A stretch of DNA of 64,000 nt. Source: Bacteroides sp. 519 (lineage in GTDB: Bacteria; Bacteroidota; Bacteroidia; Bacteroidales; Bacteroidaceae). Positions 1 to 64,000 of this stretch are shown piece after piece (within the stretch, counting starts at the first letter, position 1; every line of letters begins with the position of its first letter). Under the pieces are notes generated by a model that made no database searches, was not told where the DNA came from, and saw nothing but the letters and a program-made list of their open reading frames with translations. The DNA lies in assembly GCF_010500955.1 (NCBI RefSeq), contig NZ_QVMJ01000007.1, positions 62,001 to 126,000 of the forward strand, in the 5' to 3' direction. The position numbers were made by a program, and so were the translations under genes.

Positions 1-1800
1 ATTGTTATTGACCCATCCTTGATCAATATCAGCATAATAGTGTCGGTCTTCGAAATGTAAGTTATTCCGGTATAAGAAATCCATACTAACTTCTTCAAAG
101 AACCATTTTCCATCATTAGGATCGCCTGGAGCTACTACCAAGTAAGGGAACAGTCCTCTGCGTTTTGCTGTTTCTTTTTCTCTGTTCCATACCTTATCGG
201 CCAAACGCCAACGTTTCATATCCCAGAAGCGATGATCTTCAAAAGCAAACTCTACACGACGTTCGTGAACAATATTTTCAAAAGTAACCGTTGTTAAAGC
301 TTTTACACCTGCACGTTCGCGTACTTTATTGATGTATGGTAGTGCATCTTCGGCTTTATTTGTCTCTACCAATGCTTCGGCTGCTATCAGATAAGCTTCG
401 GCTATACGGAAATAGGTACTCCATGTATCAGAACCTGTAAAGGTTGATGATGCAGGTTTTTCATCCAAAAATTTAAGGATATTAAATCCTGTTTTGTTTA
501 CATTAATATCATTAGTCATGATTGGACCATTAATTGATGTAAGCAACTTGCCATTAACACTGTTTCCCATATCCCGGTATGAAGACCTGGTGGCTTCCCA
601 GTTTCCTGCTTCATTTTTCACTAATTGACCGGCTTGAAGCACTATTTCTGCGCCATTAAAGTAAGAACCCGGATATAATACGGTACCAGCTAAACGAGCA
701 TCGCGTGTTTCGAAAGGTTCGGATGCTGTATTGTAAAACACTGGTTCTTCAATGGTTCCGAAGTTAAACTTAGCCCCTTGTCCTGGAGTTTCAGCGTCAA
801 TTGGTTCAAACTCTTCGACCAGGTTTAACAGTATCGATAAACGACAAGAAGTGGCTTCGCCTGCAATAGATCTTGGTATGCAATCTTTAGTAAAATAATG
901 CTTGCTGATAGGAACTTGATAATCGCGCGACCATATTACTTCTGTATTATTTGTTTTAACAGAAACTGCTTCGTAAAAGTTACGTCCCTTATCTGTATTG
1001 GTTTGCAATTCATAAGGGCTATTCTCTATTACTTCTTTAGCTGCTGCCAGTGCTTTTTGATAATAATCGGCAGCTTTACCGGCATCAATGCCAACAGCCC
1101 CACCCTCAACAGTTAAATTAGGATGATTTACATTGTATTTAGCTAAAGAACCAGCATATAAAGCAGCACGAGCTTCTAACATTTTAGCTGTCCATTTATT
1201 GGCACGAGCCGAATATTTGTTGGTACTGGCCGACAACATTCCCGGAGCAGCAATCTCGCTACATTCTTTAATTATATAATCGTAAATTTCGGCTTCGGTA
1301 GCACGTGGAAACTGCAAGGTAGTAACATCTGTACCCGAAATGTATTCAAGTACTTCATCGCCCACAATAGGCATACCCCCTAAACTTCTTGCTGTACAAA
1401 AATAGCACCATGCACGAATAAAACGGGCTTCGGCTATCAATGCATTTTTTTCATCTTCGGTAAGTTTGGTTGCTCCTTTTATACCTTCCATAAACTCGTT
1501 TGTGTTACGGATAAGTGTATAATCGTATACTCTCCACCAGTTGCGGTCGAACGAACCAATATCATCTCTGTCGTGACGAACAGCTTCGTCTAAGAACGAA
1601 TAATGATTTACATCACCTCCAGCATGTTGCCCCCATGTGATGCGACCATACATATTAGCTAAAGCAGATTTAATAAGTTTAGGGTCGTTGAACACCTGGT
1701 CGTAGCTTAGAATTTTGTTGGGATCCTGGTCCAGAAAACCAGAGCATCCTGTCAATAAAGCTGCTAGCGTTATTGTTATAAGCAATATATATTTTTTCAT
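1..1800 (-). CDS. SusD/RagB-family nutrient-binding outer-membrane lipoprotein (3' end outside window)
   Basis: Translating the minus strand from the ATG at 1800 gives a long open frame that is still open at base 1, so the C-terminus is missing. The N-terminus is a lipoprotein signal with a lipobox (LLTGCSG), followed by the FLDQDPNK stretch typical of SusD proteins. Later come the family landmarks: an ARFIRAWCYF helix and, near the cut end, a region ending in EDHRFWDMKRWR. SusD proteins sit on the outer membrane as the glycan-binding lid of a SusC transporter. The gene begins 12 nt after the SusC stop, so the two are co-transcribed. The substrate cannot be read from the sequence; the nearby GH76 gene hints at alpha-mannan. 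Confidence 0.95.
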   Translation of the reverse strand, partial: MKKYILLITITLAALLTGCSGFLDQDPNKILSYDQVFNDPKLIKSALANMYGRITWGQHAGGDVNHYSFLDEAVRHDRDDIGSFDRNWWRVYDYTLIRNTNEFMEGIKGATKLTEDEKNALIAEARFIRAWCYFCTARSLGGMPIVGDEVLEYISGTDVTTLQFPRATEAEIYDYIIKECSEIAAPGMLSASTNKYSARANKWTAKMLEARAALYAGSLAKYNVNHPNLTVEGGAVGIDAGKAADYYQKALAAAKEVIENSPYELQTNTDKGRNFYEAVSVKTNNTEVIWSRDYQVPISKHYFTKDCIPRSIAGEATSCRLSILLNLVEEFEPIDAETPGQGAKFNFGTIEEPVFYNTASEPFETRDARLAGTVLYPGSYFNGAEIVLQAGQLVKNEAGNWEATRSSYRDMGNSVNGKLLTSINGPIMTNDINVNKTGFNILKFLDEKPASSTFTGSDTWSTYFRIAEAYLIAAEALVETNKAEDALPYINKVRERAGVKALTTVTFENIVHERRVEFAFEDHRFWDMKRWRLADKVWNREKETAKRRGLFPYLVVAPGDPNDGKWFFEEVSMDFLYRNNLHFEDRHYYADIDQGWVNNN

Positions 1801-1812
1801 ATTCTACTAATT

Positions 1813-4800
1813 TTAAAATTTAAGATTGAAACCAACATTTATAACACGCATGGTAGGGTATCCTAATCCGTTATCATCTTGTTGTTCTGGGTCAACTCCT
1901 TGTACGTTCGATATAGCAAATAGGTTGGTTCCCGAAACGTAAATACGTAGACTACCAATCTGTGCTTTCGACACAATGCTTTGTGGCAAGGTGTAGCCAA
2001 TTTCCAGATTTCTAAGTTTCATGTACTTCACATTGTGTTTCCAGAAGGTACTTCCCCAGAAGGTATTATCGCCATCACGATCTTTCAGAGCCATTGGGTA
2101 TTTACCCGGAATCAGTTCGCTGTTTGCATCCCAAGGATCAGATAGATGCCAACTATCGTCTAACAACCACTGTGGACTATTACCATTGTTTTGGAAAGCA
2201 CGTGCTTGTTCCCATTGTTGGAAATAGGTAGATAAGAATGTACCTGTAAAGTCGGCTGCTAAGTCGAAACCTCTCCACGATGCTGCCAGATTAATACCGT
2301 AGTTGAAAGTAGGTGTAGCATCCTGACGGTATCCGATTGGTCGCTCGTCCATGCCATTAATTACTCCGTCGCCATTGATATCTTTGTATTTCACATCGCC
2401 CGGCATAACTGTTCTGTTTCCTTGGCGGTCGTTATCAATAGGATAACTGGCAATTTCTTCCCAGCTTTGGAACTGACCAATTGCTTCCAAACCCCAGTTC
2501 AGGTATCCGTAACGTTTTACAATACTGTTTCTATATTTATCCCATGAGTTACCTCTGCGGTCGTCGTAGCGTTCCCAGTCGTAAAAACGTGCATAAGTAG
2601 CGTTTACACCAACGCTGTAGTTTACATCACTCACTTTATCGGACCAGGTTATCATACCATCAAACCCTCTGTTTACAGTTGAATTGAGGTTTTCGTAAGG
2701 CAACGAGAATCCTGCTTCCGATGGAATGATAATGTCCCATCTGCGTTCCGGACTTCCGGTTTGCTTCCGGTTGAAATAACTCAATTGTGCTCTCAAACGG
2801 TTATTAAAGAATCCTGCATCAAAACCAATATCGAAAATCTTGGCTTCCATCCACGATAGTGTTCTAATGGGTAATCCACGAGGTTCCGATCCTGTGATGT
2901 AATCTCCATCAAGTACTGTACCTCCTTTATCGAAATTATATCCGGCTAAGAAGTCGAAAGCACTATAATTGGGGGTGTCGTCGTTACCTACCAAACCATA
3001 CGATGCACGAATCTTAAGATCGTTAAATACATTGGCTATTTTGCTTTCTTTCCAGAAGGCTTCTTCCGAAATTCTCCATCCTATCGAAGCTGATGGGAAG
3101 AATCCCCAACGGTCTCCCGGAGGAAACTTCCACGAGCCATCGTAACGTCCGGAAAGTTCGATCAGGTATTTTTCGGCATAGTTGTAGTTTATTCTACCTA
3201 CCCATCCCATACGAGCTTCGGGATTGTCGAGTGCTTCTGTAAATTCTTTAATTTCGTTTTGTTTGATGTTACTCATGCTATTTGCTGTAGGTGTAGACAC
3301 GATTCTGGAGTGCGGTCTTTTACGTTTAATTGCTTCTAATCCGGCAACAGCATTAACAGAATGATATCCAAACTTATTGTCGTAAGCCAACTGAATGTTC
3401 GAGGTCATTTCCTCTACATTTTCGTGTACACGTTCGCGATAAGGAGTATTCATTGTGTAACTGGTGTAATACTCTTGGCTTTCTTTATTGTATTTGTAAA
3501 GTTCGTAAGTAAACTCTTGGTTGTTGAACGTTTTATTTGCAAAATAATAACTCACCAACGCTTTTGCTTTCAGCCCTTTAACAATTTCATACTCGGCATT
3601 TGCATTCAGTTGCATTACACGCCAGTCTTCTGTCATTCTACCCGATCTGTCGTAATTCAATACAGCAAAGTTTGTTTGCTTATCGTCTAGTTCTTGTGGA
3701 TAGTTAGGATTTCCATTGGCATACGCGCCCAACACCGGAATGTTTCTTAATACTGCAAAACGAGGCAACCAATAGTCGTCGCCACCCGGAACCCCAGGGT
3801 TCTCGCGCGATTCAACGCGGCCATTAACACCTGCTCCGATCTTCAACCGGTCGTTAATCTGCACATCAATGTTCATCTGTACGTTTGTACGTTCAAAACC
3901 ACCATAACTGCGCACAGTAGCATCTTGTTGCAAATGTCCGATAGATACATAATAGTTGGATTTTTCAGAACCTCCGGTAATGTTAGCGTTAATGTACGAT
4001 TGAGGAGAGGTATTCCAGATATAATCATACCAGTCAAACCCTTGATATCCGGGTTCTGTTCCTGCCATCCACTTGTCATACTCTTCGCGAGGATACAATC
4101 GCTGATCTTCCTTCATACGACCTTGTGCAATTAACATCGTTTCGGACTGCACATACCTTTTAACATAGGTTTTCGCATCGGCAGGTTCGGTAAATTTAAA
4201 GTTGCTTTGCCATCCATAGTATCCATTGATAGATACTGTGTTTTTTGAGCCTCTTTTACCTTTTTTTGTTGTAACAACCACAACCCCGTTAGCTGCACGT
4301 ACTCCGTAGATTGATGCCGACGCATCTTTCAAAACCGAGATGTTTTCAATGTCGTTGAAGTCGATGTTGTTAAACTGTCCTTCATCAACCTGAATACCAT
4401 CAATAACGTACAAAGGAGCTCCCATGTTACGAATCCTGATTTGTGTGCTTCCTCCGGGACGGCCGTCGGTTTGACGTGTATTCAACCCGGGAACCTTTCC
4501 TACCAGTGCTCCCGAAGCAGTTGCAGCCGAAGAACGTGCAATGTCTTTAGCTCCAACAGTTGAGATGGCACCTGTTAGCGTAGCCTTTTTTTGCGATAGC
4601 CCGAAACCAGTAACAACAACTTCGTCGAGTACGTTTGAGTCTTCGCTCAATGTAACTTTTACCTGGTTGCTACTGTTTACCTTTACAATTTGGGTGGTGT
4701 ACCCAATAAATGACACTTCTAATGTGGCATCTTGTTCAATGTTTAGTGTAAACTCTCCATCAATGTCGGTAATGGTACCGTTTTGTGTGTTTTTCTCTCT

Positions 4801-5025
4801 AACGTTAGCCCCGATAATGGGTTCACCTGATGTGTCCAGGATGATTCCCTTCACAGTTCTTTTCTGCTGATTCACTTCTTCTACCTTTAAAGAGGTATCG
4901 GAAATGTCAACGTTCGCATAAGCATTACTATACGAAACCAGTAAAAACGAGAAAGCAAATGCACATAGTTTTATCCTACGTGTGCTATTGCTACCTCTGG
5001 AATAACTTTGCTTTTTTCCATTCAT
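1813..5025 (-). CDS. SusC/RagA-family TonB-linked outer-membrane transporter
   Basis: About 1,070 residues. I prefer the ATG at 5025 (MNGKKQSYSRG), because it puts a basic n-region and a hydrophobic core ending in SNAYA at the N-terminus; an upstream in-frame ATG at 5070 would add an unlikely extension. After the signal comes a carboxypeptidase-regulatory-like domain (VKGIILDTSGEPIIGANV), a TonB-box-like DEVVVTGFG, a plug domain (MGAPLYVIDGIQVDEG) and a long beta-barrel ending in a terminal aromatic (INVGFNLKF). It imports glycans with its SusD partner downstream. A TACTTTTG -7 element lies at 5068-5075 on the minus strand, without a clear -33 element. Confidence 0.97.
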   Translation of the reverse strand: MNGKKQSYSRGSNSTRRIKLCAFAFSFLLVSYSNAYANVDISDTSLKVEEVNQQKRTVKGIILDTSGEPIIGANVREKNTQNGTITDIDGEFTLNIEQDATLEVSFIGYTTQIVKVNSSNQVKVTLSEDSNVLDEVVVTGFGLSQKKATLTGAISTVGAKDIARSSAATASGALVGKVPGLNTRQTDGRPGGSTQIRIRNMGAPLYVIDGIQVDEGQFNNIDFNDIENISVLKDASASIYGVRAANGVVVVTTKKGKRGSKNTVSINGYYGWQSNFKFTEPADAKTYVKRYVQSETMLIAQGRMKEDQRLYPREEYDKWMAGTEPGYQGFDWYDYIWNTSPQSYINANITGGSEKSNYYVSIGHLQQDATVRSYGGFERTNVQMNIDVQINDRLKIGAGVNGRVESRENPGVPGGDDYWLPRFAVLRNIPVLGAYANGNPNYPQELDDKQTNFAVLNYDRSGRMTEDWRVMQLNANAEYEIVKGLKAKALVSYYFANKTFNNQEFTYELYKYNKESQEYYTSYTMNTPYRERVHENVEEMTSNIQLAYDNKFGYHSVNAVAGLEAIKRKRPHSRIVSTPTANSMSNIKQNEIKEFTEALDNPEARMGWVGRINYNYAEKYLIELSGRYDGSWKFPPGDRWGFFPSASIGWRISEEAFWKESKIANVFNDLKIRASYGLVGNDDTPNYSAFDFLAGYNFDKGGTVLDGDYITGSEPRGLPIRTLSWMEAKIFDIGFDAGFFNNRLRAQLSYFNRKQTGSPERRWDIIIPSEAGFSLPYENLNSTVNRGFDGMITWSDKVSDVNYSVGVNATYARFYDWERYDDRRGNSWDKYRNSIVKRYGYLNWGLEAIGQFQSWEEIASYPIDNDRQGNRTVMPGDVKYKDINGDGVINGMDERPIGYRQDATPTFNYGINLAASWRGFDLAADFTGTFLSTYFQQWEQARAFQNNGNSPQWLLDDSWHLSDPWDANSELIPGKYPMALKDRDGDNTFWGSTFWKHNVKYMKLRNLEIGYTLPQSIVSKAQIGSLRIYVSGTNLFAISNVQGVDPEQQDDNGLGYPTMRVINVGFNLKF

Positions 5026-5190
5026 AGTTATTAAATTTAAAAATAAAATTATTTTTGGGCACCGGGGCAAAAGTATTCAACAAGGCCCAAAATGCGGGTA
5101 CGATATTGAGCCAGAACAGTACGCTGACGTATTGCATAAGTATTAGAGGTACTAATCTGTCTCAAAACCGTACGTATAAAGAGCTGGGCT

Positions 5191-8100
5191 TTAGCTCAAT
5201 GCTTCATTCTTTTTTGTGTCACGGTAATTCTTGGGAGTGGTGCCAAACCGTTGTGCAAATACTTTAAAGAAATGTCCGCGATTGTGGAATCCGGTTTTGT
5301 GCATAATTTCGTCGACCGAAAGGTTGCTGGTGATTAAAAGCCGCTCAACAGTAGATAATCTTTGCTCCTTTATTAACTCGCTGGGGGTTTTGGAAGTAAT
5401 GTCTCTGGATTTGCGGTAGAGCTGACGTACACTGACACCCATGTTGGTACTTAATAGCTCGGCCGACAAACCCGGATTCGACAAGTTTTGTTCAATGCAC
5501 CTCAGCAATTTGTCGATAAATTCTTGCTCTTCTACATGGGTTAACTTACCCGAGTGCAGTTCGAATGAGCTGAGTGGTGAGGTATAATACTCCTTTAAAT
5601 CTTCTTTGCGTTGCAACAACCTGGTTACAATTTTTTCCAGATACTCTACATTGAATGGCTTGGTAACATACACTTCGGCTCCGGATTCTATACCACGTAC
5701 TTGCTCTTCGGCATCGTTCCGGGCCGATAATAAGATAAAAGGTATGTGTTTCAGCAGTTTGTCTTTTTTTATCGACTTTAATAGAGAAATGCCATCAATA
5801 TCGGGCATCATCACATCCGAAATGATAAGATCGGGTACTCTTTCTTTCAAAAACGGTAACACCTCGTTGGGATCATTGATAGGAAACACATTGTATTTTT
5901 CAATGAATATCTGCGATATAAACCATAACATAGCCGGTTCATCGTCTATCACCAGAACGCTTTGTTTGGTTTTATCAAAGGCAGGCAGGGTTATTCTTTC
6001 GGGCACCGGGAGTACATCATGCGATATAGGCGATAGTTCAACCGGTTCTATGGTAACCTCTTCTTTTGCTTCTGTTTTTTCGGTTTGAAGCTCAGGAAGA
6101 ATAACTGTAAAGCTTGTAGTTTCATTCAAAACACTCTTTACTTGTATCTCGCCCTCGAGCAGCTGAACATTGTGATTACAGATGGCCAGCCCTAATCCGT
6201 TACGGGGCGAGAATTCTCGCTTACTCATAACCTCAAAATTGTCGAGTATGGTGTAGCGGTCGAATATTTTAGATATATTTTCTTCTTTGATTCCCTTGCC
6301 GGTGTTAGATATTACAATGTGAAGTTCCTTGTTTTCAATAAACAATTCAACCCATATTTTACCTTGGTCGAACGTATATTTAAACGCATTAGATATTAGA
6401 TTCGTTATAATTTTGCTCAAACAACCGGCATCAGAGTTCCAGCTTATATTTTTAGCTATGTTTATATAATATTCGTATCCCTTGCTCTCGGCTATTTCCG
6501 AAAAAGACTCTGCTATGTTTCGGGTAAGTTCCGAAACAGATACTTTGTTGATATCCACCGTTTTGTGTCCGGTTTCCAGACGTCTGAATTCAATAAGTTC
6601 TTGTATCAATCCGTTTAACTTTTCGGCATTGTGTTTAATCAGGGTAGTGTATTTCTTTATATAGTTATCGGTACCTGTATAGGTAATAATTTTTTCGCAA
6701 GGCCCGGATATTAGTGTGAGTGGTGTACTTAATTCGTGGGTTATATTGGTGAAGAAACGAAGCTTCGACTCATAAATTTCTTCTTGCTTCCGGGTGTTTA
6801 GCTTCTCCATGATGCTATTCTGTTTAAACCGATACCATTTTGTACTAAGGTACACTGCTGTTAAAATAAGCAGAATAATCAATACCGTATATATAAGGTA
6901 TGCCAGATTGGTACGATACCAAGGTGGTAATATACGGATATGAAGAGATTCTGTTTCGCTCTCTTCGCCCGTAATATTATTTCTGTATTTTACCTGTAGT
7001 ACGTAGTTTCCGGGAGCAATGTTTGTAAACGAAGCCTGGTTAAACGACCCGTTCTTGATCCAGTTTTCACTTAATTCGTTAATCTTATAATAATAGGTGT
7101 AATCGTTTCCGTTAATATAGTCGATGGCAGTGAAGCCTACCGAAAAAATATTCTGATTGTATTTTAGCTGAAGTTCTTCTTTATTGCCACTGTTACTCAA
7201 GTAATCATAGTAATTGCACTCTTTACCAAAAATAGATAGTTGATTGAACTGAATGGAAGGATGATACGTGTGTTGCGAATACTCGTTTTCGAAAATAGTA
7301 ATGTAGCCATTAACTCCGCCAAAGAAAAGTATATTGGTTAGTGGATCTTTAAAACTGGCACCATCACTGAATTCGGACACTTCAAACTCATTTTGCTGTT
7401 TGTAAGTACGAAAAGTGTTGCGTTGGGTATTGAATTCAACCACTCCATGATTGGTACTAAGCCACAGGTTGTTATAGCTATCTCTTAATATGCCATGTAT
7501 GGTTTTATGGGGCAAACCGTTGCTATCATTGAGCACCGTATCCATGTTGTTTGATAATTGGGTCAGGCCATAACTTGTGCCAAACCAATATCCGTTATCG
7601 GTTTGAGTTATTGAGAAAACGTCATTGAGGTTTAGGTTTGTTCCGTGTTCATCGAACGTAAATGTTTCTATGTTATGTGTATTGTTATTTACTCTAAAGG
7701 CTCCATGACCGCGGTTGCCAAACCATATAATAGAATCGTTTTCCTGATAGGAGGTAAAAAAATAATTAGACGACATCTTTCCTCCACCAAACACAAACCG
7801 GTTTGCGTTTGTTATTTCGGGCACATCCGGCGTACCTTTCAGCTTGGCTTTTACAATACCTTCGCCCAAGGTTGCTATCCACAGGGTGGTGTCGTTGAAC
7901 TCGCATATCGAATGCACATATTTAACAGGTTTGTCGTTGATTGTGATATGGATGTTTTTTATCTTCCGGTCTTTGTACGAATAGTAATTAATACCATCTT
8001 CGCTCCCTATCCAAAGTATATTCTTTTTGCTTTTGGCAAAAACATATACTGAGTTATCTTTTAAAAGGCTGTTTGATGTGAGGATTTGCTGGGGAGTGTT

Positions 8101-9246
8101 TCCACTATTAACCAGTACATCGTAGTTGGGTATCCTGATAATTCCATTGCCTTTTGTACCTATCCACAAGGTTCGTTCTTTATCAATAAAAAGGGCTCTG
8201 GCCGGATTGTTGACAGGAAAATCAAAAGTTGAAAAAAGAGTTGATTTAATGGTGTACTGGTTTATGAAGTACATAAAAACGCCCTGTCCATCGGTGCCTA
8301 CCCATATAATATCCTGAAAACGATCTTTCATCAAACAAAAGATACCCGATTTTATATCGATTTCGTGTACCAGAAAACGCGTTTTAAGCTCGGGTGTGTT
8401 TTGTAGTTGAATGAGTCCGCTGGTTTTAAAACCGATGAAATAATCGTTCTGGTATTTCAAAAAGCAAGATACTTCGCCCAACTTTGCAATTTCAGTGTGC
8501 AGGTTGCGTATGTAGCTTTTTCTTTTAGATACAGTATCGTACTCGTATAAATCGTGGTTGCTGTCGATGAAATGAAAGAGGTTTTCATTATAGAAACACC
8601 AAAGCACTTCTTCGGTATGGTTAAAGTAATTCCGGGTTTCCAATCTGATTTCCAAACCCTTACGGGTGAGTTCGTAGCTACGGTATTTTCCTCCCTTCGC
8701 GAAAAACCAAAGTGTATTCTGATCATCGACTGCCATTTCCAGCAAATCTTCAAATACAAAGTCTTCAATGTAAACCCGGTGAAAAGATTCGTCGGATTGT
8801 TCATAAAAGTACAAATAGTTATCTTCTTTGGCTATGTAAATTTCATTTCGGGAGTTCTTTATCAGTTTATTGTTCTCATTAAATTCTTTATAAGAGCAAA
8901 TGGTTTGTGTACGACTATCGAACCGGTCGAGCCCATAGTTGGTTTGTACCCATAGTGTATTGTTTCCGGCATCAATAATGGCACCTATTAGTTTACCCGA
9001 AAGATTATTTTGGCTGTTAATTGAATTATATACTTGGAATTTTACTCCATCGAACATATTTAGTCCCTCGCATGTGCCAAACCACATAAGTCCGTTATTG
9101 TCCTGGCACATCGATAAAATGGCACTGTTAGACAAACCGTTCTTACTTGAGTACTCTCGTAAATTGTATGCTAATGCTGAGGTGCTGACTAAAGACAATA
9201 AAACAATGACACACCAAGGCTTGATTGGTGAAAAGAATGTTTTCAT
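5191..9246 (-). CDS. Hybrid two-component system regulator (sensor kinase, receiver and AraC output in one protein)
   Basis: 1,351 residues. Order of parts: a signal peptide (about 1-26), a large periplasmic two-component-propeller region (about 27-660, repeated W(F/V/I)GT units), a Y_Y_Y domain, one membrane segment (near 745-770), a HisKA domain with phospho-accepting His near 837 (NITHELSTP), a HATPase domain (NLISNAFKYT, NGLGLAICN), a receiver domain with Asp near 1144 (SDVMMPD), and a C-terminal AraC helix-turn-helix. Such proteins bind glycan fragments in the periplasm and switch on the adjacent susC/susD genes. It lies just upstream of susC on the same strand, which fits control of this locus. 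Confidence 0.97.
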   Translation of the reverse strand: MKTFFSPIKPWCVIVLLSLVSTSALAYNLREYSSKNGLSNSAILSMCQDNNGLMWFGTCEGLNMFDGVKFQVYNSINSQNNLSGKLIGAIIDAGNNTLWVQTNYGLDRFDSRTQTICSYKEFNENNKLIKNSRNEIYIAKEDNYLYFYEQSDESFHRVYIEDFVFEDLLEMAVDDQNTLWFFAKGGKYRSYELTRKGLEIRLETRNYFNHTEEVLWCFYNENLFHFIDSNHDLYEYDTVSKRKSYIRNLHTEIAKLGEVSCFLKYQNDYFIGFKTSGLIQLQNTPELKTRFLVHEIDIKSGIFCLMKDRFQDIIWVGTDGQGVFMYFINQYTIKSTLFSTFDFPVNNPARALFIDKERTLWIGTKGNGIIRIPNYDVLVNSGNTPQQILTSNSLLKDNSVYVFAKSKKNILWIGSEDGINYYSYKDRKIKNIHITINDKPVKYVHSICEFNDTTLWIATLGEGIVKAKLKGTPDVPEITNANRFVFGGGKMSSNYFFTSYQENDSIIWFGNRGHGAFRVNNNTHNIETFTFDEHGTNLNLNDVFSITQTDNGYWFGTSYGLTQLSNNMDTVLNDSNGLPHKTIHGILRDSYNNLWLSTNHGVVEFNTQRNTFRTYKQQNEFEVSEFSDGASFKDPLTNILFFGGVNGYITIFENEYSQHTYHPSIQFNQLSIFGKECNYYDYLSNSGNKEELQLKYNQNIFSVGFTAIDYINGNDYTYYYKINELSENWIKNGSFNQASFTNIAPGNYVLQVKYRNNITGEESETESLHIRILPPWYRTNLAYLIYTVLIILLILTAVYLSTKWYRFKQNSIMEKLNTRKQEEIYESKLRFFTNITHELSTPLTLISGPCEKIITYTGTDNYIKKYTTLIKHNAEKLNGLIQELIEFRRLETGHKTVDINKVSVSELTRNIAESFSEIAESKGYEYYINIAKNISWNSDAGCLSKIITNLISNAFKYTFDQGKIWVELFIENKELHIVISNTGKGIKEENISKIFDRYTILDNFEVMSKREFSPRNGLGLAICNHNVQLLEGEIQVKSVLNETTSFTVILPELQTEKTEAKEEVTIEPVELSPISHDVLPVPERITLPAFDKTKQSVLVIDDEPAMLWFISQIFIEKYNVFPINDPNEVLPFLKERVPDLIISDVMMPDIDGISLLKSIKKDKLLKHIPFILLSARNDAEEQVRGIESGAEVYVTKPFNVEYLEKIVTRLLQRKEDLKEYYTSPLSSFELHSGKLTHVEEQEFIDKLLRCIEQNLSNPGLSAELLSTNMGVSVRQLYRKSRDITSKTPSELIKEQRLSTVERLLITSNLSVDEIMHKTGFHNRGHFFKVFAQRFGTTPKNYRDTKKNEALS

Positions 9247-9476
9247 AATATGTATATTGATTTCTATTAAAAAGGAATTTATTATGCAAAAATAGACACG
9301 CTAAAATCAATATACAATCCTATTAATACGTCAAAAGTACGTTATTCTGCCAAAAGAGTTCCACTCAAATAACGAGCTGCCCTGCATACTTTTCTGCCCG
9401 GATTCTGTACACATCAGCATTCTCTTTTCGTGTAGCTTTGTTGCCATACAACCACCTAATCATAAAATTAATAAGT

Positions 9477-10667
9477 ATGCAGAAAAAACAATTAGTAACA
9501 ATGTTAGTTGCAGGTGTTCTATTTGGATGCACAACAAACAACTACGAAACTAAAGAACAAGAAGATGATGTTGGAAAAGCACGGATAACGATGGATTCCA
9601 TTTATGTGCATTATGCCGCTCCGGATACCAAACTTCTACGAGAGAATTGTCCTTTCGACGATCGATACCGGGCAACTTATCTGGCAGCAGAAGAGAGTAA
9701 CCTACCCAACGAGTATTCTTATTTATGGCCTTACTCCGGAACTTTTTCGGCAGTGAATGCCCTTTATGAATCAACTCGTGATGATAGATTAAAAAAAATA
9801 CTTGATAAACAGGTATTGGTCGGGCTGGAAGAGTATTTCGACACAAAGCGAGTTCCCTACGGATATGCTTCGTACATTCGTACAGCTCCCGAGTCGGATC
9901 GTTTTTATGATGATAATATATGGTTAGGCATCGATTTCACCGACATATACACAATGAGCAACGAAGCGCATTACCTTGAGAAAGCCAAACTTATCTGGGA
10001 TTTTGTGCTTAGTGGTAAAGACAACAAGCTTGACGGAGGTATTTATTGGTGCGAGCAAAAAAAAGAATCAAAAAACACTTGCTCTAATGCACCGGCATCT
10101 GTATTTGCTTTCAAACTATTTAAAGCAACCGGTGATAGTGTTTATTTTAAAACCGGACAGGAGTTATACAAATGGACCCAGACACACCTGCAAGATGAAT
10201 CGGATAAATTGTATTTCGACCACATTGCCTTGGATGGGAAAATAGGTAAAGCAAAATATGCCTACAACAGTGGTCAGATGATGCAAGCTGCTGCTTTATT
10301 ATATAAGCTAACCCAGAAGCAGGAATATTTAACCGAAGCGCAAGATATAGCAAAAGCGTGCTACAGTTATTTCTTTCACGACTTCACCACACCAAACGGC
10401 GATAAATTCAACATGTTGAATAAAGGAGATACGTGGTTTACTGCTGTAATGCTACGTGGTTTTATCGAACTTTATCGTATTGATGAAAACAAAGAATACA
10501 TAACTGCTTTCAAGAAAACTCTGGATTATGCCTGGGATTATGCACGAGACGATAACGGATTGTTCTACACCGATTTCAGTGGTAAGAAACAGGAAAAGAA
10601 GAAATGGCTACTTACACAGGCTGCCATGGTAGAGATGTATGCTCGTTTGGCAACTGTAGAGTTATAG
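9477..10667 (+). CDS. Glycoside hydrolase family 76 (alpha-1,6-mannanase-like) lipoprotein
   Basis: About 396 residues from the ATG at 9477, chosen because it opens with a lipobox signal (MLVAGVLFGC). The protein carries GH76 landmarks: an Asp-Asp pair in FYDDNIWLGIDF, expected to be the catalytic pair, then GGIYWCEQKK and KNTCSNAPASVFAFKL, then YNSGQMMQAAALLY. GH76 enzymes cut alpha-1,6-mannan backbones, typically of fungal mannan. It is divergent from the sensor/susC/susD block. A TAGCTTTG -7-like element sits at 9433-9440. Substrate assignment rests on the family only. Confidence 0.88.
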   Translation: MQKKQLVTMLVAGVLFGCTTNNYETKEQEDDVGKARITMDSIYVHYAAPDTKLLRENCPFDDRYRATYLAAEESNLPNEYSYLWPYSGTFSAVNALYESTRDDRLKKILDKQVLVGLEEYFDTKRVPYGYASYIRTAPESDRFYDDNIWLGIDFTDIYTMSNEAHYLEKAKLIWDFVLSGKDNKLDGGIYWCEQKKESKNTCSNAPASVFAFKLFKATGDSVYFKTGQELYKWTQTHLQDESDKLYFDHIALDGKIGKAKYAYNSGQMMQAAALLYKLTQKQEYLTEAQDIAKACYSYFFHDFTTPNGDKFNMLNKGDTWFTAVMLRGFIELYRIDENKEYITAFKKTLDYAWDYARDDNGLFYTDFSGKKQEKKKWLLTQAAMVEMYARLATVEL

Positions 10668-10680
10668 CTCTAAGATTCGG

Positions 10681-10710
10681 TTGGTTCAGTTAGTGGCTGA
10701 GTTGAACCAA
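10681..10710 (+). terminator. Hairpin after the GH76 gene
   Basis: TTGGTTCA (10681-10688) pairs with TGAACCAA (10703-10710) around a 14-nt loop, starting 14 nt after the GH76 stop. There is no clean U-run, so termination is tentative. Confidence 0.4.
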
Positions 10711-10714
10711 AATA

Positions 10715-10839
10715 AAAACACAGAGTCACAGAAACACGGAGCTTTTCCTTGTGCTGAACACGGAGGCTTCGCTTTTGTCAGACAATAACTCTGTGTTCAG
10801 CACAAGGAAAAGCTCCGTGTTTCTGTGACTCTGTGTTTT
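10715..10839. repeat. Perfect 47-bp inverted repeat with 31-bp loop
   Basis: Bases 10715-10761 are exactly the reverse complement of 10793-10839; the arms read outwards as AAAACACAGAGTCACAG and so on. The loop (10762-10792) repeats part of the motif (ACACGGAGG, CTCTG). It lies between the GH76 and GH2 genes. A stem this long without an adjacent U-run is more like an intergenic repeat element or cruciform than a normal terminator, although it would also stop or process read-through RNA. Confidence 0.9.
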
Positions 10840-10941
10840 ATTTCAATTCCAATCTGATTTGAACCAAATATGAATAAAGCGAAGCGATAACTCCTTCCAT
10901 TCTACAATAATAAATAAACTCTTTAAAATTTTAGAAGAACC

Positions 10942-12753
10942 ATGAAGAAAAAAACTTTTTTGTTACTTGTATTAACGTTAACTACCACAATCTCTTTTGC
11001 CCAGTGGAAACCGGCAGGAGATAAAATTAAAACCAAATGGGCCGAAGAAATTAATCCTAACAACGTACTTCCCGAATATCCACGCCCTATTATGGAAAGA
11101 AACCAATGGCAAAACCTGAATGGTTTATGGGATTATGCCATTCTGCCACTTGGCGAAAAAGAGCCAAACAACTTTGATGGCAAAATACTGGTACCTTTTG
11201 CAGTAGAATCAAGTCTTTCGGGTGTACAAAAAGAACTGGGAAAAGAAAAAGAGTTATGGTATAAACGTACGTTTACTGTACCATCGAACTGGCGCGGAAA
11301 AAATATTCTGTTGCACTTTGGGGCTGTAGACTGGAAAGCAGACATTTATTTGAATGATGTAAAGATTGGATCGCACACTGGTGGATTTACTCCTTTTTCG
11401 TTCGATATAACTTCATTCCTAACCTCGGGAAACCAAAAACTGGTTGTAAAAGTATGGGATCCAACCAGTCAAAGCGATATACCACGCGGCAAACAGGTTA
11501 CCAACCCAGAAGGTATATGGTATACCCCAGTATCTGGTATTTGGCAAACAGTATGGTTAGAACCAGTTAGCCCTAAGCATATTTCGCATATCAACTCTAT
11601 ACCAAACATCGACAGCAATAGTTTAAAGGTAGAAGTACAAACCGAAAATACAACTTCGTCGGATTTGGTATTGGTTGAAATTAAAGACAACAACAAAGTA
11701 ATTGCATCGGCAAAGAGTGTAGCAGGTCAAACCCTCGATCTTCATGTGCCGGCTGCTAAATTATGGACTCCCGATTCTCCTTTCTTGTATGATGTTACTG
11801 TTAGCTTACTAGAAAAAGGTAAAACGGTAGACAAGGTAGAAAGTTATGCAGCTATGCGTAAGATTTCTAAACGTAAAGATGCTGATGGCGTTGTTAGAAT
11901 GCAACTCAACAATGAAGATTGTTTCCATTTTGGTCCACTCGACCAAGGTTGGTGGCCCGATGGACTCTATACAGCTCCTACCGATGAAGCTTTAAAATAC
12001 GACATTATCAAAACAAAGGATTTTGGTTACAATATGATTCGTAAACATGTAAAGGTTGAACCTGCACGTTGGTACACACATTGCGACCGTTTGGGTATTC
12101 TTGTTTGGCAGGATATGCCTAACGGAGGACCATCGCCACAGTGGCAGATGCACCAATACTTCGACGGAAAAGAGGCTGTACGTAGCATTGAGTCCGAAAA
12201 TAATTTCCGGAAAGAATGGAAAGAGATTATGGATTACCTGAAACCTTATCCTTCTATCGCTGTGTGGGTTCCTTTCAATGAAGCATGGGGACAGTTTAAA
12301 ACTGTAGAAATTGTTGAATGGACAAAATATTACGATCCTTCGCGATTGGTTAATCCTTCGAGCGGTGGTAACCATTATAAAACCGGCGATATACTGGATT
12401 ATCACAAATATCCGGCACCCGAAATGATGATGTACGATCCTGAAAGAGCAACTGTTATTGGCGAATATGGTGGTATTGGATTACCTATGCAAGGACATTT
12501 ATGGCAAACCGATCGCAATTGGGGATATACTCAATTCAAAACTCCTCAGGAAGTTACAACCGAATATGTTAAGTATGTAGATATGCTTATGAAATTAATC
12601 CCCAGAGGCATATCGGCAGCTGTTTATACACAAACCACCGATGTGGAAGGTGAAGTAAACGGATTAATAACCTACGATAGAAAAGCTATTAAGGTAATTG
12701 AAAGTGAGGTAAAAAGAGCCAATGAGAGAGTTTGCAGATCGTTGAATAAATAA
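10942..12753 (+). CDS. Glycoside hydrolase family 2 enzyme (exported)
   Basis: 603 residues. It opens with a signal peptide ending TTTISFAQ. There follow a GH2 sugar-binding jelly-roll (RNQWQNLNGLWDYAILP, LHFGAVDWKADIYLNDV), an immunoglobulin-like beta-sandwich, and a TIM barrel. In the barrel, FNEAWGQF holds the expected Asn-Glu acid/base pair and VIGEYGGIG the expected nucleophile Glu. The family includes beta-galactosidases, beta-glucuronidases and beta-mannosidases; the sequence alone does not decide which. It lies on the same strand as the GH76 gene and probably belongs to the same utilisation locus. Confidence 0.9.
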   Translation: MKKKTFLLLVLTLTTTISFAQWKPAGDKIKTKWAEEINPNNVLPEYPRPIMERNQWQNLNGLWDYAILPLGEKEPNNFDGKILVPFAVESSLSGVQKELGKEKELWYKRTFTVPSNWRGKNILLHFGAVDWKADIYLNDVKIGSHTGGFTPFSFDITSFLTSGNQKLVVKVWDPTSQSDIPRGKQVTNPEGIWYTPVSGIWQTVWLEPVSPKHISHINSIPNIDSNSLKVEVQTENTTSSDLVLVEIKDNNKVIASAKSVAGQTLDLHVPAAKLWTPDSPFLYDVTVSLLEKGKTVDKVESYAAMRKISKRKDADGVVRMQLNNEDCFHFGPLDQGWWPDGLYTAPTDEALKYDIIKTKDFGYNMIRKHVKVEPARWYTHCDRLGILVWQDMPNGGPSPQWQMHQYFDGKEAVRSIESENNFRKEWKEIMDYLKPYPSIAVWVPFNEAWGQFKTVEIVEWTKYYDPSRLVNPSSGGNHYKTGDILDYHKYPAPEMMMYDPERATVIGEYGGIGLPMQGHLWQTDRNWGYTQFKTPQEVTTEYVKYVDMLMKLIPRGISAAVYTQTTDVEGEVNGLITYDRKAIKVIESEVKRANERVCRSLNK

Positions 12754-12783
12754 ACGCTGATCGTTGTTGGTAGAAAGCCAACA

Positions 12784-12958
12784 GTTTCACAGTAGGAAAC
12801 CAACGGTTTCATGGTAGGAAACTACTAGTTTCACGGTAGGAAACCAACAGTTTCCTATATAGGAAACTACTAGTTTTCTACGTATGAAACTGTTGGTTTT
12901 CTATATATGAAACTACTTGTTTCACTGTACAAAACAAGAATGAAACTAGTTGTTTCAT
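12784..12958. repeat. Array of seven 22-23-bp dyads (GTTTC...GAAAC)
   Basis: Seven short palindromic units start at 12784, 12806, 12828, 12850, 12873, 12896 and 12919, with spacing 22, 22, 22, 23, 23, 23. Each is GTTTC or GTTTTC, 7-9 nt, then GAAAC or a close variant; the unit at 12850 is a perfect 18-bp palindrome. The short linkers alternate between a CAAC type and a TACTA type. The seventh unit is degenerate, and a trailing inverted unit ends near 12956. This is not a CRISPR array, because the linkers are only about 5 nt. Confidence 0.85.
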
Positions 12959-12967
12959 GCGCATCTC

Positions 12968-13073
12968 GCGTGCTGGCAATGCTGTAATGATATTTGCCAG
13001 CACACTTTGCCAGCACGCTTTAATAATCTATTAATCAAATAGATAAGTGGCGGTGTGCTGGCAGTGCTGGCAA
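12968..13073. repeat. Cluster of TGCTGGCA inverted and direct repeats
   Basis: GCGTGCTGGCA at 12968-12978 is the exact reverse complement of TGCCAGCACGC at 13008-13018. A further TGCCAGCA lies at 12995-13002, and two direct TGCTGGCA copies lie at 13056-13063 and 13065-13072. That makes five copies within about 105 bp. No coding frame covers them. Function unknown. Confidence 0.75.
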
Positions 13074-13093
13074 ATTTCAGTTTTTAAACTTCT

Positions 13094-13213
13094 AGGAGGT
13101 GAAATACAATGTAGGATTTCCTGATGTGTTCTGCATGAAATAATACATTGCAAACCATCATCAGGGGACCATCAGACTATCAGGGGACCCACAAGGGATC
13201 CCCCTACATTGTA
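13094..13213. repeat. Imperfect inverted repeat around a direct-repeat core
   Basis: TACAATGTAGG at 13105-13115 pairs exactly with CCTACATTGTA at 13203-13213, and the flanks continue the pairing imperfectly (AGGAGGTGAAA against a region with TACCTCACT). The interior holds repeats of ATCAGGGGACC near 13160-13190. The whole could fold as a long stem with a branched head. Confidence 0.6.
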
Positions 13214-13219
13214 TATATA

Positions 13220-13290
13220 CCTCACTTTATCTCCTTTACCTCTCCTCTACCTCACTTTACCTCTACCTCACTTTACCTCCTTCCCTTCCC
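13220..13290. repeat. Polypyrimidine tract with CCTCACTTTA repeats
   Basis: About 70 bp made almost only of C and T on the plus strand, with exact CCTCACTTTA copies at 13220, 13250 and 13266 and partial copies between them. It separates the repeat block from the sppA operon. Such purine/pyrimidine tracts can form unusual DNA structures; no function is evident. Confidence 0.75.
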
Positions 13291-13345
13291 AAATTTTGAA
13301 TAAAAAAACATTTAGTGTGTGATATTTCCAAAAACAGAGCGACAT

Positions 13346-13402
13346 ATGAAGAAAATATTAATTCTATTACTATCTTTGCTAACCTGTCGTGGGTTTGCCT
13401 AA
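13346..13402 (+). other. 18-codon frame resembling an isolated signal peptide
   Basis: ATG at 13346 opens a frame of 18 codons (MKKILILLLSLLTCRGFA) that stops at 13400-13402, 14 nt before the sppA start. It has a lysine n-region and a leucine-rich core, like a bare secretion signal. It may be a remnant of a lost exported protein or a leader peptide; it also overlaps a TATCTTTG -7-like element at 13370-13377. Confidence 0.3.
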
Positions 13403-13416
13403 AAAACAAATAAAAA

Positions 13417-15183
13417 ATGAAAGATTTTCTTAAGTACACACTAGCTACAATAACCGGCATCGTTTTATCCGGCGTAGTAATCTTTATCATCGGGATCTTT
13501 ACCGTAGTAGGTATGCTATCAAATACCAATACCGAAACTGTAGTAAGCAAAAACTCGGTTATGATGTTAAACCTCAATGGTATGCTGTCCGAACGTTCTG
13601 TCGACATTCCTTTTGCCGAACTTCTGGGACAGGATGTTTCCTATGGTTTAGACGATGTTCTTGCATCAATTAAAAAGGCCAAAGAACACGATGACATCAA
13701 AGGAATTTATATTCAGGCCAATGCATTAGGTGCATCCTTTGCATCTTTGCAGGAAATACGCGACGCACTTGTCGATTTTAAAACGTCGGGTAAGTTTATT
13801 ATTGCTTATGCCGATACTTATACCCAAAGACTGTACTATCTTTCGAGTGTTGCCGATGAAGTATTATTAAATCCGAAAGGCGCCATTGAGTGGAGAGGTA
13901 TAGCATCGCATCCGGTTTTCTATAAAAACCTGTTAGATAAGATAGGGGTAGAAATGGAAATATTTAAAGTAGGTACATACAAATCGGCTGTTGAACCTTA
14001 TATAAATACAGAAATGAGCGATGCAAACCGCGAACAGGTAACAGTATATATCAATTCTGTTTGGGATGAATTGCTGGACGATGTTTCTGCATCAAGAAAC
14101 ATATCGAAAGACGATTTGAACATGATTGCCGACAAGATGTTAATTTTTCATGCAGCCGAAGAAAACATTAGATATGGTTTAGCCGATACATTGATCTATA
14201 AAAACAATGTTCGTGATTACCTGAAAACAAAAGTTGGTATTGATAAAGATACACGCTTAAACCTGCTCACCCTCGAAGACATGGTCAACGTTAAACGCAA
14301 TGTTCCTAAAGATAACAGTGGAAATATTGTAGCAGTATACTATGCCTTTGGTGGTATTGATATGGGCGATTCATCACCCGGTTCCGAAGAAGGTATTGTT
14401 TCATCAAAAGTTATCCACGATTTACGCAAACTTAAAGAAAACGAAAATGTAAAAGCTGTTGTTTTGCGTGTTAATTCGGGAGGAGGAAGTGCTTACGGTT
14501 CCGAACAAATATGGCATGCAGTAAGAGAACTCAAAGCCGAAAAACCAGTTATCGTTTCAATGGGTGATTATGCTGCATCGGGTGGCTACTATATATCGTG
14601 TGATGCCGATTACATTGTTGCCGAACCTACTACACTAACCGGTTCGATTGGAATTTTTGGTATGATACCTAATGTAGAAGGACTCACCAAGAAACTGGGT
14701 ATAGGGTTTGATGTGGTGAAAACAAACAAGTTTGCCGATTTTGGTGCAGTTGGCAGAGGATTGAATAACGACGAAAAAGTTTTGCTACAGAAATATGTAA
14801 ATGATGGATACGATTTATTCCTGACCCGTTGTGCCGAAGGACGAAATATGCCCAAAGAAGAATTGGCAAAATATGCCGAAGGTAGAGTATGGACAGGAGC
14901 TACAGCTAAAGATTTAGGTTTAGTAGATGAGTTGGGCGGACTGGATCGTGCTTTGGAAATAGCTATTGAAAGAGCTGAAATTGACAAATATACAGTGATG
15001 AGTTATCCTGAGAAAAAGAGTTTTTGGAATTCATTAATGGAAACAAGCTCTACAAACTATGTTGAAAGCCAGATCATGAAGAATAATCTGGGCGAGTATT
15101 ACAAACAATTCAGCATATTGAAGAATCTTAAAGATGTAGAATTTCTACAGGCAAGTATGCCGTACGACTTGAATATCAAATAA
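13417..15183 (+). CDS. sppA: Signal peptide peptidase SppA, 67-kDa type
   Basis: 588 residues with one N-terminal membrane segment (about 8-32) and two tandem S49 peptidase repeats, the long SppA architecture. The second half contains VLRVNSGGGSAYGSEQ and GDYAASGGYYISC; the Ser in AASGG is the expected nucleophile. The general-base Lys lies in the first repeat (around VGTYKSAVEPY). It degrades leftover signal peptides in the inner membrane. It is followed after 5 nt by lpxK, so it heads a four-gene operon with lpxK, the nucleoside phosphorylase and thiL. Confidence 0.95.
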   Translation: MKDFLKYTLATITGIVLSGVVIFIIGIFTVVGMLSNTNTETVVSKNSVMMLNLNGMLSERSVDIPFAELLGQDVSYGLDDVLASIKKAKEHDDIKGIYIQANALGASFASLQEIRDALVDFKTSGKFIIAYADTYTQRLYYLSSVADEVLLNPKGAIEWRGIASHPVFYKNLLDKIGVEMEIFKVGTYKSAVEPYINTEMSDANREQVTVYINSVWDELLDDVSASRNISKDDLNMIADKMLIFHAAEENIRYGLADTLIYKNNVRDYLKTKVGIDKDTRLNLLTLEDMVNVKRNVPKDNSGNIVAVYYAFGGIDMGDSSPGSEEGIVSSKVIHDLRKLKENENVKAVVLRVNSGGGSAYGSEQIWHAVRELKAEKPVIVSMGDYAASGGYYISCDADYIVAEPTTLTGSIGIFGMIPNVEGLTKKLGIGFDVVKTNKFADFGAVGRGLNNDEKVLLQKYVNDGYDLFLTRCAEGRNMPKEELAKYAEGRVWTGATAKDLGLVDELGGLDRALEIAIERAEIDKYTVMSYPEKKSFWNSLMETSSTNYVESQIMKNNLGEYYKQFSILKNLKDVEFLQASMPYDLNIK

Positions 15184-15188
15184 TATTA

Positions 15189-16304
15189 ATGGCAAACCAT
15201 CGTATTCAAATTAATAGGTGGCTGTACCCTCTGTCCTGGCTTTATGGCATGGGGGTGCGCTTTAGAAATAAACTCTTCGACTGGAAAATTTTCCGGTCGG
15301 AGAGTTTCGGCATTCCAGTAATTAATGTTGGAAACCTGGCAGTAGGCGGTACAGGAAAAACCCCTCATATTGAATACCTGGTTAAGATTCTTAAAAGCAA
15401 CAACGCTGTAGCCACTTTGAGTCGTGGATACAAACGAAAAACCAGCGGTTATGTTGTTGCCGACAGCACAAGTACGGCACGTACAATAGGCGATGAACCA
15501 TTCCAGATTAAATCAAAGTTTCCCGAAATAACAGTTGTAGTAGATGAAAAACGGGTCAGAGGAATTGAAAACCTGATGAAAAGAAAAGACCCGGCTGTGG
15601 ATGTGGTATTACTCGATGATGCCTTTCAGCATCGCCACGTAGAACCAGGAATGAATATACTACTGACAGACTATAATCGTCTTTTTTGTGAAGACACCCT
15701 CCTACCGGCTGGTCGGCTTCGTGAACCAGTGAAAGGAAAAAACCGTGCACATATAGTTATTGTAACCAAATGTCCGGATACAATTAAACCCTTCGACTTT
15801 AATATTGCAGCAAAGTGCCTCAATCTTTATCCGTATCAACAATTGTATTTCTCCAGAATTAAATACGGCGAATTAACACCGGTATTCAAGGAGATGAATG
15901 TTCGCGAACGTACCCTGGAGCAATTAACAAGAAAAGAGAATATACTCTTAATAACAGGTATCGTATCTACCGATGATATGAAAAAGAAGATTAGAAGGAA
16001 CAACCGCAACATTCACCATCTGTCGTTTGCCGACCATCATAACTTCAGCCACAAAGATATTAAACTGATTACAGATAAATACAATCAGTTAAAGTTGTTG
16101 AAAGAAGAAGTTATTATTATTACTACCGAAAAAGATGCTGCGCGATTTGTTTCTTTAAAAGGCCTCAGCGATGAATTGAAAGAACAGATGTATGCACTCC
16201 CCATTGAAATAGAGATATTACAAGATAAGCAGGATATATTTAACCAAAATATTACAGATTATGTTAGAAAAAATAAAAGAAACAGCCTCTTGGATAAAAA
16301 ATAA
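15189..16304 (+). CDS. lpxK: Tetraacyldisaccharide 4'-kinase
   Basis: 371 residues. It phosphorylates the 4' position of the lipid A disaccharide at the inner membrane. The Walker A motif is in VGNLAVGGTGKTPHIEYL (residues about 47-64), followed by the family's SRGYKRKTSGY and DEP stretches, and by VVLLDDAFQHRHV with the conserved Asp and His. The C-terminal part contains TTEKDAARF. Its last 44 nt overlap the start of the next gene in another frame, suggesting translational coupling. Confidence 0.95.
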   Translation: MANHRIQINRWLYPLSWLYGMGVRFRNKLFDWKIFRSESFGIPVINVGNLAVGGTGKTPHIEYLVKILKSNNAVATLSRGYKRKTSGYVVADSTSTARTIGDEPFQIKSKFPEITVVVDEKRVRGIENLMKRKDPAVDVVLLDDAFQHRHVEPGMNILLTDYNRLFCEDTLLPAGRLREPVKGKNRAHIVIVTKCPDTIKPFDFNIAAKCLNLYPYQQLYFSRIKYGELTPVFKEMNVRERTLEQLTRKENILLITGIVSTDDMKKKIRRNNRNIHHLSFADHHNFSHKDIKLITDKYNQLKLLKEEVIIITTEKDAARFVSLKGLSDELKEQMYALPIEIEILQDKQDIFNQNITDYVRKNKRNSLLDKK

Positions 16305-17067
16305 AATGCATACCAGTCCTGAAACAGCGATTATTCTGGGAACCGGATTGGGTAGTCTTGTAACCGAAATAACCGATAAGTATGAAATAAGTTACGAAGA
16401 TATTCCTAACTTTCCTGTTTCGACAGTAGAAGGTCATAGTGGCAAACTTATTTTTGGTAAGCTAGGCGAAAAAGACATCATGGCCATGCAGGGCCGTTTC
16501 CATTATTACGAAGGCTATTCAATGAAAGAAGTAACATTCCCTGTACGTGTTATGAAGGAGTTGGGTATTAAAACTCTTTTTGTATCGAACGCCAGCGGTG
16601 GTATGAATCCTGATTTCGAGATTGGCGATTTAATGATTATTACCGATCATATCAATCAGTTCCCCGAGCATCCTCTTCGTGGTAAGAACCTGTATGGCGA
16701 CCGCTTTCCCGACATGAGCGAGGCGTACTCTAAAGATCTGATTGCCAAAGCAAAAAGTATTGCTAAAGAAAAAGGTATCCGCGTGGTCGAAGGTGTTTAT
16801 GTTGGTACCCAAGGACCTACTTTCGAAACCCCATCCGAATACAAATTATTCCGTATCATGGGAGGCGATGCTGTTGGAATGTCTACTGTTCCCGAAGTAA
16901 TTGTTGCCAACCATTGCAAAATCAAAGTATTTGGTATGTCTATCATTACCGACCTCGGAGTTGAAGGTAAAATAGTTGAGGTATCGCACGAGGATGTACA
17001 AAAGGCTGCTAATGCAGTTCAACCTTTGATGACAAGCATTATGCGCGAACTAATAAACCGCTCTTAA
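16261..17067 (+). CDS. punA: Purine-nucleoside phosphorylase
   Basis: 268 residues, the length of trimeric purine nucleoside phosphorylases. It splits purine nucleosides with phosphate for base salvage. Motifs: IILGTGLGSLV (phosphate loop), VEGHSGKL, MQGRFHYYEGYSM, LFVSNASGGMNPDFEIGD and GGDAVGMSTVPE. The ATG at 16261 overlaps lpxK by 44 nt; an internal ATG at 16306, just after the lpxK stop, would shorten the protein by 15 residues and is a plausible alternative start. Confidence 0.93.
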   Translation: MLEKIKETASWIKNKMHTSPETAIILGTGLGSLVTEITDKYEISYEDIPNFPVSTVEGHSGKLIFGKLGEKDIMAMQGRFHYYEGYSMKEVTFPVRVMKELGIKTLFVSNASGGMNPDFEIGDLMIITDHINQFPEHPLRGKNLYGDRFPDMSEAYSKDLIAKAKSIAKEKGIRVVEGVYVGTQGPTFETPSEYKLFRIMGGDAVGMSTVPEVIVANHCKIKVFGMSIITDLGVEGKIVEVSHEDVQKAANAVQPLMTSIMRELINRS

Positions 17068-17074
17068 TTATAAT

Positions 17075-18109
17075 ATGAGAACAGAAATAGCTACACTTGG
17101 TGAGTTCGGTCTTATCCGCCGGCTCACCAATGATATAAAGTTGCAGAACGACTCCAGCAAATATGGTGTTGGAGATGATGCTGCGGTACTCTCCTATCCG
17201 GATAAAGAAATACTCGTCAGCACCGACTTGCTGATGGAGGGTGTTCATTTCGATTTGACCTATACTCCTTTAAAGCACTTAGGTTACAAATCGGCCATTG
17301 TGAACTTCTCGGACATTTACGCCATGAATGGTACTCCCCGTCAGATTACTGTATCTGTTGCACTCTCCAAACGCTTTTCTATTGAAGATATTGAAGAGTT
17401 CTATTCTGGAATACGCCTGGCATGCCAACTTCATAATGTCGATATCATTGGTGGCGATACCAGTGCATCTTTAACCGGCCTTGCCATCAGCATAACATGC
17501 ATTGGCGATGCAGATAAAGATAAAATTGTTTATCGCAACGGAGCAAAAGATACCGATTTAATATGTGTAACAGGCGATTTAGGTGCTGCCTATATGGGTT
17601 TGCAACTTCTGGAACGTGAGAAATCGGTATTCAAAGGCGAAGAAGATATTCAACCGGACTTTACCGGCAAGGAATATCTATTAGAACGTCAGCTGAAGCC
17701 CGAAGCCCGTAAGGATATCATCTGCAAGTTGGCCGAAGCAAATATTCTGCCTACTTCAATGATGGATATCTCGGATGGTCTTTCGTCTGAGCTGCTTCAT
17801 ATTTGTACACAAAGCGATGTTGGTTGTCGTATTTACGAGGAACATATTCCCATTGATTATGAAACTGCTGTAATGGCAGAGGAGTTCAATATGAATCTCA
17901 CAACTTGTGCCTTGAACGGAGGTGAAGATTACGAACTTCTATTCACTGTTCCTATTGCTGATCATGAAAAAATGAAGGAGATTGAGGGTGTTAAACTTAT
18001 CGGACATATAACCAAAAAGGATTTGGGCTGTGCACTTATTACCCGCGATGGCCAAGAGTTCGAGCTAAAGGCACAAGGATGGAATTCTTTACAAGAAGAA
18101 AAAAAGTAG
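17075..18109 (+). CDS. thiL: Thiamine-monophosphate kinase
   Basis: 344 residues. It makes thiamine diphosphate from thiamine monophosphate. N-terminal GEFGLIRRL and GVGDDAAVLSYPDKEILVSTDLLMEGVHFDL carry the Asp-rich magnesium/ATP site of the PurM/ThiL family; later come GGDTSAS, DISDGLSSEL and NGGEDYELLF. It begins 7 nt after the nucleoside phosphorylase stop and ends the chromosomal operon just before tRNA-Phe. Confidence 0.95.
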   Translation: MRTEIATLGEFGLIRRLTNDIKLQNDSSKYGVGDDAAVLSYPDKEILVSTDLLMEGVHFDLTYTPLKHLGYKSAIVNFSDIYAMNGTPRQITVSVALSKRFSIEDIEEFYSGIRLACQLHNVDIIGGDTSASLTGLAISITCIGDADKDKIVYRNGAKDTDLICVTGDLGAAYMGLQLLEREKSVFKGEEDIQPDFTGKEYLLERQLKPEARKDIICKLAEANILPTSMMDISDGLSSELLHICTQSDVGCRIYEEHIPIDYETAVMAEEFNMNLTTCALNGGEDYELLFTVPIADHEKMKEIEGVKLIGHITKKDLGCALITRDGQEFELKAQGWNSLQEEKK

Positions 18110-18140
18110 TATTTGTTTAGGTTATATAAAAAAATACTCC

Positions 18141-18148
18141 TATCTTTG
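18141..18148 (+). promoter_or_regulatory. -7 element of the tRNA-Phe promoter
   Basis: TATCTTTG matches the Bacteroidetes -7 consensus TAnnTTTG, 17 nt before the tRNA. A TTTG at 18112-18115 is 25 nt upstream, longer than the usual 19-21 nt. Confidence 0.55.
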
Positions 18149-18165
18149 CATCCGCAAACGGTTAA

Positions 18166-18238
18166 GGTGCCATAGCTCAGTTGGTAGAGCAAAGGACTGA
18201 AAATCCTTGTGTCCCCGGTTCGATTCCTGGTGGCACCA
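18166..18238 (+). tRNA. tRNA-Phe (anticodon GAA)
   Basis: The acceptor arm GGTGCCA (18166-18172) pairs with TGGCACC (18231-18237), followed by A73. D-arm AGCTCAGTTGGTAGAGC, an anticodon loop CTGAAAA giving GAA, and the T-arm GGTTCGATTCC are all present. CCA is not encoded. A tyrosine integrase gene starts 254 nt downstream, so the tRNA 3' end is a candidate attachment site for the mobile island. I did not see a second copy of the tRNA 3' end in the window. Confidence 0.97.
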
Positions 18239-18263
18239 CTTAAGAAGAGTAGCAAAACGAAGC

Positions 18264-18300
18264 AAATCCCTGAAACATAGACAGTTTCAGGGATTTTTCT
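18264..18300 (+). terminator. Terminator after tRNA-Phe
   Basis: AAATCCCTGAAAC (18264-18276) pairs perfectly with GTTTCAGGGATTT (18284-18296) around a 7-nt loop and runs into a T-rich tail (18294-18304). Confidence 0.85.
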
Positions 18301-18491
18301 TTTTTGGACAACCCCGCGAAAATGGCAAAAAATGGCCATTTATAGAACATTTCTCTTTGTTCATTCATATGCTTTTTATTTCGGCGAAAAAAAGCAAACG
18401 AAACGGTATCTAATGTGCTGATTTGCCGAATTTTGCATACCGACAAACTCGTTTCATTTCCTTAATTTTGAACCATAAAAAAAGAGGTATT

Positions 18492-19718
18492 ATGAAGCAA
18501 GAAATGATGAATGTTCTGGTCTACATTATTAAGACCCGAAAATTGAGAAACGGAGAATGCCCTGTATTACTTAGGGTAACTATTGACGGGGTTTACAGCG
18601 ACATCCGTATTAACCGCAGCGTAAAAGAAGAAATCTGGGATGCAAAGTTAGGAATGTGCAGGGGAAAGAGCCGGGAAGCTAATGAGCTGAACGATTATAT
18701 CCGTAGCCTACATACCCGTCTGTATGAAATTCATCGGAATATGGTATTGCAGGATGAGTATTTTACTCCCGAAATCTTATTGAAAAAACTCTTTAATAAG
18801 GAAACAACGAAAACCGTCCTTACATTTTTCAAAGAGCATAACGAGGATTGCCGACGGCGCATTGGGCTGGATTATGCCTACTCCACCATTAACAGATACG
18901 ATAACTGTTATAAGTCCTTGCAAGTGGTAATAGAGAAAGAGTACGGAAAATCCGATATAACCTTTACCGAATTTACGTCCCAACTTATTCGGAAATATGA
19001 ACTATATCTGACAGTTGATAAAGGGCTAAGTCAGAATACGCTTGTCAGATATATGAAAGTCATTAAAAAGGTCAGCACCCTTGCTCTGGCGACCGGATTA
19101 TTGAAAAATGATCCCTTTGCAGGTATGAGATTCAAACAAGCTAAAACCAATCCGGTTTTCCTGACCAAAGAGGAGCTGGATATTATCACAACAAAAGAAT
19201 TTACCCTACCGAGAATAGCATTAGTACGGGATGTATTTGTGTTCTGTTGCTACACAGGATTAGCATTCGTAGATGTAAGCAACTTAAAAAAGGAACATAT
19301 CGTTTTAGACAACGAAGGTACTTACTGGATTCGTAAGTCGAGGGAGAAAACAGAAAATATGTGCGACATCCCGTTGCTTGACATTCCGTTGGAAATAATT
19401 CGCCGGTATGAGAATCATAGAATGTGTAAGTCAAAAGGTATTCTTCTTCCGGTTATGTGCAATCAGAAGATGAACTCGTACTTGAAGGAAATTACCGATT
19501 TCTGCGGGATTGACAAGGACGTTACCACGCACACAGCCCGCCATACTTTCGCCACGACTGTAACGCTTGCCAATGGTGTTGCACTTACAAATGTCGCTAA
19601 AATGCTGGGACATACCAGTACAAGAATGACGGAACATTATGCCAAAGTGCTTAATCACAACATCTATTCTGACATGAAAAAGGTTCAAAGCAAAATGAGT
19701 ATGAGCGATACCCTTTAA
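18492..19718 (+). CDS. Tyrosine recombinase (integrase of the mobile island)
   Basis: 408 residues from the ATG at 18492; an upstream in-frame ATG at 18423 would add a non-conserved extension. The order is an Arm-type N-terminus (NVLVYIIKTRKLRNGECPVLLRVTIDG), a SAM-like core-binding domain, and a catalytic domain with TARHTFAT (His/Arg), MLGHTS (His) and the nucleophile Tyr in TEHYAKV. The usual first catalytic Arg (TGLR) is Ala here (CYTGLAFVDVSNL). IntDOT of CTnDOT also lacks this Arg, as I recall. The gene sits 254 nt from tRNA-Phe and opens the island. Confidence 0.93.
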   Translation: MKQEMMNVLVYIIKTRKLRNGECPVLLRVTIDGVYSDIRINRSVKEEIWDAKLGMCRGKSREANELNDYIRSLHTRLYEIHRNMVLQDEYFTPEILLKKLFNKETTKTVLTFFKEHNEDCRRRIGLDYAYSTINRYDNCYKSLQVVIEKEYGKSDITFTEFTSQLIRKYELYLTVDKGLSQNTLVRYMKVIKKVSTLALATGLLKNDPFAGMRFKQAKTNPVFLTKEELDIITTKEFTLPRIALVRDVFVFCCYTGLAFVDVSNLKKEHIVLDNEGTYWIRKSREKTENMCDIPLLDIPLEIIRRYENHRMCKSKGILLPVMCNQKMNSYLKEITDFCGIDKDVTTHTARHTFATTVTLANGVALTNVAKMLGHTSTRMTEHYAKVLNHNIYSDMKKVQSKMSMSDTL

Positions 19719-19749
19719 GGAGAAAATTGCAAATTTAAAAGTAATACAG

Positions 19750-19779
19750 ACGGGCGAGAAATCGCCCGTTACTTTTTTA
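19750..19779 (+). terminator. Terminator of the integrase gene
   Basis: ACGGGCGA (19750-19757), a GAAA loop and TCGCCCGT (19762-19769) are followed by a run of six T, 32 nt after the integrase stop. Confidence 0.88.
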
Positions 19780-19855
19780 TGAATTTTATAGTGGTGAGAG
19801 AAAAAGCAAAAAGCCATTTAAACCTATTTGTATTCAACCCTTTTAAGCAAATCCG

Positions 19856-19863
19856 TATCTTTG
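19856..19863 (+). promoter_or_regulatory. -7 element for the HD-domain gene
   Basis: TATCTTTG fits TAnnTTTG and lies 18 nt before the start codon at 19882. A TTTG at 19827-19830 is 25 nt upstream, somewhat far for a -33 element. Confidence 0.5.
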
Positions 19864-19881
19864 CACTGAAGTATCAATAAT

Positions 19882-20388
19882 ATGGTAGTAGAAGATAAAT
19901 TAGAAGCAGTTATCAAAGCTATGGAAACGGTTTTTGAATCCGTACCTTATGGCATCGACCATACAATGAAAGTTTTGGATAATGCTCGCCAGATTATAAC
20001 GGAAGAAAAAACAGACCGCTTGCAATATGGAGTAATTATTGAATTAGCAGCTGTCCTGCATGATATAGGAGCGATAGAAGCCCAAAAGAAACATGGTAGC
20101 ATGGAAGGACATTTTCAGGAACTGGAAGGAGTACCCATTGCAGCAGAGATTATGCAGGAACAAAATTACGACCAATCTATTGTTGATAGGGTATGCTATA
20201 TCGTTGGCAATCATCATACACCCGAAAATATCGACGGAATAGATTTCCAAATACTCTGGGAAGCTGACTTGATAGAGAATATGCAGGTAATGGACTGCAT
20301 TCAGAATGAAGCAACTCTGAAACAGTTTGTCGCAGATAATTTCAAAACACAGACTGGTAAAAATCTTGCTTTAAACAGATACCGTTAA
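19882..20388 (+). CDS. HD-domain phosphohydrolase
   Basis: 168 residues. The HD metal-binding pattern is visible: DHTMKVL near residue 27, AAVLHDIGAIEAQ near residue 55, GNHHTPENI near residue 113, and WEADLIENM. The family hydrolyses phosphate esters or nucleotides; the substrate is not predictable. It is a single-gene unit, first after the integrase. An interrupted inverted repeat at about 20402-20444 (GAATATC ... GATATTC) may be its terminator. Confidence 0.82.
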   Translation: MVVEDKLEAVIKAMETVFESVPYGIDHTMKVLDNARQIITEEKTDRLQYGVIIELAAVLHDIGAIEAQKKHGSMEGHFQELEGVPIAAEIMQEQNYDQSIVDRVCYIVGNHHTPENIDGIDFQILWEADLIENMQVMDCIQNEATLKQFVADNFKTQTGKNLALNRYR

Positions 20389-20548
20389 TGTCAAACCACA
20401 TGAATATCAGCACGGGAACCAGCGGGCAAGCCAATTCCCGATATTCGTTTTCCTTACTTTTTCTATCAGTTGATGTTGGATAAGTATATTATTTATTCTT
20501 AATTATATTATTCCGATATCGGTATATCCTCGATCTATTGCAATATTG

Positions 20549-20899
20549 TTATTCTCTCAAAATCTTTCCCATAACCTTTCCTTTGGCCAGTTCATCAATC
20601 AGCTTATCTAAGTAACGAATCTGCCGCATCAGCTTCTCTTCAATCTCCTCCACCCGATAGCCGCAGATTACACCTGTGATTTTAGAAGCGTTTGGATTAA
20701 TTCGAGGTGCCTCTGCAAAGAAGATTTCAAAATCGTTATTACTGTCGATCTGTTGTTGCAGCGTCTGCTTGTCATAGCCTGTCAGCCAATAAATAATCTT
20801 ATCCACCTCTTCTTTAGTGCGACCTTTTTTCTCCGCCTTTTGAATATACATGGGGTAGATGTTCGCAAAAGGCATTTTATACACTTTGTTATTATCCAT
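20549..20899 (-). CDS. DUF2200 family protein
   Basis: 116 residues. The sequence [21 protein letters not shown] followed by [16 protein letters not shown] matches what I know of the DUF2200 family over nearly its whole length. No function is established. It lies 15 nt after the YoaP-like acetyltransferase gene on the same strand and is likely its operon partner. Confidence 0.85.
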
Positions 20900-20914
20900 A
20901 ATTATTCAAAAATG

Positions 20915-21682
20915 TTATACGCTAACTACTTTATCGAATCGGCTATCCATACAAGCACTAAGGTCGGTGGTAATGAACTTCCCGTTATAATACAGACTGA
21001 ATATAGTTGCCGGAGTAGGAGAAGCTTTGGCTTCTTCCATACTGGTAAATTTAATGACCTTCAACGGAAGATTTCTTTTCTGTGCCGTTTCCTGCAATGA
21101 ATTTTGAATGTGGTATTCCGTAAACGGACAACGGTTGGAATAATAGACCACGATGCCATTTTTATCGGGACATTCTCCGCTTAAGGTGCTCTCATTGAAT
21201 GATGGGGTATCGGCTTCCGGCTTTAATTTCAGTGCGAGCAAGCTGAATCCGTAAGGAAGTGTTTGAACGGTTTCAAATCCTTGTCGGATAAACCATTTAG
21301 GATCGCTCATAAAGTGAAACTTCTTTGTCCCGACTACGGTTACTAAACCCTCTTTCCCTTGTCGCTTTGCATCGTCGATGGCTGTTTGAAGCAGAGCTTT
21401 GGCATACCCTTTCCCTTTATATTGCCCCGACACCCAGAAGCAATTTATCATAAGCCAATTAGGAGCATTGACAGGAACCCATGCCTTTTCCGCAAGAGTG
21501 TATTCGATGAACACCTTTGCACGCTCGTTCAATCGTCTGAAAACATACCCATTATCGAACTCCTTTTTCAACCACTCCTTTTTCAACTCGTAGCTGTCTT
21601 TACACTTTTTGCAAGAAAAGGCGCAGCAGATATGTTCTTTCCCAATATTCTCTTTGTCGAGTGTAATAAAGGTTGCTTCCAT
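20915..21682 (-). CDS. GNAT acetyltransferase with C-terminal YoaP domain
   Basis: 255 residues. The N-terminal half is a GNAT fold with the acetyl-CoA loop GQYKGKGYAKALLQTAIDDA (residues about 90-110). The C-terminal half (about 165-255) contains YYSNRCPFTEYHIQNSL and matches the YoaP extension seen in this subgroup. An N-terminal Cys-rich stretch (ICCAFSCKKCKD) is also typical. It acetylates an unknown acceptor. It is on the minus strand with the DUF2200 gene. Confidence 0.85.
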   Translation of the reverse strand: MEATFITLDKENIGKEHICCAFSCKKCKDSYELKKEWLKKEFDNGYVFRRLNERAKVFIEYTLAEKAWVPVNAPNWLMINCFWVSGQYKGKGYAKALLQTAIDDAKRQGKEGLVTVVGTKKFHFMSDPKWFIRQGFETVQTLPYGFSLLALKLKPEADTPSFNESTLSGECPDKNGIVVYYSNRCPFTEYHIQNSLQETAQKRNLPLKVIKFTSMEEAKASPTPATIFSLYYNGKFITTDLSACMDSRFDKVVSV

Positions 21683-21723
21683 GTTATTTTATTAGTATTT
21701 GTTTCTTGCCTACAAAAATACCC

Positions 21724-21760
21724 ATAAAAAAACACCTAACAAAATTGCTTGATAGGTGCT
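21724..21760 (-). terminator. Terminator of the EFR1 ferredoxin gene
   Basis: Reading the minus strand, CACCTA (complement of 21753-21758) and TAGGTG (complement of 21733-21738) form a stem followed by a run of seven T, 28 nt after the stop of the gene ending at 21788. Confidence 0.75.
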
Positions 21761-21787
21761 TTTCAATGAGTTGGATATAATTTCTGT

Positions 21788-22567
21788 TTACATTATAATT
21801 GTCGGTTCTTTGCGTGCCGAAAATGATCTGAGGAACATTGCCCCCGCCATTTTGTAGATAAACCCACCGTAGTTTCGTGCGTTTTCCGGACATACCGTAA
21901 TACATCGTCCGCAGGAAATACATTTGCTTTTATCTGTTTTGCGGGGTGTTTCCAGTGCAATAGCCTGTGCCGGGCACTGTTTTACACAGGTGCCGCATTC
22001 GGTGCATTGTTTGCTGCCTTTGGGTTGCAGCGGCAGATTGCCGGGAACTTTGTAGGGACGGTTGCCTTTAGGCGTGATCTCCGGCAGTGCAGAAACGTCG
22101 GACGTCACCGCAATTAAAGCCGTACTTTTGTCGGCAAATTCCTTAATCAATTCCAAGTCTTTCTCATCCGGGCGATTGAGCCCAACCTTCGGAAATATGG
22201 AGTGCTGGGCAATGAACGCCCCTGCGGAAACGACTTTAAATCCGTTAGCCTCGACCACATCTTTCAATTCAAGCAGCGCATCATCGTAATCACGGTTACC
22301 GTAAACGCATACAATAACGGCAGGCGTTCCATTGCCCTTGAACTTGCCAAGTGCAGGCAACGCAATGGCGGGAATACGCCCGGAATAGACTGGCATTCCC
22401 ACTACCAGTAAATCGGAACTGCCCATAACAATTTCCGTTTCAGGAGTTGTCCCCGTGATGTTATACTCCTTTTTACTGCCTTGCATTTGCTCCGCAATAT
22501 GTCTCACAACACGCCGGGTTGTGTTGGTCGCACTGAAATAAACCAGATTGATGTTTTCTATTTTCAT
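21788..22567 (-). CDS. EFR1-type flavodoxin/ferredoxin fusion protein
   Basis: 259 residues. The first ~165 residues form a flavodoxin-like domain (VYFSATNTTRRVVRHIAE phosphate loop, VVGMPVYSGRIPAIALP). The C-terminal part carries two 4Fe-4S motifs, CTECGTCVKQCP and CISCGRCITVCP. This is the EFR1 family layout, a soluble electron carrier. It is divergent from an hxlR-type regulator; the shared 110-bp gap holds twin palindromes, one overlapping the probable promoter, so HxlR-type control is likely. Confidence 0.92.
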   Translation of the reverse strand: MKIENINLVYFSATNTTRRVVRHIAEQMQGSKKEYNITGTTPETEIVMGSSDLLVVGMPVYSGRIPAIALPALGKFKGNGTPAVIVCVYGNRDYDDALLELKDVVEANGFKVVSAGAFIAQHSIFPKVGLNRPDEKDLELIKEFADKSTALIAVTSDVSALPEITPKGNRPYKVPGNLPLQPKGSKQCTECGTCVKQCPAQAIALETPRKTDKSKCISCGRCITVCPENARNYGGFIYKMAGAMFLRSFSARKEPTIIM

Positions 22568-22608
22568 GCTTTCTTATTTTGATAAGTCCGATATATAATC
22601 TAATTTTG

Positions 22609-22663
22609 CTTGCATAATGCAAGTAATTCTGCAAATATACAAATTAACTTGCGAAATGCAAGT
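22609..22663. promoter_or_regulatory. Twin operators and promoter between the EFR1 gene and the hxlR-type gene
   Basis: Operator 1 is CTTGC-ATAAT-GCAAG (22609-22623); operator 2 is ACTTGC-GAAAT-GCAAGT (22647-22663). Both have 5-nt spacers and centres 39 bp apart. Between them on the minus strand lies TATATTTG (22632-22639), a -7 element for the EFR1 gene. Operator 2 therefore covers its -33 region and operator 1 its start, a classic repression layout. Confidence 0.75.
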
Positions 22664-22678
22664 GATTGCAAAAATATA

Positions 22679-23104
22679 ATGGAATTAGATATGATACAGC
22701 AAGAGAAAAGGTCAGATTGCCCATTTGCGGCGGCGCTCGAAATCTGGGGCGATAGGTGGTCGCTTTTGATCATCAGGGATATATTCTTTTTCGAGAAGAA
22801 AACATACGGGGAGTTCCTGAAATCGCCCGAAGGTATATCTACCAACATTCTTGCTGCGAGGTTGCAGCAGTTGGAAGAGAATGGGATGATAAAGAAGTCC
22901 GAACATCCGGAAAGCAAAGCTAAGATATTGTACAAGCCGACACAAAAAGCAATCGATCTGATACCTGTGTTTGCGGAGATATACCTGTGGGTGGAGCACT
23001 ATTATCCGCTACCCGACACGATACGACAAATAATGGATATTTTTAAACGAGACAAGCAGGAAGCCATCCGGTCGTTGACAGAAAAGGCAACCGGGATGCT
23101 ATAA
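22679..23104 (+). CDS. HxlR-family transcriptional regulator
   Basis: About 141 residues from the ATG at 22679 (MELDMIQQEKRSDCPF); an ATG at 22610 would place the operators inside the gene and is rejected. The winged-helix core is clear: CPFAAALEIWGDRWSLLIIRDI, then FGEFLKSPEGIS-like KTYGEFLKSPEGISTNILAA, then LEENGMIKKSEH. The single Cys before the helix is the redox- or electrophile-sensing residue known in some family members. It is flanked by two flavin enzymes, its probable targets. Confidence 0.93.
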   Translation: MELDMIQQEKRSDCPFAAALEIWGDRWSLLIIRDIFFFEKKTYGEFLKSPEGISTNILAARLQQLEENGMIKKSEHPESKAKILYKPTQKAIDLIPVFAEIYLWVEHYYPLPDTIRQIMDIFKRDKQEAIRSLTEKATGML

Positions 23105-23145
23105 TTCCCACCTTATTAAGTAACACTAATTTCAACATATATACG

Positions 23146-23805
23146 ATGAAAATAATAGTGATAAACGGTAGCGCCCGTAAAAATGGCAACACAGCCACCA
23201 TGTTGAAGAGCTACCTTGAAGGAGCTTCTTCGGTATCGGATGTGATCGAAACAAAAATAGTAAATCTTTACGAACTGCAATATACCGGTTGCATCGGCTG
23301 TTTGGGCTGCAAGGCTAAAAAAGGAAATAATTATGGAAAATGCGTAGTAAAAGACGGTATTTATGATCTACTGCGCGAAGTCACCTCGGCCGATGCCGTT
23401 GTTATCGGATCGCCCATATACTTTGGAGAAATAACGGGGCAGCTTCGCTCTTTTCTCGAAAGGTTGGTTTTTCCGCTCTATACCTACCGGTTGGATCAGA
23501 AGATACTTACTCCAAAACGCTTTCCTGTTACGATGATATATACTATGAACGTAACTAAAGAAATGTTTGACCAGATACAACTGGGAACTTCTTTGAAACG
23601 ATTGGAAGATCTTATGGAGAGAATCTTTACCACTCCGGATACGTTATATGCTTACAACACTTATCAAGTCAACAATTACGATAATTATGAGTTGGAAGTA
23701 TTCTCTGAGCCGGCGAAAGCGGAACACCGCCGCATGCAGTTCCCCATAGATTGCCAAAAGGCTTACGACAGAGGGAAAAAAACGGCTCAGTCGTTACTGG
23801 AATGA
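23146..23805 (+). CDS. NADPH-dependent FMN reductase-like flavoprotein
   Basis: 219 residues. The N-terminus VINGSARKNGNTATMLKSY is the FMN phosphate-binding loop of the NADPH-dependent FMN reductase/iron-sulfur flavoprotein family. GCIGCLGCKAKKG holds a Cys cluster placed as in iron-sulfur flavoproteins but with an unusual spacing, so a cluster is uncertain. VIGSPIYFGEITGQLRSFLERL is the second flavin loop. It follows hxlR by 41 nt and ends in a strong terminator. Confidence 0.87.
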   Translation: MKIIVINGSARKNGNTATMLKSYLEGASSVSDVIETKIVNLYELQYTGCIGCLGCKAKKGNNYGKCVVKDGIYDLLREVTSADAVVIGSPIYFGEITGQLRSFLERLVFPLYTYRLDQKILTPKRFPVTMIYTMNVTKEMFDQIQLGTSLKRLEDLMERIFTTPDTLYAYNTYQVNNYDNYELEVFSEPAKAEHRRMQFPIDCQKAYDRGKKTAQSLLE

Positions 23806-23857
23806 TTGCAATAAGAATAAACATGGATTTATTATTTTACTTAAACAAGTCTAATAG

Positions 23858-23896
23858 AAACACTAAAGGCTATCCGTGGGATAGCCTTTAGTGTTT
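23858..23896. terminator. Bidirectional 18-bp hairpin terminator
   Basis: 23858-23875 pairs perfectly with 23879-23896 around a 3-nt loop. It lies between the convergent FMN-reductase gene and the HTH gene, whose stop codon (23895) overlaps the end of the stem. Confidence 0.85.
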
Positions 23897-24209
23897 AGAA
23901 TATCTTGCGATAGCTGTCTTTCAGCATTTTTTCTATATCAGATTCCTTATATAAAACTTTCGCTCCGATTTGATAATAAGGGATTTTGCCTTCGTTCCGA
24001 TATTCTTGCAAAGCCCTTCTGCTGATTTTTAAGCGTTCAGACAATTCCTTATCAGTTAAATACCTCTCTCCATTTAGGGTAGGCCTACTTTTTTTAGCAA
24101 GTATCTCTACCTTATCCAGCATCCGGTCTAAAGATTCAAAAAAAGCTGAGATTTGGGGAGTAGTTCTCGTAATAAGGCTATTTTGATTTTCTGCATTCTT
24201 ATTTTCCAT
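23895..24209 (-). CDS. Small excisionase-like helix-turn-helix protein (pair 1, second gene)
   Basis: 104 residues. The C-terminal half has LTDKELSERLKISRRALQEYRNEGKIPYYQIGAKVLYKESDIEKML, the HTH_17/excisionase-type winged helix. The N-terminal part is a charged helix. It overlaps the preceding gene by 11 nt. In CTnDOT-type elements similar pairs (Xis2c/Xis2d) help the integrase in excision; this pair lies on the integrase side of the island. Confidence 0.85.
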   Translation of the reverse strand: MENKNAENQNSLITRTTPQISAFFESLDRMLDKVEILAKKSRPTLNGERYLTDKELSERLKISRRALQEYRNEGKIPYYQIGAKVLYKESDIEKMLKDSYRKIF

Positions 24210-24486
24210 ACTCCCCCCTTTCTAACTCTATATACTTCTTAACATCCTCCGGCTTATAATAGATTTTGCCGTTAATCATTGAATAAGGGATTTTTTGAAA
24301 ATTTCTCAGATACTGCAATTTCCGCTTGCTAATATCCAGTATTATGCAAACCTCCTGACTATCCAGCCATTCTTTCATTTCCTTATCTTCACTTTGGTCG
24401 CACAGAAGATTTATCTTCCGGGCAAATGCTTGAAAGCGTTCCATCATTGCCTCGAAAGTGCGGGCTTCTATATTTATTATCTCCAT
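24199..24486 (-). CDS. Small excisionase-like helix-turn-helix protein (pair 1, first gene)
   Basis: 95 residues. EWLDSQEVCIILDISKRKLQYLRNFQKIPYSMINGKIYYKPEDVKKYIE is the same winged-helix type as its downstream partner. A TACCTTTG -7 element lies on the minus strand at about 24527-24534. Paralogous in layout to the pair at 54.2-54.8 kb but not close in sequence. Confidence 0.83.
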   Translation of the reverse strand: MEIINIEARTFEAMMERFQAFARKINLLCDQSEDKEMKEWLDSQEVCIILDISKRKLQYLRNFQKIPYSMINGKIYYKPEDVKKYIELERGEYGK

Positions 24487-24540
24487 AATATTTACCTTTT
24501 TCGTTCATACTATGATTACGGGAAAACAAAGGTAAGTTAT

Positions 24541-24969
24541 TAAAATACACCATATACCAATCCCTTATGGGCTGGTAGCTTTCGTCTGCACTTGTCTATA
24601 CCTAAAGTGCAAACTAATTCCGGCGGCGGTTAAATATGCTGCTTTTTATACTTCCTGTTCAAACTATCCGGGAGTAATGGGGGATTTTTTCTACTGCCCA
24701 TATCTTATAATTTCTTCCTCTTTTAGCGGAAATGCCAATTACGCCAATGAAGTGTTCGATTTCATGCGCGAAAGTATTTCCGTGTTCTTCACGCCGAAGC
24801 AAGTTCGAGCCTAAAGGTTTCGTAAAAAATCTTCCTCTTTCCGTTCCGGCGAGCGTATTTATTCCCGAAAAATCTGCATCGGCTAAACACTACCTTTCTC
24901 TGCCCCTGAAACTCGATCACTCATAACCGGCTCCGATACGGCATAGCGTTCTAAAAAAAAGTCAGAATT
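24541..24969. other. Gene-poor stretch with decayed coding remnants
   Basis: About 430 bp without a convincing gene. It contains copy A of the four-copy 28-bp element (24573-24600). On the minus strand an open frame without start codon (about 24910-24670) carries an HEIEH pattern (EEHGNTFAHEIEHF), which could be a remnant of a metallopeptidase-like gene. On the plus strand a short frame at 24721-24813 ends in VFFTPKQVRA. Neither can be assigned. Confidence 0.4.
24573..24600 (+). repeat. Copy A of the 28-bp element
   Basis: TGGTAGCTT followed by TGTCTATA-type sequence; the most diverged of four copies (others at 34159, 35939 and, inverted, 47396). It lies between the divergent HTH pair and the ParB gene block. 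Confidence 0.55.
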
Positions 24970-25209
24970 ATGATACGAACAGCAGAAAAAAACAGGAAAC
25001 AACGATTCTCAAACCTTCCAATCAGCATAGGTTGGTTTTTGAAAATAGTTTTTGCGGTGGCTGGGTTTGCCCTCTGGGGGTGGTCGTTCGTGGCGGTTGT
25101 CGCAGGGATTTATTTAGCGTGGGCAATCATTAAAGGCGTTTTGTCCTGTCTTATTTCCCTTGTCGTTATCGTGGGCTTTATCCTCCTTTTGATAGTATTA
25201 ATTTTCTAA
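24970..25209 (+). CDS. Small membrane protein of the ICE backbone
   Basis: 79 residues with a basic N-terminus (MIRTAEKNRKQRFS) and two to three hydrophobic segments (about 20-35, 38-55 and 60-79). No family recognised. It begins a run of plus-strand ICE genes ending near 28.1 kb. Confidence 0.65.
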   Translation: MIRTAEKNRKQRFSNLPISIGWFLKIVFAVAGFALWGWSFVAVVAGIYLAWAIIKGVLSCLISLVVIVGFILLLIVLIF

Positions 25210-25220
25210 AATCCAAAGAT

Positions 25221-25433
25221 ATGAAACCAAAGTATTTCAATTCGTTAGGCTCGTTAAACGAGTACGCAAACAACTATCCGAATAACAGTTTTTCATTTGA
25301 GCATAACCCCCGGAAATGCGGATGCGACAGCGTTAGATGCAGTTTCGATGTAACCGACAAAGAGGATAACGACATCTTGGAAATCCTTGTTATATGCCCC
25401 ATTTGTGCCAATAACCCTAAAAACAGACAGTAA
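25221..25433 (+). CDS. Hypothetical ICE protein with Cys clusters
   Basis: 70 residues starting 11 nt after the previous gene. KCGCDSVRCSF and CPICANN could bind a metal ion, but the pattern matches no family I recognise. The next start codon comes 1 nt after its stop, indicating one operon. Confidence 0.65.
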   Translation: MKPKYFNSLGSLNEYANNYPNNSFSFEHNPRKCGCDSVRCSFDVTDKEDNDILEILVICPICANNPKNRQ

Positions 25434-25434
25434 T

Positions 25435-25659
25435 ATGACACAGCCTAAAATGAACCTGCATGGAGTATCAGTATGCCCCGCAGGAGAAGAAAATTACGAG
25501 CGTTACAAGGATTTTCGCGGGAAATGGCTTTACCAGTACGATTACCGGGATACGGACGGAGAACTGTTTAGCGTGGCAATGCCAACCCTTACCGAGTGCC
25601 GAATGAGGCGGGATAAGTGGTTAAATCAAAAAATAGCAAAAGCAAATAACAATCAATAA
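25435..25659 (+). CDS. DUF3873 family protein
   Basis: 74 residues from the ATG at 25435 (MTQPKMNLHGVSVCPAGEE), preferred over an upstream in-frame ATG at 25387 inside the previous gene. GVSVCPAGEENYERY and YQYDYRDTDGELFS match the DUF3873 family, common in Bacteroides conjugative elements. Function unknown. Confidence 0.83.
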   Translation: MTQPKMNLHGVSVCPAGEENYERYKDFRGKWLYQYDYRDTDGELFSVAMPTLTECRMRRDKWLNQKIAKANNNQ

Positions 25660-25679
25660 TCATTCAAATACTTACAATT

Positions 25680-27644
25680 ATGACAGCAATTAAGAACAAC
25701 GGCACAGCCGTAGCCGTAGCAGAGAAAGCAAACGAAGTAGTAACCGCAGTAGTGGTTAGCAAACCCGCAGACGGACAGTGCAAAGCCGTAAACATCGCAT
25801 CCGACCTCATAGAGCCAAGCAATTACAACGCCCGAAAAACCTTTGATGCCGATGCGCTCAAAGAGTTGGCGCAAAGTATCTCCGTTCATGGACTGATACA
25901 GCCCATTACGGTACGGCGTAAGGGCGAGAAAGGCGAGCATTACGAAATCATTTGCGGAGAACGCCGTTTTAGGGCTTGCCGTATGCTCAAACTTGCCGAA
26001 ATCCCCTGCATCGTTCGGGAAGTAACCGATGAACAGGCGTATGACCTTTCAATCTCCGAGAACTTACAGCGTGAGGACGTTCCACCAATGGAGGCGGCAG
26101 AGGCTTACAAACGCCTTATAGACACAAAGCGTTACGATATTGCAAGCCTCGCCGTAGCATACGGCAAGAGCGAAAAGCATATCTATCAAATGCTGAAACT
26201 TTGCGACCTCATTAAAGGCATTGCCAACCTCGTAAAAGAGGGCAAGCTGACAGCATCGGCAGGGATAGTTATCAGCAAGTACGACAAGAAGATACAGGAA
26301 GATATTTTGAACGACCGATTAGGCAAGAACGGCACAGGCGAATGGTGCAATATCTCCGCTAATGCGTTGGAAGGCAAGATACGGAACTGTTATACGAACA
26401 ACCTTGATAATTACAGTTTCGATAAATCCAAGTGTCTGAAATGTATTCACAATTCGAGCAATTTCGACCTGTTCGCCGAGAGTGGCGGTTGTGGCAAGTG
26501 TACCAACAAAAAATGTTTGTCGGACAAGCAAACGGCATACCTTGTAGAACAGGCGCAAGCCGTAGCCCTTGCCGACCCGAAACTCGTATTTGTCGGCGAA
26601 CAGTACAGCCATGACAACGAGGCTACCCAAATAATCAAAAAGGGCGGTTATGAGTTTAAGAACGTGCAAACGTATAACCTTAATTCATACCCCACAGCCC
26701 CGACCGAACCGCAAGCCTCCGAGTACAAAAAGCCCGAAGATTACGACAAGGCACAGGAGAAATACGGCAAGGAGCAGGAAAAGTACACCAAGCAGACGGC
26801 GCACCTTGAAGAACTGAAAGAGCAGGGCAAAATCCGTGTGTATGCTAAAATCGGCGATAGTAATGTAAGAATGTTCTACAAAGAGGTTGCCACCAAAGAC
26901 ACCAAGACCAATGAGCAGTTAATCTCCGACCTTACCGCCAAGAAAAAGCGTAACAACGAATTGGCAGACGAAAAGACCGCCGAGGGCTTAAAGGAACTTT
27001 TGCGCACGGAACAGCTACCGCAGTCGACATTTACCGCCGATGAAGAAACGGCAATGTATTTCTTTATGCTTTCCAAGTTGCGCCGTCATAACTACAAAGC
27101 CGTAGGACTGAAAGAAAACGACTATTATGGCTATCTGACGGACGAGAAGAAACTCAAAATCGCATCTTCGCTGACCGAAGAACAGAAAACCGTTGTACGC
27201 CGTGATTATCTGTATAGCCACCTTACAGACGGTACAAGAACCGTAGGCGATGAAAAAGGCGGTATGCTGTTGGCGTTCTCAAAACAGCATCTACCCGAAA
27301 AGACAGAGGAAATTGTAAACACTCATAAAGAGGATTACGACAAGAAAAACGCCCGATTGGATGAACGTATCGCAGGGCTGAAAAAGGCTGAAAAGAAAGC
27401 GAAAGCCGATGCCAAAGCGAAAAAGGCAGAGCAGACCGCCAAGACGGAGGAAGCCCCTAAAACAGCCGAAAAAGCCGTCAAAAAGGAAGTGAACACCACC
27501 GCCCCGAAGTCGGAAACCACTAAGCCGAAAGGCAAGGAACAGCCCAAAGCGACCCAATCCGAGAAGAAAGAGGCGAAACCAACCCCGAAAGCGGATAAGG
27601 TGCTGATTGTCGGAGTACCCAAAGCGGAGGCAGTAGCGGTATAA
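25680..27644 (+). CDS. ParB/RepB/Spo0J-like partition protein
   Basis: 654 residues. The ParB N-terminal domain spans about 40-130 (LIEPSNYNARKTFDADALKELAQSI, GLIQPITVRRKG, ICGERRFRACRMLKL); the ENLQREDVPPMEAAEAYKRL helix and an HTH follow (about 130-200). The central part contains a Cys-rich stretch (CLKCIHNSSNF...GGCGKCTNKKC). The last ~110 residues are Lys/Ala/Glu-rich low-complexity sequence. ParB proteins bind DNA near their own site and partner a ParA; the ParA-like TraA is encoded at 34.8 kb. Large ParB proteins of this kind are usual in Bacteroides ICEs. Confidence 0.88.
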   Translation: MTAIKNNGTAVAVAEKANEVVTAVVVSKPADGQCKAVNIASDLIEPSNYNARKTFDADALKELAQSISVHGLIQPITVRRKGEKGEHYEIICGERRFRACRMLKLAEIPCIVREVTDEQAYDLSISENLQREDVPPMEAAEAYKRLIDTKRYDIASLAVAYGKSEKHIYQMLKLCDLIKGIANLVKEGKLTASAGIVISKYDKKIQEDILNDRLGKNGTGEWCNISANALEGKIRNCYTNNLDNYSFDKSKCLKCIHNSSNFDLFAESGGCGKCTNKKCLSDKQTAYLVEQAQAVALADPKLVFVGEQYSHDNEATQIIKKGGYEFKNVQTYNLNSYPTAPTEPQASEYKKPEDYDKAQEKYGKEQEKYTKQTAHLEELKEQGKIRVYAKIGDSNVRMFYKEVATKDTKTNEQLISDLTAKKKRNNELADEKTAEGLKELLRTEQLPQSTFTADEETAMYFFMLSKLRRHNYKAVGLKENDYYGYLTDEKKLKIASSLTEEQKTVVRRDYLYSHLTDGTRTVGDEKGGMLLAFSKQHLPEKTEEIVNTHKEDYDKKNARLDERIAGLKKAEKKAKADAKAKKAEQTAKTEEAPKTAEKAVKKEVNTTAPKSETTKPKGKEQPKATQSEKKEAKPTPKADKVLIVGVPKAEAVAV

Positions 27645-27660
27645 ATTTGAAGTTCAACAA

Positions 27661-27682
27661 GGAGCGGGAGAAATCCCGCTCC
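27661..27682 (+). terminator. GAAA-loop hairpin after the ParB gene
   Basis: GGAGCGGGA (27661-27669), GAAA and TCCCGCTCC (27674-27682) form a perfect 9-bp stem without a U-run. It may limit read-through or stabilise the upstream mRNA. Confidence 0.55.
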
Positions 27683-27694
27683 TATAAATTACCA

Positions 27695-27877
27695 ATGATG
27701 AAAGTATTTGTATTATTCCAAACAGATATTCACAGGATAAGGGCAAGCCGTGTCTTTTTCGGCGTGTTCACCTCCGAAGCGTTGGCGATAGATCACGCCA
27801 AAGAAAACGGCTTATATACCTGTGATGCAGAGGTAGAAATATTTGAATGTGAAATTGATAAATTCGGCGAGGTATGA
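27695..27877 (+). CDS. Hypothetical ICE protein
   Basis: About 60 residues from the ATG at 27695 (MMKVFVLFQTDIH). It reads VFFGVFTSEALAIDHAKENGLY, an alpha/beta pattern with an acidic C-terminus. No family recognised. Its end overlaps the next start by 4 nt (ATGA), which supports real translation. Confidence 0.6.
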   Translation: MMKVFVLFQTDIHRIRASRVFFGVFTSEALAIDHAKENGLYTCDAEVEIFECEIDKFGEV

Positions 27878-28101
27878 GGATAAACGCATATATCGGCAAT
27901 CCGATTATTGCCACACAACAAGATTATTACGAACTGGAGGAACTTTTGCACGAGATAGAACCCGACTGCCACAGCGTACAACTCCGACAGGAGCGTTTAA
28001 TCATTGAAAATATGAGCCGTATGACGTTCCATTATCCGCGCAATCCCACAATTCAGTGGGTAGCTGGCAGGCTGCGGTACATGGTCGAAAACGGGCTATA
28101 A
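27874..28101 (+). CDS. Hypothetical ICE protein
   Basis: 75 residues, start ATGA-overlapped with the previous gene. It contains YYELEELLHEIEPDCHSVQLRQERLIIENMSRMTFHYPRN in its middle (given here only as landmarks EELLHEIEPD and RMTFHYPRN). No family recognised. A terminator follows at 28133. Confidence 0.55.
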   Translation: MRINAYIGNPIIATQQDYYELEELLHEIEPDCHSVQLRQERLIIENMSRMTFHYPRNPTIQWVAGRLRYMVENGL

Positions 28102-28132
28102 ATGCCTTTGAAAACGATTTTAAGAACTTATA

Positions 28133-28169
28133 TCCGGGCAGGGGAAACTTTGCCCGGACTTCTTTTTCC
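28133..28169 (+). terminator. Terminator ending the ParB gene block
   Basis: TCCGGGCA (28133-28140) pairs with TGCCCGGA (28151-28158), followed by CTTCTTTTTCC. Confidence 0.75.
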
Positions 28170-28301
28170 ATGAGCCATTAACAGGGCTTTATGCGGGAGA
28201 AAAAGAAGCAAAAAGCCGAATTAGATGTTTCTCCTTTGTATTGGAACGAAACACTTCCCCTTCGGGCAAGAGCGAAAGACAATTTATATTTTAAATTTGA
28301 T

Positions 28302-28616
28302 TTAACCGATTAGAGTGGGAGTTATCAAGTATGAGCGGTCATCCTCTTTTAATTCCATTTTATATTGACATAAACTTTTGCTTTTAGCCAATTCTCGGAT
28401 AGTCGATCTGACATCCTCCGGTTGTTCCTCAAATCTTAATCCATAATAAATAGCCGTAGGCTTTAGTGGTAGAAAGTATCTTTCTTTAGTTGTATCTTCG
28501 ATATTTTGAGGGATAATAATTATCCTCCATTCTTTCTCATATTCCCAATTTATAGCTTTACTTGTATATGCCTTGAACAAGAAAAGAATATCACTCAATG
28601 GCTGATTTCCTCCCAT
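28302..28616 (-). pseudogene. Truncated DUF2971-like gene
   Basis: 104 residues resembling only the C-terminal part of DUF2971 proteins (KAINWEYEKEWRIIIIP, then KPTAIYYGLRF and STIRELAKSK); full-length relatives are roughly 250-300 residues as I recall. The first ATG at 28616 lies 4 nt after the traJ stop. It occupies the place where traK would be expected and probably marks a deletion or insertion boundary. Confidence 0.6.
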
Positions 28617-28620
28617 AATT

Positions 28621-29550
28621 CTATTTACTTGTTGCAGTGCAAATTCCGCGTGTACCGCTACCGCCTCCGGCTTGAATCACCCAGCCCGCAACAGTCGGTA
28701 TCGAGAAATACCCGATTATTCCGATGATAAGGAATATGATATATACGCCGTTACTGCCATCCGGCACGTATGACGGGTCTTTGAGCAGTCCTATATCCAT
28801 TTGCAGCATGAGTGCCTGAATTTTAGACAGCACAGCCGAAAACAGGTCGGCAACGGGTAGCCACAGGTACACCGAGATGTACCGTGAAAGCCAGTTGGTA
28901 AGTGTGGATTGAAAACCGTCATAAACAGAGAGGGCAAATGACAGCGGCCCTAAGATTGACAGCACCACTAAGAAAAAGGTGCGTAAGGTGTCAATCGTAA
29001 GGGCTGCGGCATTGAACAGCAGTTCAAAGAAATCCCGGACTAACTGCCGGAACCACATTTTCATATCGTACCATTTGCGTTCGCCCCACATACTGATAAT
29101 CTCGCCCATTTCCCAGATTCCCAACTCTTCCATTTTCCGGTCGTAAACCTCGTCATCGACCAACCATGCTTTACCCTCGTGTACCCGTGCATCGTATTCC
29201 AGCGCATCTTTCTCCGCCTGTAATGCCTGCACATCCGTTATCTGTGATTCGAGTATGGTATGCGTTCCTTTTACCACTGGCGACATAACGGCGTTGATTG
29301 TGCCGAGTACGATTGTGGGGAAAAACATAATACACAAGCCAATCGCAAAGGGACGAAGCAGCGGATATACGTCTATCGGTTCTGCCCGTGAGAGGGCTTG
29401 CCATACACGGGAAGCCACATAAAACAGCGCACCCAGACCCGCTATCCCTTTGGCGACACCGATCATGTCGCCGCAAAGGGGCATCATTTCCTGATACAGA
29501 TTCCGTAAAATCTGATGCAGGTTTTCAAAATCTATTGCTAACAACATCAT
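28621..29550 (-). CDS. traJ: Conjugative transposon protein TraJ (VirB6-like)
   Basis: 309 residues with several membrane segments (about 30-55, 75-100, 185-225, 230-255 and 275-300), typical of the polytopic TraJ/VirB6-type channel component. Landmarks are MMLLAIDFENLHQILRNLYQEMMPLC at the start (abridged: FENLHQILRNLYQEM) and GPLSFALSVYDGFQSTL. It sits in the inner membrane of the type IV secretion apparatus. It is the last recognisable tra gene here. Confidence 0.88.
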   Translation of the reverse strand: MMLLAIDFENLHQILRNLYQEMMPLCGDMIGVAKGIAGLGALFYVASRVWQALSRAEPIDVYPLLRPFAIGLCIMFFPTIVLGTINAVMSPVVKGTHTILESQITDVQALQAEKDALEYDARVHEGKAWLVDDEVYDRKMEELGIWEMGEIISMWGERKWYDMKMWFRQLVRDFFELLFNAAALTIDTLRTFFLVVLSILGPLSFALSVYDGFQSTLTNWLSRYISVYLWLPVADLFSAVLSKIQALMLQMDIGLLKDPSYVPDGSNGVYIIFLIIGIIGYFSIPTVAGWVIQAGGGSGTRGICTATSK

Positions 29551-29553
29551 GGC

Positions 29554-30174
29554 TTACCAGTATCTATCGGATGGATCACCATACAGGGCGCGTACATGCT
29601 CCATATCACCCTTTTCCTGACTGCGGATAAAGGATACGGATATACTTTTCTTGGAAAAGTAGCTCACAAGGTTGCGGTGTTGCACCATTTTGGTATGTAT
29701 CTGATCTATGATAGCCATGCGTTCGGCATCGGTCATAGAAAGCCCGTTGGAAGCCGAAACGATATTCTTTATATCCGACAGCAGGTTTCCGCTCTCTTTC
29801 AACAGTTTGGAATATCCGTTCGATATGGCTTCCAGTTCCGAATGGGTGAAATTCTTATCCGTCAGCATTTTGTTGAAGTTGGTAGAATATATCCGTGATA
29901 TTTCGCTGACCAACTCTACCGTTTCCTTTACCTTGCGGGCATCCTTTATCAGATTATGTACCGACTGTAATTTGTCGTAATACTCCTTGCCTTGGTTATA
30001 AATCTTCTGCATTTCCTTGAAACTGTTGATTACATTGGATGCAGTCGTAGCCGTTTTGGAAACCGTCAGTATATTTTGAGCAAGGTTTGATGGGTCGATG
30101 ACCGCCCACTGTGCTTTTGCCTCAAAGCCGAAGAAACTAACGGCTAATACAAGGCTTAAAAGAATCTTTTTCAT
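29554..30174 (-). CDS. traI: Conjugative transposon protein TraI (DUF4141)
   Basis: 206 residues with a signal peptide (MKKILLSLVLAVSFFGFEAKA) followed by a mostly helical secreted domain (AQWAVIDPSNLAQNIL, INSFKEMQKIYNQGKEYYDKLQ, abridged). This matches the DUF4141/TraI family of Bacteroides conjugative transposons and resembles VirB5-type periplasmic proteins. It starts 54 nt after the DUF3876 gene and ends 3 nt before traJ. Confidence 0.87.
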   Translation of the reverse strand: MKKILLSLVLAVSFFGFEAKAQWAVIDPSNLAQNILTVSKTATTASNVINSFKEMQKIYNQGKEYYDKLQSVHNLIKDARKVKETVELVSEISRIYSTNFNKMLTDKNFTHSELEAISNGYSKLLKESGNLLSDIKNIVSASNGLSMTDAERMAIIDQIHTKMVQHRNLVSYFSKKSISVSFIRSQEKGDMEHVRALYGDPSDRYW

Positions 30175-30227
30175 TGCTATACATTTTTAATTGTTATTTA
30201 CTTGGGGTAAAGGATCAGTCCGAAAGA

Positions 30228-30542
30228 CTAATCCTCTGTCCGGACATATTCACCGAAAGCGGAAAGCAATAAGACCTCCCGCTCCCGGTCGTAGGCAATT
30301 CCGATACGCCCGTACAGGTCGATGTAGTACAAACCGAACAAGCAATACACCGTACAATCACAGACCACCTGCGGGTTGTTGTAAGTAAGTTCGATACGGA
30401 TGCCTCCCCGCTTGCGGGAAGTGTTGCGGTAAATCCTTACCGCAGGCGCACCGTCCGGGCTTACCCAACGTCCCGTAATCTCCCGCAGGTTAAAATCCTG
30501 ATATGCGGCGCAAGGGTCGGCTATATTACATTTGCTGAACAT
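30228..30542 (-). CDS. DUF3876 family protein of the tra operon
   Basis: 104 residues. ITGRWVSPDGAPAVRIYRNTS and CLFGLYYIDLYGRIGIAYD match the DUF3876 family found in Bacteroides tra operons. Cysteines near the N-terminus (CNIADPC) could be structural. Function in transfer unknown. Confidence 0.8.
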   Translation of the reverse strand: MFSKCNIADPCAAYQDFNLREITGRWVSPDGAPAVRIYRNTSRKRGGIRIELTYNNPQVVCDCTVYCLFGLYYIDLYGRIGIAYDREREVLLLSAFGEYVRTED

Positions 30543-30553
30543 GGCGCACCTCC

Positions 30554-30760
30554 TTACTTTTTCGCTTCTTTAGCTTCTTTTCTTAATAGGCTTGCAGGGT
30601 CAATCACAAGGATGTCAATATGGGCGTTGCCGCCTATGACTTCCGTTTCTTCTTCGCTTTCTTCCTGCGGTTTGAGCAGGACTTCGGTAAGGACACTGTT
30701 TATCCCTACCGTGTGGATGAGCAGCTTTTGAAGTTGCTCGTTACTGAATCTTTTTAACAT
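30554..30760 (-). CDS. Small tra-operon protein with an sRNA-complementary start region
   Basis: 68 residues (MLKRFSNEQLQKLLIHTVG...), an acidic middle (EESEEETEV) and a Lys-rich end. No family recognised, but position and codon use fit the tra operon. Its start codon lies inside a leader element (minus strand, 30777-30754: ACAACCACTAAAAGATC then ATGTTAA) that is antisense to the small RNA at 51.3 kb with a single bulge, so its translation could be blocked directly. Confidence 0.65.
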   Translation of the reverse strand: MLKRFSNEQLQKLLIHTVGINSVLTEVLLKPQEESEEETEVIGGNAHIDILVIDPASLLRKEAKEAKK

Positions 30761-30801
30761 GATCTTTTAGTGGTTGTGGGGCTTATCGCCCCGGTTGATA
30801 A

Positions 30802-32821
30802 TTATAGTCTTTTACTTTCGGCAATCTGCTTAATCGCCAGTTCGTAATCCCCGCCGAGTTCGTCCGTTTTTTTGAACACTTCCATCTTTTCGGTTTCCTC
30901 TGTCGTGTAGGTCAGGTATTCTTCGCCGCTAACTTCGGTAGCATACACTGCCGACTGAACGCCACCCAGCCCGAACCATACTTCTTTGTAAAACCTGCCG
31001 GGATGGTTTGCCATGTTGATAGACAGGATTTGTCCTTTCTCTTTGTCAGTCAGACCTAAAAGTGATTGGATTACATCGAAGCGGTTCATCGCCCAGCATA
31101 TATTCGTAGAAAGTATTGAACGAGGGTACGATACTGCGGTCTCCCCTAATGCGCTCGATATATGCCGATACTGCGCTACCGAGTTCCCCGCTTTCGGTCT
31201 TGCTTACCTTATCGTCTTCGGATTTCCAAAGGGTCAAAAGCAGCGTTTTGATACTGTCCTTTTTCTCCACATCGAACTTGTAATCGTCCGTATAGAAAGG
31301 ATTAAAGCTGATCGGATTTTCCTCTGTGTATGTGAAATAAATCCCGTCCTCACCTTTGGTTTTCCGGCGTACCATTTCACAAAGTCCCTGATAGGAATTA
31401 CCCGTATCGACCAGAACTACGTGCGTTCCCTGTTCCCAATACTGGCGGACGAGGTGGTTCATAAAAAAGGATTTACCGCTGCCGGATGGCCCCAACACGA
31501 ATTTATTTCGGTTGGTGGTTATCCCTTGCTTCATAGGTAAATCCGATATATCCACATGGAGGGGCTTACCGCTCACACGGTCGCACATCTTAATGCCGAA
31601 AGGCGAAAGTGAACTTTTGTAGTTGGTTTCCTCTGTGAAGAAACACAAGGCGGGTTCGATGAACGTATAGAAACTTTCCTCCGAGGGAAAATCCCCCGCA
31701 TTGCCGGGCATAGCCGCCCAATAGAGTGTAGCCGCATCCGTTGTATTATGACGGGGTTTACACTCCATAAGAGCAAGCTGCGAACCGACATCGTTCCGGA
31801 TATGTTTCAGTTCCTCCGCATCTTCCGACCATGCCATTACATTGAAGTGCGCCCGGATAGAGGTAAGCCCGAACGAATGTGCTTCGTTCAGGTACTTGTC
31901 TATCCATTCCTTATTAATTTGATTCCCGCGTGAATAGCGGGATAAGGATTGCATATTGCGGGCTGCCTTCTCGAATTTCCGCAGGTTCTCTGCCGAATCG
32001 TCCAGAAAAATATACTGGTTATACACATGGTCGCACGAGAGCAGCAACCCTACGGGTGCGGCAAACGACAATCGGCAGTCGCTCCGGTCGGTGGATAGCT
32101 TTTCATAGCGCATATCCGTTCCGACTGTTCCGGGCAAGTCCTCCACATCGGAAATCGTATGCAGGCATACTTTCTTTGCTCCGATGCGAAGCCCGTCTGC
32201 TCCGAGTTCCATATCCTCTAAGCAGGTCGTATTGTCCAGCGAGAGGGCAAAGTATTTTTCCACCAATCCGGGCTGGCTTTCCGTTCCCGTAATCTCGTCC
32301 GAAGTCAGTCGGGTCAGGCTTATAAATCCCGAATCGTTTACGATACGCTCGAACTGTCCGACCGCTTCCAAAAACCGTGTTGCCGTGTCCTTGTTTACCT
32401 CTTTGGGTATGATGTTCCCCCGGCAAAGCGATGAGAAATTGCTTTGCATTCTCATTCGCTCTTTAGTTGTTTTTGTCAGGAACAGGAAACAGCTATGGTT
32501 CAGGTAGGGGCGTTCGTTGAAGTGGCGTTCAAACGAGCGGGACAGGAAGCTCATATCTTCCTTATCCGTTTCGGGTTTGTAGGTTTCCTTAACGAACCAG
32601 TCCTGCTTTTGGATAATTGAATAATCGGGTAAAACCTTGATTGCTTTTGCCCATGCCGAGTGTATGGCTTCGTATTCGACTGCGGTAACGGTAAACAGTT
32701 CCGGCAGATCGACACGGAAGGCTACCGTTATATCCGCGTCTTTACTGATGATGCAGCCGTGTTCCACCGCCAATAGCGGGAACTTGCTTTCGATGGTAGC
32801 CGCTTTCATTACATTACGCAT
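30802..32821 (-). pseudogene. traG: TraG (VirB4-like transfer ATPase) with internal deletion and frameshift
   Basis: Two out-of-frame pieces. The first (32821-31046, 591 codons) has the TraG N-domain (MKAATIESKFPLLAVEHGC) and the Walker A motif (KFVLGPSGSGKSFFMNHL), then after FNTFYEYMLGD runs into about 14 foreign codons and stops. The second (31089-30802, 95 codons) opens with MNRFDVIQSLLGLTDKEKGQ, the normal C-terminal region (YKEVWFGLGGVQSAVYATEVS). Intact TraG is roughly 800-850 residues as I recall, so about 150-200 residues, including the Walker B and downstream ATPase motifs, are missing at about 31089-31100. The motor should be inactive. Confidence 0.85.
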
Positions 32822-33149
32822 CGCGCACCTCCTTCTTTTTTGGTCGGCTGAACAAGCGGCGGGAATTTTTGCGGTTTATCAGGTAGCGCGGGTGCTGACG
32901 TTTTGCCAGCACTTTCATTAATCCATACTCCCCGTATTTCGCATTCAGGTTGAAAGTCAGCCACACCAAAGCAGAGGCGGCGATAACGCCGAAGCCTATA
33001 CATACCCATTGGTCAATGCCAATCATATACATGATGACAAAGACCACGAATACAGCCAACAGACCGCCCGCGAAGATGAATAGATACTGACTTTTCAAGC
33101 CCTTAAATTCCACGCTCTTGCCAATGCCTTTATTAATATTATGCTCCAT
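32814..33149 (-). CDS. traF: Conjugative transposon protein TraF (DUF4133)
   Basis: 111 residues from the ATG at 33149 (MEHNINKGIGKSVEFKGLKS); an in-frame ATG at 33224 lies inside traE and is not preferred. Two adjacent membrane segments (about 22-62) are followed by a basic cytoplasmic tail (RPKKKEVRDA). This is the VirB3-like DUF4133 family. The end overlaps the traG start by 8 nt. Confidence 0.87.
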   Translation of the reverse strand: MEHNINKGIGKSVEFKGLKSQYLFIFAGGLLAVFVVFVIMYMIGIDQWVCIGFGVIAASALVWLTFNLNAKYGEYGLMKVLAKRQHPRYLINRKNSRRLFSRPKKKEVRDA

Positions 33150-33160
33150 AGCTTGAGCGA

Positions 33161-33463
33161 TTAAAGGAAGAAGGAGCGTAGGATGGTGGCGGCGACAATC
33201 AGGAAGATACACGCGCCGAACCAAGAGGCGGCGGTTTTCGATGTATCGGGGTCGCCCGAAGAGAACTTGTTATACACTTTGATTCCGCCGATAAGCCCTA
33301 CGACCGCACCGATGGCGTAAATCAATTTTGTGCCGGGATCGAAATACGATGTTACCATATTGGTAGCTTCGGTAATACCCCCGATACCGTTGCCCTGTGC
33401 AAAGGCGGATGATACGGCAGCGAAAATAAAGGCTGCCGACATAAGAATTTTCTTCTTTGTCAT
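33161..33463 (-). CDS. traE: Conjugative transposon protein TraE (DUF4134)
   Basis: 100 residues with a signal peptide ending VSSAFAQ and two membrane segments (about 43-62 and 80-99), matching DUF4134/TraE, the likely VirB2-like pilin subunit. GNGIGGITEATNMVTSYFDPGT is the family landmark (abridged: GIGGITEATNMV). Upstream lies a leader of about 150 nt holding an sRNA-complementary element and a hairpin. Confidence 0.9.
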   Translation of the reverse strand: MTKKKILMSAAFIFAAVSSAFAQGNGIGGITEATNMVTSYFDPGTKLIYAIGAVVGLIGGIKVYNKFSSGDPDTSKTAASWFGACIFLIVAATILRSFFL

Positions 33464-33480
33464 ACGATTTTTTGATTAAT

Positions 33481-33509
33481 GGTACAGGGGTGGAATAGTC
33501 CCCTGTACC
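33481..33509 (-). terminator. Hairpin in the traD-traE gap (possible attenuator)
   Basis: GGTACAGGGG (33481-33490) pairs perfectly with CCCCTGTACC (33500-33509) around a 9-nt loop. On the tra transcript it follows directly after the sRNA-complementary element (33551-33526) and comes 18 nt before the traE start. There is no long U-run. Confidence 0.6.
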
Positions 33510-33525
33510 GGAAATGAATAATTCT

Positions 33526-33551
33526 GTTTAACTTTAATCTTTTAGTGGTTT
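33526..33551 (-). promoter_or_regulatory. sRNA-complementary leader element in front of traE
   Basis: Minus strand: AACCACTAAAAGATTAAAGT and on to TAAAC. It is antisense to bases 51340-51363 of the small RNA with one G-U wobble and one mismatch. Confidence 0.65.
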
Positions 33552-33613
33552 CAAGCGCGTAGCTAACCGTAATCCCGTTCTTTCATCTTGCTTTGTTTTA
33601 ACTGTTATACATC

Positions 33614-34354
33614 TTACGCAAAACCGCGTACATTAAAATCTTTCGGTGCTTTCACCACAGGCTCATCCGTTTCTCCTGCTTCCCGTTTCTTTCGGTGGAA
33701 GGCTGCAAAGTAATCGTCCATAAGTGCGGACACCACTTTCTTTTTCGGTTCATCGCCTGCGACCTGATCGAACATTTCGGTCTTTCGTATCTCGATGAGT
33801 ACCCGCCCGGCTTCTTCTTTTTCTTCGGTTGTTGCGACATCGGTAGTTTCTACCGTTCGCACCATTCCCGCCAGATCGTCAAAGCCAAGTCCGAGTGCCA
33901 TTGAAACCCCGGCACCCCCTTCGGTATCTTCGTCCTCTGTTTCTTCTTCGTCTATATCTTCCGTGTTATATTCCGGCTCTAATTCGGGGGGTATGTTCTC
34001 AATTACTAAATTGATTTCGTTTGAATTTTCGTCTGTCATATTTTCATCGGATAAGACTGTTTCCGATTCAACCAAAGGGGGTGTTACCGGAGCATCTTTT
34101 TTGTTTTCGTCAGCAAATATAGGCTCATTTTCAATCCGTTTTTCATTATGAATCAGCGTGGTAGCTTCTGTCCGGGATTGTCTAAGGTCAAATTTGCTTT
34201 TGCCGATTATATCCTCTTTCGGGGTGGAACGAAACGGGTTAAAACCGGGATTTTTCGCTGCATTTTTCTTTCGTTTCTGCATCCGTTCCCGAAGCAGGTA
34301 AACGGCGATAACCAATGCGTACAATACGATTGCTGAAATAATATATCGTTCCAT
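33614..34354 (-). CDS. traD: Conjugative transposon protein TraD
   Basis: About 246 residues from the ATG at 34354 (MERYIISAIVLYALVIAVYLL), which follows the traB stop by 10 nt; an ATG at 34381 overlaps traB. One N-terminal membrane segment precedes a long acidic, probably disordered region (DIDEEETEDEDTEGG) and a basic C-terminus. This matches TraD of CTnDOT-type operons by position and composition. Its coding sequence contains copy B of the 28-bp element. Confidence 0.72.
   Translation of the reverse strand: MERYIISAIVLYALVIAVYLLRERMQKRKKNAAKNPGFNPFRSTPKEDIIGKSKFDLRQSRTEATTLIHNEKRIENEPIFADENKKDAPVTPPLVESETVLSDENMTDENSNEINLVIENIPPELEPEYNTEDIDEEETEDEDTEGGAGVSMALGLGFDDLAGMVRTVETTDVATTEEKEEAGRVLIEIRKTEMFDQVAGDEPKKKVVSALMDDYFAAFHRKKREAGETDEPVVKAPKDFNVRGFA
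34159..34184 (+). repeat. Copy B of the 28-bp element (inside traD)
   Basis: TGGTAGCTTCTGTC then CGGGATTGTCTA, nearly identical to copy C at 35939. On the coding strand it encodes DLRQSRTEATT within TraD. Confidence 0.65.
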
Positions 34355-34364
34355 AGCTTCTATT

Positions 34365-34796
34365 TTACAGTAAATCGCCACGTTGCTGGCGGTACAGTTC
34401 GTTGATTTCTTCTTTATTCACATTGAGGTGTTCCTCCAGTACAGTATCTATATAGCCGCCGACAGTTATATCATTTCCTGTATCGACCAGAGTTCGCACC
34501 AGCTTCGCTATAAGAGAATGGACGCGATGGCTGATGTAAACACATTGTCGTGTTTTTATCTCATTGCGTTTGAGAAATGTTTCTTTAAAACCTGCGGATT
34601 GTTGCCCTCGCTTACGCCGGGATGATTCTTTCGTTTCTTGTGGCGGTTGGATGACAGGGGTTTCCTGTTCCGGCGGGATATCTTCTAATACAGGTTCAGC
34701 GGGTTGGATAACCTGCGGATTTTCCCGGTTGTCGGGTTTGGTTTGACCTATGATAAAGTCGGGGTCAAACCCTGATGTATCTACTTTCTTTGCCAT
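34365..34796 (-). CDS. traB: Conjugative transposon protein TraB (DUF3408)
   Basis: 143 residues. A proline/glutamate-rich N-terminal half precedes RQCVYISHRVHSLIAKLVRTL and GGYIDTVLEEHL (abridged), the DUF3408 ribbon-helix-helix-like domain. It starts 3 nt after the traA stop. Such proteins accompany the ParA-like TraA and may be its DNA-binding partner. Confidence 0.82.
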   Translation of the reverse strand: MAKKVDTSGFDPDFIIGQTKPDNRENPQVIQPAEPVLEDIPPEQETPVIQPPQETKESSRRKRGQQSAGFKETFLKRNEIKTRQCVYISHRVHSLIAKLVRTLVDTGNDITVGGYIDTVLEEHLNVNKEEINELYRQQRGDLL

Positions 34797-34799
34797 ACT

Positions 34800-35573
34800 T
34801 TACTTATTTATCAATTCCAAAAGTTCATCGGTAAGGGCATCAATATTACTGCCTTTTACAAGGGATTTATCCGCAGGGAATAATGTTGAACGGAACAAGG
34901 CTTTGTGATTGACCGACTGCTCTCTGCGAAAACGTTTGCTGTCGGGAATGAAGGTGTTAAGGGCTATAAACCCCAACTCTTTGATAACCCCTTCGTACAC
35001 CTCATATAATTCGGATTTTTCCCTGCCATCAACCAGATTCCATAATAGCCGCATCGCTTTGATATTGGATTTACCCGTGTTCACGATATTGTCCCTTACA
35101 ACAATCATGTAGTTGAGGGTGCTTTCCATTACTACACGGTCGGCAGCAATCGGAGCGATGATATAGTCCATACTGGCGAGAGCGAGAACTAAATCACGAT
35201 TGTTCATTGTTCCGGGCAGATCGAAGAACACAAAGTCATACTCACCCTGTTCACAAAGCGCATCGGCATCGCTCAACGCTTTTTCCGTACTACTCTCAAT
35301 CACAGGATAGGCTCGCTTTCCTTCCAACCGGGTAAACTGCTCGTAAGCCATTCCCTTGTAATACTCGTCCTGTTCTACCATTTTGAAATCACGTTCCCGC
35401 ATTTCAGCAATGGAGTGCTGCGGGTAGTCGCAATCCACGATTGCCACATTGTAGCCTTTGACATAATGCAGATAACTTGCGATCAAAACCGTAAGAGTCG
35501 TTTTTCCTGCTCCGCCTTTTTGAGTGCTGAACGCTACATACTTCGGCTCTTTTTTACTTACTTCCTTTTTCAT
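34800..35573 (-). CDS. traA: ParA-family ATPase TraA
   Basis: 257 residues. FSTQKGGAGKTTLTVLIASYL is the deviant Walker A motif of ParA/MinD ATPases; VAIVDCDYPQHS and FVFFDLPGTMNNRD hold the following switch motifs. It heads the tra operon on the minus strand. It resembles the Soj/ParA proteins that begin CTnDOT-type tra operons. Confidence 0.92.
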   Translation of the reverse strand: MKKEVSKKEPKYVAFSTQKGGAGKTTLTVLIASYLHYVKGYNVAIVDCDYPQHSIAEMRERDFKMVEQDEYYKGMAYEQFTRLEGKRAYPVIESSTEKALSDADALCEQGEYDFVFFDLPGTMNNRDLVLALASMDYIIAPIAADRVVMESTLNYMIVVRDNIVNTGKSNIKAMRLLWNLVDGREKSELYEVYEGVIKELGFIALNTFIPDSKRFRREQSVNHKALFRSTLFPADKSLVKGSNIDALTDELLELINK

Positions 35574-36305
35574 TGTTCTGAATGTTTTAATTGTTATTTA
35601 TTGAATTATTTGTACCTCTAATCCGGTACTGTTTTTATTCAGTTAATATTTGATTGTTTGCCTATTGATTGCCGCATTTCCATATTGACAGAATGAAATG
35701 CTTTGATAGTTTTCCGCCTGTTCATTTACTTACAGCAATACATAGCTGAAAGAGTAAAAATGCAAAGTGATATTCCGATACAACAGCACTTATTTACAAC
35801 AGTACGACAGCACGACAATACAAATTCAAATAGTTGGTTTTTCACCTCTGTAAATTCATAAATCAGCGAGGCTTCAAATCCATTTTCGAGGGCAAATAAA
35901 CGCCTTCTTTTTCATACTTGCACCATATTTTCGAGGGGTGGTAGCTTCTGTCTGGGATTGTCTATACTTATTGATATACAGTGTGTTATTTATTTGCTAT
36001 AACTTTGCAGCATGAAACGTTGCGGGGTATTCATGCCGATTTTTAAGATAGGCACGGCACTCAAAAATTGCCCGGCGAAGGGCAGTCTTATATCCCGAAA
36101 AGTTCGGGACGAAAAGATGCCCCTTGCGGGCAAAATGTATTTGCATTTTGGCAAATAGCAAGATGTGTTGATTGCAGCAAACTTCGTTTTTTGCAGCATC
36201 AACCACTTGCTCTTCCAGAGGGGATTTTCCTCTCCGAAGTCGGGAAAAATTAAGCCGGCATGAGCCGACCGCAAACGTTCATATAACCACTAAAAGATTA
36301 ATGTT
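35574..36305. other. Divergent traA/mobA gap with candidate transfer origin
   Basis: About 730 bp without a gene. The right half has four clustered inverted repeats: TGCCC/GGGCA at 36069-36084, CCCGAA/TTCGGG at 36094-36108, TGCCC/GGGCA at 36118-36132 and CAAAATG/CATTTTG at 36131-36150. A longer imperfect repeat follows at about 36158-36210 (GTTGATTGC ... GCATCAAC). Such clusters just upstream of a relaxase operon are typical of oriT. The left half is AT-rich with copy C of the 28-bp element. Confidence 0.55.
35939..35966 (+). repeat. Copy C of the 28-bp element
   Basis: TGGTAGCTTCTGTC then TGGGATTGTCTATA, in the traA/mobA gap. The preceding GAGGGG is shared with copy D. Confidence 0.65.
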
Positions 36306-36312
36306 ATGAACG
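36276..36312 (+). promoter_or_regulatory. mobA: mobA leader: hairpin around an sRNA-complementary loop
   Basis: CGTTCATA (36276-36283) pairs with TATGAACG (36305-36312), which contains the mobA start codon (36306). The 21-nt loop holds ACCACTAAAAGATTAATGT, antisense to the 51.3-kb small RNA with only a G-U wobble. Confidence 0.65.
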
Positions 36313-36737
36313 AAGAAAAAAGAGAACCCCGTAAGCGGGGAAAGGGGGGCAGACCCCCGAAGAACGACCCGGCGAAACATCGGCTGACGGTGAACCTGAC
36401 GGACACACAGCACGCCGGATTTCTTGCCATGTTCGAGCAGTCAGGCGTAAGTTCGCTGTCTGCTTTTATCTCAGCCCGCATCTTTGGCGATGAGTTCCGG
36501 GTGGTAAAAACGAACGCATCAGCGGTCGAATTTACCGCAAAGCTGACCGCATTGCACAGCCAGTTTCGGAGCGTGGGCGTTAATTACAACCAGATCGTAA
36601 AGGAGTTGCACAGCAATTTTGGGGAGAAAAAAGCACTTGCATTGCTCTATAAGTTGGAGAAAGCGACCGTAGAACTGGCAGGAATCGGGCGCGAAGTGAT
36701 GCAGTTATGCGAACAGTTTAAGGCGAAATACCTGTAA
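36306..36737 (+). CDS. mobA: Mobilisation protein MobA (relaxosome accessory protein)
   Basis: 143 residues. A very basic N-terminus (RKRGKGGRPPKNDPAKHRLTV, abridged RKRGKGGRPPKND) precedes a ribbon-helix-helix-like region and a helical C-terminus with VNYNQIVKELH. This is the accessory DNA-binding protein that loads the relaxase at oriT. The start codon lies within the leader hairpin described at 36276. MobB begins 3 nt after its stop. Confidence 0.88.
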   Translation: MNEEKREPRKRGKGGRPPKNDPAKHRLTVNLTDTQHAGFLAMFEQSGVSSLSAFISARIFGDEFRVVKTNASAVEFTAKLTALHSQFRSVGVNYNQIVKELHSNFGEKKALALLYKLEKATVELAGIGREVMQLCEQFKAKYL

Positions 36738-36740
36738 AAA

Positions 36741-38009
36741 ATGGTGGCGAAAATCTCTCATGGAAGCAATTTGTATGGCGCACTTTCCTACAATCAGGAG
36801 AAAGTGGACGAGGGTTTGGGTAAGGTTTTGGCGACTAATTTAGTAATCGAACCTACCGATGGAGCGTTCAATGCCTCTGCCTGCATGCAGGATTTTGAGC
36901 GGTTTATGCCCTCGCATATCACCACCAAGAAACCAGTTATCCATGTTTCACTGAATCCGCACCCGGACGATAAGCTGACCGATGAGCAGCTTACAGAGAT
37001 CGGGCAAAAGTATATGGAGCGGTTGGGATATGGCTCGCAGCCTTACATGATTTTCAAACATGAGGATATAGACCGCCAGCACATCCACATCGTTTCGACC
37101 CGTGTCCGTCCCGATGGTTCGCTTGTCCCTGACAGCTTCGAGAAAGACCGCAGCAACAAAATACGGCGGGAGTTGGAAAAGGAATATAACCTGATTCCTG
37201 CCAACGGTCAGAAGCAGGGTGAAGCGTGGCGGCTTGCTCCGGTAGACGTTAGCCAGGGGAACTTAAAAAAACAGGTGGCCAACGTTATCAAGCCGCTTTC
37301 CGGAATGTACCGTTTCCAAACGCTCGGCGAATATCGCGCCCTGCTTTCCTTATATAATGTAGGAGTGGAAGAAGTCAAAGGAGAGAATAAAGGCAAGCCC
37401 TACCGGGGATTGGTTTATTCGGCATTGGACGGCGAGGGTAACCGTGTCGGTAAGCCTTTAAAATCTTCCCTGTTCGGTAAAGCTCTCGGTATCGAAACAT
37501 TGGAAAAGCAGTTTGGCGTATCGAAAGAAACAATCAAAGCGGACGGTGTTACAGCCCGTACCCGCACAGTGGTTTCCGAAGCCTTGAACAGTACCCGCAC
37601 CGAAAGCGAGTTCCGGGCGGCATTGCAAAAGAAAGGTATCGACTTGGTACTTCGCCGCAATGATGAAGGGCGCATTTTCGGGGCTACGTTTGTCGACCAC
37701 AACGAACGGACGGTACTAAACGGTTCGCGTCTGGGTAAGGAGTTTTCAGCGAATGTTCTTAACGAACGGTTCGCAGATGATTCGCACCGCGAGGATCTGC
37801 AAACTGAGCAGCCGAAGCAGTCCGATAACCTACGCCATACTGATAAATCCACTACCGACAAGCAACCGCAAGCCGGGCATTCTACGCTCGATGATGCGGT
37901 GGGTAGCCTGTTATCTGTCCTAACCCCTGAAACGCAAGGGGCGGACAACCAACAGCCGACCATTAAGCGCAGGAAAAAGAAAAAGCGCAGGTATGGTAGG
38001 CAACTATAA
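36741..38009 (+). CDS. mobB: Relaxase MobB
   Basis: 422 residues. The relaxase domain occupies about 1-160: an N-terminal Tyr region (SHGSNLYGALSYNQEKV), HVSLNPHPDD, and the metal-binding three-His motif HEDIDRQHIHIVS (His107, His114, His116). The C-terminal half is basic and low in conservation, ending KRRKKKKRRYG. It nicks oriT and leads the DNA strand into the recipient. All active-site residues look intact. Confidence 0.93.
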   Translation: MVAKISHGSNLYGALSYNQEKVDEGLGKVLATNLVIEPTDGAFNASACMQDFERFMPSHITTKKPVIHVSLNPHPDDKLTDEQLTEIGQKYMERLGYGSQPYMIFKHEDIDRQHIHIVSTRVRPDGSLVPDSFEKDRSNKIRRELEKEYNLIPANGQKQGEAWRLAPVDVSQGNLKKQVANVIKPLSGMYRFQTLGEYRALLSLYNVGVEEVKGENKGKPYRGLVYSALDGEGNRVGKPLKSSLFGKALGIETLEKQFGVSKETIKADGVTARTRTVVSEALNSTRTESEFRAALQKKGIDLVLRRNDEGRIFGATFVDHNERTVLNGSRLGKEFSANVLNERFADDSHREDLQTEQPKQSDNLRHTDKSTTDKQPQAGHSTLDDAVGSLLSVLTPETQGADNQQPTIKRRKKKKRRYGRQL

Positions 38010-38043
38010 GATTTGAAGTAATAACAATTTAATTTTTACGATT

Positions 38044-40053
38044 ATGCAAAATGAAGATGATTTGAGGGGCTTGGCTAAAGTAATGGACTTTATGCGTGCG
38101 CTCTCTATATTATTCGTAGTGATAAATGTGTATTGGTTCTGTTATGAGGCAATGCACGAGTGGGGAATCAATATCGGGGTGGTCGATAAAATCCTGATGA
38201 ATTTTAACCGTACCGCCAGATTGTTTAGCTCGATCCTGTGGACGAAAATCTTTGCCGTAGTGTTTCTTGCTTTGTCCTGTCTGGGAACAAAGGGCGTGAA
38301 AGAGGAAAAGATTACATGGACGAAAATCTATGTGTGCCTCGGTATTGGTTTCGTCCTGTTCTTTCTGAACTGGTGGCTATTGGCATTACCATTACCCAAA
38401 GTAGCCAATGCCGGATTCTATATCTTTACCATTTCGGTAGGCTACATATTATTATTGATGGCGGGTACATGGATAAGCCGCTTACTCAAAAACAATATGT
38501 TCGATGATGTTTTCAATACGGAAAACGAATCGTTTATGCAGGAAACAAAGCTGATGGTAAATGATTATTCGGTAAACCTGCCTACGAAATTCTGGTATAA
38601 AAAGAAGCAGTGGAAAGGTTGGATTAATGTTGTAAATCCGTTCCGGGCAGCGATTGTGTTGGGTACTCCGGGTTCGGGTAAATCATACGCCGTTGTAAAC
38701 CAGTTCATCAAACAGCAGATTGAGAAAGGTTATACAGGCTATATTTACGACTTCAAGTTTCCAGACCTCTCTACCATTGCTTATAACCACCTGTTAAACA
38801 ACCGGGAAGGTTACGAGAAAGTACCGACTTTTTACGTGATAAACTTTGACGATCCTTCCCGTTCGCACCGTTGTAATCCGATTAATCCCTCATTCATGGA
38901 TGATATTTCGGATGCCTACGAATCGGCATATACGATAATGCTGAATTTAAACCGGACGTGGGTCCAAAAGCAGGGTGATTTCTTTGTCGAATCCCCGATT
39001 ATTCTGTTCGCCGCTATTATCTGGTATTTGCGTATCTACGAGGGTGAGAAGTATTGCACCTTTCCCCATGCTATCGAGTTTCTGAATAAAAGCTATGAAG
39101 ATATTTTCCCGATTCTGACCTCTTATCCCGACCTCGAAAACTACCTTTCTCCTTTTATGGATGCGTGGAAATCCGGGGCTGCCGACCAGCTTCAGGGGCA
39201 GATTGCAAGTGCGAAAATACCGCTCTCCCGCATGATTAGTCCACAATTATATTGGGTAATGTCGGGCGATGAATTTACCCTTGATATTAATAACCCGGAC
39301 GACCCTAAAATGCTGGTCGTGGGTAATAATCCCGATAGGCAAAATATCTATGGTGCGGCATTGGGGTTGTATAACTCCCGCATTGTGAAGTTGATTAATA
39401 AGAAAGGGATGCTGAAAAGTTCGGTTATCATTGACGAGTTGCCGACTATTTATTTTAAAGGGCTTGATAACCTGATCGCCACCGCCCGAAGCAACAAGGT
39501 TGCCGTGCTGTTGGGCTTTCAGGACTTTTCGCAGCTAAAGCGCGATTATGGCGATAAGGAGGCCGCCGTAGTAATGAACACGGTAGGTAATATCTTTTCC
39601 GGTCAGGTGGTTGGCGATACGGCGAAAACGCTTTCCGACCGTTTCGGAAAAGTGTTGCAGAAACGCCAGTCCATGACGATAAACCGCAACGACAAATCGA
39701 CTTCCATTTCTACACAAATGGATAGTCTGATACCGCCGTCCAAAATATCTAATCTTACGCAGGGTATGTTTGTAGGAGCGGTAGCAGATAATTTCGATGA
39801 ACGGATAGAGCAAAAGATTTTCCACTGTGAAATCGTAGTCGATAACGAACGGGTATCCGCTGAAACGAAGGTGTATCGTAAAATCCCCGTTATTACCAAC
39901 TTTGTAGATGAAAACGGCGTGGATCGTATGAAGGAAATGATTAAGGAGAATTACGACCGAATCAAAGCGGAAGCCAAGCAGATTGTTGCCGATGAGTTGG
40001 AACGCATTCGTAATGATGAGAATTTAAGGCATTTGTTGCCGAAGGAGGAGTAG
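38044..40053 (+). CDS. mobC: Type IV coupling protein MobC (YWFCY domain, TraG/VirD4-like)
   Basis: 669 residues. The YWFCY motif is at about 38-42 within the first membrane segment; further membrane segments end near 150. The ATPase domain has Walker A in VLGTPGSGKSYAVVNQF (about 218-234) and Walker B-like SVIIDELPTIYF. It docks the relaxase-DNA complex at the secretion channel. Its stop codon is part of a 44-bp perfect palindrome. Confidence 0.93.
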   Translation: MQNEDDLRGLAKVMDFMRALSILFVVINVYWFCYEAMHEWGINIGVVDKILMNFNRTARLFSSILWTKIFAVVFLALSCLGTKGVKEEKITWTKIYVCLGIGFVLFFLNWWLLALPLPKVANAGFYIFTISVGYILLLMAGTWISRLLKNNMFDDVFNTENESFMQETKLMVNDYSVNLPTKFWYKKKQWKGWINVVNPFRAAIVLGTPGSGKSYAVVNQFIKQQIEKGYTGYIYDFKFPDLSTIAYNHLLNNREGYEKVPTFYVINFDDPSRSHRCNPINPSFMDDISDAYESAYTIMLNLNRTWVQKQGDFFVESPIILFAAIIWYLRIYEGEKYCTFPHAIEFLNKSYEDIFPILTSYPDLENYLSPFMDAWKSGAADQLQGQIASAKIPLSRMISPQLYWVMSGDEFTLDINNPDDPKMLVVGNNPDRQNIYGAALGLYNSRIVKLINKKGMLKSSVIIDELPTIYFKGLDNLIATARSNKVAVLLGFQDFSQLKRDYGDKEAAVVMNTVGNIFSGQVVGDTAKTLSDRFGKVLQKRQSMTINRNDKSTSISTQMDSLIPPSKISNLTQGMFVGAVADNFDERIEQKIFHCEIVVDNERVSAETKVYRKIPVITNFVDENGVDRMKEMIKENYDRIKAEAKQIVADELERIRNDENLRHLLPKEE

Positions 40054-40094
40054 AAATAGTTAGAGCCGCAAATTTGCGGCTCTAACTATTTCTA
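40051..40094. terminator. 44-bp perfect palindrome, bidirectional terminator
   Basis: Bases 40051-40072 are the exact reverse complement of 40073-40094; the centre is GCCGCAAATTTGCGGC. It includes the mobC stop codon and lies between convergent mobC and the DUF4365 gene, with T-rich sequence on both sides. Confidence 0.88.
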
Positions 40095-40101
40095 ATTATT
40101 T

Positions 40102-41064
40102 TTAGTTTTTCTTTTCTCGAATCAACTCTTGTAGTTTCTGTGCCTTTTCAATTCGCATGGATGAGTAATAATCAAAAGTCATTTGTATTGACCTTTCTTG
40201 AACTAAAGAAGCATCAGGCATTATATCAGGATTACCTTCTTCAATACTATCAATGTATTTCAACAAACTATTTCCTCTACGAGTAAGTGTTACTAAAAAT
40301 CTTGAAACCATTCCATTTTTATTCCAATCAATTAAAAAATCACCAAGGTCAATTTCAGCAAGGTTCTGGCTAATCAAAAACTCTACATATTTGTATAAAA
40401 ATTCCCGTTCTTTCTCTCCTGTATGAATATATTGACTTCTACACTCAACCACATCCATTGCAACTGATATATCGAAATACAATTGTCTACACAAATTTGT
40501 CAACCCTAAGAGATATAGATCTAAGTATGATAGGTTGAATAAGGGTGATGTGAAGTGATTTTGAACCATTGCTTCAAAAACATCTTTAATTTCAAGAAAT
40601 GGTTCTTCAAAATTACCAATGGTCTCAAAAACTTTATTCTTTGTGGTTATATCAAGTGTATTTTCTTTTGGAATTTTTATATTCCCAATACCATTAATTC
40701 TGAAATAATGGCGAGCATCTATAAAATAAACTTTATCTCTACTTGGGCTGTGAACAAAAAGAATAACGGGTATTGGAAATTTTTCCCAATAATACTTATG
40801 CTTTTCATCTGGATAAAATGTTAGGTTATCGCTATCAGACTTACTTTCGTACAAATAAGAATCGCCTGATTTTATCTGAACAGCAGCTATCTTGCCAGTA
40901 ACTTCTCCTTTATTATTGACATATTCAATTTGCCCATCTATGCCTACATCAGAATTTGAGGTTGTTCTAAAAATCAGTCCCAGTTCTGTAAGCATAAGTC
41001 CTACCTTATGAACGCCTATCTGTTCTTGCCAATTGTCAGATGTGAATAAAGGGAGTACATCCAT
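40102..41064 (-). CDS. DUF4365 nuclease-like protein (last gene of the thyA-led cargo operon)
   Basis: 320 residues. The first ~160 residues match DUF4365, a restriction-endonuclease-like fold: SDVGIDGQIEYV followed by GKIAAVQIKSGDSY gives Asp43 ... Gln63-x-Lys65, a PD-(D/E)xK-type arrangement. The C-terminal half is helical and unassigned (RRGNSLLKYIDSI). It probably cuts nucleic acid as the effector of the upstream genes, which is inference. It begins 6 nt after the preceding gene. AT-rich, unlike mobC. Confidence 0.78.
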   Translation of the reverse strand: MDVLPLFTSDNWQEQIGVHKVGLMLTELGLIFRTTSNSDVGIDGQIEYVNNKGEVTGKIAAVQIKSGDSYLYESKSDSDNLTFYPDEKHKYYWEKFPIPVILFVHSPSRDKVYFIDARHYFRINGIGNIKIPKENTLDITTKNKVFETIGNFEEPFLEIKDVFEAMVQNHFTSPLFNLSYLDLYLLGLTNLCRQLYFDISVAMDVVECRSQYIHTGEKEREFLYKYVEFLISQNLAEIDLGDFLIDWNKNGMVSRFLVTLTRRGNSLLKYIDSIEEGNPDIMPDASLVQERSIQMTFDYYSSMRIEKAQKLQELIREKKN

Positions 41065-41070
41065 ATCATT

Positions 41071-42033
41071 TTATGTTAAAGGAAGCTCTATATGATATTT
41101 CCAAATTTTGGATATACCAACACAAGTATCTCCGTAATATTTATCACAGATAGGGTAAATAATACTTAATGGTTTGTTCCCTTCGGAATACTCCCATAAG
41201 CAATACAACGCCATCCCTAAGGCTTGGGGTTTTGTTGATACTGGTGCTAGATATATGTTTGTAAAAGGTTGGCATTTTTGCTCCCTGTCAACATACTTTT
41301 TTATCGCTTGTGCAGTAACAAATGGGTCATTCGCAGGAGCAAATAAATTCAAATCCAAATTCTTAAATCCGTCAGTGCCTACAGCCGATTCAGCTTTATA
41401 AGCTTTGAGCATGTTTTCTTGAAACATATCTGCTTGCAATGGAGGAAAACCAAACAATTGGATTTTCCTAGCATGTTTTTTCTTTCCAGCAACATCTGTT
41501 ATGCGACTATCGTCATAACCCGATGAAATAATTAGTAAGTCATTTTCCATATTAGGGTTAGGAGAACCACCATACCCTAATACCTGCGCTACATCATGAA
41601 AGAAATCAGAGAAGTTAGTGTTTTCTTCTTCTGTATATTTCTGTGGCTCTGTATAAATAATATCGATATGGTTTATTTTTCTTTTTTTCTGTAAATAGCG
41701 AATTGTAAAAAGCATGTGAGGAATTAGAAAACCTGTAATATCAATACACAACTTCGTGTCTTCATTTAACTGAAGAGTATCAATAAAGGCTGATAACTGG
41801 CTATAGCCTTCGTATGGTACAGATATTTTTGTTTCATTTCCTACAAATAAATTATTTTCATAGTCCGGTAAAATAATCCAATATTTTTCTTTTGCATTAA
41901 TTGCTTTAAAAACTTCACAAACCCTATCTGTCTGATTAAATGTGGAAACAAGTATATCATAGTCAGAAGTTCCTATTTCTGCTACATTTAAATATTTTTG
42001 TTTGTAAAAATATGTAAAATCAACTTTTGCCAT
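41071..42033 (-). CDS. Unrecognised protein of the cargo operon (possible Rossmann-like sensor)
   Basis: About 320 residues from the ATG at 42033 (MAKVDFTYFYKQKYLNVAEIG), 1 nt after the ATPase stop; an in-frame ATG at 42132 lies inside the ATPase gene. Visible landmarks: alternating beta/alpha segments, CIDITGFLIPHMLFTIRYLQ, then IYTEPQKY, then YLAPVSTKPQALGMALYCLWEY. The pattern suggests two alpha/beta domains, perhaps ligand-binding, but I cannot place it in a family. Confidence 0.7.
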   Translation of the reverse strand: MAKVDFTYFYKQKYLNVAEIGTSDYDILVSTFNQTDRVCEVFKAINAKEKYWIILPDYENNLFVGNETKISVPYEGYSQLSAFIDTLQLNEDTKLCIDITGFLIPHMLFTIRYLQKKRKINHIDIIYTEPQKYTEEENTNFSDFFHDVAQVLGYGGSPNPNMENDLLIISSGYDDSRITDVAGKKKHARKIQLFGFPPLQADMFQENMLKAYKAESAVGTDGFKNLDLNLFAPANDPFVTAQAIKKYVDREQKCQPFTNIYLAPVSTKPQALGMALYCLWEYSEGNKPLSIIYPICDKYYGDTCVGISKIWKYHIELPLT

Positions 42034-42034
42034 A

Positions 42035-44053
42035 TTATAAATCGAAAAGTGTTTTAGGTTGTTGCTCGGATAAAGAACTTTGCGCAAAAGGAGCATTATA
42101 TCTTTTTTTACGCTTACGAAGTAGTTCTTCAAATTTATCCGACTGATTCAAATTGAAAATACTTTCGGCTTCCTCAGTAGATAAAATTACAATTCCTCTT
42201 TTGGATAAAGAAAGCTCCCAATGTGGTATGATTGTTCCATTAATATTGTAAGTTCTATATTTATTGTTGGAATTTTTATCTCTTCTGTCTTCTTCCGATT
42301 GAACGATATATGAATAGTTTTCCAAAAAATTGAATGTGCGTCTTGCTTCATCACTCAGATTTTCAAGATTCAACCCAAATATATTAATAGAACATTCGGG
42401 AGGAATGTCAGAATATTTTAACTCTCTAAGAAATTTCCCTAAACGGTCAATGCAATCGACCAATTTCCCATCCTTTTTTGCCGGAATTCGATTGTCTTCA
42501 AAAAACCAATCAATCGTATCTTTTATTCCTTTTGTTTGGGCATCTAAGTTGATTTTAATCTTATTTCTAAATGCCTCTTTTGCTTCATTGAAATAAGTCC
42601 ACTTATATGAATGCTTTAATATATTCAATAAGTTTCGTGGTGTTCCGCTAGACATTCTGAGAAAATCATCAAATCCATAATACGGAATATTTTCTCTTGT
42701 TTCACGGGCTAGCATATCTATTATATCCCGCTTGAATTTATTTAAGACTGTTGCTTGTTGATTCTTTTCATTTTTGGATTCCGGTGTATAATTTAGTGCT
42801 TCCTCTTTTATGTCTAAAGAAATTTGCACCAAATCCTTTTTTTCTTTTTGATTTTTCTTTTTACTCAAATCATTCCAAGCACGATAGAATAAAAAGACAT
42901 TGGTTCTTTCTATAAGAACATTATCCGATGAGAGGTTAACAATAATAGAATTGATTTCATCTTCCGCCATTCTCCCTCTTAGTTTTTCCTTTAACTTGGA
43001 GAAGTAGGATTGTGCTTGTGATGGCTTCTTGGACTTCACTTTCTGAAAAAATGATTCCATGTTGAATGATTCAATAAAGTCATCTATTTTCTGCTCTTCC
43101 GAAAAATAGATACCATTTCTCCTTAACCGATGTTCACATACTCGCCGCATAAAATCGGCGTAGTTTTTATTATTACGTCTTAAAAATTCATCCAACACCA
43201 CCTGTTCAAATTCAGAGCCTTCCCGATTTTCCTCACCACTACCAAGTGTTTTGTAGGTACGGACTCCATAAAGTCTTGCTCCAATTCGAAATGTACAAGA
43301 AGTGTTTTTTTCTCTTATCAATGTTTGAATTAGTTTCTGCTGATTCTCTGATATATTTTCCAGTTCATCAATCAAATACAAGAATATTTTATCTTTAAAA
43401 AATGGAACGAGTTCCGTCATTATAACGGGTAATCCATAAGTAATTCTCGCAGGAGATACCAGTATGTCAATATAGAGTTTATTGTCCTCATTGAAAATAC
43501 AATTCTCAACTTCATAATCAACTTTTCTCTGTAATGAAGAAAAGAAATGTACAAGGTCTTTCAAATTTGAAGGAACGTTATCATCCGGTTTTTTATTTAA
43601 CAGGCCTATAATCTGTTCTACTAGTTCCTTCTCATTCGGAATCTCGACAATATTTTTTTGCTGTAAATCAATGATTGAGTTTAGTGTTATTTGAGCTAAC
43701 CAAAGTTCCCAGTAATAAGCGTAAACACTACTCCATATTTCGTCAGATTGTCCTTTATTACTGAATCGTTCGGAATTAAACCCACTACATCTTACATAAA
43801 TACCAATGAACTTGTCATCTTCGAGCCCTTTTTTCAAATTCTCTTGGTACTTTATTTTTTGAAGTTCGTAGGAAAAATAGCGCATTAAATGCGTCTTTCC
43901 GCTACCTTTACTTCCTAAAAGTATCATAGGCATGACAGAGGTAGGTTTTAATAAATCCTTAAAGCCACCCTTACTCGAAATATCAACCCAATACTCGATT
44001 ATTTGCTCGTCTGTAAAATCAACGGCCTTTGTTATGTCAAAAGGATTATTCAT
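42035..44053 (-). CDS. ORC/CDC6-like AAA+ ATPase of the cargo operon
   Basis: 672 residues. Walker A is LLGSKGSGKTHLMRY (Lys53, Thr54); Walker B is FLYLIDELEN (Asp229, Glu230); a sensor-like FRIGARLYG follows near 255. Around residue 480 GTPRNLLNILKHSY looks like the sensor-2/winged-helix region of ORC/CDC6-type ATPases. The C-terminal ~150 residues may be winged-helix. It likely acts as the NTP-driven switch of the system. It starts 2 nt after the phosphoribosyltransferase-like gene. Confidence 0.82.
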   Translation of the reverse strand: MNNPFDITKAVDFTDEQIIEYWVDISSKGGFKDLLKPTSVMPMILLGSKGSGKTHLMRYFSYELQKIKYQENLKKGLEDDKFIGIYVRCSGFNSERFSNKGQSDEIWSSVYAYYWELWLAQITLNSIIDLQQKNIVEIPNEKELVEQIIGLLNKKPDDNVPSNLKDLVHFFSSLQRKVDYEVENCIFNEDNKLYIDILVSPARITYGLPVIMTELVPFFKDKIFLYLIDELENISENQQKLIQTLIREKNTSCTFRIGARLYGVRTYKTLGSGEENREGSEFEQVVLDEFLRRNNKNYADFMRRVCEHRLRRNGIYFSEEQKIDDFIESFNMESFFQKVKSKKPSQAQSYFSKLKEKLRGRMAEDEINSIIVNLSSDNVLIERTNVFLFYRAWNDLSKKKNQKEKKDLVQISLDIKEEALNYTPESKNEKNQQATVLNKFKRDIIDMLARETRENIPYYGFDDFLRMSSGTPRNLLNILKHSYKWTYFNEAKEAFRNKIKINLDAQTKGIKDTIDWFFEDNRIPAKKDGKLVDCIDRLGKFLRELKYSDIPPECSINIFGLNLENLSDEARRTFNFLENYSYIVQSEEDRRDKNSNNKYRTYNINGTIIPHWELSLSKRGIVILSTEEAESIFNLNQSDKFEELLRKRKKRYNAPFAQSSLSEQQPKTLFDL

Positions 44054-44055
44054 AT

Positions 44056-45063
44056 CTAAAAACTATATTTCTTATTATAACGCTTAAATATTGGGAACCA
44101 ATCAATATCATCTTCATCATACCAAATTATTGGCAATGTATTATCTGGCGTATTATGAAAGAATCCCAATAGCAATTGGCAGTCTCCCCATCCTAATGCA
44201 GCGTAATCACTTAATTTCTCTAATTTATCGCCCGTATGCCCTTCTTTCTGATTAATATTATAGAATAATGGTCTTCCTAGTCTATAACAAAATTCCCTCG
44301 TGAAATCTTTCTCAAAATAAAGGTTGTCTCTTTGTGGAAATACTCTAGAATTAGCATCAAAACATTTATAAGTATCATCTAATTCTATCACCGCTTCTAC
44401 TCTATCATATAATCCACTCTTTTTTACATTTTTTATTCCTGATGATGTTGCAAACAACATCAGGTAGGAAATTTGTATATCAGTGGACAATTTTTTTATT
44501 TCATCGACACATGGTTTTATATTATTATCATCGGATGTTGCTTGTGAGCCGGAACCACAAAAGTCATCTATAAAAACATAATGTTTGACTTCTGGAAACT
44601 TTAATTTAATAGTCGCTCCGCTTCTATCCAGTATTTCATCGGTATATACAAACAACTTCTTTGATAGTTTATTCTCTTGTCTAAAAAAATACAGTAAATG
44701 CGCCCCGCTTTCAGATGGATTACCAACACCTATAAATCTCGTGTTTTTTTCCTCTTCTTTAAATTTCTCTTCTATCAAATCAACATCAAGGGTATCTTTG
44801 TTGTTTTTCCGTATTGATTCAATTAACGGATATCTATATAAATCGCGAAATAACGATTTTAATAAATTCCTCATAGGAACAGCACCAAAATACATAAACT
44901 TTGATAGTAAATACAAGGCATGTAGTTTTTCTTTATCCGAAGAAAAGTTGCTAAGCCATTTTTCTATTGATGGATTCAGTACTCTATTGTCCCAAAGTGT
45001 TTCATTTAGGACTTTAATTTTAGCTTTAAGATTTTCCTGTATTTCAATTTCTGTCATACTCAT
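44056..45063 (-). CDS. Phosphoribosyltransferase-like protein of the cargo operon
   Basis: About 335 residues from the ATG at 45063, whose ATGA overlaps the methyltransferase stop. An N-terminal helical part (HALYLLSKFMYFGAVPMRNLL) precedes a PRTase-like Rossmann domain with HYVFIDDFCGSGSQA, placed like the PRPP loop (IDDxxxxG). From memory this resembles the PRTase-CE group reported in predicted conflict systems together with ORC-like ATPases. Whether it binds PRPP or another nucleotide is open. Confidence 0.75.
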   Translation of the reverse strand: MSMTEIEIQENLKAKIKVLNETLWDNRVLNPSIEKWLSNFSSDKEKLHALYLLSKFMYFGAVPMRNLLKSLFRDLYRYPLIESIRKNNKDTLDVDLIEEKFKEEEKNTRFIGVGNPSESGAHLLYFFRQENKLSKKLFVYTDEILDRSGATIKLKFPEVKHYVFIDDFCGSGSQATSDDNNIKPCVDEIKKLSTDIQISYLMLFATSSGIKNVKKSGLYDRVEAVIELDDTYKCFDANSRVFPQRDNLYFEKDFTREFCYRLGRPLFYNINQKEGHTGDKLEKLSDYAALGWGDCQLLLGFFHNTPDNTLPIIWYDEDDIDWFPIFKRYNKKYSF

Positions 45064-46418
45064 TTTTTGAAAACTAGAATCCATTCCCTTGAAATTATAT
45101 CCGCTGTTTTATTACGTTTCGTCATCAAACCATAGGATTTAATATCATCAATCAATTTAAATTGCAAAACCAATCCTTTACTTTGGATATATTCAGTCAA
45201 GTATTCTTGTGTATTAAACTCAATATCACACACCTTATTGTTACCTACTACTATGATTAAGAATCCTTCATTTTTTAAAACTCTAATGGATTCATCAAGG
45301 GCTATTTTCATTTCAAGCAGGTAATTACCAACAATATATGCTCGAAGCTTATTCTTCTCAAACAATGTCTTTAGTAATTTGTCTGCATTTTTAATTCCTG
45401 TCTTTACCTCTTTGAGTTCGGATGATAAATAATTCTCTCTTCCTATGCTCTTTTGGTCAAGTGCTTTTAAATCTTCATCTACCGTTAAACCTAACCAACC
45501 AAGATTAAGGCTTGATGAGCGAATGTATTTTTGCGCTCCAGCATAAGGAGGTGAAGTGAGTACCATATCCACACTCTCGTCTTTAAGCCGCGCTGATTTA
45601 TTAATCGCTTCTGTTAAAACTTTCGCATCTTCAGATATCACTTTTGAAGATACCTTATCTGAAATATTGGAAAGACTTTTTACTCGTGAAATATTTTCAA
45701 TACTAATGGCTTTAAACTTATCAAATACATTTAGTGTATTGAGTTCCACGAGCCGTTTTTCTATTTTTTTATATTGGTTACCGTTCTTTTCAAATCTATT
45801 AGGGTTGAGTTTGACAGGAACGGCTATTCGGGGATCAGCATAACTTACTTTTTTTATGCAATTTGAAAAGCATACTTCAAAGAACGTTTTATATTTATCA
45901 TCAGGTAATTCATCTACTGCACGACGGATTTTCGCTAATTGAATTTGTGTTTTTTCGGGAAACCAAAATTCTCTATTTCTGACATCAGGAAACTCTATTT
46001 TTCTAAACGATTTCGCTCTTGACAATAATGCAGTTAACATTAGCGTCAATTTTTCGTTATTAAGTTTTTGAGTTTTTACAGTTGCGATTTTTTGTGCTAG
46101 AGGATTTGCATCAGCACCCACAGCATTACGCCCGGCTAGATTTGCTTCAAGAAAAACTGTTCCCGTACCACAAAACGGATCTAACACGGTATCTCCCGGT
46201 TTGGAGAAATATGCATTATTTAAAAAGAAATACGGAATATGCGGCAGTAATTTAGCAGGATAGGCATGAATCAAATGGGTGTACCTGTCGGCTTTATTCA
46301 TTTGAGGAAATAAGGCTCTAAAGCTAATAGGAATAGGTTTGTCTGAATCCAAATATTTTTGAATAAAATATTCAGTTAACGCCTCATTTGATTTATATTT
46401 TAACAACTCCTTATCCAT
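45060..46418 (-). CDS. DNA amino-methyltransferase of the cargo operon
   Basis: 452 residues from the ATG at 46418, 4 nt after the thyA stop; the ATG at 46433 overlaps thyA. Motif I is LDPFCGTGTVFLEANLAG (residues 79-96) and the catalytic motif IV is LTSPPYAGAQKY (288-292 core), so motif I precedes motif IV. THLIHAYPAKLLPHIPYFFL before motif I is a landmark of this MTase type. N4-cytosine or N6-adenine methylation is expected. It may protect host DNA from the DUF4365 protein. Confidence 0.85.
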   Translation of the reverse strand: MDKELLKYKSNEALTEYFIQKYLDSDKPIPISFRALFPQMNKADRYTHLIHAYPAKLLPHIPYFFLNNAYFSKPGDTVLDPFCGTGTVFLEANLAGRNAVGADANPLAQKIATVKTQKLNNEKLTLMLTALLSRAKSFRKIEFPDVRNREFWFPEKTQIQLAKIRRAVDELPDDKYKTFFEVCFSNCIKKVSYADPRIAVPVKLNPNRFEKNGNQYKKIEKRLVELNTLNVFDKFKAISIENISRVKSLSNISDKVSSKVISEDAKVLTEAINKSARLKDESVDMVLTSPPYAGAQKYIRSSSLNLGWLGLTVDEDLKALDQKSIGRENYLSSELKEVKTGIKNADKLLKTLFEKNKLRAYIVGNYLLEMKIALDESIRVLKNEGFLIIVVGNNKVCDIEFNTQEYLTEYIQSKGLVLQFKLIDDIKSYGLMTKRNKTADIISREWILVFKK

Positions 46419-46422
46419 AAAT

Positions 46423-47217
46423 TTATACTGCAATTGGAGCTTTTATTCCCGGATAAGGATTGTACCCTTCTAATTGGAAATCTTCGTATTTAAAATCAAA
46501 GATGTTTTTTATTGTTGGGTTTACCACCATTGTTGGGTATGGTCTGGGCGATCTCGAAAGTTGCAAATCAACTTGCTCAAGATGGTTCATGTATATGTGA
46601 GTATCACCAAAAGTATGAATGAATTCACCAAGTTGTAAATCGCAAACTTGTGCAACCATCATCGTTAGCAATGCATAAGAAGCAATATTAAAAGGAACTC
46701 CTAAAAATAAGTCTGCACTTCGTTGATACATTTGGCAGGACAGTTTATTATCTGCCACATAAAACTGGAATAACGCATGGCAAGGAGGCAGTGACATCTT
46801 ACTAATGTCTGCCACATTCCATGCACTAACTATGATGCGCCTTGAATCAGGATTACTTTTTAGAGTATTGACAACTTGGCTAATCTGGTCAATATGTTGA
46901 CCATCAGGTGATGGCCACGAACGCCATTGATAACCATATATTGGGCCAAGTTCCCCCTCTCTATCAGCCCATTCGTCCCATATGGTCACTCCATTTTCTT
47001 GCAGATACTTGATATTTGTATCACCCTTTAAGAACCAAATTAGCTCGTGGATTATGGATTTTAAGTGTACTCGTTTTGTTGTAATCAGCGGAAACCCTTC
47101 ATTTAAATCAAATCTCATTTGATAACCAAAAACACTAAGCGTACCTGTGCCTGTACGGTCAGACTTTTTTGTCCCGTTATCTCTCACATGCTTTAATAGA
47201 GTTTCATATTGATTCAT
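46423..47217 (-). CDS. thyA: Thymidylate synthase, first gene of the cargo operon
   Basis: 264 residues from the ATG at 47217 ([15 protein letters not shown]), the same length as E. coli ThyA. Catalytic Cys146 is in [12 protein letters not shown], and Asn177 in [12 protein letters not shown] indicates a dUMP rather than dCMP substrate. It ends KAPIAV, the canonical C-terminus. It makes dTMP from dUMP with methylene-tetrahydrofolate. A consensus promoter lies just upstream (47245-47275) and the methyltransferase gene follows after 4 nt. Its presence inside an AT-rich ICE cargo operon is unusual. Confidence 0.96.
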
Positions 47218-47244
47218 AAAATTATACGCATAAAATTGGCTTTG

Positions 47245-47275
47245 CAAAGTTACGAATTTATATCCAACTGGCAAA
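47245..47275 (-). promoter_or_regulatory. Consensus promoter of the thyA-led operon
   Basis: On the minus strand TTTG (47275-47272), a 19-nt spacer and TAACTTTG (47252-47245) match TTTG-N19-TAnnTTTG exactly. The start of transcription would be near 47238, about 20 nt before the thyA start codon. Confidence 0.85.
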
Positions 47276-47395
47276 GCGCAATCAATACAACATTTGATGT
47301 CTTTTCCTGCCGCAAATTAGTATCAAAATCACATCTTCATTTTCGACTTAAGCGACAAAATGGAAAGACAAAAATTCCCCAATTTTCAAAACACC

Positions 47396-47423
47396 CATAG
47401 ACAACCCCGGACACAAGCATCCA
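47396..47423 (-). repeat. Copy D of the 28-bp element (inverted)
   Basis: Minus strand: TGGATGCTTGTGTC then CGGGGTTGTCTATG, preceded by GAGGG as in copy C. It lies between the divergent thyA and DUF3945 genes. Confidence 0.6.
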
Positions 47424-47436
47424 CCCTCTTAAATCC

Positions 47437-47493
47437 TTGCAATCAATCCATTACTTAGCCTTACTTTCGTTCTGCATTAATATTAATGCAGAA
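47437..47493 (+). promoter_or_regulatory. Promoter and 24-bp palindromic operator of the DUF3945-topB genes
   Basis: A weak -33 (TTG, 47437-47439) and -7 (TACTTTCG, 47462-47469) are followed at once by a perfect 24-bp palindrome, 47470-47493, with half-site TTCTGCATTAAT. Its position over the transcription start suggests binding by a repressor. Confidence 0.6.
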
Positions 47494-47509
47494 TAAAAAC
47501 ATATTTATT

Positions 47510-49075
47510 ATGGACGAAAAAAAAGTAAAAAATGAAGAACCTAAAGTCTTTCTGACACAGGGCGAAGATGGCAAGTTGAAAGTCATCACAGGAGAACAGG
47601 ACGGCAAGCTAAAAACAGCCGATCCCAAGAAAGAGAATGCCGATCAGTTTATGAAGATTGACACTAACGGTAATGCGTTGGAGAATTTCTTCAAGAAGTT
47701 TTCGGCACAGTTCAGCCACCCATCGCACACGGGTGTTTATGCTGTCAGCGCGTCTGCGGTAGACAAGGTTGCGGCTTTCTTTGACAAACTTATCCGTATC
47801 GACCACAAAGACAAGGCACTCGACCCGTACCGTGTCAAGTTTGATGGTAAGATACGCATAGAAGTAGAGTTTACAGGCAAATATCAACCTTTAGACCTGA
47901 ACAAGCTCAACTGGAAAGAAGTTGAAAAGTTGGGCGTTTCCGGTGAGAGCTTGCAAGATGCCCTCAAAGCAATGGTTTACGGGCATAAGTCGCCCGGTCT
48001 GGTCGATATTAAGCCTGCCGTTGACGGACAGGAATTTCCCATGCAAGCCCGCTTATCGTTGGAACAGCAGCCGGACGGCAGTATCAAAATCGCTACCCAT
48101 CCCAAACAGGAGCAGCCTGATTTTGAAAAGCCGTTCATGGGAGTTGTCTTTACCGAACAGGATAAAGAGCAATTCCAAAAGACAGGACACGGCGGGCGTG
48201 TATTCGACCTCGAACCCGTAGCCGGAGGCGAAAAAGTTCCTTCGCTTGTTTCCCTCGATAAACTCACCAACCGCTTTGAGGCTATGGCGTTGAAGGATAT
48301 TTATATTCCGCAGACCTTGAAAAATGCCCCGCTTTCCGAAGAACAACAGCAAGGACTGAAAGAGGGCAAAGCCGTTTGGATTGAGGGTATGGATAAGAAA
48401 GTTAAACAAGGCGAACAACCCTCAAAGATTGACCGCTTCGTTCAGTACAACGCCGCCAGTAAAAACTTTGATTTCAAGTTCAGCGATGAGCAACGCCAGC
48501 AGTTCAATCAAGAGCGGCGAGCCAAGCAGGGTGAGGGACAGGCGGAAGGTCAGGAACAGAAAATGCCTAAAGCCCGCAAACTCGGTGAGATATGGGTCTA
48601 TTCCAAACAGGGCGGCGTACAGCTATCCCGTGAGGATTTCGACAAGCTGTGTAACAAAGAGCCTGTCTTTGTCAAGGACATGGAATCACAGAAGCCCAAA
48701 CAACAGGCGGATGCTTCGGGAGCGCAAAAGGTGGAAGCGACCGACCAGAAAGGACAGAAGTACAATGCGTGGGTATGGATTGACGAAAACAGGGGTAAGG
48801 TTCGCCATACCACCAAGCACCCCGATCAGGTACGGGCTATCGAAGCGAAGCAGGCGGCACAGAATACGCAAAACATCAAACCCGCTGCCGAGAGTAAAAC
48901 GCAGGTCGCCGTCAATAACGAGGGTAAGACCAACGAAGCGACCAAGCATTCGACCGAACCGCTAAAGAAAGGTCAGTCGCAGCCTACCGAAAAGCAAGCG
49001 GAGAAAAAAGAGCAGAAGCAGGAACAGAAACAATCTCCTGCCGCTCCGAAGAAAGGGAAAGGGCGCAAGATGTAA
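47510..49075 (+). CDS. DUF4099/DUF3945-type ICE protein
   Basis: About 521 residues from the ATG at 47510 (MDEKKVKNEEPKVFLTQGEDG); an ATG at 47486 lies inside the palindrome and is rejected. The N-terminal ~150 residues resemble DUF4099 (FAQFSHPSHTGVYAVSA-like SAQFSHPSHTGVYAVSAS). Later repeats (LPIPQTLKN-like IYIPQTLKNAPLSEEQQQGLKEG, abridged PLSEEQQQGLKEG) match DUF3945. The tail is Lys/Glu/Gln-rich. The family is common next to topoisomerase III in Bacteroides ICEs; function unknown. Confidence 0.8.
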   Translation: MDEKKVKNEEPKVFLTQGEDGKLKVITGEQDGKLKTADPKKENADQFMKIDTNGNALENFFKKFSAQFSHPSHTGVYAVSASAVDKVAAFFDKLIRIDHKDKALDPYRVKFDGKIRIEVEFTGKYQPLDLNKLNWKEVEKLGVSGESLQDALKAMVYGHKSPGLVDIKPAVDGQEFPMQARLSLEQQPDGSIKIATHPKQEQPDFEKPFMGVVFTEQDKEQFQKTGHGGRVFDLEPVAGGEKVPSLVSLDKLTNRFEAMALKDIYIPQTLKNAPLSEEQQQGLKEGKAVWIEGMDKKVKQGEQPSKIDRFVQYNAASKNFDFKFSDEQRQQFNQERRAKQGEGQAEGQEQKMPKARKLGEIWVYSKQGGVQLSREDFDKLCNKEPVFVKDMESQKPKQQADASGAQKVEATDQKGQKYNAWVWIDENRGKVRHTTKHPDQVRAIEAKQAAQNTQNIKPAAESKTQVAVNNEGKTNEATKHSTEPLKKGQSQPTEKQAEKKEQKQEQKQSPAAPKKGKGRKM

Positions 49076-49086
49076 TCCATTATTTC

Positions 49087-49110
49087 AACCACTAAAAAAT
49101 CAATGTTAAA
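49087..49110 (+). promoter_or_regulatory. topB: sRNA-complementary leader element in front of topB
   Basis: AACCACTAAAAAATCAATGT followed by TAAA ends at the topB start codon (49111). It is antisense to the small RNA at 51.3 kb with one mismatch. Confidence 0.65.
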
Positions 49111-51207
49111 ATGAAAATTATAATTGCAGAAAAACCGTCTGTGGCTAAGAGTATAGCAGCCATAGTCGGTGCAAACAATAAAAAAGATGGCTATATAGAG
49201 GGTAACGGGTATGCCGTTACATGGGCTTTCGGGCATCTGGTCGGGCTTGCCATGCCGGAGCATTACGGCATCGAAGGTTTTAAGCGAGAGAACCTGCCGA
49301 TACTCCCGAAAGAATTTAAGCTGTTGCCCCGTCAGGTAAAAGAGGGCAAGGAGTATAAGAACGATCCCGGCGTAATGAAACAGCTTAAAGTAATCAAAGA
49401 GTTGTTTAATAGCGGGGATGAAATTATTGTGGCTACCGATGCCGGACGTGAAGGAGAACTCATATTCCGCTATATATTTGAGTATATAGGCAGTTCACTT
49501 CCGTTCCGCCGTTTGTGGATAAGCTCACTTACCGACAGAGCAATCAAAGACGGTTTCCAAACCCTACGTCCCGGAAGTGATTACGATAACCTCTATGCTT
49601 CGGCGAAAGCCCGCAGTACCGCCGATTGGCTTGTCGGCATTAACGCAAGTCAGGCACTTTCTATCTCCGCAGGCTATGGTGTCTGGTCGCTCGGCAGGGT
49701 ACAGACACCGACACTGGCGATTATTTGCAGCAGATACCTTGAAAATAAGGATTTCAAGCCGCAAACCTATTTCCGTCTGAAACTGCATACGGCGAAAGAT
49801 GCTGTGGCTTTTCCCGCCCTTTCGGTGGATAAATTCGTTACCCGAACCATCGCCGAAGAAGTAACGGCACAGGTCAAAGCTGCCGGAGCGGTTAAGGTTA
49901 CAGGCGTAGAGCGTAAGGAGGTCAAACAGGAGCCGCCTTTGCTTTACGACCTTACCACCCTTCAAAAAGAAGCCAACAGCAAGCATGGTTTTTCGGCAGA
50001 TAAGACCTTGACAATAGCACAGGCATTATACGAAGCGAAAAAAATCTCGTACCCACGAACAGGCAGCCGCTATATCTCCGAAGACGTACTGGAGGAAATA
50101 CCGCACCTGATCGCTATGCTTCGTTCGCATCCTCTTTTCGGTGCGTATATCGACAGCAGGTTCGATACAACGCTTAATATCCGTTCGGTGGACGATACGA
50201 AAGTTACCGACCACCATGCGCTGATTATTACGGAAGATCCGGCTACCGGATTATCCAAAGACGAACAGCTTATCTACGATATGATTGCCGGGCGTATGCT
50301 TGAAGCCTTCGGCGAACGTTGCATCAAAGAGAACACCACCGTTTCGCTTGACGCGGGCGGCGTACACTTCTCCTGCAAAGGCAGCGTTACGCTCGTCCCC
50401 GGTTGGAGGTCAGTATTTAACTTTAAGGACGAGCCAAACGATGAGGACGATACGGCAGTTCTGCCCGCCCTCATAGAAGGTGATAGTCTATCTGTCCGCG
50501 ATTGCGAAATTCAGGAGAAGCAGACCAAGCCCCGCCCGCTTCATACAGAGAGTTCATTGCTGGCGGCGATGGAGAGTGCAGGTAAAGAAGTAGAGAACGA
50601 AGAAGAACGGGAGGCGATGAAAGACTGCGGTATCGGAACACCCGCTACCCGCGCGGCGATTATTGAAACCCTGTTTTCCCGCGAGTATATCACCCGTGAA
50701 AAGAAATCCCTTGTACCGACAAATAAAGGGCTGGTGGTCTATCTGGCGGTAAAGGATAAGAAGATTGCGGACGTTGCCATGACCGGGCAATGGGAACAAG
50801 CCTTGAATAAGATAGCATCGGGCGATATGGAGGTATCGACATTCCATAAAGCAATAGAGGTTTATGCTTCACAGATAACATCCGAATTGCTTGATATGAC
50901 ATTTGAATGGCAGGATAACCGCCAGTCATGCCCTTGCCCGAAATGCAAGAACGGGAATGTGATTATCTACAATAAAGTCGCCAAGTGCCAGAATGAAGCC
51001 TGCGGGCTTACCGTATGGCGTTCCATTGCTAAAAAGGAACTGACGGACGGGCAACTGACAGACCTTTTGATGAACGGCAAGACTGCCTTTGTTAAAGGTT
51101 TTGTAAGCAGCAAAACAGGAAGCACTTTCGAGGCAGCAGTCAAGTTCGATGCGGACTATAAAACGGTCTTTGAGTTCCCGCAGAATAAAGGTGGTAGCAA
51201 AAAATGA
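49111..51207 (+). CDS. topB: DNA topoisomerase III (type IA; Exc-like ICE protein)
   Basis: 698 residues. Toprim domain at about 1-140 (MKIIIAEKPSVAKSIAAIVG with catalytic Glu7; ATDAGREGELIFRYI). The active-site Tyr is in KKISYPRTGSRYIS; the usual Asp after YPRT is Gly here. The C-terminus has a Cys-rich zinc-ribbon (CPCPKCKNGN, AKCQNEACGL). In CTnDOT the homologous Exc protein is needed for excision. It is followed by the small-RNA gene, as reported for RteR. Confidence 0.93.
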   Translation: MKIIIAEKPSVAKSIAAIVGANNKKDGYIEGNGYAVTWAFGHLVGLAMPEHYGIEGFKRENLPILPKEFKLLPRQVKEGKEYKNDPGVMKQLKVIKELFNSGDEIIVATDAGREGELIFRYIFEYIGSSLPFRRLWISSLTDRAIKDGFQTLRPGSDYDNLYASAKARSTADWLVGINASQALSISAGYGVWSLGRVQTPTLAIICSRYLENKDFKPQTYFRLKLHTAKDAVAFPALSVDKFVTRTIAEEVTAQVKAAGAVKVTGVERKEVKQEPPLLYDLTTLQKEANSKHGFSADKTLTIAQALYEAKKISYPRTGSRYISEDVLEEIPHLIAMLRSHPLFGAYIDSRFDTTLNIRSVDDTKVTDHHALIITEDPATGLSKDEQLIYDMIAGRMLEAFGERCIKENTTVSLDAGGVHFSCKGSVTLVPGWRSVFNFKDEPNDEDDTAVLPALIEGDSLSVRDCEIQEKQTKPRPLHTESSLLAAMESAGKEVENEEEREAMKDCGIGTPATRAAIIETLFSREYITREKKSLVPTNKGLVVYLAVKDKKIADVAMTGQWEQALNKIASGDMEVSTFHKAIEVYASQITSELLDMTFEWQDNRQSCPCPKCKNGNVIIYNKVAKCQNEACGLTVWRSIAKKELTDGQLTDLLMNGKTAFVKGFVSSKTGSTFEAAVKFDADYKTVFEFPQNKGGSKK

Positions 51208-51272
51208 CGTTCTAAGTAAAATCTTCATTATCCTTTCATAAGATACTCACGCTCGACAATGTTAAAATGAAT

Positions 51273-51303
51273 TTTGCACTGTTCTCGCTTAATCGTATCT
51301 TTG
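51273..51303 (+). promoter_or_regulatory. Consensus promoter of the RteR-like small RNA
   Basis: TTTG (51273-51276), 19 nt, TATCTTTG (51296-51303): an exact match to the Bacteroidetes housekeeping consensus. No start codon or gene follows before the terminator. Confidence 0.88.
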
Positions 51304-51309
51304 CCACTG

Positions 51310-51397
51310 AAAGACTTTGTTTTACGATTCGGAATAGTCGTTTAACATTGATCTTTTAGTGGTGGGCATCCGGGGCAAGGCTTCGGATGCCTTTTTT
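51310..51397 (+). ncRNA. RteR-like small RNA with an antisense seed to tra, mob and topB leaders
   Basis: A transcript of about 88 nt is defined by the promoter at 51273-51303 and a terminator: GGCATCCG (51365-51372) pairs with CGGATGCC (51384-51391), followed by six T. Its place behind the topoisomerase gene and its size match what I recall of RteR, the roughly 90-nt RNA that lowers tra expression in CTnDOT. The single-stranded part just before the terminator (51340-51364: GTTTAACATTGATCTTTTAG and TGGTG) is antisense to four leaders at 30754, 33526, 36284 and 49087. Transcription itself is unproven here. Confidence 0.82.
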
Positions 51398-51404
51398 GTA
51401 TTTG

Positions 51405-52199
51405 CTACCTTGAAAGTTTCAGAATACGGACAGCACCGCGTATCACTATCAGAAATATTATTATACCAATAATCAAGTCAGGTAGATTGCTCCCAAACCA
51501 CCAAACGAGTAACCCGGCAACGATAACCCCAATATTTATAATAACATCGTTCGCCGAGAAAATAATACTTGCTTTCATGTGTGCATCTTTACTTTGGGTG
51601 CGTTGTAACAACCAAAGACATACGGAGTTTGCCGCTAAAGCCAATAGCGAAATTCCAATCATGGCTTGAAACTCCGGTATAACTTCCAAACCTACAAATC
51701 GCCGGATAACCTCCGATAAACCGAGCAAAGCGAGGATTATTTGTAGAATCCCACTCCACAATGCCACCCGTTTTTTCTTCGCAATTGCAGCGCCGACTAC
51801 CATTAGGCTCATACCATAGACCAACGCATCAGCTAACATATCAAGGCTGTCGGCAACCAAGCCCATAGACCGGGAAATAAGCCCGGTTGTCATTTCTATA
51901 AGAAAGAAACCGAAATTAATAGCAAGGACTATCCATAGGACTTTTCGTTGCCGGGAATCATCTTCTGCTATAACTTCTCCTTTTTCCTCAACGGAAACAA
52001 CAAGGTGCGATCCTAAATTAAGTGAATCGAGTTCTGCCGAAATCGGTTCTACTTCCCCAGTATGCCATACATCGAGCGTTCGCCCGGATAGGTTAAACTC
52101 CAATTTCTCAATCGTAGTTATTTCCGTCAATTTCATGCGGATAAGATTTTCCTCACAAGGACAATCCATTTTATCTATACGAAAGGTCGTTTGTTGCAT
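51405..52199 (-). CDS. CDF-like cation transporter with N-terminal HMA-like domain
   Basis: About 264 residues from the ATG at 52199 (MQQTTFRIDKMDCPCEENLIRMKL, abridged). The first ~75 residues look like a heavy-metal-associated domain (IDKMDCPCEEN), followed by six membrane segments (about 88-255) of the cation diffusion facilitator fold with MGLVADSLDMLADALVYG (the Asp pair of the metal site, abridged VADSLDMLADALVYG) and FSANDVIINIGVIVAG. Probably exports a divalent metal. It converges on the small-RNA gene; the shared hairpin can terminate both. Confidence 0.85.
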   Translation of the reverse strand: MQQTTFRIDKMDCPCEENLIRMKLTEITTIEKLEFNLSGRTLDVWHTGEVEPISAELDSLNLGSHLVVSVEEKGEVIAEDDSRQRKVLWIVLAINFGFFLIEMTTGLISRSMGLVADSLDMLADALVYGMSLMVVGAAIAKKKRVALWSGILQIILALLGLSEVIRRFVGLEVIPEFQAMIGISLLALAANSVCLWLLQRTQSKDAHMKASIIFSANDVIINIGVIVAGLLVWWFGSNLPDLIIGIIIFLIVIRGAVRILKLSR

Positions 52200-52246
52200 A
52201 TTAATCACATAATTGCGGCCTACAAAGATACCACTTTTAGTCCATA

Positions 52247-52504
52247 TCATAAGCTCGCATTTATAAATAAAAGCGACATCGTTTTCCCCCTATAAACCAG
52301 GCATTCCCAATCTTTTACTATTAACGGTTCTTCTTTCGTTCGGTTGAAACGGCAGCATCTTTTATCTTCCTTATCGGTTAAGACAGGAAACCACATCATT
52401 AAATAAGAACCATCATTCATAGGCGTAAGCATTAAAAATCCGGCTTCTTTCATTTTCCACCTTAACACATACGGCAACTGCCCCGGCAGGTTATTTTCTA
52501 TCAT
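52247..52504 (-). CDS. Hypothetical protein upstream of the transporter
   Basis: 85 residues (MIENNLPGQLPYVLRWKMKEAG...). It has no membrane segment or motif I can name; CCRFNRTKEEPLIVKDWECLV contains three Cys. It precedes the transporter by 47 nt on the same strand, so they may form an operon. Confidence 0.5.
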   Translation of the reverse strand: MIENNLPGQLPYVLRWKMKEAGFLMLTPMNDGSYLMMWFPVLTDKEDKRCCRFNRTKEEPLIVKDWECLVYRGKTMSLLFINASL

Positions 52505-52694
52505 GGCGCAAAGGTGTTTACGGAATCTTAACGGGCAGTAAAGTACAAGCCTTGCAGGTTCTCGGAAAAATCTCCACGCCGTATAAGTTCAGGGTAGTAT
52601 TTTATCCGTGAATACTTGACAGCCCTAATTCCTACACCGGAAATGCACCTGAATAAAAAATCAACCCGGCAGATGCCGATTAAAAATTAAGATT

Positions 52695-53222
52695 ATGGAA
52701 AATATATCAGAAGCACGGATTTATGTAGGAACTTACGCTAAGTATAATGACGGTTCAATAGAAGGTAAGTGGTTAGACCTTTCGGATTATTCAGATAAAG
52801 AAGAATTTTACGAGGCTTGCCGCGAGTTACACAAAGACGAGGAAGACCCCGAATTGATGTTTCAGGATTGGGAATATATACCCTCCGGGTTAATAGGAGA
52901 AAGCTGGCTGTCCGATAACATATTTGAAATTATCGAAGCCATAGACGATATGGACGATGATAAAAAAGCAGCATTCGAGGTCTGGCTGAACCACGAAAGC
53001 TACGATCTTAGTTCCAAAGATATAAACGACCTGATTTCCTCCTTCGAGGATGACTTTCAGGGTGCGTATAAAGATGAGGAAGATTATGCTTACGAAGTCG
53101 TTGAAGAATGCTACGACCTGCCGGAATTTGCGAAAACTTACTTTGACTATGAAAAGTTCGCCCGCGATTTGTTTATGACCGACTACTGGTTCGATGACGG
53201 TTATGTGTTCCGGCATTCATAA
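52695..53222 (+). CDS. ardA: Antirestriction protein ArdA
   Basis: 175 residues, strongly acidic. ARIYVGTYAKYNDGSIEGKWLDLSDY (abridged RIYVGTYAKYNDGSIEGKW) and FQDWEYIP match ArdA, a DNA mimic that blocks type I restriction enzymes when the element enters a new host. The Asp/Glu-rich helices continue to the C-terminus. A hairpin terminator follows 20 nt after the stop. Confidence 0.92.
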   Translation: MENISEARIYVGTYAKYNDGSIEGKWLDLSDYSDKEEFYEACRELHKDEEDPELMFQDWEYIPSGLIGESWLSDNIFEIIEAIDDMDDDKKAAFEVWLNHESYDLSSKDINDLISSFEDDFQGAYKDEEDYAYEVVEECYDLPEFAKTYFDYEKFARDLFMTDYWFDDGYVFRHS

Positions 53223-53242
53223 CTGAACCGGAAACGATTTTT

Positions 53243-53264
53243 AGGCGGAGCAATCCGCCTTTTT
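53243..53264 (+). terminator. Terminator of ardA
   Basis: AGGCGGA (53243-53249), GCAA loop, TCCGCCT (53254-53260) and a T-run. Confidence 0.87.
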
Positions 53265-53336
53265 AGTGTCTGTCTATTGAAAATTGGATGATGAAACTAA
53301 CGACAAACATTTATCTGTCTATTTTTGCATTTGCAT

Positions 53337-54032
53337 TTATTTAAATCTGTCAAATACTGATAATTTTGCGATTATACCTTCTTCTATCAAGTTATTTATT
53401 AATTCCATATCTTCAGCATCAGTATAATTGGGGAAGAACTCTTTTTGAAAACTAAGCATATAAATGAAAAAATCAAAAAATAGCTGGATGTGATTATTTA
53501 AAGCAACAATAGTATTGGTTGAATCATATTCTGGCAAAACACTATATCCAATTTTATTGTCTTCCATTTTCATCATGATTAGAGCAAATGGCTCTGTTTT
53601 TGCGGAATGGGCAATTTCAGAGAACATCCCATACATATTTTTCAAGTTTTCACTTACATTCCCATTTCCAACATTAGGTGTTTTCCCTTTTAATTTATGA
53701 AGACTTTCTTTATTGTTAACTTTCTTGTCGATCTCTGATAATCTCGCAATTAATTCTATTTGTTTCCTTTCTAATACAGTAGCCTCTACTAATTCACTAT
53801 CAAGAATATGTTCGCTAATTATCAACTGTGTTCTAAGAAAAGAAACAATCAATGCCAATTTATAATTATCTATTTCACCCATTCCGCTGATATTTTCAAA
53901 ACGGTTTATTATTGACACTACATAGCTATCCATTAGCCCTAATATCTGCAAAACATTAGGATATTCCTTTTTAATCATAGATTGTGAAATTTCTCTTGCT
54001 ATCACAATTTCTTTTGTATAATTCTCAATCAT
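53337..54032 (-). CDS. Unrecognised cargo protein
   Basis: 231 residues, mostly helical, AT-rich like other cargo. NMYGMFSEIAHSAKTEPFALI in the middle is faintly like the helical DUF5677/HEPN-type proteins, but the match is weak. Its promoter region (54076-54172) is a near copy of that of the methyltransferase gene at 63.5 kb. Confidence 0.65.
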   Translation of the reverse strand: MIENYTKEIVIAREISQSMIKKEYPNVLQILGLMDSYVVSIINRFENISGMGEIDNYKLALIVSFLRTQLIISEHILDSELVEATVLERKQIELIARLSEIDKKVNNKESLHKLKGKTPNVGNGNVSENLKNMYGMFSEIAHSAKTEPFALIMMKMEDNKIGYSVLPEYDSTNTIVALNNHIQLFFDFFIYMLSFQKEFFPNYTDAEDMELINNLIEEGIIAKLSVFDRFK

Positions 54033-54075
54033 AACATTATTAATTTTAATTATGGGAATTGCTTGTTGAGGTCAA

Positions 54076-54172
54076 CAAAAGTAGTATATAATTGGGAATC
54101 AGTCGTTACTTCTGTTGTCTAAAATAGCAAACCCCGCTCTATCTCACGACAGTACGGGGCTAAACAATGGAT
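54076..54172 (-). repeat. Copy 1 of a ~95-bp promoter/terminator module
   Basis: It contains TACTTTTG (minus strand, 54083-54076), a conserved ATATAA-TGGGAA block, and the hairpin CCCCG ... CGGGG (54133-54159) with the loop sequence CTCTATCTCACGACAGTA. The same string, with the same hairpin loop, recurs at 63632-63732. It terminates the HTH pair and starts the downstream cargo gene. Confidence 0.7.
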
Positions 54173-54184
54173 AAATAAGAAAAG

Positions 54185-54520
54185 CTAATTGGATGGTTCA
54201 GGTTCAAGTTCTTTTTCGCTGTTATTATCACCTTTAGAAAAATGGTCGCGGATGAATTTCTCTACATTTTTCTCCGTATAAAAAATCTTATGATGTATTG
54301 TTATATAGGTTAATTCGCCCGCAGAGCGGTAACGCTGCAATGTCCGTTTGCTTACGTTCAGCAGTTGGCACAAGTCCTGATTATCCAAAAGCCGCTCACC
54401 ATTCAGTACGTTATGCCGTCCGCTCATTATATCCATAAACTTATCCAATCGGTCAAAACGTCCCATGAATTGCTCGAACCATTCCCGCATCCAATCTCTC
54501 AATCCTTCGTCCTCGTTCAT
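54185..54520 (-). CDS. Small excisionase-like helix-turn-helix protein (pair 2, second gene)
   Basis: 111 residues. LLDNQDLCQLLNVSKRTLQRYRSAGELTYITIHHKIFYTEKNVEKFI is an HTH_17-type winged helix (landmark: NVSKRTLQRYRSAGEL). The start overlaps the partner gene by 4 nt. Resembles Xis2d of CTnDOT in size and position downstream of an rteC gene. Confidence 0.85.
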   Translation of the reverse strand: MNEDEGLRDWMREWFEQFMGRFDRLDKFMDIMSGRHNVLNGERLLDNQDLCQLLNVSKRTLQRYRSAGELTYITIHHKIFYTEKNVEKFIRDHFSKGDNNSEKELEPEPSN

Positions 54521-54831
54521 GGCTTACCTCCTTCCGTTTTATCGTTTCTTATCACACGACCGGATAGCAGACGTTTGACTTCCGCCAACGTGTATCTCGC
54601 TTTACCGCCTCGAATGGAATATGTTATTTCTCCATTACTGCGTAATCGCTGCATGGTGCGTTTACTTACCTGCAACATAGTTGCGGCTTCTTGGTCGCTA
54701 ACCCAAACTTCCGAAGGATCGGGTTGTGGGGTTGCATGCTCTTTCGCCTGCTTTTTTATATCGGAATGAATACGCTCGATTTTTCGCACCAGACTTTTGT
54801 ACGCTTCCGATTCTATGGTTATTACTTTCAT
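54517..54831 (-). CDS. Small excisionase-like helix-turn-helix protein (pair 2, first gene)
   Basis: 104 residues. WVSDQEAATMLQVSKRTMQRLRSNGEITYSIRGGKARYTLAEVKRLL is the DNA-binding domain (landmark: QVSKRTMQRLRSNGEI). Its upstream region has a perfect TACCCAA-G-TTGGGTA palindrome at 54893-54907, about 60 nt from the start codon, a candidate RteC site. Confidence 0.85.
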   Translation of the reverse strand: MKVITIESEAYKSLVRKIERIHSDIKKQAKEHATPQPDPSEVWVSDQEAATMLQVSKRTMQRLRSNGEITYSIRGGKARYTLAEVKRLLSGRVIRNDKTEGGKP

Positions 54832-54888
54832 GCCCGTAACTTATTGATTCGGTGCAAAGTTCGGGAGGATTAATATGCCGATTTCACA

Positions 54889-54907
54889 AGTTTACCCAAG
54901 TTGGGTA
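54889..54907 (-). promoter_or_regulatory. Candidate RteC binding site upstream of HTH pair 2
   Basis: TACCCAA, G, TTGGGTA (54893-54907) is palindromic. The 19-bp minus-strand string CCCAACTTGGGTAAACTTG recurs with one change at 55039-55057. The promoter between it and the gene is weak (GAACTTTG at about -7), as expected for activator dependence. Confidence 0.5.
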
Positions 54908-55033
54908 TTAATTTATTTTAGAATTGATTTATATTACTGAAACATAACATAATAGATGAGTGTTGAAAATCCATCAAATAATTGAAAGGAACTAATTCGA
55001 AAGAAAACATTCTTCTTAACCCAATAAAAAGCA

Positions 55034-55064
55034 AAAGTCCCAAGTTGGGTAAACTTGGGACTTC
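55034..55064 (-). terminator. Terminator of the ArsN-ArsC gene
   Basis: AAGTCCCAAGTT pairs with AACTTGGGACTT around GGGTA; on the minus strand it is followed by a T-rich tail, 14-44 nt after the stop at 55078. Confidence 0.75.
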
Positions 55065-55077
55065 TATGGCAAAGCGG

Positions 55078-55995
55078 CTAGACCTTTATTTCATTGCAAT
55101 ATAGCTCGAAAAAGGCTTTCTTGATCGCATCTCTTGTCTTAATAAACTCAGATTGTATGAAATCTGTTGTTCCTATTGCTTCAGAAGGATCTTCAAAACC
55201 TATATGCAACCGTTTATTTACTTTCCCTGAGAATGTAGAGCAATGTTCATTTGCACCGGCACAAACTGTAATAACGTAGTCCCAGTCATCATTCGTATAA
55301 TCATCCACATTATGGGGCGTGTGGTGCGAAATGTCTATTCCAACCTTCTGCATAACTTCTATTGCTTTAGGATTTACTTGCCCACTTGGCTGTGTTCCTG
55401 CCGAATAAACCAGTAGTTTGGGGTCAAAGAATTGCAAGAAACCATGTGCCATTTGGCTTCTGCAACTATTGCCTGTGCAAAGAATAAGAATTTTAGGTGG
55501 ATTTTTGTTTATTATAAGTTGCCAGTGCCCGACATCACGCCATTGGTCGAATTTCCAACCAATTTCTTTCATATGCGATACCTGTTTGAAGCCAAAACTT
55601 TCATGCAGACGTACACTTCTTTCATTCGGAGTGCAAATGCCGGCAATAAGAGAATGTATGTCTCTTTTATATATTTCTTTGAAAAGATACTGGTACAAGA
55701 TTGTGCCAAGACCTTTGCCTTTTTGGTCTTTCTCCAGATATACAGTTACCTCTTTTGTGGATGAATAAGCACAGCGGTTATTCCAGTTGTGTAGATAGCA
55801 ATAACCTACTATTTTACCATTTATCTCTCCAACAAAATAAGGAAAGTCATCATCTAAAAAAGCTGCTATTCGATGTTTCATCTCACTTTCACTTACGGCA
55901 AGCGTTTCAAAAGTTACGGCAGTATATTCTATATAGTAGTTGTAAATATCGCAGATTTCTTTTGCATCAGCTAAAGTTACATTTCTGATTTTCAT
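55078..55995 (-). CDS. Fusion of an ArsN-type N-acetyltransferase with arsenate reductase ArsC
   Basis: 305 residues. Residues 1-165 are a GNAT of the phosphinothricin/arsinothricin acetyltransferase type (IYNYYIEYTAVTFET, KGKGLGTILYQYLF, and the WKFDQWRDVGHWQ signature). Residues 168-305 are a low-molecular-weight-phosphatase-like arsenate reductase: phosphate loop CTGNSCRS with Cys173, then Cys245 and Cys252. The spacing 72 and 7 equals that of the thioredoxin-coupled ArsC Cys10/82/89. The protein could both acetylate an arsenical antibiotic and reduce arsenate. No other ars gene is nearby. Confidence 0.88.
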   Translation of the reverse strand: MKIRNVTLADAKEICDIYNYYIEYTAVTFETLAVSESEMKHRIAAFLDDDFPYFVGEINGKIVGYCYLHNWNNRCAYSSTKEVTVYLEKDQKGKGLGTILYQYLFKEIYKRDIHSLIAGICTPNERSVRLHESFGFKQVSHMKEIGWKFDQWRDVGHWQLIINKNPPKILILCTGNSCRSQMAHGFLQFFDPKLLVYSAGTQPSGQVNPKAIEVMQKVGIDISHHTPHNVDDYTNDDWDYVITVCAGANEHCSTFSGKVNKRLHIGFEDPSEAIGTTDFIQSEFIKTRDAIKKAFFELYCNEIKV

Positions 55996-55998
55996 TCC

Positions 55999-56526
55999 TC
56001 ACTCCTTTTTATAAATGATCTGGACTATACTGTTTTCATAAGCCATACAATTCTGCAACTTCCATTTGGATTCTTTGGAGCTGTCAGGAAACAGCGGTAT
56101 TCCGTTTCCAAGAAGAACAGGGATAGTGGTTATTATCATTTCATCAACCATATTCTGATTGAGAAGCATTGTTGTCAACTGACCGCCGCCGACAAGCCAA
56201 ATGTCTTCACCATTTTCTTCCCGAAGTTTTGAAATCTCTTCAACTATATTCTCCGTAATAAAGTGAATGTTCTCTTTTACGCCCATCGAATTGCGGGAAA
56301 TAACATAGGTCGTTTTGTCCTTGTATGGCCAAACGAAATCCATATTCAGAATATCCCGGTATGTTTGTCCGCCCATAATAACCGTGTCAACGGATTTGTA
56401 GAAATCGTCGTAACCGTAATTCGTATCCGGATTGATCGGATATTTCGTTAGCCAATCCAAATCCCCATCACTCCTGGCAATGTACCCGTCAATGGATGCT
56501 GCTATGTATAACTTTATTTTCTTCAT
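55999..56526 (-). CDS. Dihydrofolate reductase-family (RibD C-terminal) protein
   Basis: 175 residues from the ATG at 56526 (MKKIKLYIAASIDGYIARSDG), which removes three residues from a longer frame. Landmarks: YIAASIDGYIA, VIMGGQTYRDIL, DIWLVGGGQLTTMLLNQ. This matches the RibD_C/DHFR-like family; it is not a classical folate enzyme for certain. The next gene starts 3 nt after its stop. A TATCTTTG -7 element lies at 56785-56778 on the minus strand. Confidence 0.86.
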   Translation of the reverse strand: MKKIKLYIAASIDGYIARSDGDLDWLTKYPINPDTNYGYDDFYKSVDTVIMGGQTYRDILNMDFVWPYKDKTTYVISRNSMGVKENIHFITENIVEEISKLREENGEDIWLVGGGQLTTMLLNQNMVDEMIITTIPVLLGNGIPLFPDSSKESKWKLQNCMAYENSIVQIIYKKE

Positions 56527-56800
56527 GATTTTCAAATGTTATGCAAAATACGAAAAAAGCGTGGAACTCACACCATTTCGACGTAGAGGCACTGGTATGC
56601 CCAATAAGCGAAACAGATAGAGTCCACGCCATACTTTCGTATAGCATGAACACTTCATCTGTCGCCTCGCTTATTTTCAAAAATTACCAGTTTTCTACAT
56701 CGAGACGTTCAGCGAACGTTATGTTATATCTCTATGAAGTATCTAATATACTTCTTATTCTCTTTATTTTACGCATACAAAGATACTATATTTAATTGGC
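56527..56800. promoter_or_regulatory. Gap between rteC and the DHFR-like gene
   Basis: It contains TATCTTTG on the minus strand (56785-56778), and two inverted repeats: GAAGTAT/ATACTTC (56736-56754) and ACGTTC/GAACGT (56705-56719). The leader of the DHFR-like gene would be about 245 nt long. No riboswitch class recognised. Confidence 0.45.
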
Positions 56801-57646
56801 TTATTTGCTGTCCGCATCGTCCATTCTTCGGGTTAACGCCTTAATCAAACGATTAAGGAATTCTGTTCGATTGGTTTTGCGACCTCTGATTTCTAAAAAT
56901 ATATGGTAAATATCACTCAAATCGACCTTGAAAATTCTTCCGAAAATGGTCGCCAATGCTTTTATTTCTATCATTCCCGAATTGATGCTTTTTTCTTCGT
57001 GGATGCTATATATGAGTTCCCCTAATGCCGTTTTTTTGTCCGTCCATTGGGCAGGAGGTAATTCTTCATCTACTTGATAGCCGTTTTCTTCCTGATACTT
57101 CAATTTTGATAACTCGCAATTCAGATAAGCCGCCAACATATCGTTGGCAAGCAGTTTAGCAACCTTGAAATCAAAATTGGTCGAAAATTTAGGATCGCGC
57201 TCGAAATAAAAACTTTCCAGATTCAAATCCATTTCATGACGACCTCTCACAAAATAGAACTCATCAAAACAGGTCTGCCCCGAACGGTAATACTGGATAA
57301 ATTCAACATTTTTATTGCAGAAGTCATTTATCTGGCTATGTTCTTTTTCCAGATATGTTTTTATGGTTGTGTAGTTTGATACAGGACGATTAACTTCCAG
57401 ATAGTATATTTTACGAAGATATATCAGCTTGCTGAACACTTTGGGTTTCGTTTCTTTGAAAAATGTCACCTCCTCCTGTTGGGTAGAGAACTCATATGCT
57501 GAAACAATTACCTTCAATTCTTCAAAAGCATTTTCCATCATCAAAATCATAGACGGAACGTTTTGAACTATATCATACAGTTCCAATTCTCCCGCTTGTA
57601 TTGACGCATTTAGTTCGCTGATTATTTTTTCTATTTTATCTTTCAT
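56801..57646 (-). CDS. rteC: RteC regulatory protein
   Basis: 281 residues. The RteC family landmarks are present: FSKLIYLRKIYYLEVNRP, FIQYYRSGQTCFDEFYFVRG, and a C-terminal HTH-like part (ALGELIYSIHEEKSINSG, RTEFLNRLIKALTRRM). In CTnDOT RteC activates the excision genes from an upstream inverted repeat. rteA and rteB are absent from this window. It follows the outer-membrane protein gene by 34 nt with no terminator, so it may be expressed from the TetR-controlled operon. Confidence 0.92.
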   Translation of the reverse strand: MKDKIEKIISELNASIQAGELELYDIVQNVPSMILMMENAFEELKVIVSAYEFSTQQEEVTFFKETKPKVFSKLIYLRKIYYLEVNRPVSNYTTIKTYLEKEHSQINDFCNKNVEFIQYYRSGQTCFDEFYFVRGRHEMDLNLESFYFERDPKFSTNFDFKVAKLLANDMLAAYLNCELSKLKYQEENGYQVDEELPPAQWTDKKTALGELIYSIHEEKSINSGMIEIKALATIFGRIFKVDLSDIYHIFLEIRGRKTNRTEFLNRLIKALTRRMDDADSK

Positions 57647-57680
57647 AAGAGTATCCGTATAATGAAAGTTGATCGAATCT

Positions 57681-58211
57681 TTAGAATCTTAAACCGATCT
57701 TAAAAGAAATGGAATGATGACTTAACTGTTCTTCGAATTCTTTCAAAAAATAGTTGTCGGTATGCCTTTTCAGCCGTTCCAGTTCCTGTAATTCATAGCC
57801 AACAGCCAGTTGCAACTTCATTTTATTTTTCAGCGGGTATTGAATCCCGATAGAAGGGTTCATGAAAAATCCGCCGTTGGTATTACCGGACGGGGCAAAA
57901 GAATATCCGGTAGCATATTCGGCATAAGGCGTAAACTTTCTTTCCCTGCCGATTTGAGACCTTATACTTCCATACACAGGGATAAGCGCTTTCTCATAAA
58001 ATGATAAGCCCGTTCCTACTCCGGCAGACCATCTATCGGTCAGCTTGTAATACCCCAAGACCTGCCATGTGAAAGGAGTGGAGGACGGTGTACTCATGGA
58101 TAATCCCGTTCCGATAGTCGTTGCGAAAGATATTTTACTTTCGCCATTGGTTTGCGCTTTCACGCTACTAACTGCAATACATAGAAGTATAATAAAGATA
58201 AATCGTTTCAT
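57681..58211 (-). CDS. Outer-membrane beta-barrel protein of the flavinylation operon
   Basis: 176 residues: signal peptide (IILLCIAVSSVKAQ), alternating beta strands (WSAGVGTGLSFYEKALIPVYG) and a C-terminal Phe (FKIGLRF), as in small outer-membrane barrels. No specific family. It begins 1 nt after the DUF2271 stop. Confidence 0.75.
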   Translation of the reverse strand: MKRFIFIILLCIAVSSVKAQTNGESKISFATTIGTGLSMSTPSSTPFTWQVLGYYKLTDRWSAGVGTGLSFYEKALIPVYGSIRSQIGRERKFTPYAEYATGYSFAPSGNTNGGFFMNPSIGIQYPLKNKMKLQLAVGYELQELERLKRHTDNYFLKEFEEQLSHHSISFKIGLRF

Positions 58212-58212
58212 A

Positions 58213-58938
58213 TCATTGAATATTAATGGTTATTTCTTTTGCGATCTTTAATGCGGATGTCAAAGAAGATGTGTCGGGATAAATATTCCCATTGCTTCCG
58301 TCAGGACTGCTATGCCCAATGATTGTTGCCGAATATTGCTTCTTGTTGGAATCGAGGTCTATTTCTGCCGAATAAACCACGGCGGGTTGTCCGCTACCTT
58401 CTTTACCACCTGAATAATTTGCATCCCCTTCTTTCGCATTTTTAGGGTAATTATCGTTCCAGTCCGTAGAATGGTTCAGTTCTATTTTTACAACGAATTG
58501 TTTCAAATCACCGACCGGACGCATTTTTACGTCAAAACTTCCGTGTGGTGTTGCACCGGATATACCGTCAATCAAAGGTTGAACCTTTGTTGGCAGATAC
58601 AATCCATCCGGATATTGCACTCCACGAGCGTAGCACCATACAGGCAATGATTCTTTCCGTCTGTTACCCCCATTGGATTGCCACGATTCGGTTGCTATCT
58701 TGTGACTTGCATAAATGGTTGTAAGGTAGTTACCTGCCAAATCCTCTACCCATATAGCAATTTGGGGTGGATTTTTCTTGTTAATACCCAGAAATGCAGG
58801 GAAGTCATGTAACCATTCATCACCCTTTGTTACCAAGACTTTAATGTCGTCCTCTTTGTAGGTAACTAAATCCTTGTCGCAAGAGGTCAGCATTCCCAGT
58901 GCTGTAAATCCTGCTACTACTAAATTTTTTGCTTTCAT
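58213..58938 (-). CDS. DUF2271 lipoprotein with flavinylation motif (copy 1)
   Basis: 241 residues with a lipobox (GMLTSCD). The DUF2271 domain has PPQIAIWVEDLAGNYLTTIY and WCYARGVQYPDGLYLPTK (abridged). DGISGATPHGSF carries the (S/T)GAT flavin-attachment motif used by ApbE, whose gene is just upstream. Probably an extracytoplasmic FMN-carrying redox protein. About half identical by eye to the second copy at 60.7 kb. Confidence 0.86.
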   Translation of the reverse strand: MKAKNLVVAGFTALGMLTSCDKDLVTYKEDDIKVLVTKGDEWLHDFPAFLGINKKNPPQIAIWVEDLAGNYLTTIYASHKIATESWQSNGGNRRKESLPVWCYARGVQYPDGLYLPTKVQPLIDGISGATPHGSFDVKMRPVGDLKQFVVKIELNHSTDWNDNYPKNAKEGDANYSGGKEGSGQPAVVYSAEIDLDSNKKQYSATIIGHSSPDGSNGNIYPDTSSLTSALKIAKEITINIQ

Positions 58939-58998
58939 TCTTACTTTATTTATTTGTTAATAATGTGTCCAAGTGGGTACATTGTGGGTAAAAAAATA

Positions 58999-60000
58999 TC
59001 ACACATACCTATTCATGCTTTCCGACTGTTTTATACAGTAGTTATCCTGTTCGTCCAGATAAATGATATAATACTCCATTGCTCCGTTTGTTCGTAGCAA
59101 TTCGTCCAGTTTGTCTGTTTCTACTGCCATAATTGCGGTAGCATATGCATCGGCGGTGGTACAATCGGACGCAATAACTGTAGCACTTAAAATACGGTTA
59201 TTTGCCGGATAACCTGTCTGCGGATTAATCGTGTGTCCATATCGTTTGCCGTTTTGGGAGCGGTAGTTATTATAGTTCCCCGAAGTCGCAACCGCTGTTT
59301 TTTCCGTCAGACGAAGGATTATTTCAAATTCGGACGATTTATCAATTCCCAAATACTTGGGCGGTTTAATTATCCCGATAGACCAATCCGAGCCTGCACC
59401 ATTTTTACCCTTTGTTATAATCTCGCCGCCAATATCAACCATGTAGTCATTTACACCTTTGCTGTCGAGGTAACGGGCAATAATATCACATGAAAGTCCG
59501 TCACCGATAGCGGAAAAGTTTAGTTGAATACGGGGATCTTTCTTTTCAATGGAACCATTTCTTAGAGTAACTTTGAAGTAGCCGATATACTCCATTATTT
59601 CATTTATCAAGCTATCAGATGGTTTTTCCATATTATTAAATCCAAATCCCCAAAGATTGATTAACGGAGAACAGGTAGGGTCAAATACTCCTTTTGTCTT
59701 TCCCGCAAGTTCCATCGAACGGTTAAAGGCTTCTATGAAAATGGCATCCAAAGCTATTTCCTCGTTATTATTTACTTTCGATAAGGTTGATTGAGGGTCG
59801 AACGGATTGAGGGATTCGTAAAAGACATCATAAATGAATAGGATATCTTCGTTCAAATCGTAAGGATAGTTGTAAGTTATCCTGTAATATGTATGCCTTT
59901 CTCCCGACAATACATGATATTTGCTCTTATCATCGCATTCGGCAGAGCCATATAATATAAATGGGAACATAGCTAATGTAAATTGTTTATTGATTAACAT
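58999..60000 (-). CDS. apbE: FAD:protein FMN transferase
   Basis: 333 residues. Landmarks of ApbE: GKTKGVFDPTCSPLINLWGFG, FSAIGDGLSCDIIARYL, YMVDIGGEIITKG, YGHTINPQTGYPANN and ASDCTTADAYATAIM. It moves FMN from FAD onto a Thr or Ser of exported proteins; the flanking DUF2271 proteins have suitable motifs. The start overlaps the upstream gene by 14 nt. Confidence 0.93.
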   Translation of the reverse strand: MLINKQFTLAMFPFILYGSAECDDKSKYHVLSGERHTYYRITYNYPYDLNEDILFIYDVFYESLNPFDPQSTLSKVNNNEEIALDAIFIEAFNRSMELAGKTKGVFDPTCSPLINLWGFGFNNMEKPSDSLINEIMEYIGYFKVTLRNGSIEKKDPRIQLNFSAIGDGLSCDIIARYLDSKGVNDYMVDIGGEIITKGKNGAGSDWSIGIIKPPKYLGIDKSSEFEIILRLTEKTAVATSGNYNNYRSQNGKRYGHTINPQTGYPANNRILSATVIASDCTTADAYATAIMAVETDKLDELLRTNGAMEYYIIYLDEQDNYCIKQSESMNRYV

Positions 60001-60715
60001 ATACAGTAACTTTTTTTACAATACCCAGAGCCGTAGTCAGTTTAGAAGTATCGGGATAAATGTTGCCATCGGAACCGTCTGGACTGCTATGCCCGATAAG
60101 TTCCCCCTTAAATTCCCGTTGCCCGTTAGTCAAATCAACTACGACTTGATAAACGATTGCAGGTTGTCCGCTTCCCATTTTTCCACCGGAATAATTAGCA
60201 TCTCCCTCTTTAGCGTCTTTAGGGTAATACTCATTGAAATCCGTCGAGTGATTAAATTCGCATTTGACAACAAACTGCTTAATATCTCCGCTCATTTGAA
60301 GGTTAGTCGTGAAACTGCCTTTGGGTGTCGCTCCAGTTACTGCATCCGGCAACGGCTCATTTTTGGTCGGAAGATAAAGTCCGTCGGCATACTGCTTACC
60401 TTGTGCATAACTCCAACAGGGGAGCGATTCTTTACGCCTGTTTCCTCCGGCAGCAGTCCATGACTGCTTTGCCAACTTCTCACTGACATAGATTGTGGAA
60501 AGGAAATGTCCTTCCAAATCCTCTGTCCATATAGCTATCTGTGGCGCATTCTTCTTTTTGATAAACCAGAAGAGAGGAAAGTCATGTAACCACTCGTTCC
60601 CTTGTTCTATGGCGACTGTAATATTACCGTTGCCAAATTCCGAATGAATAGTATTCTGTCCACTGCAACCCAATGTCGTTATTGCTACAACCATACTTAA
60701 AATTGTTTTTTTCAT
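59987..60715 (-). CDS. DUF2271 lipoprotein with flavinylation motif (copy 2)
   Basis: 242 residues with a lipobox (TLGCSGQ). The domain is as in copy 1 (PPQIAIW-like APQIAIWTEDLEGHFLSTIY, abridged). DAVTGATPKGSF holds the flavin-attachment motif. It overlaps apbE by 14 nt and follows tetR by 6 nt. Confidence 0.86.
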   Translation of the reverse strand: MKKTILSMVVAITTLGCSGQNTIHSEFGNGNITVAIEQGNEWLHDFPLFWFIKKKNAPQIAIWTEDLEGHFLSTIYVSEKLAKQSWTAAGGNRRKESLPCWSYAQGKQYADGLYLPTKNEPLPDAVTGATPKGSFTTNLQMSGDIKQFVVKCEFNHSTDFNEYYPKDAKEGDANYSGGKMGSGQPAIVYQVVVDLTNGQREFKGELIGHSSPDGSDGNIYPDTSKLTTALGIVKKVTVYVNQ

Positions 60716-60721
60716 TGGTGG

Positions 60722-61315
60722 TTATTTTATCATTATATCTATAAGCATATCAATTCCTTGAGCTATCTGCTCCCAACCTTTGTCGCTTTGAATATCAATG
60801 CCGTTATACATCTTACAATTTTCTGCGAACATGGCTAAATAGACTATTCCAGCATCCATAAGAGCAGATATGGCTTGTAATTGTTCCTTATCTACCTTTG
60901 CGAATCCGGACATTATTTCCATAAATTGTACTCCATTTTTTTCTCTTTGGGCGCGGATTTCTACTACGAAATCTTTATCAGAAGAAAGCTCCCATCGTTT
61001 CAATCTTTTAAGCGCAGTATTATCTCTGTATTCAGCTATTTCCCTGCGATAAAACGCTTTCAAATAAACTTTAATATCCGCAACATTCGGTCGTTCCAAT
61101 GGGGTATTAAGCCAAAAATCATGCTTCTTCATGTAAGCATAGATTAAACCGTCGAGAGATTCAAAATAGCGGTAAATGAGAGTTTTGTTTACTCCCGCTT
61201 GCTCTGCCACTTTCCTTACTCCAAGCGATTCAAAGCCTTCCCCTACAATAAGTTCTCCGACCGCATTAATCAGTTTTTCTTCGGTCATATCCCGGTCTCG
61301 TTCTATTTTCGTCAT
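60722..61315 (-). CDS. TetR/AcrR-family regulator of the flavinylation operon
   Basis: 197 residues. The N-terminal HTH is clear: KLINAVGELIVGEGFESLGVRKVAEQAGVNKTLIYRYFESLDG (landmark GVNKTLIYRYFESLDG). The rest is a helical ligand domain. It is the first gene of the operon; its promoter contains GGACAC palindromes, so it most likely represses its own operon. Ligand unknown. Confidence 0.92.
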   Translation of the reverse strand: MTKIERDRDMTEEKLINAVGELIVGEGFESLGVRKVAEQAGVNKTLIYRYFESLDGLIYAYMKKHDFWLNTPLERPNVADIKVYLKAFYRREIAEYRDNTALKRLKRWELSSDKDFVVEIRAQREKNGVQFMEIMSGFAKVDKEQLQAISALMDAGIVYLAMFAENCKMYNGIDIQSDKGWEQIAQGIDMLIDIMIK

Positions 61316-61329
61316 TTTGATTCAATTTG

Positions 61330-61375
61330 GTGTCCAACCGGACACAAAATAAGTAACCATTCGGACACAACCAAA
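61330..61375 (-). promoter_or_regulatory. Promoter and operators of the tetR-apbE operon
   Basis: On the minus strand, TTTG (61375-61372), 19 nt, TTATTTTG (61352-61345) is a near-consensus promoter. A palindrome GTGTCC-AACC-GGACAC (61330-61345) abuts the -7 element, and a half-site CGGACAC (61362-61368) sits within the spacer, 23 bp away. Confidence 0.75.
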
Positions 61376-61518
61376 TTTTTTCACAATAAATATTGAAAAT
61401 ATTTATTATGCAGCTATTAATCAGTGATATATGATTTAAAAATACCTCGCAGTAAGAACCGGGAGGTATTAAGCAAAGAGTATCTGTATCAAATAGCCAT
61501 GATTCAGCTACTGTTTTA

Positions 61519-61955
61519 TTAGGTAATATATGATTGCCAGCAATATACTATAAATTGCTCTGTTTTTTTATGGTATTTTGGAATACCGACAGAGATAGAA
61601 GTGAACGAAGGAAGAAAACCATTTTTGTAGTAAAATCTGAGGTGTATAGCTTGTAACGTTTCTTCGGATTTCTTTTCTAAGAAAAAGCTATTTAACGATG
61701 TCGCAAAACTATTAGGAGTATACAAATGGATAACTAATTCTTCTCCCGAATCTATTATTTTGAAATATCTTAAGGTATCCTGAAAGGATAAAAAAAGCTT
61801 TGTCTGTCGGTTTCCCTGCCTCGACTAAAGAAGTACCTTTTGCTACAAAATCGTATTTGAATAATGACTATTAAGGAAATATCTTGTTGCTCAAGATCAA
61901 TATACAGTGATATTTTATTGCAGAGTTCTTGTATCTCTTCTTTCTCATTGTACAT
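61519..61955 (-). pseudogene. Crp/Fnr-type regulator broken by two frameshifts
   Basis: Three frames on the minus strand join into one cyclic-nucleotide-binding domain: MYNEKEEIQELCNKISLYI (from 61955), then VAKGTSLVEAGKPTDKAFFI with LSGYLKIF, then DSGEELVIHLYTPNSFATSLN to the stop at 61519. The C-terminal DNA-binding domain is not present or is too altered to see. It overlaps the HAD gene end by 11 nt. Confidence 0.8.
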
Positions 61956-62652
61956 TACTTGTGGATTTTATACCAATTATTTCTTTCAAATCTACAATCA
62001 CGTCGGATTTCTCGGCCAATAAACGATAACTATTATGACCTCCTGAGTAAAGAACATGACGGATATTTAACGCTTTTGCCACTTCAGCATCATGCAAGGT
62101 GTCTCCAATAATCAGTACTTTATCCGGAACTAGTCCGTTTTCCTGCATGAGTTGTTTCCCGATCTGAATTTTTCCGGCAGCACAAATATCATTGGCTCCG
62201 TATATACCATCAAATTTATCCGTTATTCCGAAATAATCGGTTTCTTTTTGTAGTGTGTGTTTTTGAGATGCAGATAAGATGTATTGTTTTATACCTGCTT
62301 CGCAAACCATATTCAAAATAGAAAGCGCATCTGGGTTTAACTGTTTCTTATTTTCGTATTCCTGATATACTGTGTGATATTCCTGTGATATTTCTTCAAT
62401 AGATTCTTTTTCAAAGTCAAATCCTATTTTACGATGAAAGGATTGCACCGGAAAGCAGAATAAATCTTTATATTGAGATAATGTTAGTATATCAAGATTC
62501 CTGTTCACAAGCATCTTATTTATTACTTTCAGGTTAATCTCCACATCATCCAAAAGTGTTCCGTTCCAATCCCAAATCAAAGCATCTATACTTTTCAAAC
62601 TCACACAATTATTTTCCTGTAGAATCATTGGTTTTATATTTTCCTTTTTCAA
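61945..62652 (-). CDS. HAD-superfamily phosphatase
   Basis: 235 residues. Motif I is LIWDWNGTLLDDVEI (nucleophile Asp, second Asp replaced by Asn, as WDWNGTL is a known variant in this group). Motif II YILSASQKH and motif IV VLIIGDTLHDAEVAKAL follow. Related to phosphoglycolate phosphatase-like enzymes; the substrate is unknown. An internal ATG at 62628 is a possible alternative start. Confidence 0.88.
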   Translation of the reverse strand: MKKENIKPMILQENNCVSLKSIDALIWDWNGTLLDDVEINLKVINKMLVNRNLDILTLSQYKDLFCFPVQSFHRKIGFDFEKESIEEISQEYHTVYQEYENKKQLNPDALSILNMVCEAGIKQYILSASQKHTLQKETDYFGITDKFDGIYGANDICAAGKIQIGKQLMQENGLVPDKVLIIGDTLHDAEVAKALNIRHVLYSGGHNSYRLLAEKSDVIVDLKEIIGIKSTSNVQ

Positions 62653-62777
62653 TTTTAGTAAAAATGAATAAACACTATTAGATATCGCTTTAACTCCTTG
62701 GCAAATGCTTAGTTTAGTGAATTCATCTTATAAGTAAATAAAATGCAAAGAGACAAATTGTTCTCAGCTTGAATTAG

Positions 62778-63551
62778 TTAAATTTTTTTCCCGATATAGA
62801 ACACGTAGCCATAAAAGTCTTTATATTTATTGTATAAGCTTTCTTCATGGCGTTCGGAAGCTACCAGACTTTCAGCATTTTTATTGCCGGCATGCTTTTT
62901 CAAAAACTCTTCCCGCGCTCTGTGGCTTGGAGCATAGAAATGCTCTGTCCAGCACTTTTCCGGTAAGATGAAAGTGGCGACCGGGACATATCCGGCTTTC
63001 TGCATCTGGGCAACCTTATTTGGAATAGTATCTATTTCGGGATAATTTGCCATCCAAAAATCGTTGATTTCTTCGGAACGTTCATCGGTAAACCACGAAA
63101 CCTCCGACACGGCGACATAGCCGTTTTTCTTCAAATACTGTTTCCATTCGTTCAGTCCTCGCTCAAAACCTATATTATAAATTGCACCTTCCGACCAGAT
63201 AAGGTCTAAGGATTCTTTCTCGAAAGGAAGATTATCCATTGAACCGACATTCCCTTTCACCCGGTCTTGCAGGCCGAGATATTCCACATTACGATTGAAA
63301 ATACGGATGAAGTCAGGAAACAGGTCAAGCCCTGTAATTTGTCCCGGAGTGTTCTGGGCGAGAGTCATCGTCTGGCCGCCTGTTCCACAGCCGAGGTCGG
63401 CAATGCAGGATTTATCGGTCAGATTGTCGATGAAGCTCAATGCTTTGAGGGTTACTTCCGGGCTGCCGGGGCCTTGACGTTCTACACTTGAAAAATATTC
63501 GCAGATCAGATTGAAATCGAAGTCGTGGATGGTTTTATTCTCGTTACTCAT
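62778..63551 (-). CDS. Class I SAM-dependent methyltransferase
   Basis: 257 residues. Motif I is [19 protein letters not shown] (residues about 54-72), followed by [12 protein letters not shown] and [25 protein letters not shown]. This is a small-molecule methyltransferase of the UbiE/Met11 type; the substrate is unknown. The promoter region upstream is the second copy of the ~95-bp module. Confidence 0.88.
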
Positions 63552-63631
63552 GATGTTTAATATTATTGTTATGATAAACCATTCATATATATCTGGTCTT
63601 TATGAAGAGTACTATAAATTGTATTCATTTG

Positions 63632-63732
63632 CAAAAATAGCATATAAATGGGAAGCAGTTGCTATTTTCTATTCCCATTTTAATAACAAACCCCACTCTA
63701 TCTCACGACAGTACGGGGTCTGAACAATGCTA
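63632..63732 (-). repeat. Copy 2 of the ~95-bp promoter/terminator module
   Basis: TATTTTTG (minus strand, 63639-63632), ATATAAATGGGAA, and a hairpin ACCCC ... GGGGT (63690-63720) sharing the loop CTCTATCTCACGACAGTA with copy 1 at 54076. The outer and inner stem bases differ between copies. Confidence 0.7.
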
Positions 63733-64000
63733 CCATAGATATAAGCCTAAATATTTAGGTTGTAAATATATGGGTAATATGGAGATTATTTCGTATCCTT
63801 GTATTGCAAGAGTCGCTCTTAATATATTGTTGAAAACGAAGCTAATCAGCGAATAATGATAGCTGGTTTCTAAATCGTTACCTATCTGCAAATTCAGTTT
63901 TGCAACACACTGGAACATACATAGTTAAAAGATTCTCTATATTTTTCCACATGACAAATAATATCTATTTTTACTTGCTTACTACATATATCTTTTATAC
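63733..64000. other. AT-rich end of the window without a supported gene
   Basis: About 270 bp. Short frames exist on both strands but none looks coding. No attachment-site repeat of the tRNA-Phe 3' end was seen here. Confidence 0.5.

Follow-up and report, generated by a model that had tools for sequence, protein, structure and literature searches.

Directly behind the topB gene of a transfer element in Bacteroides sp. 519, and on the same strand as that gene, lies a short segment without an evident protein product, in the position expected of an RteR-type locus. The question that it raises is what this segment specifies and how its product might reach the genes for DNA transfer that are scattered over the same element. 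The DNA that we analysed, referred to below as the window, is a stretch of 64,000 nucleotides (contig NZ_QVMJ01000007.1, positions 62,001 to 126,000). We consider it highly probable that the locus encodes a member of the RteR family, or a close sister of it, which acts as an antisense RNA that shuts several start regions; its transcription, the opening of its seed and the repression itself are inferred.

The proposed small RNA locus and its matches in the window

A sequence-only reading of this DNA had described the locus as a consensus promoter, about 88 nt of RNA and a strong terminator, with no protein frame. The promoter elements match the Bacteroides consensus TTTG / TAnnTTTG, as given in PMC7366714, and the hairpin of the terminator (51364-51392) contains 13 pairs, eight of them G-C, followed by a T-run. 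On neither strand does an ORF of at least 70 aa overlap 51273-51397 (shorter ORFs were not listed). These parts of the description stand, and the length has to be amended to about 92 nt, as the RNA would start near 51306 (Table 1). A sigma-70 promoter scan also returned a match near the sRNA, which is not the promoter proposed here; such scanning does not cover Bacteroides promoters.

Just before the sRNA, at 51250-51296, the window has about 67 bases extra relative to the copy of the element on contig C94 of the same genome. In class G2, one of the seed classes defined below, a stretch related to these extra bases contains a clear inverted repeat, GACAATGC...GCATTGTC, that overlaps the -33 box and looks like an operator for the sRNA promoter.

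Table 1. Positions of the small RNA, its parts, the matched genes and the pairing sites in the window.
Feature	Position	Strand	Basis or remark
sRNA promoter	51273..51303	+	sequence inspection and published consensus; -33 TTTG (51273-51276), 19-nt spacer, -7 TATCTTTG (51296-51303)
RteR-like small RNA, ~92 nt	51306..51397	+	promoter and terminator; 5' end inferred from the -7 box
5' arm, pairing with the seed inside the RNA and covarying	51306..51315	+	folding; cross-class pairing counts
Antisense seed	51340..51362	+	constant end GTGG, rest variable; 5' to 3' towards the terminator; scan and covariation
Intrinsic terminator, hairpin and T-run	51364..51397	+	hairpin search
topB, DNA topoisomerase III; target and upstream neighbour of the sRNA	49111..51207	+	NF005829 and TIGR01056 above cut-off
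mobA, target	36306..36737	+	NF041324 (Bacteroid_MobA) above cut-off
traE, target	33161..33463	-	DUF4134 (PF13572); weak TrbC/VirB2 pilin match
68-aa gene between traG and a traI-like gene, target	30554..30760	-	ORF
Pairing site, topB leader	49085..49108	+	its CCAC starts 22 nt ahead of the ATG (49111)
Pairing site, mobA leader	36283..36306	+	reaches the start codon at 36306; one G-U
Pairing site, traE leader	33529..33552	-	66-89 nt upstream of the traE start
Pairing site, 68-aa tra-region gene	30754..30777	-	across the start codon (30760); one bulge

To locate possible partners of the RNA, the 24 bases that precede the terminator were taken as the seed, and both strands of the window were scanned for ungapped matches to it. 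If the antisense of the sRNA itself is disregarded, the four best sites are the four leaders to which the sequence-only reading had found the seed complementary: those of topB (49085; 21.5 of 24), mobA (36283; 21), traE (33552, minus strand; 19.5) and the small tra gene (30777, minus strand; 18, lowered by its bulge), the next-best site scoring 17.5. The pairing element reads CCACTAAAAGATYAATGT in the window's class, G1, and the mismatch in the topB site sets an A opposite a C. When up to three mismatches are allowed, the leader pattern has eight matches in the whole 5.56-Mb genome (six leaders and two sRNA genes), all of them within the window element or its near-identical copy on C94; the reversed control has none. 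That pairing would extend across start regions, as had also been proposed, is borne out for topB, mobA and the 68-aa gene, where the site ends just before the start codon or overlaps it. It fails for traE, where the site lies well upstream (Table 1) and a strong hairpin, GGTACAGGGG...CCCCTGTACC at 33481-33509, is placed between site and start. The traE leaders of other classes mostly retain a site about 80-90 nt upstream.

With the cost of opening both RNAs included, the net predicted binding is -9.7 kcal/mol at the topB site (-8.9 with a slightly different slice), -10.8 at mobA, -17.2 at traE and -17.0 at the 68-aa gene, against a median of -2.0 kcal/mol over 76 start regions of the window (ATG, at least 100 aa). 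Outside the tra and mob genes, a net of -10.4 kcal/mol is predicted for a 1070-aa ORF of the minus strand with its start at 5025, which may be an off-target or a chance match.

The surrounding genes are those of a transfer element. MobA, MobB, MobC, TraG and TraJ are supported by NCBIfam and Pfam, and TraE by DUF4134 only; traE is a name that we assume for this gene, and topB we take to correspond to exc of CTnDOT. For the 68-aa gene there is no NCBIfam or Pfam family match. A split interrupts traG (30802-32821): the beginning of the TraG model is covered by a 591-aa ORF, and its C-terminal part by a 95-aa ORF that overlaps the former in a different frame. In addition, a search of window positions 17001-62000 gave no traN, a gene that the C94 copy has; for these two reasons the window copy may not be able to transfer on its own. 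A thymidylate synthase gene lies at 46423-47274, between the mob region and the DUF4099-topB pair. A tRNA-Phe gene at 18166 was considered as the end of the element, and no repeat of the tRNA tail was present in the window.

Co-variation of seed and leaders among related elements

Relatives of TopB were collected from 61 genomes, and 29 of the best 33 matches, the window included, were used; left out were two at or near contig ends, one on a 3.7-kb contig and one apparent duplicate. A second set of 80 named topB loci among the matches listed brought the total to 109 rows, and a further 26 topB loci lie outside the sRNA count. Automatic finding followed by hand correction, limited to about 900 nt behind topB, placed an RteR-like unit in 59 of the 109 rows. 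The automatic finder, which replaced a stricter first version that recognised units in 2 of 29 elements, returned 57 units; one of these (L170, from the Flavobacteriaceae) was dropped as false by eye, three (E23, L171 and L172) were added by hand, and the 5' ends of the E00, L138 and L144 units were corrected by hand. With L170 judged false, no unit was accepted at loci of Flavobacteriia, Sphingobacteriia or Cytophagia among the 80 listed. In seven of the 29 first-set elements (E10, E11 and E24-E28, corresponding in part to L057/L058, L059/L060 and L085-L094) topB is not followed within about 900 nt by a unit that we recognised as RteR-like. Since some genomes are represented by rows in both sets, tests were run on classes and not on rows, the seeds having been grouped by hand, by likeness, into 18 classes, some of which are close relatives (G6/G6b; G7/G8/G17).

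The seeds differ among elements, and as a rule each has its complement in the topB leader of its own element, such as CCACTAAAAAATCAATGT with G1, CCACAAAAATCC with G4, CCACAAATTAATTCAAAG with G5, CCACTAAATCCAAAGTA with G7 and CCACTAAAATCCACAACA with G16. Swapping seeds and topB leaders among the 18 classes (L138, with no leader on its contig, and L146, the same record as E15, being left out) gave a summed pairing energy of -427.7 kcal/mol for own combinations versus -300.0 +/- 14.2 for permuted ones, and none of 100000 permutations reached the own sum. The own topB leader ranks first in 11 of the 18 classes and second or third in three; in the remaining four (G6, G6b, G11 and G18) it has no match. 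For a count by position these four were removed beforehand, G6 and G18 for a low score and G6b and G11 for the lack of a CCAC in the leader. Across the other 14 classes, 167 of the 196 cells at positions 5-18 are paired, versus 110.4 +/- 8.3 after shuffling (0 of 20000 reach this), and at 13 of the 14 variable positions between two and four kinds of Watson-Crick pair occur. In leaders with several CCAC anchors, we took the site that best fitted the own seed, both in this count and in the comparison with the 5' arm below, which favours the seed somewhat.

The idea of direct pairing had been put forward with the suggestion that seed and leaders be compared in related ICEs for compensatory changes, and was to be abandoned if the two diverged independently. 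The pairing survived that comparison and independent divergence was not what we found, so that complementarity is kept by compensatory change, as a trans-acting antisense RNA requires, and the idea gains support. The joint change of seed and leaders constitutes strong evolutionary evidence for action by pairing with messages.

The seed has a second partner within the RNA itself. Seed and 5' arm are paired at 121 of 144 positions, versus 93.3 +/- 5.3 with shuffled partners (18 classes), and the lowest-energy fold in all 18 classes consists of a 5' hairpin with the seed as its 3' arm, followed by the terminator; for the window RNA this hairpin has a z of -4.7 to -6.7 versus shuffles, depending on the start used. 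Because the prediction leaves the seed paired in every one of the 18 classes, it would have to be opened in some way before it could act, yet net pairing with the targets is still predicted to be favourable. So stable a hairpin, covarying internally in an RNA placed directly behind topB, could instead be all that the seed is kept for, as part of an attenuator or of the 3' end of the topB message, with the likeness to leaders being that of an old inverted copy maintained by recombination. We find this the least credible of the readings considered, since the leaders change with the seed rather than with the leader-like 5' arm: they agree with the complement of the seed at 127 of 140 positions and with the arm at 73, the discordant positions dividing 55 to 1. 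Moreover, the match is shared by several dispersed genes and not by their neighbours. The same 55 to 1 division disposes of the 5' arm as a mimic of the leaders.

Matches within an element and differences between elements would likewise arise if the shared sequence were a DNA operator for a transcription factor, the sRNA holding a reverse copy of it by descent and changes in the specificity of the factor altering both. This is very improbable in our judgement, because strong sites occur almost exclusively in one orientation to the following gene, beside or over start codons, and because the copy in the sRNA lies between a promoter and a terminator together with a 5' arm that covaries with it. 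The imperfections at 51 sites point in the same direction: besides 30 transversion-type mismatches there are 25 G-U and 12 A-C (P 0.024), a modest excess that leans towards pairing between RNAs. An earlier count of 20 to 7 came from a biased set, chosen by a score that favoured G-U.

Predicted target genes and the likely outcome of pairing

If the RNA acts in trans by pairing, the leaders of its target genes should follow the seed of their own element. Leaders of orthologous genes were located by protein similarity and not by the presence of a site, and were scored out of 18 with their own and with foreign seeds. Own seeds score higher at the leaders of TopB (14.9 versus 11.9; 16 classes; reached by 0 of 5000 permutations), TraE (15.7 versus 12.0; 8 classes; 1 of 5000), TraN (15.4 versus 11.8; 7 classes; 1 of 5000), the DUF1896 gene (13.9 versus 11.9; 9 classes; 1 of 5000) and MobA (13.25 versus 11.6; 9 classes; 16 of 5000). 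No own-seed excess is seen at the leaders of MobB, MobC, TraG, ParA, TraB, TraC (in three classes only) or DUF4099. TraI and TraJ are borderline (221 and 102 of 5000 permutations), and the leader of an excisionase-like HTH gene, which matches in G7 and G9, is not significant over five classes (427 of 5000). The 68-aa gene, present in one class only, and TraF are found in too few classes for the comparison. At the level of comparative sequence analysis, then, the complementarity, its maintenance by two-sided change and its specificity for particular genes are demonstrated.

The set of targets turns over between elements, as some combinations of gene and class lack a good own match; apart from the topB leaders named above, this applies to mobA in G4, G5, G6 and G15. 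In the rows shown, the traE leaders of G7 and G9 reach only 12.5 and 13.0 of 18, a weak match. In class G6 (L055/L115, equivalent to E09, and L061/L114, equivalent to E12) the topB site is lost and a DUF4099-like ORF of 436-438 aa has a site 21 nt before its start, so that in this class the target set has shifted.

Strong sites are concentrated at leaders, defined as places where an ATG frame of at least 50 aa begins within 100 nt or where topB follows. The 79 sites that score at least 15 of 18 in 20 elements comprise 20 sRNA genes, 55 leaders and four elsewhere, one of the latter being an sRNA 5' arm, whereas shuffled seeds with GTGG kept yield 4.1 sites on average and at most nine in all. 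Forty-six strong sites have an ATG frame downstream; 32 of them begin 13-24 nt before it, and most of the remainder, at 78-90 nt, are those of traE. Short hairpins 5' of the target sites have a z below -1.5 in 20 of 52 rows (one row being an sRNA gene), and are no more than suggestive as a shared feature.

The mechanism that we propose is as follows. An RNA of about 92 nt would be made from its own promoter behind topB. It would fold as a 5' hairpin followed by a terminator, and the antisense seed, of about 18-22 nt, would be the hairpin's 3' arm. The seed would open and pair in trans with the matching element of several messages from the same element, namely those of topB, mobA, traE and the small tra gene and, in sister elements, also of traN and the DUF1896 gene. 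Pairing would then block the initiation of translation, with secondary loss of mRNA, so that one RNA may hold down the relaxosome (mobA), the pilus or channel (traE, traN), excision/topoisomerase and the DUF1896 gene together. A block of initiation is likely because most targets have a site that begins 13-24 nt ahead of the start codon, the usual position for such a block. The main rival accepts the pairing and differs as to its outcome, which could be cleavage or decay of the mRNA, altered intercistronic processing, or titration of the RNA by leaders that serve as sponges. An outcome of this kind is supported by the traE sites, which most classes that possess one place about 80-90 nt ahead of the start. 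We hold this rival to be unlikely without being able to set it aside, given where most of the strong sites lie and given that GibS, from the same genus, pairs over start codons (PMC7366714). Antisense control of initiation remains the reading that we prefer and, judged from the comparative data, it is a mechanism newly supported for a known kind of RNA, with many new classes.

The RteR family and co-resident elements

RteR of CTnDOT was reportedly described by Waters and Salyers in 2012. The window RNA shares with it, and with the Rfam family RF04181, a location directly behind an exc-type topoisomerase gene, an inferred size of about 90 nt and two hairpins, the two-hairpin structure of the rteR model being met by the predicted fold of the window RNA and of all 18 classes. 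The match to the model covers positions 1-84 of 84 at 29.5 bits (E 0.0069 in a 251-nt search, Rfam 15), whereas the gathering cut-off is 72 bits; sister copies L040 and L050 also score 29.5 bits, with E 1.6 in a 57-kb search. The label RteR-like, given to the RNA without a database search, thus agrees with a full-length though sub-threshold match, and the window RNA resembles RteR in location, inferred size and predicted fold while lying outside the cut-off of the published model. The same model was run on 20 sources (three named contigs, together with 17 stretches, each about 2 kb long, that follow other topB genes). Five pass the cut-off (classes G4, G6 and G6b, all starting right behind topB), ten have a full-length match below it (G1, G3, G7, G8, G9 and G10), and five (a G2 stretch, two G5 stretches and two contigs without a unit) have no match up to E 5; the cut-off misses eight of the 11 classes tested. 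Among 158 genomes of the genus, 45 have a match at E <=0.01, of which 22 are above the cut-off.

That the RNA resembles the CTnDOT original is inferred from Rfam, citing papers and general background on RteR. In the literature since 2012 RteR has been referred to as inhibiting Bacteroides conjugation, with a reported effect on tra expression, and the relevant passages of PMC7366714, PMC10994844, PMC9299015, PMC5729914 and PMC4020798 do not state its mode of action. Nor do these passages describe a seed with multiple targets or its co-diversification with leaders, which is not a claim that such a description is absent from print. GibS of Bacteroides thetaiotaomicron, likewise a Bacteroides sRNA, pairs over start codons and is a metabolic regulator with an unstructured 5' seed (PMC7366714). 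The window RNA differs in that its predicted seed lies beside the terminator as the 3' arm of a hairpin, and in that a mobile element carries it. Control of conjugation by antisense RNAs is also known from plasmids, FinP being encoded in cis opposite a single target and other plasmid antisense RNAs serving similarly. The window RNA differs from FinP in that it would act in trans, with matches to several dispersed leaders. What it would have in common with FinP/FinO of F-like plasmids is that an antisense RNA carried by the element controls conjugation (FinP: PMC9299015), and with sgm-sRNA of SGI1 that an sRNA encoded by the element takes part in transfer; the latter, according to PMC9299015, is derived from a 3'-UTR, is required for mobilization and belongs to a different host.

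The genome of the window contains at least six such elements of five classes, in that contigs C94, C32 and C138 hold a near-identical second copy and four more diverged elements of four other classes. With one seed per class, 25 gene leaders of this genome score on average 15.6 of 18 with their own seed (minimum 10.5) versus 12.1 with foreign seeds (100 cells; maximum 16.0), and at 20 of the 25 no foreign seed equals or exceeds the own one. The exceptions are mobA of E04 and E05, topB and traE of E02 and traN of E03, and close classes can cross-pair, as the seed of E03 on the topB leader of E02 scores 16.0 of 18, equal to E02's own. By these predicted scores cross-talk between elements is limited, but it is not absent, and the two G1 copies, having the same seed, should affect each other.

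A resistance gene accompanies one of the classes. Of the records searched, only those of class G7 gave tet(Q) near the sRNA, 13 out of 21 (tblastn, >60% identity; one partial, and some of the records incomplete), about 7 kb behind topB and the sRNA in L143 and L152; the sRNAs of this class score about 40 bits with Rfam rteR. The 12 genomes checked gave nine full-length Tet(Q) genes, seven of which have a 39-41-bit rteR match no more than about 10 kb away; the exceptions are the two in G572. No Tet(Q) gene was found in the window's own genome. Class G7, with tet(Q) beside its sRNA, thus bears on the restraint of the carriers of a common resistance gene.

The 18 natural seeds, most of them with matching leaders, predict pairs of RNA and gene that include mobA, topB and the DUF1896 gene outside the tra operon, and because they predict which RNA acts on which gene, the mechanism can be tested without designed mutants. 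We propose tentatively, at somewhat less than even confidence and with the selective cause left open, that the RteR RNAs and the start regions of their own elements form a code of self-recognition, in which seeds and sets of targets have drifted jointly into about 18 pairing classes. If this is true, co-resident elements would each be controlled mainly by their own RNA, and copies of the same class would silence each other, in a manner resembling the incompatibility of plasmids.
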